Below are positions 1-64,000 of a DNA stretch of 64,000 nt, piece by piece. Source of the stretch: Streptomyces sp. ACA25 (lineage in GTDB: Bacteria > Actinomycetota > Actinomycetes > Streptomycetales > Streptomycetaceae). The stretch is from contig NZ_JAQKPV010000002.1 in the NCBI RefSeq assembly GCF_028200735.1, positions 434,001-498,000 on the forward strand, written 5' to 3'. The position numbers and the translations under genes are program-made. A model generated the notes under the pieces. That model was given only the letters and a program-made list of their open reading frames with translations, ran no database searches and was not told where the DNA came from. Every line of letters starts with the position of its first letter. Within the stretch, counting starts at the first letter, position 1.

Positions 1-412
1 CCTCGGACCGCGTCATGCCGGGCTCCGGCGGCTCGGTCAGACCTTCCAGGAAGGAGTCGATCTGCCAGTCCGCCAGCCGGGCCGTGGTCTGTCCGGTGGA
101 ACGGGCCACCTGGATCGCCATCGGCTCGCTCAGCAGCCCGGCCTCGACCAGACCGGCCAGCCGGCGAAGCGCCAGCACATCCGCCTCCGTCAGCGCCTTG
201 GCCTGGCCGATGTCGGGAAAACCCATGGCCCGCCAGAAACGGGACGCCAGCTCCATGGGGACACCCGCGGCCCGGGCGGCCTGGAACGGGGTGTACTGCC
301 GGTCGGCCCCGATGATGAGCTGCTCGAGCCGCAGCGCGATGGTGTCGTCCCCGTCCTCGGGGGGCGGGGCACCGCTCCTCCCGCCGGGCGCACCGGTGTC
401 ATCCACGGCCAC
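1..412 (-). CDS. cya: Adenylate/guanylate cyclase, N-terminal part (runs off left edge)
   Basis: Only the first 137 residues are present; the reading frame continues past base 1. They read as the helical regulatory region found at the N-terminus of the Streptomyces class III adenylate cyclase, with stretches such as LRLEQLIIGADRQYTPFQAA and FWRAMGFPDIGQAKALTEAD; the catalytic cyclase domain would lie outside the window. An in-frame TGA at 422-424 limits the start to GTG 412 or GTG 406. The product would make cAMP, which in Streptomyces affects germination and development. It lies just downstream of birA on the same strand, 111 bp away. The assignment rests on this N-terminal similarity and on remembered gene order; the catalytic part cannot be checked here. 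Confidence 0.75.
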   Translation of the reverse strand, partial: MAVDDTGAPGGRSGAPPPEDGDDTIALRLEQLIIGADRQYTPFQAARAAGVPMELASRFWRAMGFPDIGQAKALTEADVLALRRLAGLVEAGLLSEPMAIQVARSTGQTTARLADWQIDSFLEGLTEPPEPGMTRSE

Positions 413-523
413 TGCCCGCCCTCAGAGTGAAGATCCCTCTGCTGCGCACTGCCCTACCGTTCCGCTTCCGCCGCGTCCGTCCCGCGGTGACACCGCCCCA
501 CCTTACGGCAGGTGTGGAGTAAG

Positions 524-1399
524 TCACCCCTGCTCAGCGGAGCGTACGTGCACAATGTCCGCCGCGGAGACCGGGAGCTGCACACCTTCCCCGGTCGCGA
601 TCACCAGGCGGCCGTCGTCGTCCAGCGCGACGGCCTCGCCGCGCAGCTCGGTGCCGTCCGGAAGCTGGGCACGGACGGTGCGGCCCAGGGTCGCGCACAC
701 GGCGGAGCAGGCTTCACGCAGCCCGGAGGCGTCCGGGGCGCCGGAGGCGGCCGTCCAGCGGGTGTACCAGGTGTCCAGGGAGCGCAGGACGGCCCGGAGG
801 AGCGGGTCCCGGTCGGTGTTCTCCGCCTCGGCCAGCAGCAGCGAGCCCGCCGTCTCCACCGGCAGTTCGTCGGCACGCAGCGACACGTTGATGCCGATGC
901 CGAGCACCACGGCCGGAGGGCCGCCCTGCTCCCCGGTGCTCTCGGAGAGGATGCCGCCGCACTTGCGTTCCTCACCTCCGACCTCCAGCAGCAGGTCGTT
1001 GGGCCACTTCAGGGTGACCCCCACCCCCGCGACGCGAGTCAGCCCGGCGACGGTGGCCACCCCCGCGAGCAGCGGCAGCCAGCCCCAGCGTTCCCGGGGG
1101 ACCTCCGGTCGCAGCAGTACGGAGACGAACAGCCCCGAGCGGGCCGGCGCGCTCCACTGCCGGTCCAGCCGGCCGCGGCCGTGCGTCTGCTCCTCGGCGA
1201 TCAGCACGGTCCCCGGTGCGGCGGTGCCGCGACGCGCCCGCTCGGCCAGATCGGCGTTGGTGGAGCCGGTGACCTCGGTCACCTCCAGCGAGGTCCAGAG
1301 TGCTTCCGGCGTGACGAGGGCGCCACGCAGTGCGGTGGCGTTGAGCGGCGGGCGCTCGAGGTCGGACCATCGGCCGGGCGGCCGGTCGGCAGGTGTCAT
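524..1399 (-). CDS. birA: Biotin--[acetyl-CoA-carboxylase] ligase, BirA
   Basis: This 291-residue enzyme makes biotinyl-AMP and transfers biotin to the lysine of biotin carboxyl carrier domains. Visible motifs are the GRGRLDRQW loop (about residue 93), which closes over biotinyl-AMP, and KWPNDLLL (about 149). There is no N-terminal winged helix, so it is a group I ligase and should not repress biotin genes as E. coli BirA does. Its obvious substrate is encoded in the same window: the AccA alpha subunit at 8251-10035 (lysine 559). It is divergent from the carboxylase beta gene. A TACTCT box six bases before the ATG suggests a leaderless transcript. Confidence 0.95.
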   Translation of the reverse strand: MTPADRPPGRWSDLERPPLNATALRGALVTPEALWTSLEVTEVTGSTNADLAERARRGTAAPGTVLIAEEQTHGRGRLDRQWSAPARSGLFVSVLLRPEVPRERWGWLPLLAGVATVAGLTRVAGVGVTLKWPNDLLLEVGGEERKCGGILSESTGEQGGPPAVVLGIGINVSLRADELPVETAGSLLLAEAENTDRDPLLRAVLRSLDTWYTRWTAASGAPDASGLREACSAVCATLGRTVRAQLPDGTELRGEAVALDDDGRLVIATGEGVQLPVSAADIVHVRSAEQG

Positions 1400-1405
1400 G
1401 CCGCC

Positions 1406-1411
1406 AGAGTA
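1406..1411 (-). promoter_or_regulatory. -10 box of birA, leaderless type
   Basis: TACTCT fits TANNNT and lies six bases before the birA ATG, so transcription probably starts at or next to the start codon. No convincing -35 is seen. Confidence 0.5.
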
Positions 1412-1517
1412 GGGCCGCCGGGCGGGCGGGTGTGGTCAACGACGCAGTGTGCGAACGCTCCGGCGCCGTTAACCTACGGATCGGTAGCCACCCGAGGACG
1501 AGTAGGAGCCGCAGCCC

Positions 1518-3113
<1,596 letters not shown>

Positions 3114-3129
3114 GGGGAAGGTTCGCATC

Positions 3130-3339
3130 ATGATCAGAGTCGTCCGGGGGAATCCGACCCCCGAGGAGATCGCCGCGGCCGTGGCCGTGGTCCAGGCCCG
3201 GGTCGCGGTGGCGGCGTCCGCCGGGTCCCCCGGTGGCCCGCGGGCCGCGTCGGAGTGGTCCGACCCGGCCCGCCTCGTCCCGCGGCGGGTGCCGGTGCCC
3301 GGCCCGCACGCCTGGCTCACCAGCAGCTGGCCCGGCTGA
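3130..3339 (+). CDS. accE: Acyl-CoA carboxylase epsilon subunit
   Basis: This 69-residue protein begins IRVVRGNPTPEEIAAAVAVV, the helix typical of AccE/PccE. It ends in the usual WSDPARLVP...WLTSSWPG tail, with a low-complexity Ala/Gly/Pro linker between. Epsilon subunits bind the beta hexamer and stimulate the actinobacterial carboxylase complex; they have no catalytic activity of their own. The ATG is preceded by GAGGGGAAGG, and the gene is probably co-transcribed with the beta gene. The small size and repetitive middle make it easy to miss, but both ends are diagnostic. Confidence 0.92.
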   Translation: MIRVVRGNPTPEEIAAAVAVVQARVAVAASAGSPGGPRAASEWSDPARLVPRRVPVPGPHAWLTSSWPG

Positions 3340-3562
3340 CCCGCTCCCCGGGTGGTGAGTGGTCACTGCGGGGGGCAGCGGCCCCTCACTTCCCGTTCGC
3401 ACCTTCTGCCGCACCGGGCCACACCTTCTCCTCCTTCTGCACGGCCGAAACCGGCGCTGACGCCGGCTCATCGGCCGGCCCGCGGGGTCCCGCCCTCCTG
3501 ACCGCGCATCTGAGTACCCGTACTCATGCGGGCCACCGGTCCGGGCGGACAGGATCAACGGC

Positions 3563-3694
3563 ATGCTGTGGACCGATCTGCGCCGCGAGTCCCCGGACGA
3601 CAGCCGGGCGGCGAGCACCATGCTGCGCCGGGCCGGGTGGGTCATCGCCGTGGCCATGATGATCGCCGCTGTGCTGCTTCTGCGGCCGGCCTGA
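3563..3694 (+). CDS. Small single-pass membrane protein of unknown function
   Basis: A 43-residue reading frame lies between accE and the protease. A charged N-terminus (MLWTDLRRESPDDSRAAS) is followed by one hydrophobic helix (about residues 25-40, GWVIAVAMMIAAVLLL) and a short RPA end. The ATG is preceded by a weak ACAGGA. The charged-then-hydrophobic layout is unlikely in non-coding DNA of this composition, and I recall small proteins of this kind after accE in other streptomycetes. I cannot assign a function. Confidence 0.55.
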   Translation: MLWTDLRRESPDDSRAASTMLRRAGWVIAVAMMIAAVLLLRPA

Positions 3695-3841
3695 CAGCGC
3701 GGGCACAACTCGCTCTCGCTACCCCCACGTTCTGTCCTGTCACCCAGCGCCAGGGATGTGCCCATACTCGGCATGTTGCGGAGCAGCCGGAGGGCGGCCC
3801 AGTCCTCCGGTCCGAGTGAATCCATCTCTCCAGGGGACAGA

Positions 3842-6800
3842 TTGCACACCCATCCGAGGAAGAAGAGCAGCACCATCGCAGCAGCGGTGGCCCTGTCCGT
3901 AACACTGACCGCGGGGCTCGCGGCCGCATCGGCCGCTCCGCAGGGAGGCCCGCCGGCGCACACCGCCGAGCCCGTCGCGGCGGACGGGGAGAGCCGCCTG
4001 GTCACCCTGATCACCGGGGACCGGGTCGCGGTCGACTCCGCGGGCCGGGCGACCGGCCTGTTACCCGCCGAAGGCCGGGAGCACATCCCCGTCAAGGTTT
4101 TCACCGGTGAGGAGTCCACGCTGGTCCTGCCGCTGGACGCGTTCGGTCCGGTCCGTGACGGGAGCGTGGACCGGCGGCTGTTCGACGTGACCGAGCTCAG
4201 CCGGGAGCAGTACGACGGGATCGACGGCGTCCCGGTCATCGTCACCTACGGCGAGGAGGCCGGGCCGGAGGCCCGGAACACCCTGCATCAGGCGGCCGAA
4301 CCGGAGGTCCGTGCCGAGCTGGAGACCATCAACGGCCAGGCCCTCACCCTCGCTCCCGGGGTCGCGCCGGCGGCCTGGGCTGCGCTCACCGAACAGGCCG
4401 GCGAGCAGACACTCGTCACGACACCCGGCATCGCCGGGGTCTCGCTGGACGCGGTGCACCAGGCTTCCCTCGACGGCAGCGCGGGACAGATCGGTGCCCC
4501 GGATGCCTGGGAGGCCGGGTTCGACGGGACGGGCGTCACCGTCGCCGTCCTGGACACCGGCATCGACGACACCCACCAGGACCTGGCCGGCCAGGTGGTG
4601 GCCGCCGAGAACTTCACCGACTCCCCGGACACCCACGACCGGCAGGGCCACGGCACGCACGTGGCGTCCACCGCGGCCGGCACCGGTGCCCTGTCCGGCG
4701 GGAAGTACCGCGGCGTCGCCCCGGGCGCACAACTGCTCAACGCGAAGGTGCTGGACGACGAGGGCTCCGGCTTCGAATCCGGGATCATCGAAGGCATGGA
4801 GTGGGCCGTCGAGCAGGGTGCCCAGGTCATCAACATGAGCCTCGGCGGCAGTACCGGCTCCGCCATCGAGCCGATGGAGGAGGCCGTCAACCGGCTCTCC
4901 GAGGAGAGCGGGGCGCTGTTCGTCATCGCCGCCGGCAACTCCGGACCCGGCGCCGGTTCCCTCGGCACGCCGGGCACCGCGGACGCCGCACTCACCCTCG
5001 GCGCGGTCAGCAGGAGCGACGTGCTGGCCGGCTTCTCCTCCGTGGGCCCGCGGACCCGGGACGGTGCACTCAAGCCCGACGCCACCGCCCCCGGGGTCGG
5101 CATCGCGGCCGCCGCGGCCGAGGGCAGCGTGATCGGGGAGAACGGCGAGGCCGTCGCCGACGGATACGTGGCGATCTCCGGCACCTCCATGGCCGCCCCG
5201 CACGCCGCCGGAGCCGCCGCGCTCCTCGCCCAGCAGCACCCCGACTGGTCCGGCGACCGCATCAAGGCCGCGCTCCTCGCCTCCGCCCGGGGAGCCGACG
5301 GCCACACCGCCTACCAGCAGGGATCCGGACGTATCGATCTCACCCGGGCTGTCCGGCAGACCGTCATCACCGAACCGGCCTCCCTCAGTTTCGGCACAGT
5401 CGCTCACCCCCACGACGCCGCCGAACCCGTCACCCGTGAGCTCACCTACCGGAACCTCGGGGACTCCGACCTCGCCCTGGACCTGGAGATGACCGTCCTG
5501 GCCCCGGACGGCACCCCCGGCCCCGAGGACATGTTCACCCTCGACGCCGACCGGGTCACTCTCCCCGCCCGGAGCACCGCCACCGTCCGGGCCACCGCCC
5601 ACACCCGCCACGGCGGTGATGTTCACGGCGGCTACAGCATGTTCCTCACCGCCACCGGTGAGGAACACACCGTCCGCACCGCGGGCGCCGTCGACCGCGA
5701 ACCCGAGATGTTCCACCTCACCCTCGACGCCACCGACCGTTCCGGAGCTCCCGCCACCGAGGGATGGGAGGCCGTGGTGATCGACCCGCAGACCTTCACG
5801 TCCCACTTCCTGAGCCCGTCGGCCTCGGGCAGCGCCACCGTGCGGCTCCCCGAGGGCGACTATCTGGTCGAGGCGACGGTCCTCGGCGCGGCGGACGAGG
5901 AGTCCGAAATTCCTGTCGCCGACTGGATGCTGCACCCGCAGGTGCGGCTCACCGAGGACACCTCGGTCTCCTTCGCCGCGGCCGGGGCCCGGCCGATGGT
6001 GATGAGCGTGCCGGACGACGACGTGCGGCAGGCCTCCCTGACCGCCGGGTACACCCTGACGGGTGAGGAATTCCACCTGAGTTCGGCGTTCGTGTCCGCC
6101 GCCCCCGGGGCCGAGGGCTTCGGCACCGCCCAGACGGGGCCCGCCCCGCAGGGGTGGCAGCTGTCCGCCGGTGCGGGCGGCTCCTGGGTGAGCCCCGAAG
6201 GCGAGCGGGAGTACCACGGACACCATATTCAGGAGGACGGCTTCTACACCGGTCTGACCGATCACATCGACGCGTCCGAACTGGCCAGGATCACCACCGG
6301 CCAGGGCGCGTCGGCCCCCGGCAAGCGGGGGGCGCTGTTCACGTCCTCCCCCGCAGTACTGATCGCCACCGCAACCAGGCAGCAACTGCCGTGGACCACC
6401 GAGGTGTACGTCCGGGCCGAAGGCACCCGGTGGTCCCAGGAGCTGTGGCAGCTCGGTGCGGACGACTGGTGGGACGAGGCCTCCTACCGCACTCCCGCCC
6501 GGGCCCACAGCGCGGGGGAACACCACAGCCTGATGCTCAACACCGGTGTGTACGGTCCGCTGTTCGAGGGAGGTGGCGGCCTCGTCCGGGCCGGCGACAC
6601 TCTCAAGGGCTGGCTCACGCCCTTCGCGGACGGCTCAGGGCACCGCGGCGGCAGCGTGTACGACAGTGCGGAAACCGTCCTGTACCGGAACGGTGAGGTT
6701 CACGCGACCTCCGCCGAGGTGCTCGACTTCGTCGAGTTCGAGGTGCCCGAGGACGCCGCCGACTACCGGCTGGAGACCACGATCAGCCGGGCCGGCTCCG

Positions 6801-7177
6801 GCACCGCAACGGTGACCAGCGAGGTGACCGCCTCCTACTCCTTCCGGTCGGAGTCCGTCACCGGCACCGAACCGCTGCCCGCTGCGGCCGTCCGGTACGC
6901 CCCGGAGCTGGACCTGGCCAGCACCTCCCCCGCGCTGACCCGGGTCGACATCCCGGTCACGGTCGAGCAGCCGGCGACGGAGGACGAGCCGGCCGAGCTC
7001 AGGGTGGAGGTCTCCTACGACAGCGGGGCGAGCTGGCAGCCGGCCGAGCTCACCGACGGCCTACTGGTGGTCGACAACCCCGCCGCGGGCGGCAGCGTCT
7101 CCTTGCGCGCCGAGGTCGAGGACAGCCTGGGCAACCTCACCGTCCAGACCATCATCGACGCGTACCGCACCCGCTGA
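3842..7177 (+). CDS. Secreted subtilisin-family (S8) serine protease with TTA codon
   Basis: I choose TTG 3842 (1111 residues) because it gives a clean signal peptide (HTHPRKKSS, then a hydrophobic core ending in AAASA) and has AGGGGA five bases upstream; the frame stays open from 3758. After a propeptide ([10 protein letters not shown] near residue 58) comes the peptidase domain. The catalytic Asp is 238 (VAVLDTGID), His 270 (GHGTHV), Asn 366 (AAGNSG) and Ser 449 (SGTSMAAPH). About 580 further residues look like beta-sandwich domains. It should act outside the cell. Leucine 74 is encoded by TTA (4061-4063), the rare codon read by the bldA tRNA, so translation is probably tied to development. 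A strong terminator follows. Confidence 0.93.
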
Positions 7178-7197
7178 ACTCGGCAGCACCACTCCCC

Positions 7198-7236
7198 GCG
7201 GGCCCTGCCGGAGCACCTCGCTCCGGCAGGGCCCGC
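7198..7236 (+). terminator. Terminator after the S8 protease
   Basis: A perfect 17-bp inverted repeat (GCGGGCCCTGCCGGAGC, 7198-7214, and its complement at 7220-7236) encloses a five-base loop just after the stop codon. There is no U-tract, which is normal for streptomycete terminators. Confidence 0.85.
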
Positions 7237-7318
7237 CGCGCTGCGGCACCCCCCGGGCGCGCACAGCACCCGCCTCCGGGGCTTTCCGCCCCCGGCCCCT
7301 GCCGGGCCCGGCAGCCGC

Positions 7319-7324
7319 TACCGT
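7319..7324 (+). promoter_or_regulatory. -10 box of maf, leaderless type
   Basis: TACCGT lies seven bases before ATG 7332. This favours the ATG over the in-frame GTG at 7323, which overlaps the box. Confidence 0.45.
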
Positions 7325-7331
7325 GACGGCC

Positions 7332-7952
7332 ATGAACACTGCATCCCCGCCTGCCCGCCGCCTGGTGCTCGCCTCCAAGTCCCCCGCCCGGCTCGGGCTG
7401 CTGCGGCAGGCCGGTTTCGCCCCCGAGGTGATGGTCAGCGGAGTGGACGAGGACGCCCTGGCCGTGACGTCTCCTCAGGAGCTGGCCCGGGTACTGGCCG
7501 AGGCCAAGGCGGAGGCGGTCGCGGGCCGGCCGGAGGCCGCCGGGGCGCTGGTCGTCGGCTGCGACTCGGTGCTGGAGATGGACGGGCGGCGGCTGGGCAA
7601 GCCGGCCGGGGCGCAGGAGGCCACCGCCCGGTGGACGGTGATGCGCGGCCGGTCCGGCCTGCTGGAGACGGGCCACTGTGTGATCGACACCGTGAACGGC
7701 CGGCGCACCTCCGCCGTCGCGGTGACGACCGTGCGCTTCGGGGAGCCGAGCGACGCGGAGATCGCCGCCTACGTGGCCACCGGCGAACCCCTGCACGTGG
7801 CGGGCGCGTTCACCCTGGACGGGCTCGCCGCACCGTTCATCGACGGCATCGACGGCGACCCGGGCAACGTGATCGGGCTTTCGCTTCCCCTGCTGCGGCG
7901 GATGCTGGCGGAGCTCGGCGTGCCGATCACCGGCCTCTGGGCATCCCGCTGA
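7332..7952 (+). CDS. maf: Maf-family nucleotide pyrophosphatase
   Basis: A 206-residue nucleoside triphosphate pyrophosphatase that removes non-canonical or modified nucleotides and has been linked to septum formation. Family motifs are [18 protein letters not shown] at the N-terminus, [16 protein letters not shown] (about residue 77, replacing the usual CDTVV) and the C-terminal [14 protein letters not shown]. The GCDSVLE form is typical of the streptomycete branch. It stands alone between the protease terminator and the accA promoter region. Confidence 0.92.
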
Positions 7953-8250
7953 CGGCAGAGCGGGGCCCACCGCCCCGCCTCGCGGTGCCTCGGGAAAAAG
8001 ATTCGCGCCCCGAATTATGGGGTTCCCACAAGGTCCGCTGCACGGACCTGCATCCGTTCGGCCGAGATGTTGACCACAGCCCGGCCCTTGAGGCAAACCC
8101 GAGAAGGGCGCGTACCTTGGGAACACCAGCTTGTGCGGACAGAAGCAACCACCGGCTCACTTTCCGTGTGGGCAAGCTCACCCCGGAGTCCGCCTCACCC
8201 CGGGGTGTCGGCTGTACCTAAACTCACCTTGTTCCAAGGAGGGAGCCATC
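7953..8250 (+). promoter_or_regulatory. Intergenic promoter region of accA
   Basis: This 298-bp gap has no convincing gene. It holds a possible promoter, TTGAGG (8088-8093) and TACCTT (8113-8118), spaced 19 bases. A very strong ribosome binding site, AAGGAGGGAG (8236-8245), precedes the GTG at 8251. The AT-rich stretch around 8005-8020 is unusual for this genome, but I see no recognisable operator in it. Confidence 0.4.
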
Positions 8251-10035
8251 GTGCGCAAGGTGCTCATCGCCAATCGCGGCGAAATCGCCGTTCGCGTCGC
8301 CCGGGCCTGCCGGGATGCCGGCATCGCGAGCGTCGCCGTCTACGCCGAGCCGGACCGGGACGCGCTGCACGTCCGGACCGCCGACGAGGCCTTCGCCCTG
8401 GGCGGTGACACCCCGGCGGCCAGTTACCTGGACGTCGGCAAGGTCCTGCGGGCCGCCGCCGACTCAGGAGCGGACGCCATCCACCCGGGGTACGGCTTTC
8501 TGTCGGAGAACGCCGAGTTCGCCCAGGCCGTCATGGACGCCGGGCTCATCTGGATCGGCCCGCCCCCGCAGGCGATCCGCGACCTCGGTGACAAGGTCGC
8601 GGCGCGGCACATCGCGCAGCGCGCCGGCGCACCGCTGGTGGCCGGCACCAAGGACCCGGTCAGTGGCTCGGACGAGGTGGTGACCTTCGCGGAGGAGCAC
8701 GGCCTGCCGATCGCCATCAAAGCCGCCTTCGGTGGTGGCGGCCGGGGTCTGAAGGTCGCCCGCACGCTGGAGGAGGTCCCCGAGCTGTACGACTCGGCGG
8801 TCCGCGAGGCGGTCTCCGCCTTCGGCCGCGGGGAGTGCTTCGTGGAGCGCTACCTGGACCGGCCCCGGCACGTGGAGACGCAGTGCCTGGCCGACACGCA
8901 CGGCAACGTGGTGGTCGTCTCCACCCGGGACTGCTCGCTCCAGCGCCGCCACCAGAAGCTGGTGGAGGAGGCCCCCGCACCCTTCCTGACGGAGGAGCAG
9001 AACGCCGAGCTGTACCGCGCCTCCAAGGCCATCCTGAAGGAGGCCGGTTACGTCGGTGCGGGCACCGTGGAGTTCCTGGTCGGCCAGGACGGCACGATCT
9101 CCTTCCTGGAGGTCAACACCCGCCTGCAGGTCGAGCACCCGGTGACCGAGGAAGTCACCGGCATCGACCTGGTGCGGGAGATGTTCCGGATCGCCGACGG
9201 CGAGGTGCTGGGTTACGACGACCCGCCCCTGCGCGGTCACTCGATCGAGTTCCGGATCAACGGAGAGGACCCGGGCCGCAACTTCCTCCCGGCGCCCGGA
9301 ACCGTCACCCGCTTCGACCCTCCCGCGGGCCCGGGTGTGCGGCTCGACGCGGGCGTCGAAGCCGGTTCCGTCATCGGACCTGCCTGGGATTCCCTGCTGG
9401 CCAAGCTGATCATCACCGGAGCCGACCGGGAGCAGGCGCTGCGGCGCGCGGCACGGGCGCTGAACGAGTTCCGCCTGGACGGCATGGCCACGGCCATCCC
9501 GTTCCACCGGGCGGTGGTCGCCGACCCGGCCTTCGCACCCGAGCTGCACGGCCGGGCCGGTGAGCGGTTCACCGTCCACACCCGGTGGATCGAGACGGAG
9601 TTCGCCAACACGATCGAGCCCTTCGTGGGCGCGGGCACCGAGAGCACCGAGGACGACGACAGCGTCCCGCGCGAAACAGTGGTCGTCGAGGTCGGCGGAA
9701 AGCGGCTGGAGGTCTCCCTCCCGGCCGCGCTGAGCATGCCCCTGGCCCGCGCGGCGGTGGCGGGCGGCGCCAAGCCCGCACGCCGGAAGGCGGGCCGGAA
9801 GACGGCCTCCGCCGTCTCGGGGGACGCGCTCGCCTCCCCGATGCAGGGGACCATCGTCAAGGTCGCCGTGGAGGAGGGCCAGACGGTCGCTGAGGGTGAC
9901 CTGGTGGTCGTCCTGGAGGCGATGAAGATGGAGCAGCCCCTCAACGCCCACCGCGCGGGCACCGTCAAGGATCTCACTGCCGAGATCGGCGCCTCCCTGT
10001 CGGCCGGCGCGGTGATCTGCGAGATCAAGGACTGA
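8251..10035 (+). CDS. accA: Acyl-CoA carboxylase alpha subunit (biotin carboxylase + BCCP)
   Basis: A 594-residue subunit that carboxylates its own biotin using ATP and bicarbonate and hands the carboxyl group to the beta subunit. Order of domains: biotin carboxylase N-domain ([20 protein letters not shown]), ATP-grasp with the glycine-rich loop [14 protein letters not shown] (about 157), the catalytic [14 protein letters not shown] (about 287), a C-terminal carboxylase domain, an Ala/Lys-rich hinge, then the biotinyl domain with [11 protein letters not shown]. The biotinylated lysine is 559. The GTG start is fixed by AAGGAGGGAG and by family alignment; the frame is open 120 bp further upstream. 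It corresponds to AccA1/AccA2 of S. coelicolor, shared by acetyl- and propionyl-CoA carboxylases. Confidence 0.96.
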
Positions 10036-10046
10036 CCGCGTCGTCA

Positions 10047-10085
10047 GAGGGCCGGGCCTCCGTCGTGTGACGGGACCCGGCCCTC
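10047..10085 (+). terminator. Terminator between accA and the DeoR-type gene
   Basis: GAGGGCCGGG (10047-10056) pairs with CCCGGCCCTC (10076-10085). It lies between two convergent genes and may serve both. Confidence 0.65.
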
Positions 10086-10126
10086 CGGCGTGCGGGCGGA
10101 TCGGCCTCCGGCCGGGCTGCCGCCGG

Positions 10127-11002
10127 TCAGCCTCGGCGCAGAGCCGGGGATCCGGGGGCGGCGCCGCGTGGAGCGGGGAGCGGGAGGCGGCGGGCGGTGC
10201 GCGGCTCCGGGGAGTCCTCCGCGCAGGAGGCGAGGGAGATCCGGACCCCCTGGTCGGCCAGGGCCTCCAGCTCCAGCACCGCGCGGCCGTTGTCCGGCGG
10301 CGGCTGGTCGGCCACCACCTGAGTGATCATCTCGGTCGGCACCGTCTGGAACATGGTGTCCGCGCCCAGCTTGCGATGGTCGGCGAGGACCACCACTTCG
10401 GCCGCGGCCTGTGCCATGGCACGGTCCACGCTCGCCGACAGCATGTTGGAGGTGGACAGGCCACGCTCAGCGGTCAGCCCTGAGCCGGAGAGAAACGCCC
10501 GGCTGACCCGCAGGCCCTGGAGGGACTCCTCGGCACCACTGCCCACGAGCGCGTGATCGGTGCCGCGCAGGGTACCGCCCGTCATGACCACCTCCACCCG
10601 GTTGGCGTGCGCGAGGGCCTGGGCCACGAGCAGCGAGTTCGTGACCACGGTCAGCCCCGGCACCCGCGCGAGCCGGCGTGCCAGCTCCTGGGTGGTGGTC
10701 CCGGCGCCGACCACGAGGGCCTCCCCCTCCCGGACCAGACCGGCCGCGAGCTCCGCGAGGGCCACCTGCTCCCGGGTCGCCACGGGCGACCGTTGCGGGA
10801 AGCCGGACTCACCCCCCAGGCCGCCCGGCAGGACGGCACCGCCGTGCCTGCGGTCCAGCAGCCCTTCTTCCTCCAGGGCGCGGACGTCGCGACGCACGGT
10901 CACTTCCGAGGTCTGGACGACGCGGGCGAGCTCCCGGAGAGACACGGCTCCGTTGGCGCGCACCATTTCAAGAATCAACTGGCGACGTTCTGCAGCGAAC
11001 AC
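10127..11002 (-). CDS. DeoR/GlpR-family transcriptional regulator
   Basis: A 291-residue sugar-phosphate-responsive regulator. The N-terminal winged helix (AAERRQLILEMV, then LRELARVVQTSEVTVRRDV, about residues 21-40) is followed by the DeoRC sensor domain with VVGAGTTTQELAR (about 97) and NSLLVAQAL (about 122). The last 30 residues are disordered and Arg/Pro-rich. GTG 11002 is preceded by TACTGT at seven bases, so the transcript is probably leaderless. The effector is unknown. The gene lies 2 kb from pnp, so a role in deoxyribose metabolism is possible, but the family also covers glycerol, fructose and other sugars. Confidence 0.9.
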   Translation of the reverse strand: MFAAERRQLILEMVRANGAVSLRELARVVQTSEVTVRRDVRALEEEGLLDRRHGGAVLPGGLGGESGFPQRSPVATREQVALAELAAGLVREGEALVVGAGTTTQELARRLARVPGLTVVTNSLLVAQALAHANRVEVVMTGGTLRGTDHALVGSGAEESLQGLRVSRAFLSGSGLTAERGLSTSNMLSASVDRAMAQAAAEVVVLADHRKLGADTMFQTVPTEMITQVVADQPPPDNGRAVLELEALADQGVRISLASCAEDSPEPRTARRLPLPAPRGAAPGSPALRRG

Positions 11003-11009
11003 GGAACCG

Positions 11010-11015
11010 ACAGTA
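11010..11015 (-). promoter_or_regulatory. -10 box of the DeoR-type gene, leaderless type
   Basis: TACTGT on the minus strand, seven bases before GTG 11002. Confidence 0.45.
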
Positions 11016-11047
11016 ACGCCAAAGTCCGGCTGTTTTCAGCGGCTTGC

Positions 11048-11057
11048 GGAAATTTCC
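11048..11057. promoter_or_regulatory. AT-rich palindrome upstream of the DeoR-type gene
   Basis: GGAAATTTCC is a perfect 10-bp palindrome that stands out in this GC-rich DNA. It lies about 45 bases upstream of the DeoR-type start, just above the expected -35. It could be an autoregulatory operator, but it is seen only once. Confidence 0.35.
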
Positions 11058-11132
11058 CGAACATGCCTCAAAGATGCCTGGTTCGTGCTATATACCACCC
11101 GCCCGTCCCTCGGCCGGGACTCCGACCAGCGG

Positions 11133-12575
11133 CTACGAGCCCTCATCGTGCTTGCGTGCCTGCAGCTGACGGGCGGCCTCGGCGATCGAGCCCGACAGGG
11201 ACGGGTACACGGTGAACGCTTTTGCGACCTGCTCCACCGTCAGATTGTTGTCCACCGCGAGCGCGATGGGGTGGATCAGCTCGCTCGCCCGCGGCGCGAC
11301 CACCACTCCGCCGACCACGATGCCGGTGCCGGGGCGGGCGAAGAGCTTCACGAAGCCGTCCCGGATACCCTGCATCTTGGCGCGCGCGTTCCGCAGCAGT
11401 GGCAGCTTCACCACCCGGGCATCGATCCGGCCCTCGTCCACATCGGCCTGGGTGTAGCCGACGGTGGCGATCTCCGGGTCGGTGAAGATGTTCGCCGAGA
11501 CCGTCTTGAGGTCCAGCGGCGCGACCGCGTGCCCCAGGAAGTGGTACATCGCGATCCGGCCCTGCATCGCGGCCACCGACGCCAGCGCCAGCACTCCGGT
11601 GCAGTCACCGGCCGCGTAGACCGCGGGTGCGCTCGTCCGCGAGACCCGGTCCGTCCAGATGTGCCCGGAGTCCCGCAGGGTGACGCCGGCCTCCTCCAGA
11701 CCCATGTCCTCGGTGTTCGGCACCGCGCCGACCGCCATCAGGCAGTGGGTGCCCGAGATGGTGCGGCCGTCGGTGAGCGTGACCTCGACCCGGTCCCCGG
11801 CCTCGGTCCGCCGGACCGCCGCCGCCCGGGAGCGGGCCATCACGTTCATCCCGCGGCGCCGGAAGACGTCCTCCAGCACGGCAGCGGCGTCCGGGTCCTC
11901 GCCGGGCAGCACCCGGTCCCGGGAGGAGACCAGGGTGACGCGCGAGCCCAGCGCCTGGTAGGCCCCGGCGAACTCCGCGCCGGTGACACCGGAGCCCACC
12001 ACGATGAGCTCCTCGGGGAGCTCCTTCAGGTCGTAGACCTGCGTCCAGTTCAGGATCCGCTCACCGTCCGGCAGCGCGTCCGGGATCTCCCGCGGATGAC
12101 CGCCGGTGCAGATGAGCACACCGTCCGCGACCAGCTCCCTCGCGGTCCCCTCGGCATCGGTGACGGTGACCCGGCGCGAACCGTCCGGCGCCTGATCCCG
12201 CTCCAGCTTCCCGTGTGCGCGCAGCACCCGGACGCCCGCCCGGGTGACGGAGGCGGTGATGTCGTGCGACTGCGCGAGCGCGAGCCGCTTCACGCGCCGG
12301 TTGACCTTTCCCAGATCCACACCGATCAGCCGTCCCCGCTCCCCCGGGTGATCCGCCCCGTCGATGGCGATGCCCAGCTCCTCGTGGGAGGCATCGAACC
12401 CGGTCATCACCTCCGCGGTGGCGATCAGGGTCTTGGAGGGCACGCAGTCGGTGAGCACGGACGCGCCACCGAGACCGTCGCGGTCGATGACGGTCACCTC
12501 CGCTCCCAGCTGCGCTGCCACCAGCGCCGCCTCGTATCCGCCAGGTCCGCCGCCGATGATCACGATGCGAGTCAC
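11133..12575 (-). CDS. lpdA: NAD(P)H-quinone dehydrogenase, LpdA-type flavoprotein
   Basis: A 480-residue pyridine nucleotide-disulphide reductase fold: FAD motif IVIIGGGPGGYEAA at the N-terminus, NAD(P) motif VVGSGVTGAEFAG (about 180) and a C-terminal dimerisation domain. The active-site segment reads GGASVLTDCVPSK. Only one of the two redox cysteines of true dihydrolipoamide dehydrogenases (GGTCLNVGCIPSK) remains, so it cannot run the disulphide reaction. This matches mycobacterial LpdA (Rv3303c), a quinone reductase. I start at GTG 12575 (MTRIVIIGGG), with a GACACT box seven bases upstream; the frame is open to 12599. Confidence 0.9.
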   Translation of the reverse strand: MTRIVIIGGGPGGYEAALVAAQLGAEVTVIDRDGLGGASVLTDCVPSKTLIATAEVMTGFDASHEELGIAIDGADHPGERGRLIGVDLGKVNRRVKRLALAQSHDITASVTRAGVRVLRAHGKLERDQAPDGSRRVTVTDAEGTARELVADGVLICTGGHPREIPDALPDGERILNWTQVYDLKELPEELIVVGSGVTGAEFAGAYQALGSRVTLVSSRDRVLPGEDPDAAAVLEDVFRRRGMNVMARSRAAAVRRTEAGDRVEVTLTDGRTISGTHCLMAVGAVPNTEDMGLEEAGVTLRDSGHIWTDRVSRTSAPAVYAAGDCTGVLALASVAAMQGRIAMYHFLGHAVAPLDLKTVSANIFTDPEIATVGYTQADVDEGRIDARVVKLPLLRNARAKMQGIRDGFVKLFARPGTGIVVGGVVVAPRASELIHPIALAVDNNLTVEQVAKAFTVYPSLSGSIAEAARQLQARKHDEGS

Positions 12576-12669
12576 GTACCCCAGTGTCCCGCATGGCACA
12601 GGGGATCTTCCGCTCGCCCCCTGTTCCCGGCAAGCCGTTCCGCTCAGCCGCGCACGGGCGGCGCTCCCG

Positions 12670-12675
12670 TACCCT
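12670..12675 (+). promoter_or_regulatory. -10 box of the GGCT-like gene, leaderless type
   Basis: TACCCT lies seven bases before ATG 12683 and supports that start over ATG 12678, which is in another frame. Confidence 0.5.
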
Positions 12676-12682
12676 CAATGCC

Positions 12683-13120
12683 ATGTCGCTCTACGCCGCG
12701 TACGCCGGTAACCTCGACGCCCGGCTGATGTCCCGCCGCGCGCCGCACTCGCCCCTCCGGGAGACCGGCTGGATCAGCGGCTGGCGGCTGACCTTCGGCG
12801 GGGAGCACATGGGCTGGGAGGGCGCGCTCGCCACGGTCGTGGAAGCCCCGCGGTCCGAGGTGTTCGTGGCCCTCTACGACATCGCCCCCATGGACGAGGA
12901 CTCCCTGGACCGCTGGGAAGGCGTCGGCCTGGACATCTACCGCCGCATGCGGGTCCGCGTGCACACCCTGGAGGGCGATCAGCCCGCCTGGCTCTACGTG
13001 CTGAACGGCTACGAGGGCGGTCTTCCGTCCGCCCGCTACCTGGGCGAGATCGCGGAGGCCGCCGAATCCGCGGGTGCCCCGCACGACTACATCACGGAGC
13101 TGCGCAAGCGCCCCTGCTGA
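12683..13120 (+). CDS. Gamma-glutamylcyclotransferase-like protein
   Basis: A 145-residue protein with the GGCT/AIG2 fold signature: [15 protein letters not shown] at the N-terminus (the family's YFAYGSNL substrate loop, here with Ala for Gly and Gly for Ser), then the [19 protein letters not shown] and [18 protein letters not shown] segments typical of actinobacterial members. Members cleave gamma-glutamyl amines or dipeptides to pyroglutamate; the real substrate is unknown. It is divergent from lpdA, 107 bp away, and 121 bp upstream of pnp in the same direction. Confidence 0.82.
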
Positions 13121-13204
13121 GGCCCTGCACACCGGCCGTCCTCCGGCCACCGACGAGCCGTGCTGCCTCCTCCCGGCCCGTTCCGGACCGCTGGGCGAGA
13201 CGGT

Positions 13205-13216
13205 CTACGCGCGTAG
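13205..13216. promoter_or_regulatory. Nucleoside-regulon operator 1 (pnp)
   Basis: Perfect palindrome CTACGCGCGTAG. It lies 12 bases before the pnp -10 box, so it would cover the -35 position. The same 12-mer stands in front of deoC, add and the nucleoside ABC operon. Confidence 0.75.
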
Positions 13217-13228
13217 GCGAAAACCGGT

Positions 13229-13234
13229 TAGGCT
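13229..13234 (+). promoter_or_regulatory. -10 box of pnp, leaderless type
   Basis: TAGGCT, seven bases before GTG 13242. Confidence 0.5.
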
Positions 13235-13241
13235 CGCCCCC

Positions 13242-14045
13242 GTGAACGCTTCTGAGATTGTGGATCTGGCCGATGCCGCCGCCGCCCGGGTGCGGGAGCT
13301 GACCGGCGCGGCGACTCACGACGTCGCGCTCGTGATGGGCTCGGGGTGGGCACCCGCCGCCGACGCCCTCGGGGAGCGCCCGGACCACGAGTTCCCCGTC
13401 ACCGAGCTTCCCGGCTTCCCGCCGCCCGCCGTCGCGGGGCATGTCGGCAACGTCCGCTCCTACCGCGTCGGCGACAAGCGCGCGCTGGTCTTCCTGGGCC
13501 GCACCCACTTCTACGAGAACCGTGACGTCAACGCTGTCGCGCACGGGGTGCGGACCGCCGTCGCCGCGGGCTGCAAGACCCTCGTCCTCACCAACGGCTG
13601 CGGCGGCCTGCGCGAGGGAATGCGCCCGGGGCAGCCGGTGCTGATCAGCGACCACATCAACCTGACGGCGGCCTCGCCCGTCCTGGGCGCCAACTTCATC
13701 GACCTCACCGATCTCTACTCCCCCCGGCTGCGCGCCCTGTGCAAGGAGATCGACCCCAGCCTGGAGGAGGGGGTTTACGTCCAGGTCCCGGGGCCGCACT
13801 ACGAGACTCCGGCCGAGATCACCATGGTCCGGGCCATCGGCGGGGACCTGGTCGGCATGTCCACCGTGCTGGAGGCCATCGCGGCCCGGGAGGCCGGCGC
13901 CGAGGTGCTCGGGCTGTCCTTGGTGACGAACCTGGCCGCGGGCATCACCGGAGAGCCGCTGAACCACGAAGAAGTGCTCCGGGCGGGCCGGGACTCAGCC
14001 GTCCGGATGGGGGCCCTGCTCTCCCAGCTCCTGAGGCGCGTCTGA
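13242..14045 (+). CDS. pnp: Purine-nucleoside phosphorylase
   Basis: A 267-residue class II (trimeric) PNP. It splits inosine, guanosine and their deoxy forms with phosphate into base and (deoxy)ribose-1-phosphate. Motifs: VMGSGW phosphate loop (about 31), [19 protein letters not shown] and GRTHFYE (about 88), [12 protein letters not shown] (about 117), [14 protein letters not shown] (about 183) and [16 protein letters not shown] (about 204). The glutamate in HYETPAE and the Met-Ser-Thr segment bind the nucleoside. The stop overlaps the mutase start (TGATG), so the two are one operon: base release followed by sugar-1-phosphate isomerisation. Operator 1 lies upstream. Confidence 0.96.
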
Positions 14046-15724
14046 TGGCGGCCGGGGAGCTGTACGCACGGGCCCGCGCCTGGCTGGCCGACGACCCCGA
14101 CCCCGCCACCCGTGCAGAGCTGCGGGCACTGATCGAGGCGGGCGACACCTCCGTTCTGGCCGAACGCTTCGCCGGCACCCTGCGCTTCGGCACCGCCGGG
14201 CTGCGCGGTGAGCTCGGCGCGGGGCCGATGCGGATGAACCGCGCCGTCGTGATCCGGGCAGCCGCCGGGCTGGCCGCCCACCTGCGCCGCCACGAGCCCG
14301 GCGACGGAGCGCCCGGGCTCGTGGTCATCGGCTGGGACGCCCGGTACCGCAGCGCCGACTTCGCCCGCGACACCGCGGCCGTCGTGACCGGCGCCGGGCT
14401 GCGCGCCGCACTGCTGCCGCGCCCGCTCCCGACCCCCGTGCTGGCCTTCGCCGTCCGGGAGCTCGGTGCGGTCGCGGGAGTCATGGTCACCGCGAGCCAC
14501 AATCCCCCGCAGGACAACGGGTACAAGGTCTACCTCGGGGACGGCACCCAGATCGTGCCGCCGGACGACGCCCTGATCGCCGCCGAGATCGACGCGGTCG
14601 GCCCCGTCACCGGTGTTCCCCGCGCGGAGAGCGGGTGGGAGGTACTGGGGGAGGAGATCGTCACCGCCTACCTCGCGCGCACCGACGCGCCCCTCACCCC
14701 GGGCTCCCCACGCACCACCACCACCGTCTACACACCGCTGCACGGCGTCGGCCGGCCCGTTCTCCTGGACGCCTTCGCCCGCGCCGGCTTCCCTCCCCCC
14801 GCCGACGTGCCGCAGCAGGCCGAACCCGACCCGGTTTTCCCCACCGTCGCGTTCCCGAACCCGGAGGAGCCCGGGGCGATGGACCTGGCGTTCGCCACCG
14901 CCCGGACGGTGCGGCCCGACCTGGTCCTGGCCCACGACCCCGACGCGGACCGCTGCGCCGTCGCCGTCCCCGCGCCGGACCGGCCCGAGGGCTGGCGGAT
15001 GCTGCGCGGGGACGAGGTCGGGGCGCTGCTGGCCGCGCACCTCGCGGCCAAGGGCGTGCGCGGCACCTTCGCGGCCTCGATCGTCTCCTCCTCGCTGGTC
15101 GGCCGGATCGCCGCGGCGGCCGGGCTGCCCTACGAGGAGACCCTCACCGGCTTCAAGTGGCTGGCCCGCGTCGACGGTCTGGCCTTCGGCTACGAGGAGG
15201 CTCTGGGGTACTGCGTGGACCCCGCCGGCGTCCGCGACAAGGACGGCGTCACCGCCGCCCTGCTGGTGGCGGAGCTGGCGGCCGGGCTGGCCGAGCAGGG
15301 GCGCACACTCACCGACCTGCTGGACGACCTGGCACTGACCCACGGGCTGCACGCCACGGACCAGCTGTCGGTGCGGGTGGCGGACCTGTCCCTGATCGCG
15401 ACCGCGATGCGGACCCTGCGCACGGCCCCGCCCCGCGAGCTCGCGGGCCTGCCGATCACCTCGGCCGAGGACCTGAGCGAGGGCACCGCCCTGCTGCCTC
15501 CGACGGACGGACTGCGCTACACCCTGGCGGGCGGTGCCACCGGGCCCGGGGGCACCGCGGCCCGGGTGATCGTGCGCCCGAGCGGCACCGAGCCGAAGCT
15601 CAAGTGCTACCTCGAAGTGGTGCGGCCGGTCGCCGGCCGGGCGGACCTCCCGGCGGCGAGGGAAGCGGCGGCCCGGATCCTCGGCGGGCTGAAGAAGGAC
15701 CTGGCTGCCGCCGCCGGCATCTGA
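14045..15724 (+). CDS. Phospho-sugar mutase, probable phosphopentomutase role
   Basis: A 559-residue alpha-D-phosphohexomutase of the PGM2/phosphomannomutase type. The catalytic phosphoserine is Ser 151 in TASHNPPQDNGYK; DPDADRCAV (about 298) binds Mg2+, EEALGY (about 383) is the sugar loop and RPSGTEPKLK (about 511) the phosphate site. Streptomycete copies are usually named phosphomannomutase. Translational coupling to pnp and the nearby deoC argue that it turns (deoxy)ribose-1-phosphate into the 5-phosphate, as PGM2-family enzymes can; this is inference. No separate DeoB-type phosphopentomutase is seen in the window. Confidence 0.9.
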   Translation: MAAGELYARARAWLADDPDPATRAELRALIEAGDTSVLAERFAGTLRFGTAGLRGELGAGPMRMNRAVVIRAAAGLAAHLRRHEPGDGAPGLVVIGWDARYRSADFARDTAAVVTGAGLRAALLPRPLPTPVLAFAVRELGAVAGVMVTASHNPPQDNGYKVYLGDGTQIVPPDDALIAAEIDAVGPVTGVPRAESGWEVLGEEIVTAYLARTDAPLTPGSPRTTTTVYTPLHGVGRPVLLDAFARAGFPPPADVPQQAEPDPVFPTVAFPNPEEPGAMDLAFATARTVRPDLVLAHDPDADRCAVAVPAPDRPEGWRMLRGDEVGALLAAHLAAKGVRGTFAASIVSSSLVGRIAAAAGLPYEETLTGFKWLARVDGLAFGYEEALGYCVDPAGVRDKDGVTAALLVAELAAGLAEQGRTLTDLLDDLALTHGLHATDQLSVRVADLSLIATAMRTLRTAPPRELAGLPITSAEDLSEGTALLPPTDGLRYTLAGGATGPGGTAARVIVRPSGTEPKLKCYLEVVRPVAGRADLPAAREAAARILGGLKKDLAAAAGI

Positions 15725-15777
15725 GCACTCCCGGCCTGCCGCCGGGCCCCGGCCACAACGCGGCGGGACGCGGCGGC

Positions 15778-15817
15778 GGTCGGGCGGCCAGGCGGTCGGG
15801 CGGTCAGGCGGTCAGCC
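15778..15817. repeat. Five tandem 8-bp repeats across a stop codon
   Basis: GGTCGGGC, GGCCAGGC, GGTCGGGC, GGTCAGGC, GGTCAGCC in direct succession. The array spans the stop codon of the PH-domain gene, between two convergent genes. Copy-number change would alter the 3' end but little coding sequence. Confidence 0.7.
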
Positions 15818-16433
15818 AGAGGAGGAACAGCGCCACCGCCCCGAGCGCGGCCGGGGCCAGGATCTCGTAGGCCCACCTGATCGTCACGGGTCCCTGCGCG
15901 GCCTCCTCGTCACGGTGCCGCGCGGACAGCTCCCGCAGCTCGTGCACGGCCGCGTCGGAGGGGGCCGTGCGCTCGTGCGCGTCCTCCGGAGCTGCTCCGC
16001 CCATCCCGAACGGGCCACTGCGCGGTGACTCCCCGCCCGCGATCCGCCGGTTGTGCCGGTTGACCTTGTTGCGGGCGCGCAACGAGACGGGGATGGCCCA
16101 CAGCTGGTATTTCCTGCCGTCCGCCACCAGCTCGCAGGAATACCCGGCCCGGATGCTCTCCACCGTGGCCCAGGGAGCCTCGATGGTCCGGAACGGGTTC
16201 CGCACCCGCATCCGCCCGCCCCCCGCGAAGACCGCGGGACGAACGGAGAACGCCACGATGAGGGGCACCGCGAAGAGCAGCGCGGCCACGGCGACGAGCG
16301 GCGTGCGCCCCTCACCGCGCAGCATCGCGTCGCCGCCCAGCCAGGCCGCGATCCCGAGGATCAGCACCCCTCCCGCCACGGCGGAGCCGGATCGGTAACT
16401 GCGGTCGGCGAACTCCTGCGGGTCACTGGTCAT
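15804..16433 (-). CDS. PH-domain membrane protein
   Basis: A 209-residue protein with two N-terminal transmembrane helices (VAGGVLILGIAAWLGG and LVAVAALLFAVPLIVAF), a bacterial PH-like domain starting near residue 70 (GGGRMRVRNPFRTIEAPWATVESI, with YQLWAIPVS), a charged linker and a C-terminal helix (PAALGAVALFLLWLT). This layout is common in streptomycetes; the function is unknown. ATG 16433 begins MTSDPQEF; the frame is open upstream to 16481. It is divergent from deoC, 91 bp away, so operator 2 could in principle affect both. Confidence 0.82.
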   Translation of the reverse strand: MTSDPQEFADRSYRSGSAVAGGVLILGIAAWLGGDAMLRGEGRTPLVAVAALLFAVPLIVAFSVRPAVFAGGGRMRVRNPFRTIEAPWATVESIRAGYSCELVADGRKYQLWAIPVSLRARNKVNRHNRRIAGGESPRSGPFGMGGAAPEDAHERTAPSDAAVHELRELSARHRDEEAAQGPVTIRWAYEILAPAALGAVALFLLWLTA

Positions 16434-16499
16434 GGCCTGATTGTGCCGGACCGCTCCCGGCCCCGGTGCGGGCGGGGCCACGGTGGGGATGACAAGTGG

Positions 16500-16511
16500 C
16501 TACGCGCGTAG
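16500..16511. promoter_or_regulatory. Nucleoside-regulon operator 2 (deoC)
   Basis: Perfect CTACGCGCGTAG, ending one base before the deoC -10 box (TATGCT, 16513-16518). A bound protein would block RNA polymerase directly. Confidence 0.8.
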
Positions 16512-16512
16512 A

Positions 16513-16518
16513 TATGCT
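16513..16518 (+). promoter_or_regulatory. -10 box of deoC, leaderless type
   Basis: TATGCT, six bases before GTG 16525. Confidence 0.5.
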
Positions 16519-16524
16519 CCCCTG

Positions 16525-17493
16525 GTGACCATGCCACCCTCTGCCTCCGCGCTGCCGGACGTGACCGCCTCCCCCGCGGCGCTGCGCCGCTTCCTGCACG
16601 GTCTGCCCGGGGTCGACGCGGTGGGGCTCGAAGCCCGCGCGGCGGTCCTCGGTACCCGTTCGGTCAAGACCACGGCCAAGCGGTACGCGATCGACCTGGC
16701 CCTGTCGATGATCGACCTGACGACCCTGGAGGGTGCCGACACCCCGGGCAAGGTCCGGGCGCTGTGCGCCAAGGGCAGGGCCCCGGACCCCGGCGACCGG
16801 GACGTTCCGCAGGTCGCCGCGATCTGCGTCTATCCGGACATGGTGTCCACCGCCAAGGAGGCCCTGACGGGCAGCGGCATCGCCGTCGCCTCGGTCGCCA
16901 CCGCCTTCCCGTCGGGCCGGTCCTCCCGCCAGGTGAAGCTGACGGACACCCGGGACGCGGTCGCCGCCGGCGCGGACGAGATCGACATGGTGATCGACCG
17001 CGGGGCGTTCCTCTGCGGGCGCTACGCGGACGTCTTCGAGGAGATCCGCGCCGTGCGGGAGGCATGTGCCCGCCCCGACGGTTCCTCGGCCCACCTGAAG
17101 GTGATCTTCGAGAACGGCGAGCTGGCCACCTACGACAACATCCGCCGGGCCTCCTGGCTGGCGATGCTGGCCGGCGCCGACTTCATCAAGACCTCCACCG
17201 GCAAGGTCGCGGTGAACGCCACGCTCCCGAACACCCTGCTGATGCTGGAGGCGGTGCGGGACTTCCGGGCGGCCACCGGCCGGCAGGTCGGGGTCAAGCC
17301 CGCGGGCGGCATCCGTACCTCCAAGGACGCCATCAAGTACCTCGTCATGGTCAACGAGACACTCGGGGACGACTGGCTGAGCCCCACGTGGTTCCGGTTC
17401 GGCGCCTCCAGCCTGCTCAACGACCTGCTGATGCAGCGCCAGAAGCTGAGCAGCGGGCGCTACTCCGGACCCGACTACGTAACGGTGGACTGA
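16525..17493 (+). CDS. deoC: Deoxyribose-phosphate aldolase
   Basis: A 322-residue class I aldolase that splits 2-deoxyribose-5-phosphate into acetaldehyde and glyceraldehyde-3-phosphate. The Schiff-base lysine is 222 in DFIKTSTGK; the second catalytic lysine is 258 in GVKPAGGIRT; EIDMVIDRGAF is the conserved substrate strand. It is about 100 residues longer than E. coli DeoC through an N-terminal extension and a C-terminal tail, normal for streptomycete copies. The GTG at 16525 is supported by the -10 box; ATG 16531 is the alternative. Two aldehyde dehydrogenase-family genes follow at 4 bp and with an overlap, ready to deal with the acetaldehyde. Confidence 0.95.
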   Translation: MTMPPSASALPDVTASPAALRRFLHGLPGVDAVGLEARAAVLGTRSVKTTAKRYAIDLALSMIDLTTLEGADTPGKVRALCAKGRAPDPGDRDVPQVAAICVYPDMVSTAKEALTGSGIAVASVATAFPSGRSSRQVKLTDTRDAVAAGADEIDMVIDRGAFLCGRYADVFEEIRAVREACARPDGSSAHLKVIFENGELATYDNIRRASWLAMLAGADFIKTSTGKVAVNATLPNTLLMLEAVRDFRAATGRQVGVKPAGGIRTSKDAIKYLVMVNETLGDDWLSPTWFRFGASSLLNDLLMQRQKLSSGRYSGPDYVTVD

Positions 17494-17497
17494 CCTG

Positions 17498-18920
<1,423 letters not shown>

Positions 18921-18931
<11 letters not shown>

Positions 18932-19877
18932 GTCATCCACGTCCGGCGCGGCGCGCAAGAGCGGCAAGAACTCCGCCGGCGCGGCGGGCGGTGCACCGGA
19001 CGCGGCGTCCGGGCGGGCCGGCGCCCGGCTCAATGTGCTCAAGACGTACAAGCTGTTCATCGGGGGCAAGTTCCCCCGGTCCGAGAGCGGGCGGGTGCAC
19101 GAGGTGACCGACACGCAGGGGCGGTGGGCGGCCAACGCACCGCTGGCCTCGCGCAAGGACGCACGGGACGCGGTGGCCGCCGCCCGCAAGGCGTTCGGCG
19201 GCTGGTCGGGGGCGACCGCCTACAACCGCGGTCAGGTCCTCTACCGGGTCGCGGAGCTGCTGGAGGGCCGCCGCGAGCAGTTCCTCACCGAGGTCGCGGC
19301 CGCCGAAGGGCTGTCGCGGACGAAGGCGGCGGCCACCGTGGACGCGGCGATCGACCGGTGGGTCTGGTACGCGGGCTGGTCCGACAAGGTGAGCCAGATC
19401 GCCGGCTCGACCAACCCGGTCGCCGGCCCCTTCCTCAACCTCTCCAGCCCGGAGCCGACCGGCGTGGTGGCGCTGCTCGCCCCGCAGGACTCCTCGCTGC
19501 TCGGGCTGGTGTCGGTGCTTGCCCCTGCCCTGGTGACCGGCAACACCACGGTGGTGGTGACCTCCCAGCGCTCACCGCTTCCCGCGCTGACCCTGGCCGA
19601 GGTGCTGGCCACCTCCGATGTGCCCGGCGGAGTCGTCAACATCCTGTCCGGCCGGACGGACGAGCTGGGGAAGCCGCTCGCCGACCACAGCGACGTCAAC
19701 GCCATCGACCTCACCGGAGCCGGCAGCGAACTCGCGAAGGAGCTGGAGACGGCCGCGGCGGAGAACCTCAAGCGGGTCCGGCGCCCCGCATCCGAGGACT
19801 GGACCGCCGACCCCGGCACCGGCCGGATGCTGGCCTTCCTGGAGCTCAAGACCGTCTGGCACCCCGTCGGCACCTGA
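18921..19877 (+). CDS. Half-length aldehyde dehydrogenase homologue lacking the catalytic domain
   Basis: A 318-residue protein. After a 36-residue Ala/Gly/Ser/Lys-rich leader it follows the ALDH cofactor-binding domain (KLFIGGKFPRSESGRVHEVT, RGQVLYRVAELLEGRREQF, SPEPTGVVALLAPQDSSLLG) through DLTGAGSELAKELE, which sits where the G-S-T-G-x-G motif belongs. It then ends with the short tail GRMLAFLELKTVWHPVG. The LELGGK glutamate and the whole cysteine domain are missing, with no sign of a frameshift: the gene after it is unrelated and the overlap upstream is tidy. I recall such half-ALDHs beside full ones in other actinomycetes, so it is probably a real pseudoenzyme or partner subunit. Confidence 0.85.
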
Positions 19878-19893
19878 CGCCCCGTCCCCCGGT

Positions 19894-19920
19894 CCCGCCC
19901 GTCGCGCGCGCCCGGGCGGG
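19894..19920 (+). terminator. Probable terminator of the deoC operon
   Basis: CCCGCCCG (19894-19901) pairs with CGGGCGGG (19913-19920), shortly after the stop of the half-ALDH gene. Confidence 0.45.
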
Positions 19921-19975
19921 CCCGGCGGTGTCCCTCCATCGGGCCGCGGAGCGGGATACGCAAGGATGGTGTCCC

Positions 19976-20578
19976 ATGACCGACGCCTCCCCCGCCGCCC
20001 GGGTGATCCTGCTGACCGGGCCCTCCGGCTCCGGCAAGTCGTCCCTGGCCGCCCGCACCGGGCTGCCCGTACTGCACCTGGACGACTTCTACAAGGAGGC
20101 CGGGGACCCGACGCTGCCCCCGCTCCCGGACGGCAGCGGCGTCGACTGGGACGCCCCGGAGTCCTGGGACGCGGAGGCCGCGCTGGCAGTCGTACGGACG
20201 CTGTGCACGGAAGGGCGGGCGGTGACACCGCTCTACGACATCTCCGCCAGCGCCCGCACCGGGGAGCGGAAGCTCGACCTCGACGGGGGGCGGCTGTTCG
20301 TCGCGGAGGGAATTTTCGCCGCGGAGATCGCCGGACGCTGCACGGCGTCCGGGCTGATGGCCGACACCCTGTGCCTGCGGGGCCGCCCCCTCACGACCTT
20401 CCGCCGGAGACTGATCCGGGACGTGCGGGAGGCCCGGAAACCACTGCCCGTCCTGCTCCGGCGCGGCTGGACGCTGCTGCGCACCGAGCGCGCTCTGGTC
20501 GAACGGCATGTGGCTCTCGGGGCTCATCCGTGCGGCGGCGCGGAGGCCCTGCGCCGGATCGACGGCCTGCCGGCCTGA
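19976..20578 (+). CDS. Uridine kinase-like P-loop protein
   Basis: A 200-residue P-loop kinase of the uridine kinase/phosphoribulokinase group. The Walker A motif is GPSGSGKSSLAAR (about residue 16), followed by LHLDDFYKE (about 34), the D-D-F-Y motif of nucleoside kinases, and VAEGIFAAEIA (about 109). It may phosphorylate uridine or cytidine, but the short streptomycete relatives are uncharacterised. Gene context (deoC operon upstream) fits nucleoside salvage. It has no operator palindrome of its own. Confidence 0.8.
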   Translation: MTDASPAARVILLTGPSGSGKSSLAARTGLPVLHLDDFYKEAGDPTLPPLPDGSGVDWDAPESWDAEAALAVVRTLCTEGRAVTPLYDISASARTGERKLDLDGGRLFVAEGIFAAEIAGRCTASGLMADTLCLRGRPLTTFRRRLIRDVREARKPLPVLLRRGWTLLRTERALVERHVALGAHPCGGAEALRRIDGLPA

Positions 20579-20605
20579 CTTAGCGGTCGTGTGGCCTGCA
20601 CAACG

Positions 20606-20654
20606 CGCAAGCCGTGGTGCGCGCCTCCCCCGCGGGCGCGCACCACGGCTTGCG
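20606..20654. terminator. Bidirectional terminator between the kinase and sigQ
   Basis: A perfect 19-bp inverted repeat (CGCAAGCCGTGGTGCGCGC, 20606-20624, complement 20636-20654) with an 11-base loop lies between convergent genes. It is one of the strongest hairpins in the window. The 100 bases beyond it are extremely C-rich. Confidence 0.88.
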
Positions 20655-20755
20655 GTATCCGGCCGCCCCCCCCACCGGCCGGATACCGCCCCCGTTCCCC
20701 CCGTTCCCCCGCCGGTCCCCGGTCCCCCTCCCCCGGGTCCCGCGCTCCTCCCCCG

Positions 20756-21490
20756 TCAGGCCACCAGCTCGCCGAAGGACTCCCCCCGGTCCCCGCCGAA
20801 ACTGAGTACCCGGTCCTCACGCAGCCGGCGCAGAGTGCGCCAGATACTGCTCTTCACCGTGCCGACACTGATGTTCAGAGTGTCGGCTATCTCCGGGTCG
20901 GTACGACCCTCGTAGTAGCGGAGCACCAGCATGGTGCGCTGCTGCTCGGGCAGCCGGGCCAGTGCCTGCCACAGCACGGCCCGCAGCTCGGTGCCCCGCA
21001 TCGTGTCCTGCTCGGCGGGCGCCTCGGGCAGGTCCTCCGTGGGGTACTCGCTGAGCTTCCGGCGCCGCCAGGCACTGATGTGCAGGTTCGTCATCGTGCG
21101 GCGGAGGTAACCGCCGACCGCGGCCTTGTCGGCTATCCGGTCCCAGGACCGGTAGGTGGACAGCAGCGCGCTCTGCAGCAGGTCCTCCGCCTCGTGCCGG
21201 TCGCCGGTCAGGTGGTAGGCGGTGGCGTACAGAGAGGCCCGGCGCTCCCGCACGTAGGCGGTGAACTCCGCCTCCGTGGCCCCCTCGCGCCGGGGTCCCC
21301 CGGCCTCTCTGTACGGTCCCCCCTTCGGGTCCACCGCGGTGAGCCGCGGCGGACGCGCACGCCCGGTGGCGCGATGGCCCCCACACCGGTTCACGGCACC
21401 GGACCTTTCCTCGCGCCGGACGGGAACCACGGAGGCGTGCGGGAGCGTCGTGCCGACTGCCGTGGTGCTGATGCTCTGCAGTGCGCTCAT
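20756..21490 (-). CDS. sigQ: SigE-family ECF sigma factor SigQ
   Basis: A 244-residue group 4 sigma factor. Region 2 is visible as FTAYVRERRASLYATAYHLT with AEDLLQSALL and YLRRTMTNLHIS; region 4 is ALARLPEQQRTMLVLRYYEG with DTLNISVGTVKSSIWRTL. Divergence from afsQ1 identifies it as SigQ, which in S. coelicolor is activated by AfsQ1 and counteracts antibiotic production. I start at ATG 21490 because GGGGGAG lies just upstream; the roughly 65-residue Arg/Pro-rich N-terminal extension is longer than in most SigE-type factors, so a later start is possible. The AfsQ1 box lies 84 bases upstream. Confidence 0.9.
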   Translation of the reverse strand: MSALQSISTTAVGTTLPHASVVPVRREERSGAVNRCGGHRATGRARPPRLTAVDPKGGPYREAGGPRREGATEAEFTAYVRERRASLYATAYHLTGDRHEAEDLLQSALLSTYRSWDRIADKAAVGGYLRRTMTNLHISAWRRRKLSEYPTEDLPEAPAEQDTMRGTELRAVLWQALARLPEQQRTMLVLRYYEGRTDPEIADTLNISVGTVKSSIWRTLRRLREDRVLSFGGDRGESFGELVA

Positions 21491-21573
21491 CCCGCTCCCC
21501 CTCATGGAGTCAGTCGTTCCTGTCCGACGGGCAACACACTGCACGGCCAGTTTCATGACCCGGTCCGCCGACT

Positions 21574-21589
21574 GTCACAGCGGTGTCAC
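21574..21589. promoter_or_regulatory. AfsQ1 binding box between sigQ and afsQ1
   Basis: GTCAC, six bases, GTCAC: a perfect match to the published AfsQ1 consensus GTnAC-n6-GTnAC. It sits in the divergent sigQ/afsQ1 intergenic region, where AfsQ1 is known to act on sigQ. Confidence 0.85.
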
Positions 21590-21655
21590 AGGGCCCCGGG
21601 CCCGGATCCGGCATCCTTCCCGGAACGCACTGGCGAAGCAGGCGGGCCCATGGGC

Positions 21656-21661
21656 CAGAAT
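21656..21661 (+). promoter_or_regulatory. -10 box of afsQ1, leaderless type
   Basis: CAGAAT lies six bases before GTG 21668. It overlaps the upstream in-frame ATG region, which supports the GTG as start. Confidence 0.4.
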
Positions 21662-21667
21662 GACCCC

Positions 21668-22345
21668 GTGGCTTTCCTGTTGCTGATCGAGGACGACGAG
21701 GCAGTCCGCACGGCCCTGGAGATGGGACTGACCCGCCAGGGGCACCGTGTGGTCACCGCCGCGACCGGTGAGGACGGACTCAAGCTGCTGCGTGAGCAGC
21801 GGCCCGACCTCATCGTTCTGGACGTCATGCTGCCCGGCATCGACGGCTTCGAGGTGTGCCGCCGTATCCGGCGCACCGACCAGCTGCCGATCATCCTGCT
21901 CACCGCCCGCAGCGACGACATCGACGTGGTGGTGGGTCTGGAGTCGGGGGCCGACGACTACGTGGTCAAGCCCGTGCAGGGCCGCGTGCTGGACGCGCGG
22001 ATCCGTGCGGTGATGCGGCGCGGTGAGCGGGAGTCCCACGACGCGGCCACATTCGGCTCGATCGTCATCGACCGGGCCGCGATGACCGTCACCCGGAACG
22101 GCGAGGACCTTCAGCTCACGCCGACCGAACTGCGGCTGCTGCTCGAGCTGAGCCGCCGCCCCGGGCAGGCGCTCTCCCGTCAGCAGCTGCTCCGGCTGGT
22201 GTGGGAGCACGACTACCTGGGGGACTCCCGGCTGGTGGACGCCTGTGTGCAGCGGTTGCGCGCGAAGGTCGAGGACGTGCCGTCCTCCCCGAAGCTGATC
22301 CGGACGGTCCGCGGGGTGGGCTACCGCCTGGACGCCCCCTCGTGA
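21668..22345 (+). CDS. afsQ1: Response regulator AfsQ1
   Basis: A 225-residue OmpR/PhoB-type regulator, the known length of AfsQ1. The receiver domain has the acidic pocket IEDDE, phosphoacceptor Asp 52 (LIVLDVMLPG), Thr in LLTARSD and Lys in VVKPVQG. The winged helix contains LTPTELRLLLELSRRPGQ and LVDACVQRLRAKVED. In S. coelicolor AfsQ1 (with AfsQ2) responds to nitrogen-related conditions, activating actinorhodin, undecylprodigiosin and CDA genes and sigQ. The divergent sigQ and the downstream afsQ2 and lipoprotein genes make the assignment secure. Confidence 0.96.
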   Translation: MAFLLLIEDDEAVRTALEMGLTRQGHRVVTAATGEDGLKLLREQRPDLIVLDVMLPGIDGFEVCRRIRRTDQLPIILLTARSDDIDVVVGLESGADDYVVKPVQGRVLDARIRAVMRRGERESHDAATFGSIVIDRAAMTVTRNGEDLQLTPTELRLLLELSRRPGQALSRQQLLRLVWEHDYLGDSRLVDACVQRLRAKVEDVPSSPKLIRTVRGVGYRLDAPS

Positions 22346-22397
22346 CCGGTCGCTGCGGAACTGCCGCGGGCCGGAGCCGTCGGCCGGAAAGTCCGCG

Positions 22398-23996
22398 GTG
22401 AGCGGCGGAAGACGCCTGATCGGCCGGGTGCGGGGCGCGCTGCGCGTGACCAGCCTGCGGCTGCGGCTGGTCACCGTGTTCGCGCTGGTCGCGCTCACCG
22501 CCGCGGTCTCGGTCTCCGGGATCGCCTACTGGCTCAACCGGGACGCCGTCCTCACCCGGGCGCAGAACGCCGCCCTCGACGACTTCCACAAATCGCTGGG
22601 GGACAGCACCGGCGCCCTGCCCGCCGCACCGACCTGCGCCCTGCTGCGCGGCGCCGCGGGCGAGATGACCGGCAGCACCCAGAACTATCAGGTCGTGCTG
22701 GTCTCCGAGGACGGCGAGTGCACCGCGGAGTCCGACCCCGGTGTCTTCACCGCAGAAATGATCCCGCCCTCGCTGGTGGAAGCGGTGCACACCGTCCGCA
22801 CGGGCGAGGACGACGCGGCGCCATACCACCTGTACTGGCAGCGGATCGTGCGGGACGACGACCCGTACCTGATCGGCGGCGCGCGGGTCATGGGGGACGG
22901 CGGCCCGACCGGGTACATGCTGGCGTCCCTCGCGCCGGAGCGGGACGACCTGCAGTCGCTTACCTGGTCCCTCGGCATCGCCACCGCACTGGCGCTCGTC
23001 GGCTCGGTGCTCCTGGCCCAGGCCGCCGCGAGCACGGTGCTGCGCCCGGTGCAGCGGCTCAGTGACGCGGCCCAGCGGCTGGGCGAGGGGAAGCTGAGCA
23101 CCCGGCTCGAGGTGCAGGGTGCCGACGAACTCGCGGAGCTGTCACGGACGTTCAACCGCACGGCCGAGGCTCTGGAGGAACGGGTCGCGGATCTGCGGGC
23201 AAGGGAGGAGTCCAGCCGCCGGTTCGTCGCCGACATGTCGCACGAGCTCCGGACCCCGATGACCGCGATCACCGCGGTCACCGAGGTGCTGGAGGAGGAG
23301 GTCGACAATCTGGACCCGATGATAGCGCCGGCCGTGTCCCTCGTGGTCAGCGAGACCAGACGGCTGAACGACCTGGTGGAGAACCTGATGGAGGTCACCC
23401 GCTTCGACGCCGGAACCGCCCGGATGGTGCTCGACGATGTGGACGTCGCCGACCAGGTCACCGCCTGCATCGACGCGCGGGCCTGGCTGGACGCCGTGGA
23501 GCTGGACGCCGACCGGGGCATCATGGTCCGGCTCGACCCCCGGCGGCTCGACGTCATCCTGGCGAACCTCATCGGCAACGCCCTCAAACACGGCGGCTCA
23601 CCGGTGCGGGTGTCGGTGCGTCAGGAGCGTGTCCCCGCGAGACCGGCGGCCGACGGCCCCGGGGCCCTGGTCATCGAGGTCGCCGACCGGGGGCCCGGCA
23701 TTCCGGAGGAGGTCCTGCCGCACGTCTTCGACCGGTTCTACAAGGCGAGCGCTTCCCGGCCGCGTTCGGAGGGGAGTGGGCTCGGCCTCTCGATCGCGCT
23801 GGAGAACGCGCACCTGCACGGCGGTGAGATCAGTGCCCGGAACGCGCCGGAGGGGGGTGCGGTCTTCACCCTGAGACTGCCCCGGGACGGCGGAGCGGAC
23901 GGGGACCGGGACCGGGACCGGGACCGGGCCGCGGGAACCGGCCCGGACACGGACCAGGACCAGGACCAGGACCAGGACGAGGGGAGGAACGGGTGA
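22398..23996 (+). CDS. afsQ2: Sensor histidine kinase AfsQ2
   Basis: A 532-residue membrane sensor kinase. Helix one (LVTVFALVALTAAVSVSGIA), an extracellular domain of about 150 residues with two cysteines (APTCALLRG, EDGECTAES), helix two (LGIATALALVGSVLLAQAA), HAMP, then HisKA with FVADMSHELRTPMTAI and an ATPase domain with NLIGNALKHGG, DRGPGIPEEVL and GSGLGLSIALENA. The C-terminal 45 residues are low complexity: DR and DQ dipeptides encoded by two 6-bp repeat arrays. It phosphorylates AfsQ1. The GTG start lies 52 bp after afsQ1. Confidence 0.95.
   Translation: MSGGRRLIGRVRGALRVTSLRLRLVTVFALVALTAAVSVSGIAYWLNRDAVLTRAQNAALDDFHKSLGDSTGALPAAPTCALLRGAAGEMTGSTQNYQVVLVSEDGECTAESDPGVFTAEMIPPSLVEAVHTVRTGEDDAAPYHLYWQRIVRDDDPYLIGGARVMGDGGPTGYMLASLAPERDDLQSLTWSLGIATALALVGSVLLAQAAASTVLRPVQRLSDAAQRLGEGKLSTRLEVQGADELAELSRTFNRTAEALEERVADLRAREESSRRFVADMSHELRTPMTAITAVTEVLEEEVDNLDPMIAPAVSLVVSETRRLNDLVENLMEVTRFDAGTARMVLDDVDVADQVTACIDARAWLDAVELDADRGIMVRLDPRRLDVILANLIGNALKHGGSPVRVSVRQERVPARPAADGPGALVIEVADRGPGIPEEVLPHVFDRFYKASASRPRSEGSGLGLSIALENAHLHGGEISARNAPEGGAVFTLRLPRDGGADGDRDRDRDRAAGTGPDTDQDQDQDQDEGRNG
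23902..23980 (+). repeat. Two hexanucleotide repeat arrays in the 3' end of afsQ2
   Basis: GGGACC repeats four times (23902-23925) and GGACCA four times (23951-23974), followed by GGACGA. Both are in frame, encoding (Asp-Arg)n and (Asp-Gln)n at the kinase C-terminus. Slippage would change tail length without shifting the frame. Confidence 0.85.
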
Positions 23997-24745
23997 GTAT
24001 GCGTATGACCGGCCGGCGGGGAGGACCGCGAAGCAGAGGCCGTTCCTCCGTCACGCCGGGCCGGCGCCGCCCGTCCCGGATATCCGGGGCCGCACGACGG
24101 GTGCTGCGGCGGACCGCCCGGCCGGCCGTGGCGGTGCTTCTCGTGGCGGCGAGCGCGGCGTGCGGGGTCCGGTCGGTGGAGGTGCCGGTCGACGCCGGGC
24201 CCGCGCCGTCCCGTGCCTCCTGCACCCCGCCGGCAGCCGAGGACGGCACCGAGGTGTACCTGGTGTGCGGCTCACGGGTGGAACCCGTGGCCCGCTCCAT
24301 CGAACTGCCCGGTATGCAGAGCAGCGCCGCAGGTTCCGGGCAGGAGGAGCCCGAGGACACCCCGAGGGCGGAGCGGGAGGGCGCCCGGGACCGGGTCGCT
24401 CTCGCAGCAGCACTGCTCTCCGAGCTGCAGTCCGATCCGGAGCACGAGGAGCAGGCGGCCGGGTTCACCAGCACGGTGCCCGCCGACCTGCGGGTCAGCG
24501 GGCCGGCCGGGGACGATCCCGACCGGCTGCTGCGGCTGAGCAGCCGGCCGGATGATCTCCCGGCGTTCGCGCTCGTCCAGATCATCTGCACCTTCGCGCA
24601 CACCCAGCCCGTCGGGGACGGCCATTCGGTGCTGCTCGCGGGACCGGCCGAGACCGCCGCCGACCAGGACGCGCGCGGCTACACCTGCGGAGCGACCCTG
24701 CGCAATCGACCCGACACCGCCCGCACAGCAGCCGAGTCCCCTTAG
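23993..24745 (+). CDS. AfsQ3-type lipoprotein
   Basis: A 250-residue protein whose GTG overlaps the afsQ2 stop by four bases. An Arg-rich, 45-residue N-region leads into a signal helix (AVAVLLVAASAAC) with the lipobox cysteine near residue 57, then a mostly acidic domain with three further cysteines (ASCTPP, YLVCGS, QIICTF) and one near the end (YTCGAT). The twin and multiple arginines would suit Tat export. Its place in the afsQ operon (SCO4905 in S. coelicolor, as I remember) suggests that it senses or modulates signals for AfsQ2. Confidence 0.85.
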   Translation: MSMRMTGRRGGPRSRGRSSVTPGRRRPSRISGAARRVLRRTARPAVAVLLVAASAACGVRSVEVPVDAGPAPSRASCTPPAAEDGTEVYLVCGSRVEPVARSIELPGMQSSAAGSGQEEPEDTPRAEREGARDRVALAAALLSELQSDPEHEEQAAGFTSTVPADLRVSGPAGDDPDRLLRLSSRPDDLPAFALVQIICTFAHTQPVGDGHSVLLAGPAETAADQDARGYTCGATLRNRPDTARTAAESP

Positions 24746-24849
24746 AAGGGCCCCGAGCTCCTGCGCGCTCCCGGTTCCGGAGAGCTCGTCCAGCGCACGG
24801 GCACCCACTGCGGGGAACCGCAACGGCAGCGGCAGGCGTCCTGAAGTCC

Positions 24850-25458
24850 GTGCACGGTCATGAGAAGACTTCCCGGGACGGATCCCGCGGCGGTGGGGTG
24901 GCACCGCGCGTGCGGCTGGCGGCCTTCGTCACCGTTACCGTCTATCTGGGATTCGTCGCCTGGCTGACCCTGCGTCCGGTGACCGCCGTGTGGGTGTCCC
25001 CTCCCAATGTCGAACTGTTCGCCACCATCCGGTCGGATCTCGCCCGCGGACCGGGAGAGGCCGCCCGCTCCCTCGGAGCCGGCCTCGCGCTGCTCGCGCC
25101 GCTCGGGGTGCTGCTGCCGGTGCTGGGCAAGCGCCTGGGCGGCTCCCGGTTCGCCTCCGCCGCCCGGACGGTCTTCGCCGGCGCGATGATCTCACTGGTC
25201 ATCGAACTGCTGCAGTCCTCGGTACCGGGCCGGGTCGCGAACATCGACGCGCTTCTGCTCAGCACTCTCGGGGTCGGGCTGGTGCACCTGCTCGCCTATG
25301 CGCCGTTGCGGTCCCTGCTCCTGCGGCCGCGGCGGCCGTCCGTGCCCCGCCCGGTCCCCCGTCCGCAAGCCATCTCTCCGGGTCCGACCCCGAGAGCTTC
25401 CGGGGTGAGCCTCGCACCTCGGGCCGATGCGCGGGCCGGCAGACTTTCCGTACGGTGA
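24850..25458 (+). CDS. VanZ-like membrane protein
   Basis: A 202-residue protein with four predicted membrane helices between about residues 20 and 160 (VRLAAFVTVTVYLGFVAWLTL; LGAGLALLAPLGVLLPVL; TVFAGAMISLVIELLQ; LLSTLGVGLVHLLAYAPL). It has the VanZ signatures NVELFATI...D and ELLQ...PGRVANIDALLLSTLG. The C-terminal 45 residues are Pro/Arg-rich. VanZ relatives confer mild teicoplanin resistance in enterococci; the role of chromosomal streptomycete copies is unknown. GTG 24850 has no clear ribosome site; GTG 24898 is an equally possible start. Confidence 0.8.
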   Translation: MHGHEKTSRDGSRGGGVAPRVRLAAFVTVTVYLGFVAWLTLRPVTAVWVSPPNVELFATIRSDLARGPGEAARSLGAGLALLAPLGVLLPVLGKRLGGSRFASAARTVFAGAMISLVIELLQSSVPGRVANIDALLLSTLGVGLVHLLAYAPLRSLLLRPRRPSVPRPVPRPQAISPGPTPRASGVSLAPRADARAGRLSVR

Positions 25459-25559
25459 GAGGACGGCCAGGCACACAGGTGCAGATCACGCCCGGCCGCC
25501 CTTGCCGCACCACGGCATCCGGCCGACGGCCGAGCCGACGACCTGAGGAGAGCCCCACG

Positions 25560-25757
25560 ATGGCCACCTTGTCCCGTCCCCGTGAGGGCCGCTGGATCGG
25601 CGGAGTGTGCGCCGGTCTGGGCCGCCGCTTCGGCGTCTCGGCAGGCACCGTGCGAGTGATCGCCGTGGTGTCCTGCCTGCTGCCGGGCCCGCAGTTCCTG
25701 CTCTACCTGCTGTTGTGGTTCCTGCTGCCGAACGACGGGGAGCGCCGCGGCTGGTGA
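25560..25757 (+). CDS. PspC-domain membrane protein
   Basis: A 65-residue protein made almost entirely of one PspC domain: LSRPREGRWIGGVCAGLGRRFGVSAGTVRV, then a hydrophobic segment (IAVVSCLLPGPQFLLYLLLWFLLP). PspC domains occur in phage-shock regulators and in small membrane stress proteins of actinomycetes. GAGGAG lies eleven bases before the ATG. A hairpin terminator follows at 25779-25820. Confidence 0.88.
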   Translation: MATLSRPREGRWIGGVCAGLGRRFGVSAGTVRVIAVVSCLLPGPQFLLYLLLWFLLPNDGERRGW

Positions 25758-25778
25758 ACCGCCACGCACCGGGCGTGC

Positions 25779-25820
25779 GGGAGGGCCGGGCGCCCGGGGA
25801 CTCCGGGGCCCGGCCCTCCC
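25779..25820. terminator. Terminator between the PspC gene and the small secreted protein gene
   Basis: GGGAGGGCCGGG (25779-25790) pairs perfectly with CCCGGCCCTCCC (25809-25820), between convergent genes. Confidence 0.7.
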
Positions 25821-25903
25821 GCCGCCGGTCTCCCGGCGGCCGTCCGCACACGGCGGACGGGCGGTCCGCGCCTTCGGGGAGGCCGGGCGGCGCGGAGCCG
25901 CCG

Positions 25904-26212
25904 TCAGACGGGCAGGCCACCCAGCAGGGGGGCGGCACCACGGGTCGCCCCGGCTTCCGCGGCGGGGGCCGCCGACGGGCCCGACTTCATGAGGCTCACC
26001 GTCGGCAGCCCGGCACCGCGCATCGCGTAACTGCCCGCGGCGAGGGCCTCGGTACTGCCGGCGGGCAGGGCATCCGCGGGCACGGACCGCAGCACGTCGG
26101 AGACGGGCTGCGTGACCGGGGCGGGAGCGGCGGAAGCGGTACCGGCGGCCACGACGGCGACTGCGGCACCGAGCGCGAGGGAACCGAGAGACTTCACGGT
26201 GGTCTGGTTCAT
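25904..26212 (-). CDS. Small secreted protein of unknown function
   Basis: A 102-residue protein with a classical signal peptide: MNQTTVKSLGSLALG, hydrophobic core, then GTASA before APAP. The mature part is about 70 residues, rich in Ala, Pro and Gly, with no cysteine and no known domain. Very similar short proteins starting MNQTTVKSLG are common in Streptomyces and are often mislabelled ATP-binding protein. ATG 26212 is chosen for the signal peptide; the frame is open upstream to 26305. Confidence 0.7.
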   Translation of the reverse strand: MNQTTVKSLGSLALGAAVAVVAAGTASAAPAPVTQPVSDVLRSVPADALPAGSTEALAAGSYAMRGAGLPTVSLMKSGPSAAPAAEAGATRGAAPLLGGLPV

Positions 26213-26332
26213 CAGAAACGACGTCCTCAAGTGGGGGGTTCGTGCAGCGGCCCGCAGCGTAGCCGGGGGTGAAGACGACCGGCAAAGCGGAAGAAACTGG
26301 CGCATTACCCGTAACTCTTCGGACCGCCGACG

Positions 26333-26359
26333 GCGGGGCAGCCGCCCCGGCTGCCCCGC
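26333..26359 (-). terminator. Terminator after add
   Basis: GCGGGGCAGCC (26333-26343) pairs perfectly with GGCTGCCCCGC (26349-26359) across a five-base loop, 20 bases beyond the add stop codon. Confidence 0.8.
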
Positions 26360-26378
26360 ACCGCCTCCTTGCCGCAGG

Positions 26379-27524
26379 TCAGCCCGGCTCCGGAGCCTCC
26401 ACCCGGAACAGCCATTCCGACCGCAGGGCGGCGTATCCGGGCTTGATGACTTCGTTGATCATCGTCAGACGTTCATCGAAAGGAATGAACGCGGACTTCA
26501 TGGCATTGACGGTGAACCACTGGAGATCATCGAGACCGTAACCGAACGCGTCCACCAGATGGCCGAATTCGCGGCTCATGCTGGTCCCGCTCATGAGGCG
26601 GTTGTCCGTGTTCACCGTGACCCGGAACCGCAGCTCACGGAGCAGGCCGATGGGATGCTCCGCGTAGGAGACCGCGGCCCCCGTCTGGAGGTTGGAGCTG
26701 GGGCACATCTCCAGCGGCACGCGCTTGTCCCGGACGTACGCGGCCAGCCGGCCGAGCCGCACCCGGCCGTCCTCCGACACCTCGATGTCGTCGATGATCC
26801 GCACGCCGTGCCCCAGCCGGTCGGCACCGCACCACTGGAGGGCCTGCCAGATCGACGGCAGGCCGAACGCCTCACCGGCGTGGATGGTGAAGTGGTTGTT
26901 CTCCCGCTTCAGGTACTCGAAGGCGTCCAGATGCCGGGTGGGCGGATAGCCCGCCTCGGCGCCGGCGATGTCGAAGCCGGCCACCGACTCGTTCCGGTAG
27001 CGGTTGGCGAGCTCGGCGATCTCCAGGGCCCGGGCCGCATGCCGCATGGCGGTGAGCAGGGACACGACCCGGATCCGCCGGCCGTCCGCGGCGGCCCGCC
27101 GTTCACCCTCCCGGAACCCTTCGGTCACCGCCTCGACCACCTCTTCGAGAGTCAGCCCTGCCGTCAGGTGCTGCTCGGGGGCATAGCGGATCTCCGCGTA
27201 CACCACGCCGTCGGCGGCCAGGTCCTGCACGCACTCGGCCGCGACCCGGACGAGCGCCTCCCGGGTCTGCATGACGGCGGTGGTGTGCGCGAAGGTCTCC
27301 AGGTAGCGCTCCAGGGAGCCGGAGTCCGCCGCTTCCCGGAACCAGCTGCCGAGCTTCTCCGGGTCGGTCTCCGGCAGCCGGCCGTACCCCTGCTGCCGGG
27401 CGAGATCGACGACGGTCTCCGGTCGCAGGCCACCGTCGAGGTGGTCGTGCAGCAGCACCTTGGGCGCGCGCAGGATCTGGTCCGGGGTGAGGGCGGGGGG
27501 CGTCGGACGCCGGCTCTGGCTCAT
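26379..27524 (-). CDS. add: Adenosine deaminase
   Basis: A 381-residue zinc amidohydrolase converting (deoxy)adenosine to (deoxy)inosine, which the PNP at 13242 can then split. Zinc ligands and catalytic residues are seen as His 26 and His 28 (LLHDHLDGG), HAGEAFG (His and catalytic Glu), DRLGHG and VNTDN. Length is normal. Transcription is probably leaderless: TACAGT lies six bases before the ATG, and operator 3 lies four bases above the box. This links add to the same regulon as pnp, deoC and the nucleoside transporter although it stands alone. Confidence 0.96.
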
Positions 27525-27530
27525 GCCCCG

Positions 27531-27536
27531 ACTGTA
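27531..27536 (-). promoter_or_regulatory. -10 box of add, leaderless type
   Basis: TACAGT on the minus strand, six bases before ATG 27524. Confidence 0.55.
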
Positions 27537-27540
27537 ACGC

Positions 27541-27552
27541 CTACGCGCGTAG
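27541..27552. promoter_or_regulatory. Nucleoside-regulon operator 3 (add)
   Basis: Perfect CTACGCGCGTAG, four bases upstream of the add -10 box. Confidence 0.8.
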
Positions 27553-27619
27553 ATCCGGGCGTGGGGCAGGCTGCGGGCACCCCGGTCGTGCGTGCCGGCC
27601 CATCGGTCACGCCCCGCGC

Positions 27620-28618
27620 TCAGCGCTCGTCGGCCAGCAGCCTTCCGCGGCGCCCCAGCAGGAACCGCTTGAATTCCGCCACCGGCCGGGGGTCGGGACG
27701 GCCCGCCATCCAGACCACACCGATCTCCCGGACGGCCCGGGGCGCGATGACCGTGAGCTCACGCACCCCCGGCCGCGGCACGGTGGGCGGGGGAAGCAGC
27801 GACACCCCCAGCCCGGCCGCGACCAGGCCGCGCAGCGACTCCGTCTCGTCGCCCTCGAACGCGACCTTCGGGGCGAAGCCGGCCCGCCGGCACAACTCCT
27901 CGGTCAGCCGCCGCATGCCGTAGCCCGGCTCCAGCGTGACGAACGCCTCGTCGGCGGCCTCCGCGAGCCGCACCCGCTTGCGGGCAGCCAGCCGGTGGTC
28001 CTGCGGTACGACGAGATACAGCCGCTGTTCGTCGAGCCGTCGGGCGACGAGGTCCGGGGCCTCGGGGATCGGCGAGATCAGACACAGGTCGAGCTCGCCC
28101 CGGCGCAGCCGCTCGACCATGTGTTCCCCGTAGCCCTGCACCAGGGAGAAGCGCACCCGGGGATGGTCCGCGCGGAACTCCCGGATCAGCCCGGGTACGG
28201 TTTCCGGACCCATGGTGCGCAGGAAGCCGAACGCGACCCGGCCCGCGGCCGGATCGGTGTCCGCCAGGACCGCTTCGGCGGCCCGCTCGACCTCACCGAG
28301 CGCCTGCTCCACCGACCGGGCGAAGGTACGGCCGGCCGGGGTCAGGGAGACCGCCCGGCCGTGCCGGGCGAGCAGCGCCACGCCGAGATCGGCCTCCAGC
28401 CGGGCCATGGCCCGGCTCAGCGTGGACTGCGGAACCCCCAGCTCCCGGGCGGCCCGGGTGATGTGCTCGTGCCGGGCGACGGCGGCGAACTGGGCGAGCC
28501 GCGGCGTCAGCAGCCCGGCCCAGGATCCCGGGTCCAGCTCCGGGGAGGCCGGGGAGGCCGCACCGGTAGGGCCTCCGGATGTGACAGAGATGTCTTTTGC
28601 GTTGTGTGCGGAGGACAC
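27620..28618 (-). CDS. LysR-family transcriptional regulator
   Basis: A 332-residue regulator. The winged helix is [30 protein letters not shown] (written here as its two halves, about residues 41-70), followed by [22 protein letters not shown] and a periplasmic-binding-like effector domain with [15 protein letters not shown] near residue 265. The N-terminal 35 residues are a disordered extension. It is divergent from an MFS gene with 91 bp between, the usual arrangement for a LysR regulator and its target. The ligand is unknown. Confidence 0.9.
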
Positions 28619-28646
28619 CGCCCACCTGACCTTCCTTTATGCGCTG

Positions 28647-28664
28647 CTGGAACGATCTTTCCAG
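28647..28664. promoter_or_regulatory. Candidate LysR operator in the LysR/MFS intergenic region
   Basis: CTGGAA, six bases, TTCCAG: a perfect interrupted palindrome in the 91-bp divergent intergenic region, about 30 bases from each start. This spacing and dyad fit a LysR site. Confidence 0.6.
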
Positions 28665-28697
28665 ATTCATGCATTGGACGGATCAGACCGGCCCTCT

Positions 28698-28703
28698 TAC
28701 GTT
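28698..28703 (+). promoter_or_regulatory. -10 box of the MFS gene, leaderless type
   Basis: TACGTT, six bases before ATG 28710. Confidence 0.5.
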
Positions 28704-28709
28704 CGTTGC

Positions 28710-29996
28710 ATGCCCTACGCAGCTACCGGGACCCCCCTCGCGCCGGGGACCCCCGCCCCGCCCGCACCCGCCGCTCCCCCCTCTCTCCGGAGCGGCACCC
28801 CGAGCTCGCCCCGGCCCCCGGTCCTGCGCATCAACCTCGCCCTGTTCGCCCTGGGCGTGGCCACCTTCGCCCTGCTGTTCTCCACCCAGGCCCTGCTGCC
28901 CGACCTCGCGGCGGCCTTCACCGTCCGCCCGGACCAGGCGAGCTGGACCATCTCCGCGGCCACCGTCGCACTGGCCGTGGCGGTGCTCCCGCTGAGTGTG
29001 CTGTCCGAGCGCTTCGGCCGGCGGCAGGTGATGACCGGCTCCCTCGCGGTGGCCGTCACGCTCGCCCTGCTGATTCCGTTCGCCCCCGGGCTGGGCACCC
29101 TGATCGCGCTGCGCGCCGCCCAGGGGGCGGCGCTGGCCGGCATCCCGGCCTCCGCGGTGGCGTACCTCTCCGAGGAGCTGGACAAGCGGGCCATGGTCGG
29201 CGCCGTGGGCCTGTTCATCGCGGGCAACAGCGTGGGCGGCATGAGCGGGCGGCTGCTGACCGGGTGGGTCGCCGAGGGCTGGGGCTGGCGAGCGGCGCTC
29301 GCAGCCGTCGCCGTCCTGTCGGTGGCCGGCGCGGTCGCGTACCGGCTGCTGCTGCCGCAGCCCAGAAACTTCGTACCCGGCACGCTCCGGCCCCGGGCGG
29401 CGCTGCGCTCGGTGGGCGGCCACCTGTCGAATCCGCTGCTGCGGCGGCTCTGCGTCATCGGACTGCTGCTGATGGCCGCCTTCAGCGCGGTGTACACAGC
29501 GATCGGCTTCCGGCTGGTGGAGGACCCCTTCAACCTCTCCGCCGGGCTGATCGGCTCCGTTTTCGTCATCTATCTGGTCGGCACCGGCTCCTCCTCGATG
29601 ACGGGCCCACTGGTGGAACGCCTCGGCCGGCGCGGTGCCCTCCACCTCGGCATCGGCGCGGTCACCGGCGGGCTGCTGCTGAGCCTCGCCGACCATCTCG
29701 CCGTGATCCTGCTCGGACTGGTGCTCATCACCGCCGGCTTCTTCTTCGGTCACGCCGTCGCCTCCTCGGCGGTCGGGCGTGCCGCCACCACGGACCGGGC
29801 CCAGGCCTCCGCGCTGTACCAGGTCACGTACTACCTGGGCGCGAGCGTGGGCGGCACCCTGGGCGCCCTGGTCTACCACCGCGCGCAGTGGGAGGGCACC
29901 GTCGCTCTGGCGCTGAGCGCCCTCGCCACGGCCGCCGGGATCACCCTCTACGCCACCCGCAAAGCCTTCATCGAGCGGCGCCTCGGGTCCGTCTGA
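28710..29996 (+). CDS. MFS transporter
   Basis: A 428-residue major facilitator with about 12 membrane helices after a 38-residue Pro/Ala-rich cytoplasmic start. The loop between helices 2 and 3 carries SERFGRRQVM, the family's G-x-x-x-D-R-x-G-R-R-x variant, and the second half has LVERLGRRGAL. It resembles inner-membrane exporters of the YnfM type. The divergent LysR gene probably controls it; the substrate is unknown. It converges on mgtE with 25 bp between stops. Confidence 0.9.
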   Translation: MPYAATGTPLAPGTPAPPAPAAPPSLRSGTPSSPRPPVLRINLALFALGVATFALLFSTQALLPDLAAAFTVRPDQASWTISAATVALAVAVLPLSVLSERFGRRQVMTGSLAVAVTLALLIPFAPGLGTLIALRAAQGAALAGIPASAVAYLSEELDKRAMVGAVGLFIAGNSVGGMSGRLLTGWVAEGWGWRAALAAVAVLSVAGAVAYRLLLPQPRNFVPGTLRPRAALRSVGGHLSNPLLRRLCVIGLLLMAAFSAVYTAIGFRLVEDPFNLSAGLIGSVFVIYLVGTGSSSMTGPLVERLGRRGALHLGIGAVTGGLLLSLADHLAVILLGLVLITAGFFFGHAVASSAVGRAATTDRAQASALYQVTYYLGASVGGTLGALVYHRAQWEGTVALALSALATAAGITLYATRKAFIERRLGSV

Positions 29997-30021
29997 GGGT
30001 CGGACACCCGCCCGGGGCTCC

Positions 30022-31347
30022 TCAGATGCCGAGGACGATCTTGGCGGTGCTGAAGTAGATGATCAGACCGGTGGCGTCCACCAGGGTGGTGACCATCGGC
30101 GCGGAGACCACGGCCGGGTCGATCTTCAGCTTCTTGGCCAGCAGCGGCATCGTGCCACCGACCGTGGCCGCCCAGGCGCAGATCAGCACCAGCGTGACGG
30201 CGACCACCACAGCGATGTCCAGACCGACGAAGGCCGATCCGACCAGCAGCCCGACCAGCGCGAGCATGCAGCCGAGCAACAGCCCGGTCCGGCACTCCCG
30301 CCAGATCACCCGGAGCAGATCGGACGTCCGCACCTCGCCGACCGCCAGCGCACGCACCGCCGCGGTGGCCGCCTGGGCGCCCGCGTTGCCCCCGGTCCCG
30401 ATGAGCAGCGGGATGAACAGCGCCAGTTGCGTCACCGTCTCCAGCTCGTCCTCGAAGGCCTGCGTGACACTGACGGTGAGGGTCGCGGCGACCAGCAGCA
30501 GCATCAGCCACAGCACCCGCGCGCGGGAGAGCTGGAAGACGCTGGCCGACATGTAGTGCCGCTCCAGCGGCTCGGCGCCGGACTGCCGGGCGACGTCCTC
30601 GGTGTCGGCCGCCTCGATGACCTCCACCGCGTCGTCGATGGTCAGCAGGCCGACCAGCCGGTCCTCGCTGTCGACGACGGGGAGGTTCAGGACGTTCGTC
30701 TCGCGCATCAGCCGCGCCGCGCCCTCGGCCGGGTCGGTGGCCCGCGCCCGCGGGGTCTCCGTTATGACCAGCTCGGCCACCATGATGTCGGGCTCGCTGA
30801 GCACCAGCTCCCGCAGCTCCACCACCCCGGTCAGCCGGCGTCCGGTGTCCACCACGGGGAGGGTGTAGATGGTCTCCGCCTGGGCTCCACGCAGCCGTAC
30901 GACCTCCAGCGCCTGGGCAACCGTCAGATGCTGCTGCAGGGCGACGGTTTCCGGCGTCATGTAGCGCCCGACGGACCCCTCGGGGTAGCCCAGCAACGCG
31001 GCCGTCATCTGCCGCTCGTGGGCGCTCAGCCCGGCCAGCACCCGCTTGGCGACCTTGGCCGGCGCCTCCTTGAGCATCCTGGCGCGGTCGTCCGGGTCCA
31101 TCCCTTCGACCAGCTCACGGAACGCCAGGTCGCGCAGTCCTTCGAGGATCTGCTGCTGGTCGACGGGATCGAGCTCCTCGAAGACCTCGATCGCCCGGTC
31201 CTTGTCGAGCAGGCGGAAGGAGACGACGGCGTTGACGGCGTCCATCCGCGCGATCTCGTCGGCGATGGAGTACGGGGGCTGGGTCTCCAGCCATTCCAGG
31301 GCGCCTGCGAGGTCGTGCTCCTCGAGCAGGCCGGGAAGGTGGGTCAT
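30022..31347 (-). CDS. mgtE: Magnesium transporter MgtE
   Basis: A 441-residue Mg2+ channel. The N-domain (superhelical, residues 1-125, with FEELDPVDQQQILEGL and RMLKEAPAKVAKRVLAGL) is followed by two CBS domains (about 130-250) that sense cytosolic Mg2+. The membrane part has five helices and the pore signature LLIGTGGNAGAQAATA with ALAVGEV. Length and layout are normal. The 299-bp region upstream contains two strong hairpins that could form a regulatory leader. Confidence 0.94.
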   Translation of the reverse strand: MTHLPGLLEEHDLAGALEWLETQPPYSIADEIARMDAVNAVVSFRLLDKDRAIEVFEELDPVDQQQILEGLRDLAFRELVEGMDPDDRARMLKEAPAKVAKRVLAGLSAHERQMTAALLGYPEGSVGRYMTPETVALQQHLTVAQALEVVRLRGAQAETIYTLPVVDTGRRLTGVVELRELVLSEPDIMVAELVITETPRARATDPAEGAARLMRETNVLNLPVVDSEDRLVGLLTIDDAVEVIEAADTEDVARQSGAEPLERHYMSASVFQLSRARVLWLMLLLVAATLTVSVTQAFEDELETVTQLALFIPLLIGTGGNAGAQAATAAVRALAVGEVRTSDLLRVIWRECRTGLLLGCMLALVGLLVGSAFVGLDIAVVVAVTLVLICAWAATVGGTMPLLAKKLKIDPAVVSAPMVTTLVDATGLIIYFSTAKIVLGI

Positions 31348-31385
31348 GACGGAACTACCCCCACGAGCAGAGTCAGATCACGGAC

Positions 31386-31413
31386 AGGGACATCTGCGCG
31401 CACGCGTGTCCCT
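31386..31413 (-). other. Hairpin B in the mgtE leader
   Basis: AGGGACA (31386-31392) pairs perfectly with TGTCCCT (31407-31413), with a GC-rich inner segment, 40 bases upstream of the mgtE start. Confidence 0.5.
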
Positions 31414-31478
31414 CCGCCGGGCCGCCCTGGTCAGGTACGGCCCGCCCCGGGATCCTCCGCGCGGCGCCACAGATGACT

Positions 31479-31512
31479 GGGAGGCTCGCTGCGCATCGCA
31501 GCACCACCTCCC
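31479..31512 (-). other. Hairpin A in the mgtE leader
   Basis: An outer stem GGGAGG/CCTCCC (31479-31484, 31507-31512) encloses an inner perfect stem GCTGCG/CGCAGC with a three-base loop. Confidence 0.55.
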
Positions 31513-31646
31513 GCCGTGTCGTTCCGCCGAAACCGTTCTTCAGGCTACACGGCTCCAGGAAAGATCAGTTCAACGGATCCACTGCACAGGATGCCCGAGA
31601 AGTGACCTTCGTGCGACGTGCCCCGCCGGTCGCCGCCGGACCGGCG

Positions 31647-32927
31647 TCAGGAGACGCGGCCCAGCACCAGAGGAGCGACCGGGACCGCTTCGCCGGCCGG
31701 GCCGATCCGCACCGCGTCGCCCTCCAGCGCGGCCAGCGCACCGGCGAACCGCTCCGGGGTGTCGGTGTGCAGCGTCAGCAGTGGAGCACCTGCCGTGACC
31801 GGGTCACCGGGCTTGGCGTGCAGCTCGACCCCGGCCCCCGCCTGCACCGGGTCCTCCTTGCGGGCCCGGCCCGCGCCGAGCCGCCAGGCGGCGAGCCCGA
31901 CCGCGTAGGCGTCCAGGTCGCTGAGCACCCCGGACGCCGGGGCCGGCACCACATGCCGCTCGCGGGCCACCGGGAGGGCCGCGTCCGGGTCGCCGCCCTG
32001 CGCGGTGATCATGCGCCGCCAGTGGTCCATGGCGGTACCGTCCGCCAGGGCCCGCTCGGGATCGGCGTCGCGCAGGCCGGCTGCGTCCAGCATCTCCCGG
32101 GCCAGCGCCAGAGTCAGCTCGACGACATCATCCGGCCCTCCCCCGGCCAGCACCTCCACGGATTCCCGGACTTCCAGGGCGTTGCCGGCCGTGCGGCCGA
32201 GCGGGGTGGACATGCCGGTGAGCAGTGCCACGGTCCGCACCCCGTGGTCGGCGCCCAGGCCCACCATGGTGGCTGCCAGCTCCCGGGCGTCCGTCAGGTT
32301 CTTCATGAAGGCGCCGGAGCCGACCTTGACGTCCAGCACCAGTGCCCCGGTGCCCTCGGCGATCTTCTTGCTCATGATGGAGCTGGCGATCAGCGGGATG
32401 GACTCCACGGTGCCGGTGACGTCCCGCAGGGCGTACAGCTTGCGGTCGGCCGGGGCCAGCCCGTCGCCGGCGGCGCAGATGACGGCTCCCGCGTCGTCGA
32501 GAACGGCCAGCATTTCCTCGCGCGAGAGCCGGGCCCGCCAGCCGGGGACGGACTCCAGCTTGTCGAGGGTGCCGCCGGTGTGACCCAGCCCGCGGCCGGA
32601 GAGCTGCGGCACGGCCGCGCCACAGGCCGCGACGAGCGGGGCGAGCGGCAGCGTGATCTTGTCGCCGACGCCGCCCGTCGAATGCTTGTCCGTCGTCGGG
32701 CGCCGCAGCGCGGAGAAGTCCATCCGCTCACCGGAGGCGATCATGGCTGCGGTCCAGCGGGCGATCTCGGCCCGGTCCATGCCGTTGAGCAGGATGGCCA
32801 TGGCCAGTGCCGACATCTGCTCGTCGGCGACCTCACCCCGGGTGTAGGCGTCGATCACCCAGTCGATCTGCTCCGGCCCGAGCCGCCCCCGGTCGCGCTT
32901 GGTACGGATGACGGAGATGACGTCCAT
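31647..32927 (-). CDS. deoA: Thymidine phosphorylase
   Basis: A 426-residue pyrimidine-nucleoside phosphorylase: (deoxy)uridine or thymidine plus phosphate gives base and (deoxy)ribose-1-phosphate. Signature TDKHSTGGVGDKITL (about residue 79), VPQLSGRGLGHTGGTLDKLES (phosphate and nucleoside site, about 110, given here with its 20-residue core from P to E), VGSGAFMK and ARELAATMVGLG; the C-terminal domain is complete. It is the last gene of the transporter operon, 11 bp after cdd, so uptake, deamination and phosphorolysis of pyrimidine nucleosides are made together. Confidence 0.95.
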   Translation of the reverse strand: MDVISVIRTKRDRGRLGPEQIDWVIDAYTRGEVADEQMSALAMAILLNGMDRAEIARWTAAMIASGERMDFSALRRPTTDKHSTGGVGDKITLPLAPLVAACGAAVPQLSGRGLGHTGGTLDKLESVPGWRARLSREEMLAVLDDAGAVICAAGDGLAPADRKLYALRDVTGTVESIPLIASSIMSKKIAEGTGALVLDVKVGSGAFMKNLTDARELAATMVGLGADHGVRTVALLTGMSTPLGRTAGNALEVRESVEVLAGGGPDDVVELTLALAREMLDAAGLRDADPERALADGTAMDHWRRMITAQGGDPDAALPVARERHVVPAPASGVLSDLDAYAVGLAAWRLGAGRARKEDPVQAGAGVELHAKPGDPVTAGAPLLTLHTDTPERFAGALAALEGDAVRIGPAGEAVPVAPLVLGRVS

Positions 32928-32938
32928 GGGTGTGGTCC

Positions 32939-33346
32939 TCAGTTCGGGTGCCGCGGGCCGCCGTGGGCCCCGAACGCCTGCGGAAGCAGCTCGGCCAGGG
33001 TGCGGATGCCTTCGGGGGTGTCGAGCAGCAGCTGTGGTCCTCCGTGCTCGAGGAGGAGCTGGCGGCAGCGGCCGCACGGGGTGATGGTCTCGCCCTGCCC
33101 GTCGCAGCAGGTGAAGTGGGTGAGCCGGCCGCCGCCGCCGGCGTGCAGCGCGGACACCAGGCCGCACTCCGCGCACAGCCCCAGCCCGTAGGAGGCGTTC
33201 TCCACGTTGCAGCCGGTGACCAGCCGCCCGTCGTCCACCCGGGCGGCGGCGCCCACCGGGTAACGCGAGTAGGGGGCGTACGCCCGCGACATGACCTCCC
33301 GGGCCGCCGTCCGCAGGGCCTCCCAGTCCGGTTCGGGGGCCGTCAT
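32939..33346 (-). CDS. cdd: Cytidine deaminase
   Basis: A 135-residue homotetrameric-type cytidine deaminase making (deoxy)uridine from (deoxy)cytidine. Zinc ligands are Cys 58 (CAECGLVSA) and Cys 91 and Cys 94 (PCGRCRQ); the proton-shuttling Glu is 60, and CNVENASYG (46-54) binds the ribose. The ATG overlaps the stop of the upstream permease (ATGA). Its product feeds deoA directly. Confidence 0.96.
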   Translation of the reverse strand: MTAPEPDWEALRTAAREVMSRAYAPYSRYPVGAAARVDDGRLVTGCNVENASYGLGLCAECGLVSALHAGGGGRLTHFTCCDGQGETITPCGRCRQLLLEHGGPQLLLDTPEGIRTLAELLPQAFGAHGGPRHPN

Positions 33347-34629
33347 GTTCCCTGCCCTCTCCGATACGGCTTCCCGATCGCTCTCGGCACCCGCAATCGC
33401 TGGGAGAACAGCGCGAGCACAACCAGCGTGGTGATGTACGGGCTGGCGGTGACGAGCTCCAGCGGCATCGTGTCGGTGGAGGCGTACCAGAGGTAGAGCA
33501 GGACCGCGAGCGAGCCGTTGATGACGGCCGCCGCCCGCTTGGCCCGGACGAACTGCCACACCGCGACCGCCGCCAGGGCGACGGCGAAGAGCAGCAGCAT
33601 GGCGTGCACCGTCGGGCCGCCGCCGCGGATCTGCAGGGCGTCCATGAAGCCGAACAGCCCGGCGCCCAGTGCGACCCCGCCGGGCCGCCAGTTGCCGAAG
33701 ATCATGGTGGCCAGGCCCAGGTAGCCGCGGCCGCCGGTCTGGCCGTCCTGGTACATCCGGATGAAGACGGCGAGGTAGGCCCCGCCGAGCCCGGCCAGGC
33801 CGCCCGAGATCGCCAGTGCCAGGTACTTGTAGAGGTAGACGTTGACGCCGAGCGACTCGGTGGCCGTCGGGTTCTCGCCGCAGGACCTCAGCCGCAGCCC
33901 GAAGGGCGTGCGCCACAGCACGAAGTAGGTGCCGACGAACAGCAGCACCGCCAGCAGCGTCAGCCAGGACACATTGGTCACCGCCGCACCGGCGATGCCC
34001 GCGGCGTCCGAGACCAGGAACCAGTCCTGGGCGGAGAGGGTGGCGAGCCAGTCGGACAGCAGGGGCACCGAGAAGTTGTCCATCGCGTCCATCCGCGGGG
34101 ACTGCTTGTCGTTGCCGCCGGCCGCGGACGCCGGGCCCTCGGCGAACCACTGCTTGGCGAGGAACTGCACCACGCCGAGCGCCAGGATGTTGATGGCGAC
34201 ACCGGAGACGATGTGGTCCACCCCGAAGGTGACGGTGGCCACCGCGTGCACCAGCCCGCCGAGAACGCCGCCCACTATCCCGGCGACCACCGCAGCCCAG
34301 GGACCGTACTGCCAGCCGGCCCAGCCGGCGGCGAACAGCCCGAGCATCATCATGCCCTCGAGGCCGATGTTGATGACCCCGGCCCGCTCCGCCCAGAGGC
34401 CACCGAGGCCCGCGAGGCCGATCGGCACCGCGAGGCCCAGGGCGCTGGCCCACTGCCGGGTTTCGGTGAGGCTCCCGGTGTCGGTGATCATCCGGACCAC
34501 GGACAGCAGCACCAGGCCTGCCGCGACCAGCAGCAGGATCGCCGGCAGACCGAGCTTCCGGCGGCCCTTGCCGTTCTTCCGCTCCTCGGGCCGCAGGCGC
34601 TGGGCGAGGGTGGTAAGAGTCGTGGTCAC
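33343..34629 (-). CDS. Nucleoside ABC transporter permease 2
   Basis: A 428-residue BPD_transp_2 (RbsC/LivH-type) permease with an N-terminal cytoplasmic segment and eight to ten helices. Typical segments are AERAGVINIGLEGMMMLGLF (about 99), DHIVSGVAINILALGVVQFL, RSCGENPTATESLGVNVYLY (the cytoplasmic coupling helix) and SGGLAGLGGAYLAVF. GTG 34629 overlaps the stop of permease 1 and its own stop overlaps cdd, so translation is coupled throughout. With permease 1, the ATPase and BMP it forms a NupABC/BmpA-type nucleoside importer. Confidence 0.92.
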   Translation of the reverse strand: MTTTLTTLAQRLRPEERKNGKGRRKLGLPAILLLVAAGLVLLSVVRMITDTGSLTETRQWASALGLAVPIGLAGLGGLWAERAGVINIGLEGMMMLGLFAAGWAGWQYGPWAAVVAGIVGGVLGGLVHAVATVTFGVDHIVSGVAINILALGVVQFLAKQWFAEGPASAAGGNDKQSPRMDAMDNFSVPLLSDWLATLSAQDWFLVSDAAGIAGAAVTNVSWLTLLAVLLFVGTYFVLWRTPFGLRLRSCGENPTATESLGVNVYLYKYLALAISGGLAGLGGAYLAVFIRMYQDGQTGGRGYLGLATMIFGNWRPGGVALGAGLFGFMDALQIRGGGPTVHAMLLLFAVALAAVAVWQFVRAKRAAAVINGSLAVLLYLWYASTDTMPLELVTASPYITTLVVLALFSQRLRVPRAIGKPYRRGQGT

Positions 34630-35729
34630 GAGGCCACCTCCGCGGTCTTGTTGCTGCGGGCGGCAGCGGCGAGCTGCGCTCCGACCATGTGCTGCTGGCG
34701 CCGCATGCCCCAGCGGCGCACCAGTTCGTAGGCGATCACCACGGAGAGCACGATGATGCCCTGCATGACACCCACGATCTCCTGGTTGTAGCCCTCGAAG
34801 TTCAGCCGGCCGCCGGTGCGCTCCAGGAAGCCCCAGAGCAGGGCGGCGAAGGCCATGCCCACCGCGTTGTTGCGGCCGAGCAGCGCGATGGCGATCCCCA
34901 TGAAGCCGATGCCCGCGGGGAAGTTGTTGCCGAAGTTGCCCGAGTCGTTGAGCAGGGTCGGCATGCCGACGAGCCCGGCCACCGCTCCGGACAGCAGCAT
35001 GGCGGTGATCACCGTGCGCTTGACGCTGACGCCGCTGGCCTGGGCCGCGGTGTCGGACTGCCCGACGGCCCGCAGGTCGTAGCCGAAGCGGGTGCGGTTG
35101 AGGAAGAACCAGTAGGCGATGCCGGCCGCGATCGCGAGCGTGATCGTGCCGTAGATCGTGCCGGCCTCCGTGGGTATCCGGAAGAACATGCCGGAGTCCG
35201 GGATGTGCGGCGTGTGCACGATGTTCTGGGTGCGCTCGGCGAGCCGGCCCTCGTGCAGGAAGTAGCCGATGAGGGCGCCGCCGATGGCGTTCAGCATGAT
35301 CGTGGTGATCACCTCGCTGACCCCGCGGCTGGCTTTCAGGTAGCCCGCGATGCCCGCCCACAGCGCGCCGACCACCATGCCGGTCAGCAGGATCAGCGGT
35401 ATCTGCACCAGACCGGTCAGGGTCATGGCGCCGCCCACCACCGCGGCGAAGAACGCGGCGACCTGGTACTGCCCGTCCACACCGATGTTGAAGAGGTTCA
35501 TCCGGAAGCCGATGGCGACGGCAACCGCGGACAGGTAGTAGGGGATCGCCTTGTTGATGATCCAGACCTGGCTGTCGCTCTTGATGCCGTAGTCGAACAT
35601 CACCGCGAAGGCGTGGAACGGGTTCTGCCCGGTCGTCAGCATGACGAGCGAGATGATCACGAAGGAGGTCGCGAGGGCCAGCGCCGGAGCGGCGAGCCCC
35701 AGGACCAGCTTCTCCTTGTCGAGCTTCAC
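34626..35729 (-). CDS. Nucleoside ABC transporter permease 1
   Basis: A 367-residue membrane permease of the same family as permease 2. Segments typical of the nucleoside branch are IGFRMNLFNIGVDGQYQVAA (about 73), KASRGVSEVITTIMLNAIGG (about 132), AVGQSDTAAQASGVSVKRTV (coupling helix, about 217) and GIGFMGIAIALLGRNNAVGM. The GTG start overlaps the ATPase stop and its stop overlaps permease 2, both as GTGA. Confidence 0.92.
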   Translation of the reverse strand: MKLDKEKLVLGLAAPALALATSFVIISLVMLTTGQNPFHAFAVMFDYGIKSDSQVWIINKAIPYYLSAVAVAIGFRMNLFNIGVDGQYQVAAFFAAVVGGAMTLTGLVQIPLILLTGMVVGALWAGIAGYLKASRGVSEVITTIMLNAIGGALIGYFLHEGRLAERTQNIVHTPHIPDSGMFFRIPTEAGTIYGTITLAIAAGIAYWFFLNRTRFGYDLRAVGQSDTAAQASGVSVKRTVITAMLLSGAVAGLVGMPTLLNDSGNFGNNFPAGIGFMGIAIALLGRNNAVGMAFAALLWGFLERTGGRLNFEGYNQEIVGVMQGIIVLSVVIAYELVRRWGMRRQQHMVGAQLAAAARSNKTAEVAS

Positions 35730-37309
35730 GCGGCGTCACCCTTCTGCCCGCCGGTCGCACCGGTCATCGCGGTACCCAACTCCTCCGGTGTGACGGTGGC
35801 GGGATCGGCGTCGGTGACGAGCCGGCCCCGGTACATGACGCGCAGGCTGTCGGAGAGTCCGATCAGTTCGTCCAGGTCCGCCGAGATCAGCAGCACCGCG
35901 AGCCCTTCCCGGCGGGCGTGGCGGATCTGGTCCCAGATCTGGGCCTGGGCGCCGACATCCACCCCTCGGGTGGGGTGGGCGGCGACCAGCACCTTGGGGT
36001 GGTGGCTCATCTCCCGGCCGACGATCAGTTTCTGCTGGTTGCCGCCGGACAGGCTGGCGGCGGTGACGTCGATCCCGGGGGTCCGGACGTCGTACTCGCT
36101 GACTATCCGCTCGGTGTCCCGGCGGGCGTCCTTCGCGGTCAGCCACGGCCCGCGGCTGTTGGGCCGCTGCGTGATGTGGCCGAGCATGCGGTTCTCCCAC
36201 AGCGGTGCGGTCAGCAGCAGCCCGTGCCGGTGCCGGTCCTCCGGGATGTACCCGATGCCGCTCTCCCGGCGCCGGCGGGTGGGGGCCCGGGAAATGTCGG
36301 TGCCGTCCAGCTCGATCCGGCCTTCGTCCGGCGTCCGCATCCCCATGATCGCTTCGACCAGCTCGGACTGGCCGTTGCCCTCGACCCCGGCGATGCCCAG
36401 CACCTCGCCCTTGTGGATCGTGAAGTCGATGTCGGCCAGCACCTCGCGGACGACCCCCTCGGCGTCCGTACCGGACAGGCAGAGCCCGGCGACCGTCAGC
36501 AGTGGGACGTCCGTGACCGTGGACTCGCGGGTCTCGGGCACCGGCAGCTCGCTGCCGACCATGAGCTCGGCGAGCTGCCTGGGCGTGGTGTTCCCCGGGA
36601 CCACCGAGGCCACCGTCGTGCCCCGCCGGATGACGGTGATCTCGTCCGCGACGGACAGCACCTCGCCCAGCTTGTGCGAGATGAAGAGGACGGTCAGCCC
36701 TTCGGCCTTCAGCTCCCGCAGGTTCGCGAAGAGCGCGTCCACCTCGTGCGGCACCAGCACGGCCGTCGGCTCGTCCAGGATGAGCGTGTGCGCCCCCCGG
36801 TAGAGGACCTTGAGGATCTCCACCCGCTGCCGGTCGGCGACGCCGATCTCCTCGACCAGCACGTCCGGCCGCGCGTTCAGGCCGTACGCGTCGGAGATCC
36901 GCATGATCTCCCGGCGGGCCGCTGCCCCGATGCCGTGGAGCTTCTCCGCGCCCAGGACGATGTTCTCCTGGACCGTGAGGTTGTCGGCCAGCATGAAGTG
37001 CTGATGCACCATGCCGATGCCGCGGGCGATGGCATCGGCGGGCGAACCGAAGACCACGGAGTCGCCGTCCACCGTGATCGTCCCCTCGTCCGGCTTCTGC
37101 ATGCCGTAGAGGATCTTCATCAGGGTGGACTTGCCGGCGCCGTTCTCACCGATGAGTGCGTGCACGGTGCCGCGGCGCACGGTGATGTCGATGTCGTGGT
37201 TCGCCACGACGCCGGGGAAACGCTTGGTGATGCCGCGCAGCTCGACGGCCGGCAGGCCGCCGTCCGCGGGGCTTTCTGGGGCTGCGATGACGCACTCTCC
37301 TCGGGGCAT
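35726..37309 (-). CDS. Nucleoside ABC transporter ATPase (two cassettes)
   Basis: A 527-residue tandem ATPase of the RbsA/NupO class. The first cassette has Walker A GENGAGKSTLMK and Walker B LILDEPTAVL. The second has the degenerate GVEGNGQSELVEA in place of Walker A, then LSGGNQQKLIVGREM and VLVAAHPTRGVD, normal for this class. The start is uncertain. ATG 37309 (used here) and GTG 37318 have no ribosome site, while GAGGAGA lies correctly spaced before an in-frame ATC at 37288. Operator 4 and an adjoining TACGGT box lie about 45-60 bases upstream. It is the first gene of the operon. Confidence 0.9.
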   Translation of the reverse strand: MPRGECVIAAPESPADGGLPAVELRGITKRFPGVVANHDIDITVRRGTVHALIGENGAGKSTLMKILYGMQKPDEGTITVDGDSVVFGSPADAIARGIGMVHQHFMLADNLTVQENIVLGAEKLHGIGAAARREIMRISDAYGLNARPDVLVEEIGVADRQRVEILKVLYRGAHTLILDEPTAVLVPHEVDALFANLRELKAEGLTVLFISHKLGEVLSVADEITVIRRGTTVASVVPGNTTPRQLAELMVGSELPVPETRESTVTDVPLLTVAGLCLSGTDAEGVVREVLADIDFTIHKGEVLGIAGVEGNGQSELVEAIMGMRTPDEGRIELDGTDISRAPTRRRRESGIGYIPEDRHRHGLLLTAPLWENRMLGHITQRPNSRGPWLTAKDARRDTERIVSEYDVRTPGIDVTAASLSGGNQQKLIVGREMSHHPKVLVAAHPTRGVDVGAQAQIWDQIRHARREGLAVLLISADLDELIGLSDSLRVMYRGRLVTDADPATVTPEELGTAMTGATGGQKGDAA

Positions 37310-37352
37310 AAGGAGCACGGCCGATGGGGACAGCTGACGGTATCGCGCAGGG

Positions 37353-37358
37353 ACCGTA
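37353..37358 (-). promoter_or_regulatory. -10 box of the nucleoside ABC operon
   Basis: TACGGT on the minus strand, directly abutting operator 4. A start point near 37346 would give a leader of about 37 bases. Confidence 0.5.
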
Positions 37359-37370
37359 CTACGCGCGTAG
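37359..37370. promoter_or_regulatory. Nucleoside-regulon operator 4 (ABC operon)
   Basis: Perfect CTACGCGCGTAG, immediately upstream of the TACGGT box and downstream of the bmp terminator. Confidence 0.8.
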
Positions 37371-37380
37371 CGTTCTGCTG

Positions 37381-37418
37381 CCGGGCCCGGTGAGGAGCGT
37401 GCTCCTCACCGGGCCCGG
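37381..37418 (-). terminator. Terminator between bmp and the ABC operon
   Basis: A perfect 18-bp inverted repeat (CCGGGCCCGGTGAGGAGC, 37381-37398, complement 37401-37418) with a two-base loop, 14 bases beyond the bmp stop. With the separate promoter at 37353 it allows the binding protein to be made in excess over the transporter. Confidence 0.85.
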
Positions 37419-37432
37419 GTGGTGCGAGGCGA

Positions 37433-38467
37433 TCAGGGGCTGTCGCGGACCTCGGTCTCACCGTCCGCGATGCGCTGCCTGGCCTCGTCGATCTGCTCCT
37501 GGATGTCGTCGATGAAGCCACCCGAGGTGGCCAGCGACACACCGTCGTCCGCGAGCGAGTACTCGCCCAGACCGCTCAGCGGCTCCCCCTCGTGCACGCT
37601 CTTGATCAGGTCGAAGACGGCCACGTCCACGCCCTTGACCACCGAGGTGAGGATGGAGTCCTGGTACTCGGCCAGACCGTCCTGCTGGTGCTGGTCGGAG
37701 TCCACACCGATCGCCCAGGCGTTGCCGTGTGCGGCAACCTCCTCGATGGAGCCGTTGCCCGCGAGGCCGGCCGCCGTGTAGATCACGTCGATGTCGCGGC
37801 CGAGCATGCCGTTGGCCTGCTCCTTGGCCTTGGCGACATCGGTGAAACCACGGTCGTCGTCGGCGTACAGGTACTGCACGTCGACCGACACATCGGCGTC
37901 GGTGTCGTTGACACCCTGGGTGAAGCCCGCCTCGAACTTCTGGATCAGGGGGATGTTCACGCCACCGATGAAGCCGACCTTGCCGGTCTCGGACTTCAGG
38001 GCCGCGGCGACGCCGGCGAGGTAGGACCCCTCGTGCTCGGCGAAGATCATGCTGTAGACGTTGTCGCCGTCGGAGACCGAGTCGACCACGCCGAAGGTGG
38101 TGTCCGGGTAATCGGCGGCGACCCGCTCGACAGCGTTGCCGTACAGGAAGCCGACTCCGATGACCGGGTTGTAGCCCTCCTGGGCGAGCTCGGAGAGCCG
38201 CTGCTCACGGTCGGCGTCGGTCTCGTCGTTCCGCGCCGTCTGGAAGTCGCGCTCGACCCCGAGCTCCTCCAGTGCCCGGTCGGCGCCCCGGGCGGCGGCC
38301 TCGTTGAAGGACTGGTCGTCCCGCCCGCCGACGTCAAAGGCGATGCCTGCGCCCTTGTCCCCGTCACCGGAGCCGGCCTCCGTCGAGCTCTCACCGCACG
38401 CACTCGCGGTCAGAGCGAAGGCCGCCGTGGCGGCGACCGTTGCTACAAGTTTGGATACGCGCCGCAC
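37433..38467 (-). CDS. bmp: BMP-family nucleoside-binding lipoprotein
   Basis: A 344-residue substrate-binding lipoprotein of the BmpA/Med family, which carries nucleosides to ABC importers. The signal helix (VSKLVATVAATAAFALTASAC) has its lipobox cysteine at residue 24. Then come the BMP segments IAFDVGGRDDQSFNEAAARG, GVGFLYGNAVERVAADYPDT, IFAEHEGSYLAGVAAAL, GKVGFIGGVNIPLIQKFEAG and YTAAGLAGNGSIEEV. I start at GTG 38467 with GAAGGGA upstream, because the frame above it reads through the promoter. The five downstream genes complete the uptake and breakdown route. Confidence 0.94.
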   Translation of the reverse strand: MRRVSKLVATVAATAAFALTASACGESSTEAGSGDGDKGAGIAFDVGGRDDQSFNEAAARGADRALEELGVERDFQTARNDETDADREQRLSELAQEGYNPVIGVGFLYGNAVERVAADYPDTTFGVVDSVSDGDNVYSMIFAEHEGSYLAGVAAALKSETGKVGFIGGVNIPLIQKFEAGFTQGVNDTDADVSVDVQYLYADDDRGFTDVAKAKEQANGMLGRDIDVIYTAAGLAGNGSIEEVAAHGNAWAIGVDSDQHQQDGLAEYQDSILTSVVKGVDVAVFDLIKSVHEGEPLSGLGEYSLADDGVSLATSGGFIDDIQEQIDEARQRIADGETEVRDSP

Positions 38468-38488
38468 GAGGACGGTCCCTTCGCTCGA

Positions 38489-38505
38489 AGCGCCTGAGAG
38501 GCGCT
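38489..38505 (-). other. Small hairpin in the bmp leader
   Basis: AGCGCCT/AGGCGCT with a three-base loop lies between the bmp -10 box and its ribosome binding site. It may stabilise the mRNA. Confidence 0.4.
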
Positions 38506-38517
38506 GGTTTCGCGAAG

Positions 38518-38523
38518 ATAGTA
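38518..38523 (-). promoter_or_regulatory. -10 box of bmp
   Basis: TACTAT on the minus strand, overlapping operator 5 by two bases. Confidence 0.55.
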
Positions 38524-38533
38524 ACGCGCGTAG
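38522..38533. promoter_or_regulatory. Nucleoside-regulon operator 5 (bmp), one mismatch
   Basis: TAACGCGCGTAG, one base different from the other four sites, overlapping the bmp -10 box. Confidence 0.75.
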
Positions 38534-38700
38534 ATGTCTGAAAACGTGGCTGTTATCAGATCGTCGTTCAGGTAATCCCTCCGCAACACCCACTCCCGGA
38601 ACCCGCTGCGCGGGGGCGGCGGACCGGTGGGCGGACGAGCCCGCGCGACGCTCCGCCCGCGGGCCGGACAAAGGCCGGAACCGCGAGCGGAGACCCTCGT

Positions 38701-39957
38701 TCAGACCGTGGACACCCGCGACGCCGGGTCCGCCAGCGCGGCTGCCGTGAACAGCTCCGCGCCCACCCTGATGGCGCGCTCGTCCACGTCGAAGTCGCCC
38801 TGGTGGATGTCGCGCGGTGCGGCGGAGGCATCCCCCGGGGGCCGGACCCCCAGCCGGGCCATCGCCCCGGGCACCCGCTCCAGGTACCAGGAGAAGTCCT
38901 CACCGCCCAGGCTCTGCTCGGTGTCCTCGACGGAGTCCGCCCCGCGGCGCGAGACCATCGCGTCGGCGAGCAGCGCCGTGGACTCCGGCTCGTTGACGAC
39001 CGGGGGCACCCCGCGGATGTACCGGATCTCCGACTTGGCCCGGAACATCGTGGCCACCTCGTCGACGGCCGCGTGCACGAGGTCCGGGGCGGTGCGCCAG
39101 GCATCGAGATCGAGACAGCGCATGGTGCCCGACAGGTGGGCGACCTGCGGGATGACGTTCGGCGCGTGGCCGGTCTCCAGGCGTCCCCAGGTCACCGCGA
39201 GCCCTGACCGGGTGTCGACGCGCCGGGCCAGGAGCGCGGGGACCTCGGTGACCAGCCGCGCCGCGGCGGTGACGAGGTCGGTGGTGAGGTGAGGGCGGGC
39301 AGTGTGCCCCCCGGGGCCGGCCAGGGTGACTTCGAGGCGGTCGCAGGCCGAGGTGATGGGGCCGAGGCGCAGCCCGATCCGCCCCGTCTCGACCTTGGGG
39401 TCGCAGTGCACGGCGAGAATGCGGCCGACGCCCTCGAGCGCACCGGAGGCGATCGCGTCGGTGGCGCCGCCCGGCAGCACTTCCTCGGCGGGCTGGAAGA
39501 TCAGCCGCACCGGCCGGGGCAGCCGGCCCTCCCGGGCCAGCCGGGCCAGAACGATGCCGGCGCCGAGAACGACAGCGGTGTGCACGTCGTGACCGCAGGC
39601 GTGGGCCCGGCCCGGCACGGTGGACCGGTAGGGGACGGTCTTGGTGTCCGGGATCGGCAGCGCGTCGATGTCCGCCCGCAGCGCGAGCATGGCGCCTCCG
39701 CTGCTCCGGTCACCGGACGGCAGCACGTCGCAGACCAGCCCGGTGCCGGTGTCGAGCACGCGCGGGGCGAGCCCTTCCCGCTCCAGCCGATCCTTGATCG
39801 CCGCGGTCGTCCGGAATTCCTGTCCGCCCAGCTCAGGGTGCATGTGGAGGTCCCGGCGGAAGGCGATGAGCTCGCCCAGCAGGGCGTCCGGCACCCCTCC
39901 GGGCAGCTCGGGGGCTTCGGCGACGGAGGCGGCATCGGGCGACAGCAGGTGGCTCAC
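38701..39957 (-). CDS. M20-family amidohydrolase
   Basis: A 418-residue metallopeptidase-fold hydrolase of the N-acyl-amino-acid/hippurate hydrolase type. Metal-binding and catalytic segments: DLHMHPELGGQE, ALRADIDALPI (about 86), HACGHDVHTA (about 116), FQPAEEVLPGG (Glu pair) and SLGGEDFSWYL. A lid domain with GPGGHTARPH lies between. GTG 39957 is favoured: TACCCT lies seven bases upstream, so the longer frame to 40098 would not be transcribed. The real substrate is unknown. It stands between the nucleoside and nonulosonic-acid loci and may belong to neither. Confidence 0.88.
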   Translation of the reverse strand: MSHLLSPDAASVAEAPELPGGVPDALLGELIAFRRDLHMHPELGGQEFRTTAAIKDRLEREGLAPRVLDTGTGLVCDVLPSGDRSSGGAMLALRADIDALPIPDTKTVPYRSTVPGRAHACGHDVHTAVVLGAGIVLARLAREGRLPRPVRLIFQPAEEVLPGGATDAIASGALEGVGRILAVHCDPKVETGRIGLRLGPITSACDRLEVTLAGPGGHTARPHLTTDLVTAAARLVTEVPALLARRVDTRSGLAVTWGRLETGHAPNVIPQVAHLSGTMRCLDLDAWRTAPDLVHAAVDEVATMFRAKSEIRYIRGVPPVVNEPESTALLADAMVSRRGADSVEDTEQSLGGEDFSWYLERVPGAMARLGVRPPGDASAAPRDIHQGDFDVDERAIRVGAELFTAAALADPASRVSTV

Positions 39958-39964
39958 GTGACCG

Positions 39965-39970
39965 AGGGTA
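39965..39970 (-). promoter_or_regulatory. -10 box of the M20 hydrolase gene, leaderless type
   Basis: TACCCT on the minus strand, seven bases before GTG 39957. Confidence 0.5.
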
Positions 39971-40135
39971 ACTTCCTTCGGATCCCAGTTATCCGTGATC
40001 ACGTCAAGTTCACCCGCCCGGGTGACAAAAAATCTTGGGCGACTCGCATACCTCTCAAGATTAGGGGGTATTACTCTCGGCTCACTCGAACGGTCCACGG
40101 AATGAGATCTTGCTCACCTCCGCGTGTACCGCACG

Positions 40136-41224
40136 TCACTGCGGGTCCGGCGGCGACCTCAGCACGTGCGCGCCGCGGGCCGTGCTGCTGACGGCGGCGA
40201 GGAAGCCGCCGGCCCGGGGGGAGGCCCGGTCCGTGAACCAGTCCTCGGGGATGTCACACACCGCGATCACCGCCGGGGTGTCGCCCAGGACCAGCGGCAG
40301 TGTGTGCACCACCGTCGACGGAAAGCTCAGCAGGCGGGCCGCGACCGGGCCGCGGCGGGCCACCAGCTCCAGCGGCAGCTCCGGCCGGACGACCTCCAGG
40401 CCCGCCTCCTCCGCGATCCTGCGCAGCTTGGCCGCCCCCTCCCTGCGGTGGGCGAAGTAGCGGGTGGCACCGTCACGCCGGGCCAGTTCGGTGACGGCCG
40501 CCAGGTACCGGTCCTCTCGGATCACCCCGGTCTCCACCAGTGAGGTGCCCACCAGGTCGGCGCCGGCCGACAGCCGGGGCGGGCCGAAGCGGGCCCGTGT
40601 CCAGCCGAAGGCGTTCGCGGTGACGCGCATCCCGGCCGGGCCTTCCACGGGCATCGCGGTGAACACCTCCACGCTCCGGCCCGCGGACGGGCTGAGCCGG
40701 CGCACCGCCCGCCGCGCCACCGGGGCGAACAGGGCAGCCCGTGGACCGCGCGGAGCGGCCCGGTGCCAGCGCACCAGGGGAGCTCCGCGTCCGACGCGGC
40801 CGAGGAACTCCATGGTGGCCGTGCCGTCGTCGACCACCACCACCCGCCGCGGCCCGGCGGTGGCCAGCAGCAGTTGGAGGCAGCGGGAGAACGGGTCCCC
40901 GATGACCAGGCGGTGGGCCCGGCGCAGCCGGCGGGCGAGCCGGGCGGTGGTACGGGCCGCGGCCACCGCACCGCGGGCCTCGCGCCAGAGCACCTCGTGT
41001 CCCTCCGCGCGGGCGAGCCGCGTCATGCGCTGGAGCTGCCCGCGGGAGGCGGGGTCCCGGGGCGGCAGCACCACGACGGTGACGGCTCCGGTGTCCCCGG
41101 GCTCGGGCACGGCCGGCTGCGTGTGGGCCCATTCCAGGACGTTCAGCAGCTGGACCGGGCTCTCCACGAGCGCGAGCGTGCCGGCCGTGCCGCGAACCTG
41201 CCGCCGCCGGGCGCCGCTGGTCAC
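40136..41224 (-). CDS. Polysialyltransferase-like glycosyltransferase (POLYST family)
   Basis: A 362-residue protein whose start, GTLALVESPVQLLNVLEWAH, is the signature of the alpha-2,8-polysialyltransferase family (bacterial capsule and LOS enzymes). VVVVDDGTATMEFL (about 127) and RYFAHRREGAAKLRRIAE (about 251) are further family segments; the latter includes the usual Y-x-x-H-R/P-R/K-E donor-site motif. It follows neuB by 14 bp and should transfer CMP-activated nonulosonic acid to a cell-surface polymer. S. coelicolor makes a Kdn-containing teichulosonic acid in its wall, the most likely product type here. Confidence 0.82.
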   Translation of the reverse strand: MTSGARRRQVRGTAGTLALVESPVQLLNVLEWAHTQPAVPEPGDTGAVTVVVLPPRDPASRGQLQRMTRLARAEGHEVLWREARGAVAAARTTARLARRLRRAHRLVIGDPFSRCLQLLLATAGPRRVVVVDDGTATMEFLGRVGRGAPLVRWHRAAPRGPRAALFAPVARRAVRRLSPSAGRSVEVFTAMPVEGPAGMRVTANAFGWTRARFGPPRLSAGADLVGTSLVETGVIREDRYLAAVTELARRDGATRYFAHRREGAAKLRRIAEEAGLEVVRPELPLELVARRGPVAARLLSFPSTVVHTLPLVLGDTPAVIAVCDIPEDWFTDRASPRAGGFLAAVSSTARGAHVLRSPPDPQ

Positions 41225-41238
41225 CGCCCGTACCCCCG

Positions 41239-42183
41239 TCAGACCGTCACGGGTGCGCGGCCGGCGACCTGCTCCGCAACGACCCCCGGGACCCGGCGCA
41301 GCTTCTTCATCGGGGCCAGCTCGCTGTCGTAGACCCTCTTCACGCCGTCCCCGAGGGACTCCTCGATGGTGCGGATGTCACGGACCAGCCGGGACAGGCC
41401 CTGCGGTTCGACCGAGGCGGCCTGGTCGGATCCCCACAGTGCACGGTCGAGAGTGATGTGCCGCTCGACGAAGACCGCGCCGAGGGCGACCGCGGCCAGG
41501 GTGGTCTGCAGGCCGGTCTCGTGGCCGGAGTAGCCGATGGGCACGTTGGGGTACTCCGCCTGCAAGGTGTGGATCATGCGCAGGTTGAGCTCCTCCGCCT
41601 TGGCGGGGTAGGTGCTGGTGGCGTGGCAGAGCAGGATGTTCTCACTGCCCAGGACCTCCACGGCGTGCCGGATCTGCTGCGGGGTGGACATGCCGGTGGA
41701 CAGGATGACAGTGCGGCCGGTGGCCCGCAGGGCACGCAGCAGCTCGTCGTCGGTGAGGGAGGCGGAGGCCACTTTGTGGGCGGGCACGTCGAACTTCTCC
41801 AGGAAGGCGACAGCCTCGGTGTCCCACGGGGAGGCGAACCAGTCGATGCCGCGCTTCGCGCAGTAGGCGTCGATGGCGCGGTAGCCCTCCTCGTCGAACT
41901 CCACGCGGTGGCGGTAGTCGATGTAGGTCATCCGCCCCCAGGGGGTGTCGCGCTCGATGTCCCACTGGTCGCGCGGGGTGCAGATTTCGGGTGTGCGCTT
42001 CTGGAACTTCACCGCGTCGCAGCCGGCTTCGACGGCGGCGTCGATGAGCGCGAAGGCGTTCTCGAGGTCCCCGTTGTGGTTGATGCCGATCTCGCCGGTG
42101 ATGTAGACCGGACGGCCGGGGCCGGCGGTGCGGTCGCCGAGCCGGCGGAGGCGGGTGGAGGCCGTGTCGGCAGATGCGGTCAT
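41239..42183 (-). CDS. neuB: Nonulosonic acid synthase, NeuB-like, without SAF domain
   Basis: A 314-residue TIM-barrel synthase condensing phosphoenolpyruvate with a hexose derivative (ManNAc, mannose or their 6-phosphates). NeuB segments: YITGEIGINHNGDLENAF (about 27), DAVKFQKRTPEICT, DWFASPWDTEAVAFL, KVASASLTDDELLRAL, ILLCHATSTYPA, IGYSGHETG and ERHITLDRALWGSDQAAS. The C-terminal antifreeze-like SAF domain, which completes the neighbouring subunit's active site in typical 340-350-residue NeuB, is almost wholly missing. The ATG overlaps the stop of the preceding gene. Whether it makes a sialic acid or Kdn cannot be decided from sequence. Confidence 0.88.
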   Translation of the reverse strand: MTASADTASTRLRRLGDRTAGPGRPVYITGEIGINHNGDLENAFALIDAAVEAGCDAVKFQKRTPEICTPRDQWDIERDTPWGRMTYIDYRHRVEFDEEGYRAIDAYCAKRGIDWFASPWDTEAVAFLEKFDVPAHKVASASLTDDELLRALRATGRTVILSTGMSTPQQIRHAVEVLGSENILLCHATSTYPAKAEELNLRMIHTLQAEYPNVPIGYSGHETGLQTTLAAVALGAVFVERHITLDRALWGSDQAASVEPQGLSRLVRDIRTIEESLGDGVKRVYDSELAPMKKLRRVPGVVAEQVAGRAPVTV

Positions 42184-43394
42184 GGTGAGGTCAGTTCCTT
42201 TCCGAGAATCCACGAGGCGATCTCGCGGATCGCGCCGGCTCCTCCGGGTACGGAGGTGACGGCACACGCGGCGGCCTGTACGACGTCGTGCGCGTTCGCG
42301 ACCGCGACGGGCCAGCCGACGAGGTCGAAGCACGGGAGGTCGTTGACGTCGTTGCCCGCGTACAGGACGCGTTCCGGCGCGATGCTGTGCTCCTCGCACC
42401 ACTGCTTGAGTGCGAGGTCCTTCCGGTCGATGCCGTGCAGAACCGGGATGCGCAGCTTGCGCGCCCGGGCGGCGACCACCGGGTTCTCCTCCGTGGACAG
42501 GATCAGCAGGGGCAGGCCGGCGCGGCGCAGCGCGGCGATCCCGAGCCCGTCGCCGCGGTGCACGGCGACGAGTTCCCGTCCGGTGGAGTCGACGAGCACC
42601 CGGTCATCGGTCTGGGTGCCGTCGAAGTCGAGTACGACCGCGTCGATGTCGCCGCGGGCCGGCCGGCGCCCGGGGGGCGGCGGCGCGGTGGCGCCGGGCG
42701 GCGCGGGGTCGAGCAGCGGGGCGAGCGCGCGGGCCCGTGCGAGATCGTGCGGATCGTCGACCTCCAGGACCCGGGCGGGGTCGGTGCGCACCAGTTCGGT
42801 GCGGCCGAAGAAGCGGTGCCGGGCGGTCCGGAAGCCGTCGGCCCGCATGGCGTAGGCGGCACCGGTCTCCAGCAGGTCCTCGGGGCGGTCCTGGCGCCGC
42901 GGCCGGTGCGCCCGCTCGTGGTTGACGCCCTCAGCTCCGGTGTCCGGGGTCTCCCGCCAGAGGAAGCCGTGGAACGGCGCGGCGGTGAGGGCGGTGTCGG
43001 CGCCTCCGAGGACCGCGGCTGCCACGCCGTCGATCTCCTCGCGGGTGAGGAAGGGGCTGGTGCACTGCACGAGCAGCACGACATCGGCGCGGCCGGTCCG
43101 GTCGCGATGCCCGTTGTCGTATGCGTCGAGGGCGTGCAGCACCGCGCTCTCGCTGGTGGCGGTGTCGCCCGAGAGCGTGCCGGGCCGTGCGACGACGGCG
43201 GCTCCGGCGGCCCGGGCGGCGACTGCGATGCCGGGGTCGTCGGTGGAGACGACCACGTCGGTGACCAGCCGGGCGGCCAGGCATTCCCGGACGGCCCGGA
43301 CGACCAGGGGGAGGTCGCCGACCGGCGCGAGGTTCTTGCCGGGCACCCCCTTGGAGCCGCCGCGGGCGGGGATCACGGCCAGTACGGTGCTCAT
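42180..43394 (-). CDS. Fused acylneuraminate cytidylyltransferase and HAD phosphatase
   Basis: A 404-residue two-domain enzyme. Residues 1-230 are a NeuA-type CMP-nonulosonate synthetase: IPARGGSKGVPGKNL (8-22), ARPGTLSGDTATSESAVLHA and LLVQCTSPFLTREEID. A Pro/Gly linker follows, then (about 255-404) a KdsC-like HAD phosphatase with the nucleophile motif VVLDFDGTQTDD, LSTEENPVV and the Mg2+ motif YAGNDVNDLPCF. Together they could dephosphorylate a nonulosonate-9-phosphate and activate it with CTP, implying that NeuB uses a 6-phosphate substrate. The HAD motif has DFDGTQTDD for the usual DVDGVLTDG. Its stop overlaps the neuB start. Confidence 0.9.
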   Translation of the reverse strand: MSTVLAVIPARGGSKGVPGKNLAPVGDLPLVVRAVRECLAARLVTDVVVSTDDPGIAVAARAAGAAVVARPGTLSGDTATSESAVLHALDAYDNGHRDRTGRADVVLLVQCTSPFLTREEIDGVAAAVLGGADTALTAAPFHGFLWRETPDTGAEGVNHERAHRPRRQDRPEDLLETGAAYAMRADGFRTARHRFFGRTELVRTDPARVLEVDDPHDLARARALAPLLDPAPPGATAPPPPGRRPARGDIDAVVLDFDGTQTDDRVLVDSTGRELVAVHRGDGLGIAALRRAGLPLLILSTEENPVVAARARKLRIPVLHGIDRKDLALKQWCEEHSIAPERVLYAGNDVNDLPCFDLVGWPVAVANAHDVVQAAACAVTSVPGGAGAIREIASWILGKELTSP

Positions 43395-43459
43395 CGGTGG
43401 TTCCTCGTTCTCGGAGCGGTCCTCGGCGGCGGTCCCGGCGGAGGACCCGGCGGCGCGGG

Positions 43460-44854
43460 TCACAGCTGCCCCCAGCGGCGGATCGGCGGGGCCACCCGCT
43501 GGACGGCGGTGCGGTAGGCACCGCGGGCCGCGCGGCGGACGAGACGGCGGACGGCTGCGCGGAGCCGCGGAGCCGCTCCCCGGCCGGTGCCCGCGGTCAG
43601 CGGCTCGCCCTTGCTGTCCAGGCCGTGGCGGGCCAGGACGCCGGGGAGATAGCCGGGGGCGGTGCGGGGAGAGTAGAAGGGGGCGAGGGGCGGCAACCCG
43701 GTGGTGGCGGCCCGGTCCAGCAGGGCGGCGAGCCGTTCACCTGCGGCGGCGAACGCCCGGTCCCCGGCGGTGCTGACCCCGTGGTCGGTGAGCCACCGGG
43801 GGTCCGGGACGGGCAGGTGGCCGGCGTCCAGCTGGTCCCAGGAGGCGAAGCAGCCGGAGCCGAGGAAGTAGTGGTTCCCCAGGGGCTCACGGATGCCGAG
43901 GTCGGTCAGGACCGCGGTGGGGACGGAGCGGTGCAGCGCTTCCAGGGCAGCGGTGGAGCTGACCGTCACCAGCAGATCGGTACCGTCCAGGATCTCCCCC
44001 ATGTTGCCGTAGGAGAGACGGAAGTTGGCGGGCCGGTCACCCTTGGTCCTGGCGACGAGGCGCTGATAGGGCAGCTCCTCGACGTGCGTGGTGTGCTCGC
44101 CGGGCCGGCTGCGCAGCTTGAGCACGACCTCGCGGTCCGGGTGCCGCCGGGCGTGCGCCAGGACGCGGTCCAGCAGGTACTCGCGCTCCGCCCGGCTGCC
44201 GGGAACGGAGGGCTGGACCGCGAAGACGACGCGGAACGGGCGCTCACCGCGGGCCACCGCGCCGGGGTCGTGGGCAACGGATGCGCTGTCCAGGAACGGC
44301 AGCGCGCATTCAGCGACTGCGGCGCTGTCCGTGCCGGCTCCGGCGTAGACCGTCCGGAAGCGTTCCGCGTCGTGGCGGCTGTTGGCCAGGACGAGGTCGG
44401 CGCCGTGCCTCAGGAGCAGTCCGTCGGTGAGCTTTTCGTAGACCACGCCGACGTAGCCGGTCACGATGACGGGGCGCCGGCCGGTGGCCGGCCAGGTGCG
44501 GCCGAGGCGGTGGAGCAGTGCCTGGATGGTGCCGCCCACGCAGGCCAGCACGACCACGTCGAAGGCCGGCCGGCCGGTGCCGTCCGAGCCCGGCTCCCCC
44601 GGTGCCTCCGGCCCGGACGGCCGGTCCGCCAGGCCGGCCGTGAACCCGGCCAGCGTGGTCTCGCGGAGGACGTCGGGAGCGGCCCCGGTCTCCGCGAGCT
44701 GGCGGGCGGTGGGGGTGGCGCGGCCCCGCAGCAGGAAGCCGTGGACGACCGAGCCGGGGGCGATCCGGCGCGCGGTGAGCGCGCCCCATTTCCACCGGGT
44801 GTCGGAGTCGGCGATCACGGCCACGCGCAGCGGACCTGTCGGGGTTTCGGGCAC
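43460..44854 (-). CDS. DUF6716-type putative glycosyltransferase
   Basis: A 464-residue protein that reads like a GT-B transferase: RVAVIADSDTRWKWGALTAR at the start, VVVLACVGGTIQALLHRL (about 100), VIVTGYVGVVYEKLTDGL, a central DLVLANSRHDAERF, and TDLLVTVSSTAALEALH (about 310) in the nucleotide-sugar half. In NCBI annotation such proteins are called DUF6716 putative glycosyltransferases and lie beside neuA/neuB genes. GTG 44854 is supported by CAGTAT seven bases upstream. It is the first gene of the four-gene cluster and probably adds a second sugar or starts the polymer. Confidence 0.75.
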   Translation of the reverse strand: MPETPTGPLRVAVIADSDTRWKWGALTARRIAPGSVVHGFLLRGRATPTARQLAETGAAPDVLRETTLAGFTAGLADRPSGPEAPGEPGSDGTGRPAFDVVVLACVGGTIQALLHRLGRTWPATGRRPVIVTGYVGVVYEKLTDGLLLRHGADLVLANSRHDAERFRTVYAGAGTDSAAVAECALPFLDSASVAHDPGAVARGERPFRVVFAVQPSVPGSRAEREYLLDRVLAHARRHPDREVVLKLRSRPGEHTTHVEELPYQRLVARTKGDRPANFRLSYGNMGEILDGTDLLVTVSSTAALEALHRSVPTAVLTDLGIREPLGNHYFLGSGCFASWDQLDAGHLPVPDPRWLTDHGVSTAGDRAFAAAGERLAALLDRAATTGLPPLAPFYSPRTAPGYLPGVLARHGLDSKGEPLTAGTGRGAAPRLRAAVRRLVRRAARGAYRTAVQRVAPPIRRWGQL

Positions 44855-44861
44855 GGAGCCG

Positions 44862-44867
44862 ATACTG
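44862..44867 (-). promoter_or_regulatory. -10 box of the nonulosonic-acid cluster, leaderless type
   Basis: CAGTAT on the minus strand, seven bases before GTG 44854. Confidence 0.4.
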
Positions 44868-45107
44868 GGCAGCCCGGTGAAGGACCGGACCAACGCGATA
44901 CCAACAAACCGTGAACAGGACCGCACCGAACGGCCAACCAGCCTGCTGAGAAGCGGAGTTCACCTGTCGTTCAGGCTCGCTTCACCGCCTGGGCCCGAGG
45001 CCGACAGGCGGCGGAGCGTTTCCGGGCCGCCCCGGCGGACGGGAGGCACGAGCCCTGCGGCTGCCCCCGCGGCCCGCGGCGGCGGAGGCAGCGGAGCTCA
45101 GCTCCGG

Positions 45108-46691
<1,584 letters not shown>

Positions 46692-46960
46692 GCTTGTGCC
46701 TCCCACGTGGATGCCGCCTTAGCCACGGACTGTAGCGACCACTTTCCGTCACGTGGGAGAGGCCAGGGCTGGGAGATGGCTCACAGCACCCGGTGGGCGG
46801 CATCGCGGCCCCGGCGGTGAGTGGCACGGACAGGGCCAGGGGGACGGGCCCCGCCCGTGCCGGTGGGCGCCCCGCCGGTACGGGGGGACCTCGGGCGCCC
46901 GGCGGCCGATGACCAGTCGGCCTGCTTCGTACAGCGTCCCCCGCGGCGATTCCGTTACCG
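46692..46960 (-). promoter_or_regulatory. Intergenic region upstream of the mutase gene
   Basis: No gene supported in 269 bases. A frame on the minus strand (around 46960-46750) could encode a 70-residue Pro/Arg-rich product, but nothing in it looks like a protein. The mutase ribosome site GGGAGG is the only clear signal. Confidence 0.35.
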
Positions 46961-47611
46961 TCAGGTCACGCTCGGCTCCGGGGTCCGCAGCGCGGATGCG
47001 CTGAGGCAGCCCGCGAGGCCGCCCGGCTCCGGCTGGTCCTCCAGCATCCGCGCGAGCCGGCGCAGCCCGCGGTGCGTCGCGGTGCGGACCGCGCCCGGAC
47101 GGCAGCCGAGCACCAGTGCCGCGCGCCGGGCGTCGAGGCCGAGCAGCGTGCGCAGCATCACGGCGTCGGCCTGTTCGGCCGGGAGCATGGAGACCAGTGC
47201 GACGGCCCTGGCCGTGCCGACCGCGGCGATGGCCTCCTCGGCGGTGTCCCGCGTGTCGGCCACCAGCTCCAGGAGGGTGCTGTCCCCGGTCAGCTCCACC
47301 GGGCGGCGGCTGCGCGCCCGCACGTGGTCGAGCGCCCGGTTGCGGGCGATCCTGGTGGTCCAGCCCCGGAACCGGTCGGCGTCCCCGTGGAATCCGTCCA
47401 GGTCCCGCGCTATGTGGAGCCAGGTTTCCGCCGCCACGTCCTCGGCGTCCGGATCGGCGACGATCGACCGCACGTAGCGCAGCAGCCCGGGATGCAATCT
47501 CCGGAACAGCAGGACGAACGCCGCTTCCTCCCCCTTCTGTGCCGCTCTTACGGCTGCAGTGAGCTCGCTGTCCGCTCCCTGCAGCCCTAACCCGCCCCTT
47601 TTCGCGGCCAT
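46961..47611 (-). CDS. ECF-type RNA polymerase sigma factor
   Basis: A 216-residue group 4 sigma factor. Region 2: FVLLFRRLHPGLLRYVRSIV, DPDAEDVAAETWLHIARDL and FRGWTTRIARNRALDHVRAR. Region 4: VSMLPAEQADAVMLRTLLGL, then RAALVLGCRPGAVRTATHRG. The C-terminus ends soon after region 4, with no anti-sigma gene next to it that I can recognise; its target promoters are unknown. ATG 47611 is preceded by AAGGGG at eight bases. It is divergent from the OHCU-like gene. Confidence 0.9.
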   Translation of the reverse strand: MAAKRGGLGLQGADSELTAAVRAAQKGEEAAFVLLFRRLHPGLLRYVRSIVADPDAEDVAAETWLHIARDLDGFHGDADRFRGWTTRIARNRALDHVRARSRRPVELTGDSTLLELVADTRDTAEEAIAAVGTARAVALVSMLPAEQADAVMLRTLLGLDARRAALVLGCRPGAVRTATHRGLRRLARMLEDQPEPGGLAGCLSASALRTPEPSVT

Positions 47612-47869
47612 GGCCGCACCCCTTAACACAGAGCTGGTAACTGTGAGTCTCTGGTGCCTGCACGCTACGCGACACGAGCGGCCGAGTCCACGCCACCCCC
47701 GCGCCACGGGCGGCCGGTAACAGAAATCCAGTCCCGTACGCAGTAGTGGTCGAGGACCGGATCTCCGCGGAGTCCGTTCCTGCGACAGCCGGGGTCTCTC
47801 CTGTGGGGGGTGGTGGCCCCGGCTGCTCGCATACCCGGGGTTCCGGCCGGAGCGACGCCGCTCCTGACC

Positions 47870-47914
47870 TCCAGCCCTTCCAGCCCTTCCGGACTTTCCA
47901 GCCCTTCCGAGGAG
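47870..47914 (+). repeat. Tandem 9-bp repeats in the leader of the OHCU-like gene
   Basis: TCCAGCCCT, TCCAGCCCT, TCCGGACTT, TCCAGCCCT, TCCGAGGAG in direct succession. The last unit supplies the ribosome binding site (GAGGAG) for ATG 47918. Confidence 0.75.
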
Positions 47915-47917
47915 ACC

Positions 47918-48508
47918 ATGCGCCCCCTCCAGCGCGGTACCCCGGCACCACTGGACCACCTCAACGACATGGCGGCCCCGGTGGCCGAGGCCGTTTTCCT
48001 GACCTGTTGCGGCAGCCGCCGCTGGGCCTCCCGGATGACCGCGCAGCGGCCGTACCGGGACGTCGCGGACCTGCTCACGGCGGGTGACGCGGCCTGCCAC
48101 GACATGTCGGAATCCGACCTCGACGAGGCCCTGACCGCCGAGGCCCGGGGCCCCCGCCCCCCGCTGCCGGACAGATCACCGCCGCGCCCGGGGGCGCAGG
48201 CCGCGCACACCGCGCTGCGCGCGGGCCATGCGGACTACGAGAACCGCTTCGGCCATCCCTTCGTGCTGTGTCTGGACGGACTGCCCGCGCAGGAGCGGCT
48301 GGACTGCACGCTGACGGCGATCCACCGGCGGCTGGGCCACGACCGGCACACCGAGCGTGGCTGCGCGGCGGAGGAGCTCCGGCTGCTGGCCCGGGGCAGG
48401 CTCGCCCGGCTGGCCGGCTCGGTTCCCGGCCGGGTGCCCGGCCTCCGTCCCCGTTTCGCTCCGTACGACCCGCCTTCCCCCCGGGCGGTGCCGGCCCCCG
48501 GGGGCTGA
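47918..48508 (+). CDS. OHCU decarboxylase-like protein with altered active site
   Basis: A 196-residue member of the 2-oxo-4-hydroxy-4-carboxy-5-ureidoimidazoline decarboxylase family, the last step from urate to S-allantoin. It matches in LTCCGSRRWASRM, RPYRDVADLLTAGDAA, HTALRAGHADYENRFGHPFV and RRLGHDRHTERGCAAEELRL. The central segment that normally holds the catalytic His (HPxxG) and Glu (in S-x-x-E-Q) is replaced by a Pro/Arg-rich stretch (ARGPRPPLPDRSPPRP, about residues 73-88). It may therefore be inactive or have another job. There are no other urate genes near it. GAGGAG precedes the ATG. Confidence 0.8.
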   Translation: MRPLQRGTPAPLDHLNDMAAPVAEAVFLTCCGSRRWASRMTAQRPYRDVADLLTAGDAACHDMSESDLDEALTAEARGPRPPLPDRSPPRPGAQAAHTALRAGHADYENRFGHPFVLCLDGLPAQERLDCTLTAIHRRLGHDRHTERGCAAEELRLLARGRLARLAGSVPGRVPGLRPRFAPYDPPSPRAVPAPGG

Positions 48509-48789
48509 CCGAGTGAGGGACCCGCTGCTTTCCGGTGCCTCCCCGGCACCGGACCGGATGGCCCGGAGGGCGGCGGGCCGCACGGGCATCACCGGACAGA
48601 ACGGGGTGTTCCCGGCGCCGTCTAGCCCGTCCGTGCCTCTTTGCTCACACCTGAGCCCCCCGGCGGCAGGAACCAGCCATCCGCCGATACGATGACCCCG
48701 GCCGGTGGACCGTACCCGGCCGGGCCCGTCGGCCAGGCTGAGCGCAGGAGCTGTCCGGGGGCCCCAATCCGCTCCCGGAGGGTTTTTCC
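48509..48789 (+). promoter_or_regulatory. Intergenic region with the sdh promoter
   Basis: No gene in these 281 bases. TACGAT at 48688-48693 is a good -10 box, about 100 bases upstream of sdhC, and GGAGGG (48777-48782) is its ribosome binding site. I see no clear operator. Confidence 0.5.
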
Positions 48790-49170
48790 GTGCCGGCAGG
48801 AACGCTGTACCGCGGCCGGGAAGGCATGTGGTCATGGGTGGCTCATCGCGTCACCGGTGTCCTCGTTTTTTTCTTCCTGTTCGTCCATGTACTCGACACC
48901 GCACTTGTGCGTGTCTCGCCCGAGGCGTACGACGACACCATCGCGGTGTACAAGACGCCGATCGTCGCCTTCATGGAGTACGGCCTGGTCGCCGCCGTCC
49001 TCTTCCATGCTCTGAACGGACTGCGTGTCATCGCGGTCGACTTCTGGAGCAAGGGGGCCCGCTACCAGAAGCAGATGCTGTGGACGGTGATGGCTCTGTG
49101 GGGTCTGCTGATGGCCGGAGCCGCGTACCCAGTCCTGGGGCACGCCTTCCACGAGCTGTTCGGGAGCTGA
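48790..49170 (+). CDS. sdhC: Succinate dehydrogenase cytochrome b556 subunit
   Basis: A 126-residue membrane subunit with three helices: WVAHRVTGVLVFFFLFVHVL, VAFMEYGLVAAVLFHALNGL and LWTVMALWGLLMAGAAYPVL. The conserved SWVAHRVTG ubiquinone/menaquinone-site motif and the haem-ligand histidines (HVLD and FHALNGLR) are present. The GTG start lies seven bases after GGAGGG. First gene of sdhCDAB, complex II, which oxidises succinate and reduces menaquinone in the membrane. Confidence 0.95.
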   Translation: MPAGTLYRGREGMWSWVAHRVTGVLVFFFLFVHVLDTALVRVSPEAYDDTIAVYKTPIVAFMEYGLVAAVLFHALNGLRVIAVDFWSKGARYQKQMLWTVMALWGLLMAGAAYPVLGHAFHELFGS

Positions 49171-49176
49171 TGACCG

Positions 49177-49650
49177 ATGTCTGACACCACCAGGACCACC
49201 GGAGCGACCGACACCGCACCCGTCTTCGACGTGGACAACCCGGCTCCGTTGATCGAGCCGCCGCGGGCCCGCACCAGCCGGACCCCCAAGGCCGGCCGCA
49301 CCAACTTCGAGATGTACGGCTGGCTGTTCATGCGGCTGTCCGGGATCCTGCTCGTGGTGCTGGTCCTCGGCCACCTGCTGATCCAGCTCGTCCTCGACGG
49401 CGGCGTCCAGAAGATCAGCTTCGCCTTCGTGGCCGGCCGCTGGGCCTCGCCGTTCTGGCAGGCATGGGACCTCATCATGCTGTGGCTCGCCATGCTGCAC
49501 GGTGGCAACGGTCTGCGGACGATCATCAACGACTACGCCGAGCGGGACCGTACCCGCTTCTGGCTGAAGATGCTCCTGTACACCGCGACGGTGTTCACCA
49601 TCCTGCTGGGCACGCTGGTGATCTTCACCTTCGACCCGAACATCCGCTGA
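49177..49650 (+). CDS. sdhD: Succinate dehydrogenase hydrophobic membrane anchor subunit
   Basis: A 157-residue subunit: a 45-residue cytoplasmic segment, then three helices (YGWLFMRLSGILLVVLVLGH; WDLIMLWLAMLHGGNGLRTI; MLLYTATVFTILLGTLVIFT). The MRLSG motif and the histidines in GHLLIQL and MLHGGNG fit quinone and haem binding. It starts seven bases after sdhC; the ATG at 49170 is out of frame. Confidence 0.94.
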   Translation: MSDTTRTTGATDTAPVFDVDNPAPLIEPPRARTSRTPKAGRTNFEMYGWLFMRLSGILLVVLVLGHLLIQLVLDGGVQKISFAFVAGRWASPFWQAWDLIMLWLAMLHGGNGLRTIINDYAERDRTRFWLKMLLYTATVFTILLGTLVIFTFDPNIR

Positions 49651-49670
49651 CGCTCCGGGGCTGACGAGAC

Positions 49671-51425
49671 ATGCAGATCCATAAGTACGACACCGTCATC
49701 GTCGGTGCCGGCGGCGCCGGGATGCGCGCGGCCATCGAGGCCACCAAGCGCAGCCGCACCGCCGTTCTGACGAAGCTGTATCCGACCCGCTCCCACACCG
49801 GCGCCGCCCAGGGCGGCATGGCCGCCGCCCTCGCGAATGTCGAGGACGACAACTGGGAGTGGCACACCTTCGACACGGTCAAGGGCGGCGACTTCCTGGT
49901 CGACCAGGACGCGGCCGAGATCCTGGCGAAGGAGGCCATCGACTCCGTTCTGGACCTGGAGAAGATGGGCCTGCCCTTCAACCGGACCCCGGACGGGACC
50001 ATCGACCAGCGCCGCTTCGGCGGCCACACCCGCAACCACGGCGAGGCACCGGTGCGCCGGTCCTGTTACGCCGCCGACCGCACAGGTCACATGATCCTCC
50101 AGACCCTCTACCAGAACTGCGTCAAGGAGGGTGTGGAGTTCTACAACGAGTTCTACGTCCTGGACGTGCTGCTGAACGAGGTCGACGGGGTCCGGAAGGC
50201 CGCGGGCGTCGTCGCCCTGGAGCTGGCCTCCGGGGAACTGCACGTCTTCCAGGCCAAGGCCGTGGTCTTCGCCTCCGGCGGTAACGGCAAGTTCTACAAG
50301 GTGTCCTCCAACGCGCACACCCTCACCGGTGACGGCCAGGCCGCCGCGTTCCGGCGGGGCATCCCGCTGGAGGACATGGAGTTCTTCCAGTTCCATCCGA
50401 CCGGTATCTGGAAGATGGGCATCCTCCTCACCGAGGGCGCGCGCGGCGAGGGCGGCATCCTCCGCAACAAGGACGGCGAGCGCTTCATGGAGCGTTACGC
50501 GCCGACCATCAAGGACCTCGCGCCGCGCGACATGGTCTCCCGCTCGATCTACACCGAGATCCGGGAGGGCCGCGGCTGCGGACCCGACGCCGACCACGTC
50601 TACCTGGACCTCACCCACCTGCCGCCGGAGCAGCTGGACGCCAAGCTGCCGGACATCACCGAGTTCGCCCGTACCTACCTGGGCATCGAGCCCTACACGG
50701 ACCCGATCCCGATCCAGCCCACCGCGCACTACGCGATGGGCGGCATCCCGACCAACGTCCGGGGCGAGGTTCTCGCCAACAACACGGACGTCATCCCCGG
50801 CCTGTACGCGGCGGGTGAGGTGGCGTGCGTGTCCGTGCACGGGGCGAACCGGCTCGGCACCAACTCGCTGCTGGACATCAACGTGTTCGGCCGCCGGGCG
50901 GGCATTGCCGCCGCGGAGTACGCGGCGACCGCCGACTTCGTGGACCTCCCGGAGGAGCCGGAGAGCTTCGTGGTGACGGAGGTCGAGCGGATGCGGAGCT
51001 CCACCGGCACCGAGCGGGTCACCGACATCCGCCGGGCGCTGCAGGAGACCATGGACCGCAACGCCATGGTGTTCCGCACCGAGCAGACCCTGAAGGAAGC
51101 CGTCGAGGAGATCGGCGACCTCCGCCGGCGCTACCTCAACGTCTCGGTCCAGGACAAGGGAAAGCGGTTCAACACCGACCTGCTGGAGGCCCTGGAGCTG
51201 GGCAACCTGCTGGACCTCGCCGAGGTGCTGGCGGTGTCGGCGCTGGCCCGCAAGGAGTCCCGCGGCGGTCACTACCGCGAGGACCACCCCGAGCGCGACG
51301 ACGTCAACTTCATGCGCCACACCATGGCGTACCGCGAGGTGGACGCCGACGGCAACCAGTCGATCCGGCTGGACTACAAGCCGGTCGTGCAGACCCGCTA
51401 CCAGCCGATGGAGCGTAAGTACTGA
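49671..51425 (+). CDS. sdhA: Succinate dehydrogenase flavoprotein subunit
   Basis: A 584-residue catalytic flavoprotein. FAD motif VIVGAGGAGMRAAIEATK, covalent-flavin histidine in TRSHTGAAQGGMAA, substrate segments FGGHTRNHGEAPVRRSCYAA, FQFHPTGI and the catalytic Arg in KDLAPRDMVSRSI, plus HYAMGGIPTN and HGANRLGTNSLLDINVFGRR. Length is normal. The stop overlaps the sdhB start by one base (TGATG). Confidence 0.97.
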   Translation: MQIHKYDTVIVGAGGAGMRAAIEATKRSRTAVLTKLYPTRSHTGAAQGGMAAALANVEDDNWEWHTFDTVKGGDFLVDQDAAEILAKEAIDSVLDLEKMGLPFNRTPDGTIDQRRFGGHTRNHGEAPVRRSCYAADRTGHMILQTLYQNCVKEGVEFYNEFYVLDVLLNEVDGVRKAAGVVALELASGELHVFQAKAVVFASGGNGKFYKVSSNAHTLTGDGQAAAFRRGIPLEDMEFFQFHPTGIWKMGILLTEGARGEGGILRNKDGERFMERYAPTIKDLAPRDMVSRSIYTEIREGRGCGPDADHVYLDLTHLPPEQLDAKLPDITEFARTYLGIEPYTDPIPIQPTAHYAMGGIPTNVRGEVLANNTDVIPGLYAAGEVACVSVHGANRLGTNSLLDINVFGRRAGIAAAEYAATADFVDLPEEPESFVVTEVERMRSSTGTERVTDIRRALQETMDRNAMVFRTEQTLKEAVEEIGDLRRRYLNVSVQDKGKRFNTDLLEALELGNLLDLAEVLAVSALARKESRGGHYREDHPERDDVNFMRHTMAYREVDADGNQSIRLDYKPVVQTRYQPMERKY

Positions 51426-52189
51426 TGGCTACCGCAACCGCGCCGGCGGACAGCGCCGGCACCGGAACGCAGACCGACCACCGGATCCGGACCACCTTCC
51501 GGATCCGCCGGTTCAACCCGGAGATCTCCGACGAGGTCACCTGGCAGGACTTCGAGATCTCCATCGACCCCAAGGAGCGGGTGCTCGACGCCCTCCACCA
51601 GATCAAGTGGGAGGAGGACGGGACGCTGACCTTCCGGCGCTCCTGTGCCCACGGAATCTGCGGGTCCGACGCGATGCGCATCAACGGCCGCAACCGGCTG
51701 GCGTGCAAGACGCTCATCAAGGACCTGAGCCCGGAGAAGCCGATCCTGGTCGAGCCCATCAAGGGCCTGACGGTGCTCAAGGACCTCGTGGTCGACATGG
51801 AGCCCTTCTTCCAGGCGTACCGCGACGTGATGCCGTTCCTCATCACCTCCGGCAACGAGCCGACCCGCGAGCGGCGGCAGAGCGCCGAGGACCGGGAGCG
51901 GTTCGACGACACGACCAAGTGCATCCTGTGCGCCGCGTGCACCTCCTCCTGCCCGGTGTTCTGGAACGACGGCCAGTACTTCGGCCCGGCGGCCATCGTC
52001 AACGCGCACCGGTTCATCTTCGACTCACGGGACGAGGGCGGCGAGCAGCGGCTCGAGATCCTCAACGACCGGGACGGGGTGTGGCGCTGCCGCACCACGT
52101 TCAACTGCACGGACGCCTGCCCGCGCGGCATCGAGGTCACCAAGGCGATCCAGGAGGTCAAGCAGGCGCTGATCCGGCGCCGGTTCTGA
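51425..52189 (+). CDS. sdhB: Succinate dehydrogenase iron-sulfur subunit
   Basis: A 254-residue iron-sulfur protein. The [2Fe-2S] ligands are in SCAHGICGSDAMRING...LACK, where Asp takes the place of the third cysteine, as in E. coli SdhB. The [4Fe-4S] and [3Fe-4S] clusters are bound by CILCAACTSSCPVFW and CRTTFNCTDACPRGIEV. It carries electrons from the flavin to the membrane quinone. A strong hairpin follows. Confidence 0.97.
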   Translation: MATATAPADSAGTGTQTDHRIRTTFRIRRFNPEISDEVTWQDFEISIDPKERVLDALHQIKWEEDGTLTFRRSCAHGICGSDAMRINGRNRLACKTLIKDLSPEKPILVEPIKGLTVLKDLVVDMEPFFQAYRDVMPFLITSGNEPTRERRQSAEDRERFDDTTKCILCAACTSSCPVFWNDGQYFGPAAIVNAHRFIFDSRDEGGEQRLEILNDRDGVWRCRTTFNCTDACPRGIEVTKAIQEVKQALIRRRF

Positions 52190-52203
52190 TCCGCTGAGCC
52201 TGT

Positions 52204-52243
52204 ACAGGGCCCCGCTTCCCGTCGTCCGGGAGCGGGGCCCTGT
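52204..52243. terminator. Terminator after sdhB
   Basis: ACAGGGCCCCGCTTCCCG (52204-52221) pairs with CGGGAGCGGGGCCCTGT (52227-52243), with one bulged T. It sits between convergent genes and can serve both. Confidence 0.85.
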
Positions 52244-52251
52244 GCCGTTTC

Positions 52252-53010
52252 TCAGCGGACCGCCGGCGGCGCCGGTCGCAGGGCGACGGTGACGAATCCG
52301 ACCGTCCCCCGGGTGCTCCGCAACCACTGGGAGCGGTGCTCGGCGGCGAGTTCAGCAGCTTCGGCGCTGTCCGGGTGCTCGGGGTGCTCCAGCGCCCAGC
52401 GGGACAGCGACCCGGTCCAGGACCACTCGTACTCGTCCCACTCCTCCAGCGTGCTGGTGTGGCCGTGCACCGGGACCCAGCCGTCGGCGATGATCCGGTC
52501 CACGGTGTCCGCGAGCCCCGTCCACTCGTCCCCTCCGACGCCCAGGACGTCCAGCACCGCGGGATCCGGCTCCCGCTCCCAGAAGCAGTCGCCGAGCAGG
52601 AGCGTGCCACCGGGTGCCAGGTGGGAGCGGGCGGCGGCGAGCGTGGGCAGCAGTCCGCCGAAGGCGTGGGTGGCGCCGATCGAGAGCACCACGTCGAACG
52701 GCTGCTCGGAGCGGTACTCGCGGGCGTCCATGCGGAGCAGCTCCAGGCGCTCGCGGGCGCCGTGCCGATCGGCCTCCTCCTCCGCCCGGGTGAGATTCTC
52801 CTCGGACAGGTCGACGCCCACCGCGCGCAGCTCCGGCTCTGCGGCCATGGCCCGCAGCAGCCAGGCCGCCTCCCCGCAGCCGAGGTCCAGGATGCTCTCC
52901 GCCTGGCCGGTCACCACGCGGTCGAGGAGATTCCGGACGGAGTCCTCGCTCAGCGGGGCGGCGATCGGGTGGTCGGCGTGGGTGATGAGCTGGCGGGAGT
53001 AGCTGTCCAT
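52252..53010 (-). CDS. SAM-dependent methyltransferase
   Basis: A 252-residue class I methyltransferase. Motif I is ILDLGCGEAAWLLRAM (about 40-55), followed by VGVDLSEENL (motif II), FDVVLSIGATHAFGG and LAPGGTLLLGDCFWE. The C-terminal half (SLSRWALEHPEHPDSAEAAE) is the helical extension seen in this uncharacterised actinomycete group. The substrate is unknown. It is divergent from the FAD oxidoreductase, 71 bp away. Confidence 0.88.
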   Translation of the reverse strand: MDSYSRQLITHADHPIAAPLSEDSVRNLLDRVVTGQAESILDLGCGEAAWLLRAMAAEPELRAVGVDLSEENLTRAEEEADRHGARERLELLRMDAREYRSEQPFDVVLSIGATHAFGGLLPTLAAARSHLAPGGTLLLGDCFWEREPDPAVLDVLGVGGDEWTGLADTVDRIIADGWVPVHGHTSTLEEWDEYEWSWTGSLSRWALEHPEHPDSAEAAELAAEHRSQWLRSTRGTVGFVTVALRPAPPAVR

Positions 53011-53081
53011 TCCGGCAGCGTCACATACCGGGGAAGGACGTCGCCATGGGAAATCGCCGGAAGAGGTGACAAGCTCTTCCC

Positions 53082-54449
53082 ATGAGCACTCTTGTTGCCC
53101 GGCTGCAGGCAGGGCTGCCGGCCGACGCCGTCCTGACCGACCCGGACATCACCACCTCCTACGCCCACGACATGGCGAGCTTCTGCCCGGCCGGCGTGCC
53201 TGCCGCGGTGGTGCTGCCGAGCACCGTGGAGCAGGTCCAGCACGTGCTGCGGACGGCCACGGAGCTGCGCGTGCCGGTGGTTCCGCAGGGCGCGCGGACC
53301 GGGTTGTCCGGCGGGGCGAACGCCGTCGACGGCTGCATCGTGCTGTCCCTCCTCCGGATGGACCGCATCCTGGAGATCGATCCGGTGAACCGCATTGCCG
53401 TGGTGGAGCCCGGGGTGGTCAACGCGGATCTGAGCAAGGCGGTGCTGGCCCACGGGCTGAGTTACCCGCCCGACCCCTCCAGCTGGGAGGAGTGCACGAT
53501 CGGCGGGAACATCGGCACGGCCTCGGGCGGGCTGTGCTGCGTCAAGTACGGCGTGACCGCCGAGTACGTGCTGGAGCTGGAGGTCGTGCTCGCCGACGGG
53601 CAGCTGCTGCGCACCGGCCGCCGCACCGCCAAGGGGGTGGCGGGTTACGACCTGACCCGGCTGTTCGTCGGCTCCGAGGGCACCCTGGGCATCGTGGTGA
53701 AGGCGGTGCTGGCGCTGCGCCCCACCCCTCCCCCGCAGCTGGTGCTGGCGGCCGAATTCGGCTCCGCGGCGGCGGCCGGGGACGCGGTGTGCCGCATCAT
53801 GGCGGCCGGGCACACCCCCGCGCTGCTGGAGCTGATGGACCGGACAACGATCGCCGCGGTCAACGAGCTGACGCGGATGGGCCTGCCGGAGAGCACCGAG
53901 GCACTGCTGCTGGCCGCCTTCGACACCGCGGATCCGGCGGCCGACCTGGCAGCGGTCGGGGAGCTGTGCGCCGCGGCGGGCGCCACCGAGGTGGTGCCCG
54001 CGGAGGACGCCGCCGAGTCGGAGCTGCTGCTGGCCGCGCGCCGGTCGGCTCTCGTCGCGCTGGAGGCGGTGAAGGGCACCACCATGATCGACGACGTGTG
54101 CGTGCCCCGCAGCAGGCTGGCCGAGCTGCTGGACGGCGTCGCCGCCATCGCCGGGCAGCACGGGCTGACGATCGGGGTCTGCGCGCACGCCGGGGACGGC
54201 AACACCCATCCGACGGTGTGCTTCGACGCCTCCGACCCGGACGAGGCCCGCCGGGCGAAGCTCTCCTTCGACGCGATCATGGCGCTCGGGCTGGAACTCG
54301 GCGGAACGATCAGCGGTGAGCACGGGGTCGGGGTGCTGAAGAAGGAGTGGCTGGCCCGGGAGCTGGGTCCGCTCGGCCTGGAGTTGCAGCGCGGCATCAA
54401 GCGCACCTTCGACCCGCTGAATCTGCTGAACCCCGGCAAGGTGCTCTGA
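53082..54449 (+). CDS. FAD-linked oxidoreductase, GlcD/D-lactate dehydrogenase type
   Basis: A 455-residue PCMH-type flavoenzyme. FAD-binding segments: VPVVPQGARTGLSGGANAV (about 65), SSWEECTIGGNIGTASGGLC (about 129), CVKYGVTAEYVLELEVVLAD and YDLTRLFVGSEGTLGIV. The C-terminal domain has the His motifs HAGDGNTHPTVCFD and GTISGEHGVGVLKK. It should oxidise glycolate, D-lactate or another 2-hydroxy acid and pass electrons to the quinone pool or a partner. No GlcE/GlcF partners are nearby. CAAGCT lies six bases before the ATG, so the transcript may be leaderless. Confidence 0.92.
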   Translation: MSTLVARLQAGLPADAVLTDPDITTSYAHDMASFCPAGVPAAVVLPSTVEQVQHVLRTATELRVPVVPQGARTGLSGGANAVDGCIVLSLLRMDRILEIDPVNRIAVVEPGVVNADLSKAVLAHGLSYPPDPSSWEECTIGGNIGTASGGLCCVKYGVTAEYVLELEVVLADGQLLRTGRRTAKGVAGYDLTRLFVGSEGTLGIVVKAVLALRPTPPPQLVLAAEFGSAAAAGDAVCRIMAAGHTPALLELMDRTTIAAVNELTRMGLPESTEALLLAAFDTADPAADLAAVGELCAAAGATEVVPAEDAAESELLLAARRSALVALEAVKGTTMIDDVCVPRSRLAELLDGVAAIAGQHGLTIGVCAHAGDGNTHPTVCFDASDPDEARRAKLSFDAIMALGLELGGTISGEHGVGVLKKEWLARELGPLGLELQRGIKRTFDPLNLLNPGKVL

Positions 54450-54459
54450 ACGGCTCGCC

Positions 54460-54506
54460 GCACGACGGAGCCGCCCGCCGCGGTGCGGTGGGCGGCTCCG
54501 TCGTGC
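54460..54506. terminator. Bidirectional terminator between the FAD oxidoreductase and the binding protein gene
   Basis: A perfect 17-bp inverted repeat (GCACGACGGAGCCGCCC, 54460-54476, complement 54490-54506) with a 13-base loop, between convergent genes. Confidence 0.85.
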
Positions 54507-54521
54507 TCCTGCCGGTGCGGA

Positions 54522-56177
54522 TCAGAGGCGGGCGAGCTCCCAGAGACGGAAGATGCCGCCGGCGTCACGCAGGTACGGCAGGCCGGTGATCTCCCGGTCG
54601 CTGACCATGATGTTGCGGTTCTGCCAGAGCGGGATGACCACGGCGGCGTCCGCGGCGATCTCGTGGATCTCCCGGAAGTCGTCCATCGTGCTGCCCCGCT
54701 GCACCTGGCTCCGGGTCTCCGAGATGAGGCGGTCGATCCGGGGGTCGCTGAAGCCGTGTGCCAGCACCGAATCCTCGGTGAGCAGTGGTGCCGTGTAGGT
54801 GTCCGCGTCCGAGAAGTCCGGCCGCCAGCCCACGAAGAAGGAGTCGAGCGTGCCCTCGGCGCTGGCGGCCAGTGCCCCGCCGACGCCCGGGAACTCCTGG
54901 AGCTCGATCTCGAACAGGCCGTCCGCCTCGAGCATCTCCTTCACGAAGGCCGCCTCTTCGGCGTTGCCGCCGCCGACGCCGTAACCGACGCGCAGTTCCA
55001 CCGGTACCGCATGTCCCGCCTCGGTGAGCTCGCTCCGCACCTCATCGGGGTCCACGCCGGCGTAGCGGTCGTAGTAGGGCGTGCCATGGCCGGTGAACCC
55101 GACCGGGATGAGTGAGTAGGCGGGCTCCACGGTGTGCCGGTGCACCTGCCGGGCCAGCGCCGAGCGGTCCAGGAGCGCCGCAATGGACTGGCGCACGGTC
55201 TCGTCGGAGGCCGGGGAAGGGCTGGGACCGCTGTTCACCAGCATGCGGATGGTGGAGCCGGTCGTCTCGGAGTACCGCAGGGCCGGGTCGTGGGGGTTGA
55301 TCGCGGACAGCTCGGCCGGGGCCATCTGACCGCCGTTCACCTCGATCTCCCCGCTCTCCCAGGCTTCCTGCAGAGCCTCGGGACCCGGGTAGTACCGGAG
55401 AGTGATCGGGTAGTCGGACACCTGCACCGCACCCTGATACTCGGGGTTCGGCTCCAGCTCGGCGTAGCCCGGGGTGTCCTCGTCGGGGAACGCGAAGTCG
55501 GTCAGCAGGTACGGCCCCGAACCGACCACCTCGCCGTCCTCGCGCGGCTCGAGCAGTTCGTACACCTCCCGGTCCACAATGGACCCGGCACCACCGGCGA
55601 GGACGAACGGGAACGTGACGTCCGGTTCGCTGAGCTCGAAGATGATGTCCTTGCCCTCGACCCGCACCGCCTCCAGGGAGGCCAGCAGGCTGACCGGGCC
55701 GCTGTAGGTGAACTTCTCGTCCTCCGGGATGGAGTCGTCCTCGGCCTCGTCCGCGGCGCGCTGCGCCATCGCCTGGGTGCGTTCCAGGGAGAACTGCACG
55801 TCCTCCGGTGTGACCGGCCGGCCGGAACTGAACGTCAGCCCTTCCCGCAGCGTGCAGCGGTAGACCTGCTGGGCGTTGTCGGTGAACTCACAGACCTCGG
55901 CGGCGTCCAGCACCGGCTGGTCGGAGGCGTTCGACAGCGTCAGCAGGCCCTGGTAGACGTTGCTGTAAAGATCCCAGGAGCCCGCGACGTAGCTGTACGC
56001 CGGGTCCAGAGCGTCCGGGGTGTCGGTGACGCCCACCACGATCGCTTGTTTCTCGTCTCCGCCGGACCGGAGCACCATCCAGCTTCCGATCACACCGATG
56101 GCCAGCACTATGGCCAACCCGATGCCTATGGCCCCTTTGGCCCCGATCCCTCGCACTCCCGCCGCGCCTTTCGTCAT
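54522..56177 (-). CDS. Peptide/oligosaccharide ABC substrate-binding protein, membrane-anchored
   Basis: A 551-residue SBP_bac_5 (DppA/OppA-type) protein. There is an N-terminal helix (AIGIGLAIVLAIGVIGSWMVL) but no lipobox cysteine, so it is either anchored by this uncleaved helix or secreted. Then come VVGVTDTPDALDPAYSYVAG, RCTLREGLTFSSGRPVTPED (family signature, about 119) and PYLLTDF. No permease or ATPase genes are in the neighbourhood: an orphan binding protein. ATG 56177 is used; the frame extends upstream only 27 bases. Confidence 0.88.
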   Translation of the reverse strand: MTKGAAGVRGIGAKGAIGIGLAIVLAIGVIGSWMVLRSGGDEKQAIVVGVTDTPDALDPAYSYVAGSWDLYSNVYQGLLTLSNASDQPVLDAAEVCEFTDNAQQVYRCTLREGLTFSSGRPVTPEDVQFSLERTQAMAQRAADEAEDDSIPEDEKFTYSGPVSLLASLEAVRVEGKDIIFELSEPDVTFPFVLAGGAGSIVDREVYELLEPREDGEVVGSGPYLLTDFAFPDEDTPGYAELEPNPEYQGAVQVSDYPITLRYYPGPEALQEAWESGEIEVNGGQMAPAELSAINPHDPALRYSETTGSTIRMLVNSGPSPSPASDETVRQSIAALLDRSALARQVHRHTVEPAYSLIPVGFTGHGTPYYDRYAGVDPDEVRSELTEAGHAVPVELRVGYGVGGGNAEEAAFVKEMLEADGLFEIELQEFPGVGGALAASAEGTLDSFFVGWRPDFSDADTYTAPLLTEDSVLAHGFSDPRIDRLISETRSQVQRGSTMDDFREIHEIAADAAVVIPLWQNRNIMVSDREITGLPYLRDAGGIFRLWELARL

Positions 56178-56267
56178 ACAGACCCAACCGCGGGGCTCAG
56201 CCAATCACAGCCGGATAAGCAGCGCAGCAGCAGGGAGACAACGGACCGGCCACAACACGAGCCGTAT

Positions 56268-56615
56268 TCAGTCGGCTACCGCGCCCGGCACGGTGATCCG
56301 GAATTCCACCTCCACCGGGCGTCCGTCCAGCGTCACGTCCACGCTCTGGCTTCCGAGCTGCGGAGAGAAGGCCGCGAGCTGGTAATCCCCGGAGTCGGGT
56401 GCGGTCACCTCGAACCCTCCGTCCAGTGCGCTGCGCGTCCTGTCGTACTGCCGGCCTCCGTCCCCGGCCAGGGTCACCACCGCCCGCGGCAGTGCCACGC
56501 CGAGAGAGTCCCGGACGATGCCGCGGATGATCAACGGCTCCACGCCGGCGTCCCCGGCAACCGGACCTCCGGGGGGAACCTCGTCGTCCGTACTGCGTGC
56601 GAGCGAGTCGGCCAT
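56268..56615 (-). CDS. Carboxypeptidase regulatory-like (transthyretin-fold) domain protein
   Basis: A 115-residue protein with no signal peptide. Residues 28-108 form one carboxypeptidase-regulatory-like beta sandwich: LIIRGIVRDSLGVALPRAVV, then GDGGRQYDRTRSALDGGFEV, GDYQLAAFSPQLGSQSVDV and VEVEFRI. These domains usually sit in larger surface proteins; here it is alone and probably cytoplasmic. It lies 90 bp upstream of the orphan binding protein on the same strand. The function is unknown. Confidence 0.78.
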   Translation of the reverse strand: MADSLARSTDDEVPPGGPVAGDAGVEPLIIRGIVRDSLGVALPRAVVTLAGDGGRQYDRTRSALDGGFEVTAPDSGDYQLAAFSPQLGSQSVDVTLDGRPVEVEFRITVPGAVAD

Positions 56616-56751
56616 GCCTCACACTCCCCTTCCCGTGAAATGCGGCGCGGTCACCCTGCCGGACGTTGCCTGCTCGTTATGCAGGACACCAGCCTGACCG
56701 GAATAGTTGACCGCGAGAAGAGCGCAACGCGAAATCTCCGGGATTCACTCG

Positions 56752-58059
56752 TCAGGCCCGGCCGGAGGCAAGCTCAACCACGGTGATGTCCGGATCGGCA
56801 CCGACCCGCACCGGCGGCCCCCAGGCTCCCGCTCCGCGGGTGACGTACAGCTGGGTGTCCCCGTACTTCTCCAGTCCTTCCAGTGTCGGGTTGGCCAGGC
56901 CGGCAAGGTAGTTGACGGGCCACAGCTGGCCTCCGTGCGTGTGCCCGGACAACTGCAGGTCCACACCGTGGTCCACCGCGTCGTGGATCAGCACCGGCTG
57001 ATGCGCCATCAGCACGGAGGTCCGCTGCGGGTCCCGGTCTCCCAGCGCCGCCTCGAAGTCCGGGCCGGCTCCGTAGTCCTCGCCCGCCACATCGTTGACC
57101 CCGGCGAGATCGAAAAAGCTCAGCTCCCGGCGGGCGTTCTCCAGCGGCTCCATGCCCAGCTCGCGGACGTGGGCTGTCCACTGGTCGGCGCCGACGTAGT
57201 ACTCGTGGTTCCCGGTGACGAAGAACGTGCCCTCCCGGGCGGACAGCTCCGCGAGCGGGGCCGCCGCGGCCCGCAGGTCGTCCACATCCGCGTCCACCAG
57301 GTCACCGACGACCGTGATCAGGTCGGGCTGGGTGCGGTTCACCGCGTCCACCACCCGCCGGCAGTGCGCCTGTCCCAGGACCGGCCCCAGGTGGATGTCG
57401 GCGACGACGGCGATCCGGTAGCCGTGCGCGGACCTCGGCAGGTGGGCCAGTGGGACGGTGACGTGCCGGGTGGTGAGGTTGCGGGCCCTGTAGGTGCCGT
57501 AGCCCAGCACCCCGGTTGCTGCCGTGGTCGCGCCGATGGCCACCGTGCGGGCGACGAACAGGCGCCGGCTGTGCCCCGACGGCTCCGGGCCGGCAGCCGC
57601 CGACCCGTCCGCCCGGTCCGCTTCCGGCGCGGCCTGCCGGTCCGGTCCGGGGCCGGCCGGCGGGCCGCCCGGCCGGGCCACCCGGCCGACGGAAGCGGTC
57701 TCCTTGACGGCGGCCGGCTCGGCCGGCTGATCCGGGGACGGCTGCGCCCGGCGACGCCGCAGCCACAGCAGGCGGACGGGTTCCCCGGCCAGCAGGGCCA
57801 GGGTCAGGTACAGCAGCGCCACCGCCCAGTAGAACCCCGGCCAGGCAAGGACCTGCTGGAGGGAGAACGGGACACCGGCCACGCCGGAGACCTGCGCGGC
57901 CACCATCAGCGCCGGGAGCAGGAACGCGAGCACCGTGCCGATGCGGCGGAAGGTGCTCCCGGGCGCGGAGACGTCCCGTACCAGCCGCCGCCAGAGATAC
58001 CAGTGAGCGGTGGTCAGGACGGTGATGACCACACCTATGAACAGGATGAGGGCGCTCAT
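56752..58059 (-). CDS. Membrane-anchored metallophosphoesterase
   Basis: A 435-residue calcineurin-type phosphoesterase. There are about four N-terminal helices (ALILFIGVVITVLTTAHWYL; IGTVLAFLLPALMVAAQVSG; FYWAVALLYLTLALLAG; later RTVAIGATTAATGVLGYGTY) with a Pro/Ala/Arg linker, then metal-binding motifs VVADIHLGPV, VVGDLVDAD, FVTGNHEYY, MAHQPV and LSGHTHGGQ. The YkuE-like layout suggests action at the membrane, perhaps on phospholipid or wall intermediates. Its start overlaps the stop of the small membrane protein gene (ATGA), so the two are a unit. Confidence 0.92.
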   Translation of the reverse strand: MSALILFIGVVITVLTTAHWYLWRRLVRDVSAPGSTFRRIGTVLAFLLPALMVAAQVSGVAGVPFSLQQVLAWPGFYWAVALLYLTLALLAGEPVRLLWLRRRRAQPSPDQPAEPAAVKETASVGRVARPGGPPAGPGPDRQAAPEADRADGSAAAGPEPSGHSRRLFVARTVAIGATTAATGVLGYGTYRARNLTTRHVTVPLAHLPRSAHGYRIAVVADIHLGPVLGQAHCRRVVDAVNRTQPDLITVVGDLVDADVDDLRAAAAPLAELSAREGTFFVTGNHEYYVGADQWTAHVRELGMEPLENARRELSFFDLAGVNDVAGEDYGAGPDFEAALGDRDPQRTSVLMAHQPVLIHDAVDHGVDLQLSGHTHGGQLWPVNYLAGLANPTLEGLEKYGDTQLYVTRGAGAWGPPVRVGADPDITVVELASGRA

Positions 58060-58319
58060 GCCGGGCTCCTTGAGTGATCCGATTCCCGGTGGAGGACGCG
58101 CAGGCTGCGCAGACCGATGAGGCCGATCACGGTGCCGAGCAGAATCGACGTCACAGCCAGGGACAGATGCACCCAGAAGTAGGCCGTCGGATCCCCGGCC
58201 CCGTCAAAGGCGAGGCCACTGGCGTCCCGGGCGAGGTTGCGGATGAAGGTGATCCAGATCACCCAGCTCCACACCCCGAACCCGAGCAGGAACCAGGAGG
58301 AAACCGGGCCGAGCCTCAT
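58056..58319 (-). CDS. Small two-helix membrane protein (SCO4848 family)
   Basis: An 87-residue protein. The first helix is SSWFLLGFGVWSWVIWITFI, followed by RNLARDASGLAFDGAGDPTA and a second helix AYFWVHLSLAVTSILLGTVI, ending in GLIGLRSLRVLHR. I recognise it as the conserved streptomycete SCO4848 family of unknown function. ATG 58319 is chosen from the family start MRLGPVSSWF; the frame extends uselessly to 58472. It is translationally coupled to the metallophosphoesterase. Confidence 0.82.
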   Translation of the reverse strand: MRLGPVSSWFLLGFGVWSWVIWITFIRNLARDASGLAFDGAGDPTAYFWVHLSLAVTSILLGTVIGLIGLRSLRVLHRESDHSRSPA

Positions 58320-58488
58320 GAACGGACCCCGAACGTGAACGATGCCATGGTGTCCAGTATTCGACACGTCCGGGCAGACCCGCGCGGCGGGAGGCCGTTG
58401 CGGCTCCTGGTGACCGGAATGCGGCCCGCCGGGCAAGACTTTCCGCCGTCCCCGTTCGCCCCTCTCCGCCAACCCGCGCCCGGGCAGG

Positions 58489-58494
58489 TAGGTT
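58489..58494 (+). promoter_or_regulatory. -10 box of the DD-carboxypeptidase gene, leaderless type
   Basis: TAGGTT, six bases before GTG 58501. Confidence 0.5.
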
Positions 58495-58500
58495 CACGGC

Positions 58501-59775
58501 GTGGCGAGTCACCAGCGGTCAGTTCCCCGCACCCCCGGCCGGTCCCGCGGCGCTCTGCTGAGCCTGGCCGGCGCCGTGCTGTGGGCCGCGCTCGGCCCTG
58601 TTCCCGGCGCCGCCGCGCAGGAGAGCAAGCCGGAGGAGCGGCCTCCGGCAGAGATGTCGACCCTCGGCGGGGACCTGCTGGGCAGGCCCGGGCCGCAGAT
58701 GCTGCCGCGCACGGGGGCACCGGAGCCGCCGGCTCTGCCGGAGCTCTCCGCACGGGCGTGGATCGTGGCGGACGCCGAGACCGGTGAGGTGCTGGCGGCC
58801 CACCACGCGCACTGGCCGCTGGCTCCCGCCAGCACCCTGAAGATGCTGTTCGCCGACCTCCTGCTGCCGAAGTTCGATCCGGACGACGTGTACGAGGCGG
58901 ATCCGGCGCACTTCAGCGAGATGGGCCGGGGCAGCAGCGCGGTCGGCATCAAGGACCACCAGACGTACACGGTGGACGACCTCTGGTACGGCGCCTTTCT
59001 GGCCTCCGGGAACGACGCGGTGCACGCGCTGACGGCGATGAACGGCGGCCGGGAAAAGACCGTGCGGGAGATGAACGACCGGGCGCGGGAGCTGCAGGCG
59101 TACAACACCCTGGTGGTCAACCCGGACGGCTACGACGGTGCCGGCCAGCGCTCCTCGGCCTACGACCTGACCCTGATCGCCCGCTCCGGCATGCAGAACC
59201 CGGACTTCCGCCGCTACGCCGCCACCGCCCGCTACTCCTTTCCCGGCGCCGGGGAGGGCAAGAAGCGGCCGAGGTTCGAGATTCAGTCCACCAACCGGCT
59301 GCTGACCGGCGCCCGCGGACTGGCTCCCTACCCGGGCCTCGCCGGGATCAAGAACGGCTACACCTCCCAGGCCGGCTACACCTTCACCGGAATCGCCGAG
59401 CGCGACGGCCGTAAGCTGCTGGTCACCTGCATGAACCCGGACGGTGACGGACTCCAGGTGTACCGCGAGACCGCCGCACTGTTCGACTGGGGATTCGAGG
59501 CGGCCGGGTCGGTCGAGCCGGTGGGCGAACTCGTGCCGTCGCTGAGCGAGGTCGCGGAAGCCGAGGCGGCTCTCGGGCCCCAGCCCTCGCAGGGCGGGGA
59601 GGCCGAGGAGACCGCGACGGACCGGGCGGTCGTCCACAGCCGCCCGGAGCTGCCCGGCGTCCCCGTGCTCACGGTCGCTGCGGCCGGGATGGCTCTGCTC
59701 GCGGTGGTGATGTGGGTGTTCCACCGCCGCCATCCCCTTCCGGGGCGTCCCCCGGGGGGCGCGCCTCGGCGCTGA
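58501..59775 (+). CDS. D-alanyl-D-alanine carboxypeptidase (PBP5/S11 type)
   Basis: A 424-residue secreted low-molecular-mass penicillin-binding protein trimming the terminal D-Ala of peptidoglycan stems. Signal peptide about 1-40 (LLSLAGAVLWAALGPVPGAAA). Catalytic Ser 111 and Lys 114 (PASTLKM), SGN motif Ser 169-Asn 171 (ASGND), and Lys 284 in IKNGYT, where the usual KTG is KNG. A C-terminal helix (VLTVAAAGMALLAVVMWVF) followed by Arg-rich residues anchors it in the membrane. It corresponds to SCO4847 by neighbourhood. Its last 107 bases overlap the convergent YihY gene. Confidence 0.92.
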   Translation: MASHQRSVPRTPGRSRGALLSLAGAVLWAALGPVPGAAAQESKPEERPPAEMSTLGGDLLGRPGPQMLPRTGAPEPPALPELSARAWIVADAETGEVLAAHHAHWPLAPASTLKMLFADLLLPKFDPDDVYEADPAHFSEMGRGSSAVGIKDHQTYTVDDLWYGAFLASGNDAVHALTAMNGGREKTVREMNDRARELQAYNTLVVNPDGYDGAGQRSSAYDLTLIARSGMQNPDFRRYAATARYSFPGAGEGKKRPRFEIQSTNRLLTGARGLAPYPGLAGIKNGYTSQAGYTFTGIAERDGRKLLVTCMNPDGDGLQVYRETAALFDWGFEAAGSVEPVGELVPSLSEVAEAEAALGPQPSQGGEAEETATDRAVVHSRPELPGVPVLTVAAAGMALLAVVMWVFHRRHPLPGRPPGGAPRR

Positions 59776-60628
59776 CGGCCGTCGCGGTCCAGGCGCAGCA
59801 GAACAGCAGCAGCTTCGCGATCAGATTGATCCAGACGAGCAGGGCGATCGGGACCCCGAACGCGCCGTACAGGCTGCGCGCCGCGATCTCCGTCAGGTAC
59901 CCGCTGAGCAGCACCTTCAGCAGTTCGAACCCGACCGCACCCATCAGGCAGGCGGCGATCACCGCGGTCCTGGGCGGCCGGACGCCCGGCAGCCACACCA
60001 GCAGGTACAGCAGCAGCAGGAAAGTGACCGCGACCGCCAGCACATGGACGGCCACCTGCAGGAGCGGGCCGGCCGGCCCGCCGCCCCGGTCCACCCGGTC
60101 GGCAGCCAGCCGGACCATGCTGACCGCCAGTGCCGACGCGGCGAGGGAGAGCAGCGCCACACCGCCCAGCCCGGCCAGCACCCCCACGTCCTTGGCCTTG
60201 CGGAGGACCGCGTTCTCCTCCGGTTCCGGAAGGTCCCAGACCGTGCGGAGGCAGCCGCGCAGCGAGTCGATCCAGCTGGCGCCGGTGGGCAGCAGCAACA
60301 GGAGAGCGACCGTGCCGATGGCCCCGGCGTTGTCGAAGAGGGTCTGGAGATCGAGCTGGTCGGAAATGCCGGGCACCTGGTCGGCCAGCCACTCCTCGAC
60401 ATCGGCGAGCTGCACCTCGGTGAGCAGGGCGGCACCGATGGCGGCGCCCAGGGCCAGCACCGGGAACAGCGCCAGGAAGCTGGTGAAGGTGATGGCGGCG
60501 GCCAGTCTGGTCCACTGCCGCGCGTCGAGGTGCTCGTACACCCGCCAGAGCCGGCTGCGGAAGAACCACGCCGCGGCCGGCCCGGCCAGCGGAAGCCGCG
60601 ACAGCTTCGCTTTCAGCTTCTCGTCCAC
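59669..60628 (-). CDS. YihY/BrkB-family inner membrane protein
   Basis: A 319-residue polytopic protein with about six helices, including LAAAITFTSFLALFPVLALG (about 42), GTVALLLLLPTGASWIDSLR and VGFELLKVLLSGYLTEIAAR with YGAFGVPIALLVWINLIA, the conserved core of the family. The last 35 residues are Pro/Gly-rich and lie over the antisense 3' end of the DD-carboxypeptidase gene. The family was once called RNase BN in error; its function is unknown. Confidence 0.9.
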   Translation of the reverse strand: MDEKLKAKLSRLPLAGPAAAWFFRSRLWRVYEHLDARQWTRLAAAITFTSFLALFPVLALGAAIGAALLTEVQLADVEEWLADQVPGISDQLDLQTLFDNAGAIGTVALLLLLPTGASWIDSLRGCLRTVWDLPEPEENAVLRKAKDVGVLAGLGGVALLSLAASALAVSMVRLAADRVDRGGGPAGPLLQVAVHVLAVAVTFLLLLYLLVWLPGVRPPRTAVIAACLMGAVGFELLKVLLSGYLTEIAARSLYGAFGVPIALLVWINLIAKLLLFCCAWTATAVSAEARPPGDAPEGDGGGGTPTSPPRAEPSRPQRP

Positions 60629-60716
60629 GGGTACACCTCAGCTCCCCCGGTCATCCCCGGCGAGCCGCCACGCCGGACTGCTCACCGGCCGGTGCCCGGC
60701 GCCCGTGCGGCCCCGC

Positions 60717-61286
60717 CTACGCGGCCTGGCCCCCCAGGGTCGCGTGCTGCCGTGACAGGGCGGCCGAGGGAAAGCGGAACTCCCGCTGGAGCCGCCACTG
60801 CGCGTCCGGCCCCTGCTCGTACAGCGCGAACCCCCGGGCCGTCCAGGAGGCCTCGTACTCGGCGAGGGTCTTCTCCGCGAGGTCCATGGCGTCCTCGGTG
60901 ATGCCGTGCGCGACGGTGACATGCGGGTGGTAGGGGAAGTGCAGCTCCCGGGGCAGTGGCCCGGCGGTGTCGCGCACCCTCTCCTGCAGCCAGCCGCAGG
61001 CCGAGCCACCCTCGACGACCTGCACGAAGACCACCGGCGACAGCGGGCGGAAGGTGCCCGTGCCGTAGAGCCGCATCGGGAACGGACGCCCCGCGGCGGC
61101 AACGCCCGCCAGGTGCTCCTCGATGGCCGGGCGTTGCCCCGCGTCGACCACCGTGGGCGGCAGCAGGGTGACGTGCGTGGGAATTCCGGCGGCTGCGGCG
61201 TCCCCGAATCCGACGCGGCACTCCTGCAACAGGCTGCCGTGCGGCTCCGGGACCGCGAGCGACACGCCGAGCGTGACGGTCCCCAC
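60717..61286 (-). CDS. 2'-5' RNA ligase/phosphoesterase superfamily protein
   Basis: A 189-residue 2H phosphoesterase-fold protein with both catalytic HxT motifs: THVTLL (residues 37-42) and PHVTVAHG (about 121-128). Such enzymes ligate or hydrolyse 2'-5' phosphodiesters or cyclic phosphates in RNA; the physiological substrate is unknown. GTG 61286 is preceded by GGAGAGG. Same direction as trpS, which lies 123 bp upstream. Confidence 0.85.
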   Translation of the reverse strand: MGTVTLGVSLAVPEPHGSLLQECRVGFGDAAAAGIPTHVTLLPPTVVDAGQRPAIEEHLAGVAAAGRPFPMRLYGTGTFRPLSPVVFVQVVEGGSACGWLQERVRDTAGPLPRELHFPYHPHVTVAHGITEDAMDLAEKTLAEYEASWTARGFALYEQGPDAQWRLQREFRFPSAALSRQHATLGGQAA

Positions 61287-61409
61287 ACCCTCTCCTTCCG
61301 ACTGTCCCGCTGCACCGTCCCGTGCCAGTGTGCCGGTTCCGCGCAGCTGATGCGAGCGACTCCCGGCCCCCTTGAGGGGGACGGAAGACCCTTGTTCCGC
61401 CGGTCGTGG

Positions 61410-62435
<1,026 letters not shown>

Positions 62436-62647
62436 TCAGGTGCGTGCGGTGCCCGGACCGAAGGTGCACGGCCCAGCGTGGGCACCACGGGGGCGCGAGG
62501 CAGCAGAGCCCGTCGCACACGCCCGGACCCCGGCACGCCGTCCGGCCAGCGAACGTCCCCCGCCGGGTTTCTTCCCATAGCGGACAGCCGACGATAGAAA
62601 GGGGCGGCACCCCCGCCCGTTTCGCCCGGAAGAATGGAGGGCTCCGC

Positions 62648-63865
62648 ATGAAGGCTTCGAGCAAGTCGTCCGCAGAGCTGATCGCCGCCGCCGAGGCCCG
62701 CAGCGCACACAATTACCATCCCCTGCCGGTGGTGATCGCCTCCGCCCGGGGAGCCTGGATGACGGACGTCGAGGGCCGCCGCTACCTGGACTTCCTCGCC
62801 GGGTACTCGGCCCTGAACTTCGGGCACGGTCACCCTCGGCTGATCGCCGAGGCGCGGGCCCAGCTCAGCCGGCTCACCCTCACCTCCCGGGCCTTTCACC
62901 ACGAGCACTTCGCCGCGTTCTGCACCGAGCTGGCGGAGCTGTGCGGCATGGAGATGGTGCTGCCCATGAACACCGGCGCGGAGGCCGTGGAGACCGCGGT
63001 CAAGACGGCCCGCAAGTGGGGCTACCGGGTGAAGGGGGTACCCCGGGACCGGGCGAAGATCATCGTCGCCGGCGACAACTTCCACGGCCGGACCACCACG
63101 ATCATCAGCTTCTCCACGGACGAGGACGCCCGGCGCGATCACGGACCGTACACCCCGGGCTTCGAGATCGTTCCCTACGGCGACCTCGCCGCACTGGAGG
63201 CAGCCGTCGACGAGCACACGGTCGCCGTCCTGCTGGAGCCCATCCAGGGCGAGGCCGGTGTCCTCGTCCCTCCCGCCGGCTATCTTCCGGGCGTGCGGGA
63301 ACTGACCCGGGCCCGGAACGTCCTCTTCATGGCGGACGAGATCCAGTCCGGTCTGGGCCGCACCGGCCGGACGTTCGCCTGCGAGCACGAGGACGTGGTC
63401 CCGGACGTGTACATCCTGGGCAAGGCGCTCGGCGGCGGCGTGGTCCCGGTCTCCGCGGTGGTCTCCTCCGCCGAGGTGCTCGGGGTCCACCGGCCCGGCG
63501 AGCACGGTTCCACCTTCGGCGGCAACCCGCTGGCCTGTGCGGTCGGGCTCGAGGTGATCGCGATGCTGCGGGAGGGCGAGTACCAGCAGCGCGCGGCCGA
63601 GCTCGGCGAGCACCTGCACAGCTCACTCGCCGTGCTCACCGGCGGCGGAGCGGTGACGGGGGTCCGCGGCCGCGGGCTGTGGGCGGGCGTCGACATCGAC
63701 CCCTCGCACGGTACCGGGGCGGACCTCTCCCGGGAGCTGATGAAGCGGGGCGTCCTGGTGAAGGACACCCACGGCTCGACGATCCGCATCGCCCCGCCGC
63801 TGGTGATCAGCAAGGAGGACCTGGACTGGGGCCTGGAGCAGTTCCGCGCGGTCCTCGCCGGCTGA
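62648..63865 (+). CDS. rocD: Ornithine--oxo-acid aminotransferase
   Basis: A 405-residue class III PLP aminotransferase converting ornithine and 2-oxoglutarate to glutamate semialdehyde and glutamate. Signature residues: ARGAWMTDVEGRRYLDFLAG with YSALNFGHGHPRL, MNTGAEAVETAVKTARKWGY, FHGRTTTIISFS, LLEPIQGEAGV and ADEIQSGLGRTG; the PLP lysine is 259 in ILGKALGGG, and HGSTFGGNPLA closes the site. ATG 62648 lies after GGAGGG. It stands alone here, without arginase or proline genes nearby. Confidence 0.94.
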   Translation: MKASSKSSAELIAAAEARSAHNYHPLPVVIASARGAWMTDVEGRRYLDFLAGYSALNFGHGHPRLIAEARAQLSRLTLTSRAFHHEHFAAFCTELAELCGMEMVLPMNTGAEAVETAVKTARKWGYRVKGVPRDRAKIIVAGDNFHGRTTTIISFSTDEDARRDHGPYTPGFEIVPYGDLAALEAAVDEHTVAVLLEPIQGEAGVLVPPAGYLPGVRELTRARNVLFMADEIQSGLGRTGRTFACEHEDVVPDVYILGKALGGGVVPVSAVVSSAEVLGVHRPGEHGSTFGGNPLACAVGLEVIAMLREGEYQQRAAELGEHLHSSLAVLTGGGAVTGVRGRGLWAGVDIDPSHGTGADLSRELMKRGVLVKDTHGSTIRIAPPLVISKEDLDWGLEQFRAVLAG

Positions 63866-63881
63866 GCCGCCGGAAGCCGCG

Positions 63882-63918
63882 GGCCGTCCGGCCGGGCCCC
63901 GCACCGGACCGGACGGCC
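63882..63918 (+). terminator. Terminator after rocD
   Basis: GGCCGTCCGG (63882-63891) pairs perfectly with CCGGACGGCC (63909-63918). Confidence 0.7.
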
Positions 63919-64000
63919 GGCGCCCGCCTGCCCTGCTGAAGCCCGCCCGGAGTGACCCGACCGGCGCGCGGTCCGGTCAGCGCCGCATCCACGACCAGAA

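Follow-up and report, generated by a model that had tools for sequence, protein, structure and literature searches.

The four genes at 40136 to 44854 of the window, the whole 64,000-nucleotide stretch of Streptomyces sp. ACA25 DNA that was analyzed, are best read as a reduced Streptomyces teichulosonic-acid locus, in which mannose-6-phosphate (Man-6-P) would be converted to Kdn, then to CMP-Kdn, and finally to a simpler Kdn-containing wall glycopolymer; taken as a whole, we assign this reading a probability of about 0.7. The cluster itself is already known and is not special to this genome. New are the genome-wide absence of sialic-acid epimerases, a polysialyltransferase fold in a protein without a Pfam family, the lack of a transferase pair, the co-occurrence of DUF6716 with NeuB, and a PHO-box-like repeat. 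The features of the locus are as follows:

43460 to 44854, minus strand: DUF6716 protein (PF20471), 464 aa, GT-B fold, putative CMP-Kdn-linked glycosyltransferase (Pfam, AF2 model)
42180 to 43394, minus strand: NeuA-HAD fusion, 404 aa (Pfam, NCBIfam and solved-structure matches)
41239 to 42183, minus strand: NeuB-family synthase, 314 aa, predicted Kdn-9-phosphate synthase (PF03102)
40136 to 41224, minus strand: polysialyltransferase-fold protein, 362 aa, no Pfam family, predicted CMP-Kdn transferase (AF2 model, structure comparison)
44958 to 44990, plus strand: PHO-box-like run of three 11-base repeats

Gene content and order of the locus

The open reading frames and their Pfam matches bear out a preliminary description of four genes in one direction; all are recovered at the positions given there, on the minus strand, and the order of transcription is DUF6716, NeuA-HAD, NeuB and the gene at 40136 to 41224. 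The overlaps ascribed to them are confirmed for NeuA-HAD and NeuB, which share ATGA at 42180 to 42183, and depend on the choice of start for DUF6716 and NeuA-HAD, which overlap only if the latter begins at an alternative GTG at 43463 (the ATG at 43394 leaves a 65-base gap), but NeuB and the gene at 40136 to 41224 are separated by 14 bases. For DUF6716, too, a second possible start exists, the GTG at 44926.

This block is found again in other Streptomyces loci, and its occurrence here is therefore not due to chance. DUF6716 is carried by 144 of 150 Streptomyces genomes, and the order DUF6716, NeuA-HAD, NeuB, polysialyltransferase-fold gene is that of the teichulosonic-acid locus (SCO4873-4882 type). 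Judged by family and gene order, with the S. coelicolor region known here from published descriptions, the block is the teichulosonic-acid (Kdn wall polymer) block SCO4879-4882, which supports the link to a Streptomyces Kdn wall polymer drawn in the preliminary description. The region SCO4873-SCO4882 of Streptomyces coelicolor was described by Ostash (2014), as cited in PMC13011467, and papers citing that work name SCO4873-4882 as genes for teichulosonic acid and as PhoP targets and report raised levels of the teichulosonic proteins in a phosphate-stressed pptA mutant of S. lividans. Teichulosonic (Kdn) acid is described in the literature as the main Streptomyces wall glycopolymer. In published tables, SCO4880 is a sialic acid synthase and SCO4878 a GT2 glycosyltransferase; our literature search found no paper giving roles to the four transferases of the locus.

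Identity and source of the sugar

NeuB (PF03102, E = 1.9e-81) is the only PF03102 match in the genome. It ends about 30 residues past the NeuB domain, no SAF domain was found at an E value of 0.01, and it scores 251.8 bits against a cut-off of 399.65 for TIGR03569, the model of NeuB with a C-terminal SAF domain; the NCBIfam NeuB and PseI equivalogs are likewise below cut-off. All 135 matches of the subfamily (some genomes counted under several locus identifiers) have Ser or Cys where four aligned solved relatives have Glu or Asp, which, together with the missing SAF domain, suggests that the substrate could be unusual.

The NeuA-HAD fusion combines a CMP-nonulosonate synthetase (about aa 1 to 230; CTP_transf_3 at 4.1e-20, plus HAD matches in Pfam) with a KdsC-like HAD phosphatase (aa 249 to 404). 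The latter contains the HAD motifs DFDGTQTD, LILST, RKDLA and GNDVND and matches the solved structures 3mmz (1.1e-84) and 3e81 (4.8e-16), the second of which carries the record name "acylneuraminate cytidylyltransferase" and is, we assume, the Bacteroides Kdn-9-phosphate phosphatase. All NCBIfam models lie below their cut-offs for this domain, including the KDN-9-phosphatase model NF058599 (74.3 bits against 180) and the KdsC equivalog. In two other loci (L193 and L200), NeuA-HAD and NeuB are fused as a single polypeptide, which links the phosphatase to what NeuB makes. The gene families thus support the predicted capacity for synthesis, dephosphorylation and CMP activation of a nonulosonate.

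The preliminary description had also placed the epimerase outside the window, and its absence extends to the whole genome: neither Epimerase_2 (UDP-HexNAc 2-epimerase) nor NanE was found in this 99.6%-complete assembly, with searches that detected Epimerase_2 in 11 of 14 control genomes and NanE in 8 of 14 (6 of those 8 over the cut-off). Epimerase_2 is missing from 91 of 150 Streptomyces genomes, despite the near-ubiquity of DUF6716. Because both enzymes are absent and the genome contains one ManA, Man-6-P is the likely precursor and Kdn, not Neu5Ac, the likely sugar; the lack of sialic-acid epimerases speaks directly for a Man-6-P route in these organisms. That the cluster instead uses ManNAc or ManNAc-6-P to make Neu5Ac or a different N-acetylated nonulosonate is highly improbable, the least probable of the alternatives weighed here. 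NeuB and NeuA have homologues among Neu5Ac enzymes, and a Serratia capsule locus requiring a single neuB yields both Kdn and Neu5Ac, according to PMC9000132, but the genome-wide lack of Epimerase_2 and NanE, the HAD phosphatase, which suggests a phosphorylated product, and the SAF-less NeuB all argue against it. The SAF domain of other NeuB enzymes aids binding of N-acetyl sugars.

Transferases present and missing

The protein encoded at 40136 to 41224 matches no Pfam family at an E value of 0.01 (at 10, only DUF4350, E = 0.12), but its AF2 model (pLDDT 89.0, pTM 0.88) has the GT-B fold of bacterial polysialyltransferases. The best solved match is 5wc6 (Z 20.0, rmsd 5.9 over 328 residues), followed by 5wcn at 19.8 and the next structure at 14.6, and a Foldseek search agrees with this fold (E = 1.4e-6). 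Residues D132-D133-G134, H259 and S303-T304 are the same in each of 35 homologues and pair, by order and spacing, with the catalytic D/E-D/E-G, His and Ser-Thr of the 5wc6 enzyme as given in PMC5517516; in a wider set of 151 matched stretches, in which some genomes recur and some sequences may be shortened, the motifs are missing from 14 and Ser-Thr from 11. The PF07388 polysialyltransferase profile matches 1 of 35 homologues (E = 0.16) and not the window protein (at 0.01). Profile comparison gave no sequence link of the protein to PF07388 relatives or to DUF6716, and profile searches of solved structures with both transferases and the PF07388 relatives returned nothing meaningful. The earlier label of a polysialyltransferase-family enzyme thus stands for the fold and fails for the sequence family.

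The other transferase candidate matches PF20471 at 1.2e-109 (366.9 bits against a cut-off of 27). To our knowledge, DUF6716 has no known activity, and the literature search found no paper naming the family. Among 394 genomes, 75 carry both DUF6716 and this NeuB subfamily, 6 and 1 carry DUF6716 or NeuB alone, and 312 carry neither, a co-occurrence that is inflated by genome relatedness and uses a NeuB threshold (1e-140) set after a gap in E values (3.4e-140 to 5.0e-105) was seen. The AF2 model (pLDDT 85.2) has GT-B relatives, and its top solved matches are UDP-GlcNAc 2-epimerases, from Z 20.8 downwards, followed by plain GT-B transferases at Z 17 to 18. These matches could mean that DUF6716 is a hidden UDP-sugar 2-epimerase feeding the hexose precursor, but GTRPE, HRREN and SGGxQEE, kept in eight aligned Streptomyces epimerases, are all missing from the window protein, profile comparison yields no more than a 93-column segment at 18% probability, and Pfam describes the family as a putative glycosyltransferase. 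We rejected an epimerase role, which is very improbable, on the missing motifs and the weak profile comparison.

A divergent GT2 and/or PF07388 gene adjoins the block in 62 of 72 scorable rows (L052 has PF07388 alone). Both are missing from the whole window genome, and the pair is missing beside the locus in nine relatives, bringing the total to 10 of 72; seven of 17 pair-less rows (L016, L018, L019, L022, L039, L056 and L066) were left out since their stretches end near the locus. L019 carries a piece of GT2. The window locus is therefore probably a reduced teichulosonic-acid variant of one Streptomyces branch, with a simpler polymer. Polymerization, which the preliminary description had attributed to the cluster, is the least secure step because the usual PF07388 enzyme and its GT2 partner are gone; the polysialyltransferase fold at 40136 to 41224 favors it.

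Without PF07388, a polymer may not form, and the locus could be a relic whose output ends at CMP-Kdn, at a short linkage unit, or at one Kdn residue capping a different wall polymer. That the whole branch has lost the pair is consistent with such a relic, as are three actinobacterial stretches of 18 to 19.5 kb (L131, L132 and L133) with NeuA-HAD, NeuB and DUF6716 and no other transferases. We consider it unlikely, in that all four reading frames are intact with catalytic positions kept, and NeuB is 89 to 92% identical to those of the nine other reduced loci, which argues for selection; a cap would still be functional. That unrelated glycosyltransferases elsewhere in the genome replace the pair and restore a normal Gal-Kdn polymer is more doubtful still: there are four other weak GT2 matches and a second DUF6716 gene (G000:C23:94667-95680), but the best GT2 match is just 34% over 117 residues, and PF07388 occurs nowhere in the genome. 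The second DUF6716 locus was rejected as a replacement polymer cluster, there being no NeuB, GT2 or polysialyltransferase match among the surrounding genes.

Proposed pathway, possible phosphate control and known systems

Gene content, epimerase absence, fold, kept catalytic positions and the missing pair were computed. From a reduced teichulosonic-acid locus, we infer substrates and chemistry, step order, polymerization, wall attachment and PhoP control as follows. Housekeeping ManA would supply Man-6-P, which the SAF-less NeuB would condense with PEP to Kdn-9-phosphate; within the fusion, the HAD half would dephosphorylate this product and the NeuA half convert it to CMP-Kdn, from which DUF6716 and the polysialyltransferase-fold protein would build a Kdn-containing wall glycopolymer. 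With the GT2 and PF07388 pair gone in this branch, the product should lack what they add, presumably the galactose of the Gal-Kdn repeat, leaving a Kdn-only or otherwise simpler chain. A more specific proposal, which is possible but tentative, is that the wall polymer of this branch is a poly-Kdn free of galactose, polymerized by the 40136 to 41224 protein, while DUF6716 would be an unrecognized CMP-Kdn transferase that starts the chain on its carrier; that the two may act as a pair is suggested by their fusion in another actinobacterium (L199). A lineage keeping one of two transferase pairs separates their functions, and setting its polymer against the S. coelicolor one would reveal the contribution of each.

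The PHO-box-like run lies 104 to 136 bases upstream from where DUF6716 starts, points the opposite way to that gene, and is the sole window match to the three-unit pattern with 3 or fewer mismatches (0.03 expected). Its score of 16.4 is the highest among 73 upstream regions, the best of 365 shuffles reaching 13.9. Through this candidate site, PhoP may control the locus, and would switch it on under phosphate shortage because a Kdn polymer needs no phosphate. The nine other reduced loci score weakly, from 11.9 to 14.9, three of them above the shuffle maximum; these scores and the orientation of the window site away from DUF6716 weigh against the proposed reading, and the weak scores of most reduced loci count in favor of a relic.

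By family and order, the four-gene block is the same genus-wide as in SCO4873-SCO4882 of S. coelicolor, but the divergent GT2 and PF07388 genes of that type are missing from the window genome. Two other loci (L028 and L064) have methyl- or acyltransferase and LysE genes between the mutase and DUF6716, where the window leaves no room (about 0.25 kb). The HAD domain is homologous to the Bacteroides Kdn-9-phosphate phosphatase (NF058599; PDB 3e81), with its motifs present, but is fused to NeuA and scores below the equivalog cut-off. The polysialyltransferase-fold protein resembles the GT38 polysialyltransferase of Mannheimia haemolytica (5wc6; PMC5517516) in its fold and in the sequence in which the D/E-D/E-G, His and Ser-Thr positions follow one another, but differs in its 11% identity, HR in place of HP, lack of a PF07388 match, and predicted sugar, Kdn. 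Similarly, the sps legionaminic acid genes of Bacillus subtilis, as described in PMC7439481, include a NeuB relative, SpsE (1vli), and provide a CMP-sugar for a surface glycan, but use UDP-linked precursors and six enzymes and lead to legionaminic acid.

Gene block and the missing transferase pair

The preliminary description of a four-gene cluster is borne out by four intact open reading frames on the minus strand:

43460-44854, minus strand, DUF6716 protein, intact ORF
42180-43394, minus strand, NeuA-HAD fusion, intact ORF
41239-42183, minus strand, NeuB, intact ORF
40136-41224, minus strand, 362-residue protein, intact ORF

The surrounding genome (5.43 Mb, 99.6% complete) is Streptomyces by its relatives. 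The block is flanked by seemingly unrelated genes, with a methylmalonyl-CoA mutase gene upstream, separated from DUF6716 by ~0.25 kb (0.18 kb with an alternative start), and genes for an M20 peptidase-like protein and a BMP-type lipoprotein downstream.

At most scorable related loci, DUF6716 adjoins a divergently transcribed pair of genes, one for GT2 and one for a PF07388 polysialyltransferase (E = 4.2e-29 in locus L028); beyond this pair lies a methyltransferase gene in L028 and an acyltransferase gene in L064. The window genome contains no PF07388 match, and its best match to the GT2 partner is only 34% over 117 residues. Within the genus, 140 of 150 members have PF07388; six of the ten that are without it also lack DUF6716, and the remaining four are the window genome (G000), G062, G113 and G135.

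The pair is absent from 10 of the 72 scorable rows of the tree (the window, L002, L004, L007, L008, L010, L011, L012, L013 and L015). At the nine other reduced loci, a permissive tblastn search returned no GT2 or PF07388 match at 1e-3, and the nearest called gene upstream was a mutase or sigma-factor gene in every case. The window and eight of these nine fall within a single 12-row group (SH-aLRT, 100); L007 sits in the next larger fork (support of 91, drawn open), together with L052. The latter locus, from Streptomyces aculeolatus, keeps a PF07388 gene, with no GT2 gene seen beside it, and is possibly a halfway state of pair loss. The placement of L007 and L052 fits a stepwise loss without proving it. 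The pathway that had been proposed is partly supported. For its least secure step, polymerization, a candidate enzyme with a polysialyltransferase fold is present, but the usual transferase set is reduced, with neither PF07388 nor GT2, and the polymer is probably simpler.

Putative transferases retained at the locus

The 40136-41224 protein belongs with the polysialyltransferases, as first described, by fold but not by sequence model, since it is matched by no Pfam or NCBIfam model. Its AlphaFold2 model, built from 35 sequences, is confident (pLDDT, 89.0; pTM, 0.88), and the top Foldseek match is the polysialyltransferase 5wc6 (E = 1.4e-6). Realignment gave a Z of 20.0 over 328 residues for 5wc6 (rmsd, 5.9) and 19.8 over 326 residues for 5wcn (rmsd, 6.4), with the next-best structure at 14.6. 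In the Mannheimia enzyme, the base is described as Glu153 of a D/E-D/E-G motif, with the leaving group stabilized by His291, assisted by Ser339-Thr340, and the ribose held by Glu323 (PMC5517516). D132-D133-G134, H259, S303-T304 and E286 of the window protein are invariant in 35 of 35 sequences and are similarly spaced, the two sets being paired by order and spacing.

When 394 genomes of the class were searched, 75 had both DUF6716 (above the cutoff) and subfamily NeuB (E ≤ 1e-140), 6 had DUF6716 alone, 1 had NeuB alone, and 312 had neither; with Streptomyces removed, the counts were 38, 5, 1 and 310. Only one (G782) of 14 genomes with just a weaker NeuB match carries DUF6716. NeuA-HAD, NeuB and DUF6716 adjoin each other in all five non-Streptomyces genomes first examined, with GT2 and PF07388 present as well in one of them (G398). 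Gene calls in these five stretches (18 to 19.5 kb) included no member of the 40136-41224 family, the simple caller having left gaps in L134. Among ten further stretches, this family adjoins DUF6716 in L193, L197, L198, L200 and L202, adjoins NeuB in L201, and is fused to DUF6716 in a single 735-residue protein in L199 (8166-10373). Contrary to this pattern, L194 and L195, both of genus g226 and without subfamily NeuB, have DUF6716 with no other gene of the cluster; the neighbors in L196, which has NeuB without DUF6716, were unreadable. From these neighbor and fusion patterns, there appear to be two transferase pairs, one formed by GT2 and PF07388 and the other by the 40136-41224 family and DUF6716, with the window lineage retaining only the second.

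DUF6716 is modeled as a GT-B protein (pLDDT, 85.2), and the solved structures that come closest to it in fold are UDP-GlcNAc 2-epimerases (Z up to 20.8). An epimerase role was rejected: epimerase motifs are absent, and profile comparison gave a probability of 18%. We infer that DUF6716 is a transferase tied to CMP-Kdn. The window genome has a second copy (L090, 9644-10933; G000:C23:94667-95680), 51% identical to the first; none of the genes called around it is NeuB, GT2 or a polysialyltransferase, and the arrangement is similar in L093 and L095. The genome of Escherichia coli that served as a control also yielded a DUF6716 match over the cutoff.

Sugar precursor and its processing

An epimerase had been noted as missing from the window, and neither Epimerase_2 (controls positive in 11 of 14) nor NanE (8 of 14, 6 over the cutoff) was found in the whole genome, which has one type I phosphomannose isomerase. 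The proposed nonulosonate is more probably Kdn than Neu5Ac. Of 150 Streptomyces genomes, 59 have Epimerase_2, and a tally of both genome listings gives 55 among the 144 that carry DUF6716; an epimerase is thus not required. The simplest route would convert Man-6-P to Kdn-9-P.

A phosphorylated NeuB product is supported by the HAD half of the fusion, in which the HAD motifs are present. This domain matches the solved HAD proteins 3mmz (1.1e-84) and 3e81 (4.8e-16), the latter of which we take to be a KDN-9-P phosphatase, and it scores 74.3 bits, below the cutoff of 180, against the NCBIfam KDN-9-phosphatase model. NeuA, HAD phosphatase and NeuB form one polypeptide of ~695 residues in L193 (14448-16529) and L200 (6896-8986) of other actinobacteria, and these fusions likewise argue for a phosphorylated product. 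NeuB itself is odd in two respects. No SAF domain was seen by domain search or family alignment, and short forms do exist, the solved relative 6ncs having only 290 residues. Moreover, at a position where four aligned solved relatives have Glu or Asp, 132 of 135 subfamily matches have Ser and the other 3 have Cys; this position shortly precedes an invariant Thr-Asp.

Possible phosphate control and the known teichulosonic-acid locus

The core of a PHO box is GTTCACC, and a PHO-box-like site of three 11-base repeats resembling it occupies 44958-44990, the only match in 64 kb (0.03 expected). Its score of 16.4 is the best of 73 upstream regions. PHO boxes are described as 11-base direct repeats (PMC7866108). 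The site is oriented away from DUF6716, toward the expected place of the lost GT2 gene, as is the best site in 59 of the 73 regions and in 32 of the 34 that reach or exceed the shuffle maximum of 13.9. Scores at the other nine reduced loci run from 11.9 to 14.9, with three reaching that maximum, so control is not clearly kept there.

The NeuB scan returned at least 574 related stretches, and the best 80, used as relatives, are all from Streptomyces or Streptomycetaceae (85 to 92% identity). Among these, the same four-gene order recurs wherever the contig reaches far enough, and DUF6716 is present in 144 of 150 Streptomyces genomes. Citing Ostash 2014, one paper names SCO4873-SCO4882 both as genes for teichulosonic acid and as targets of PhoP (PMC13011467), SCO4880 is tabulated as a sialic acid synthase (PMC8269224), and the polymer is described as galactose plus Kdn (PMC7831098, PMC11481543). 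By this published naming of the region and the conserved gene order, we equate the block with SCO4879-4882, and the cluster is already known.
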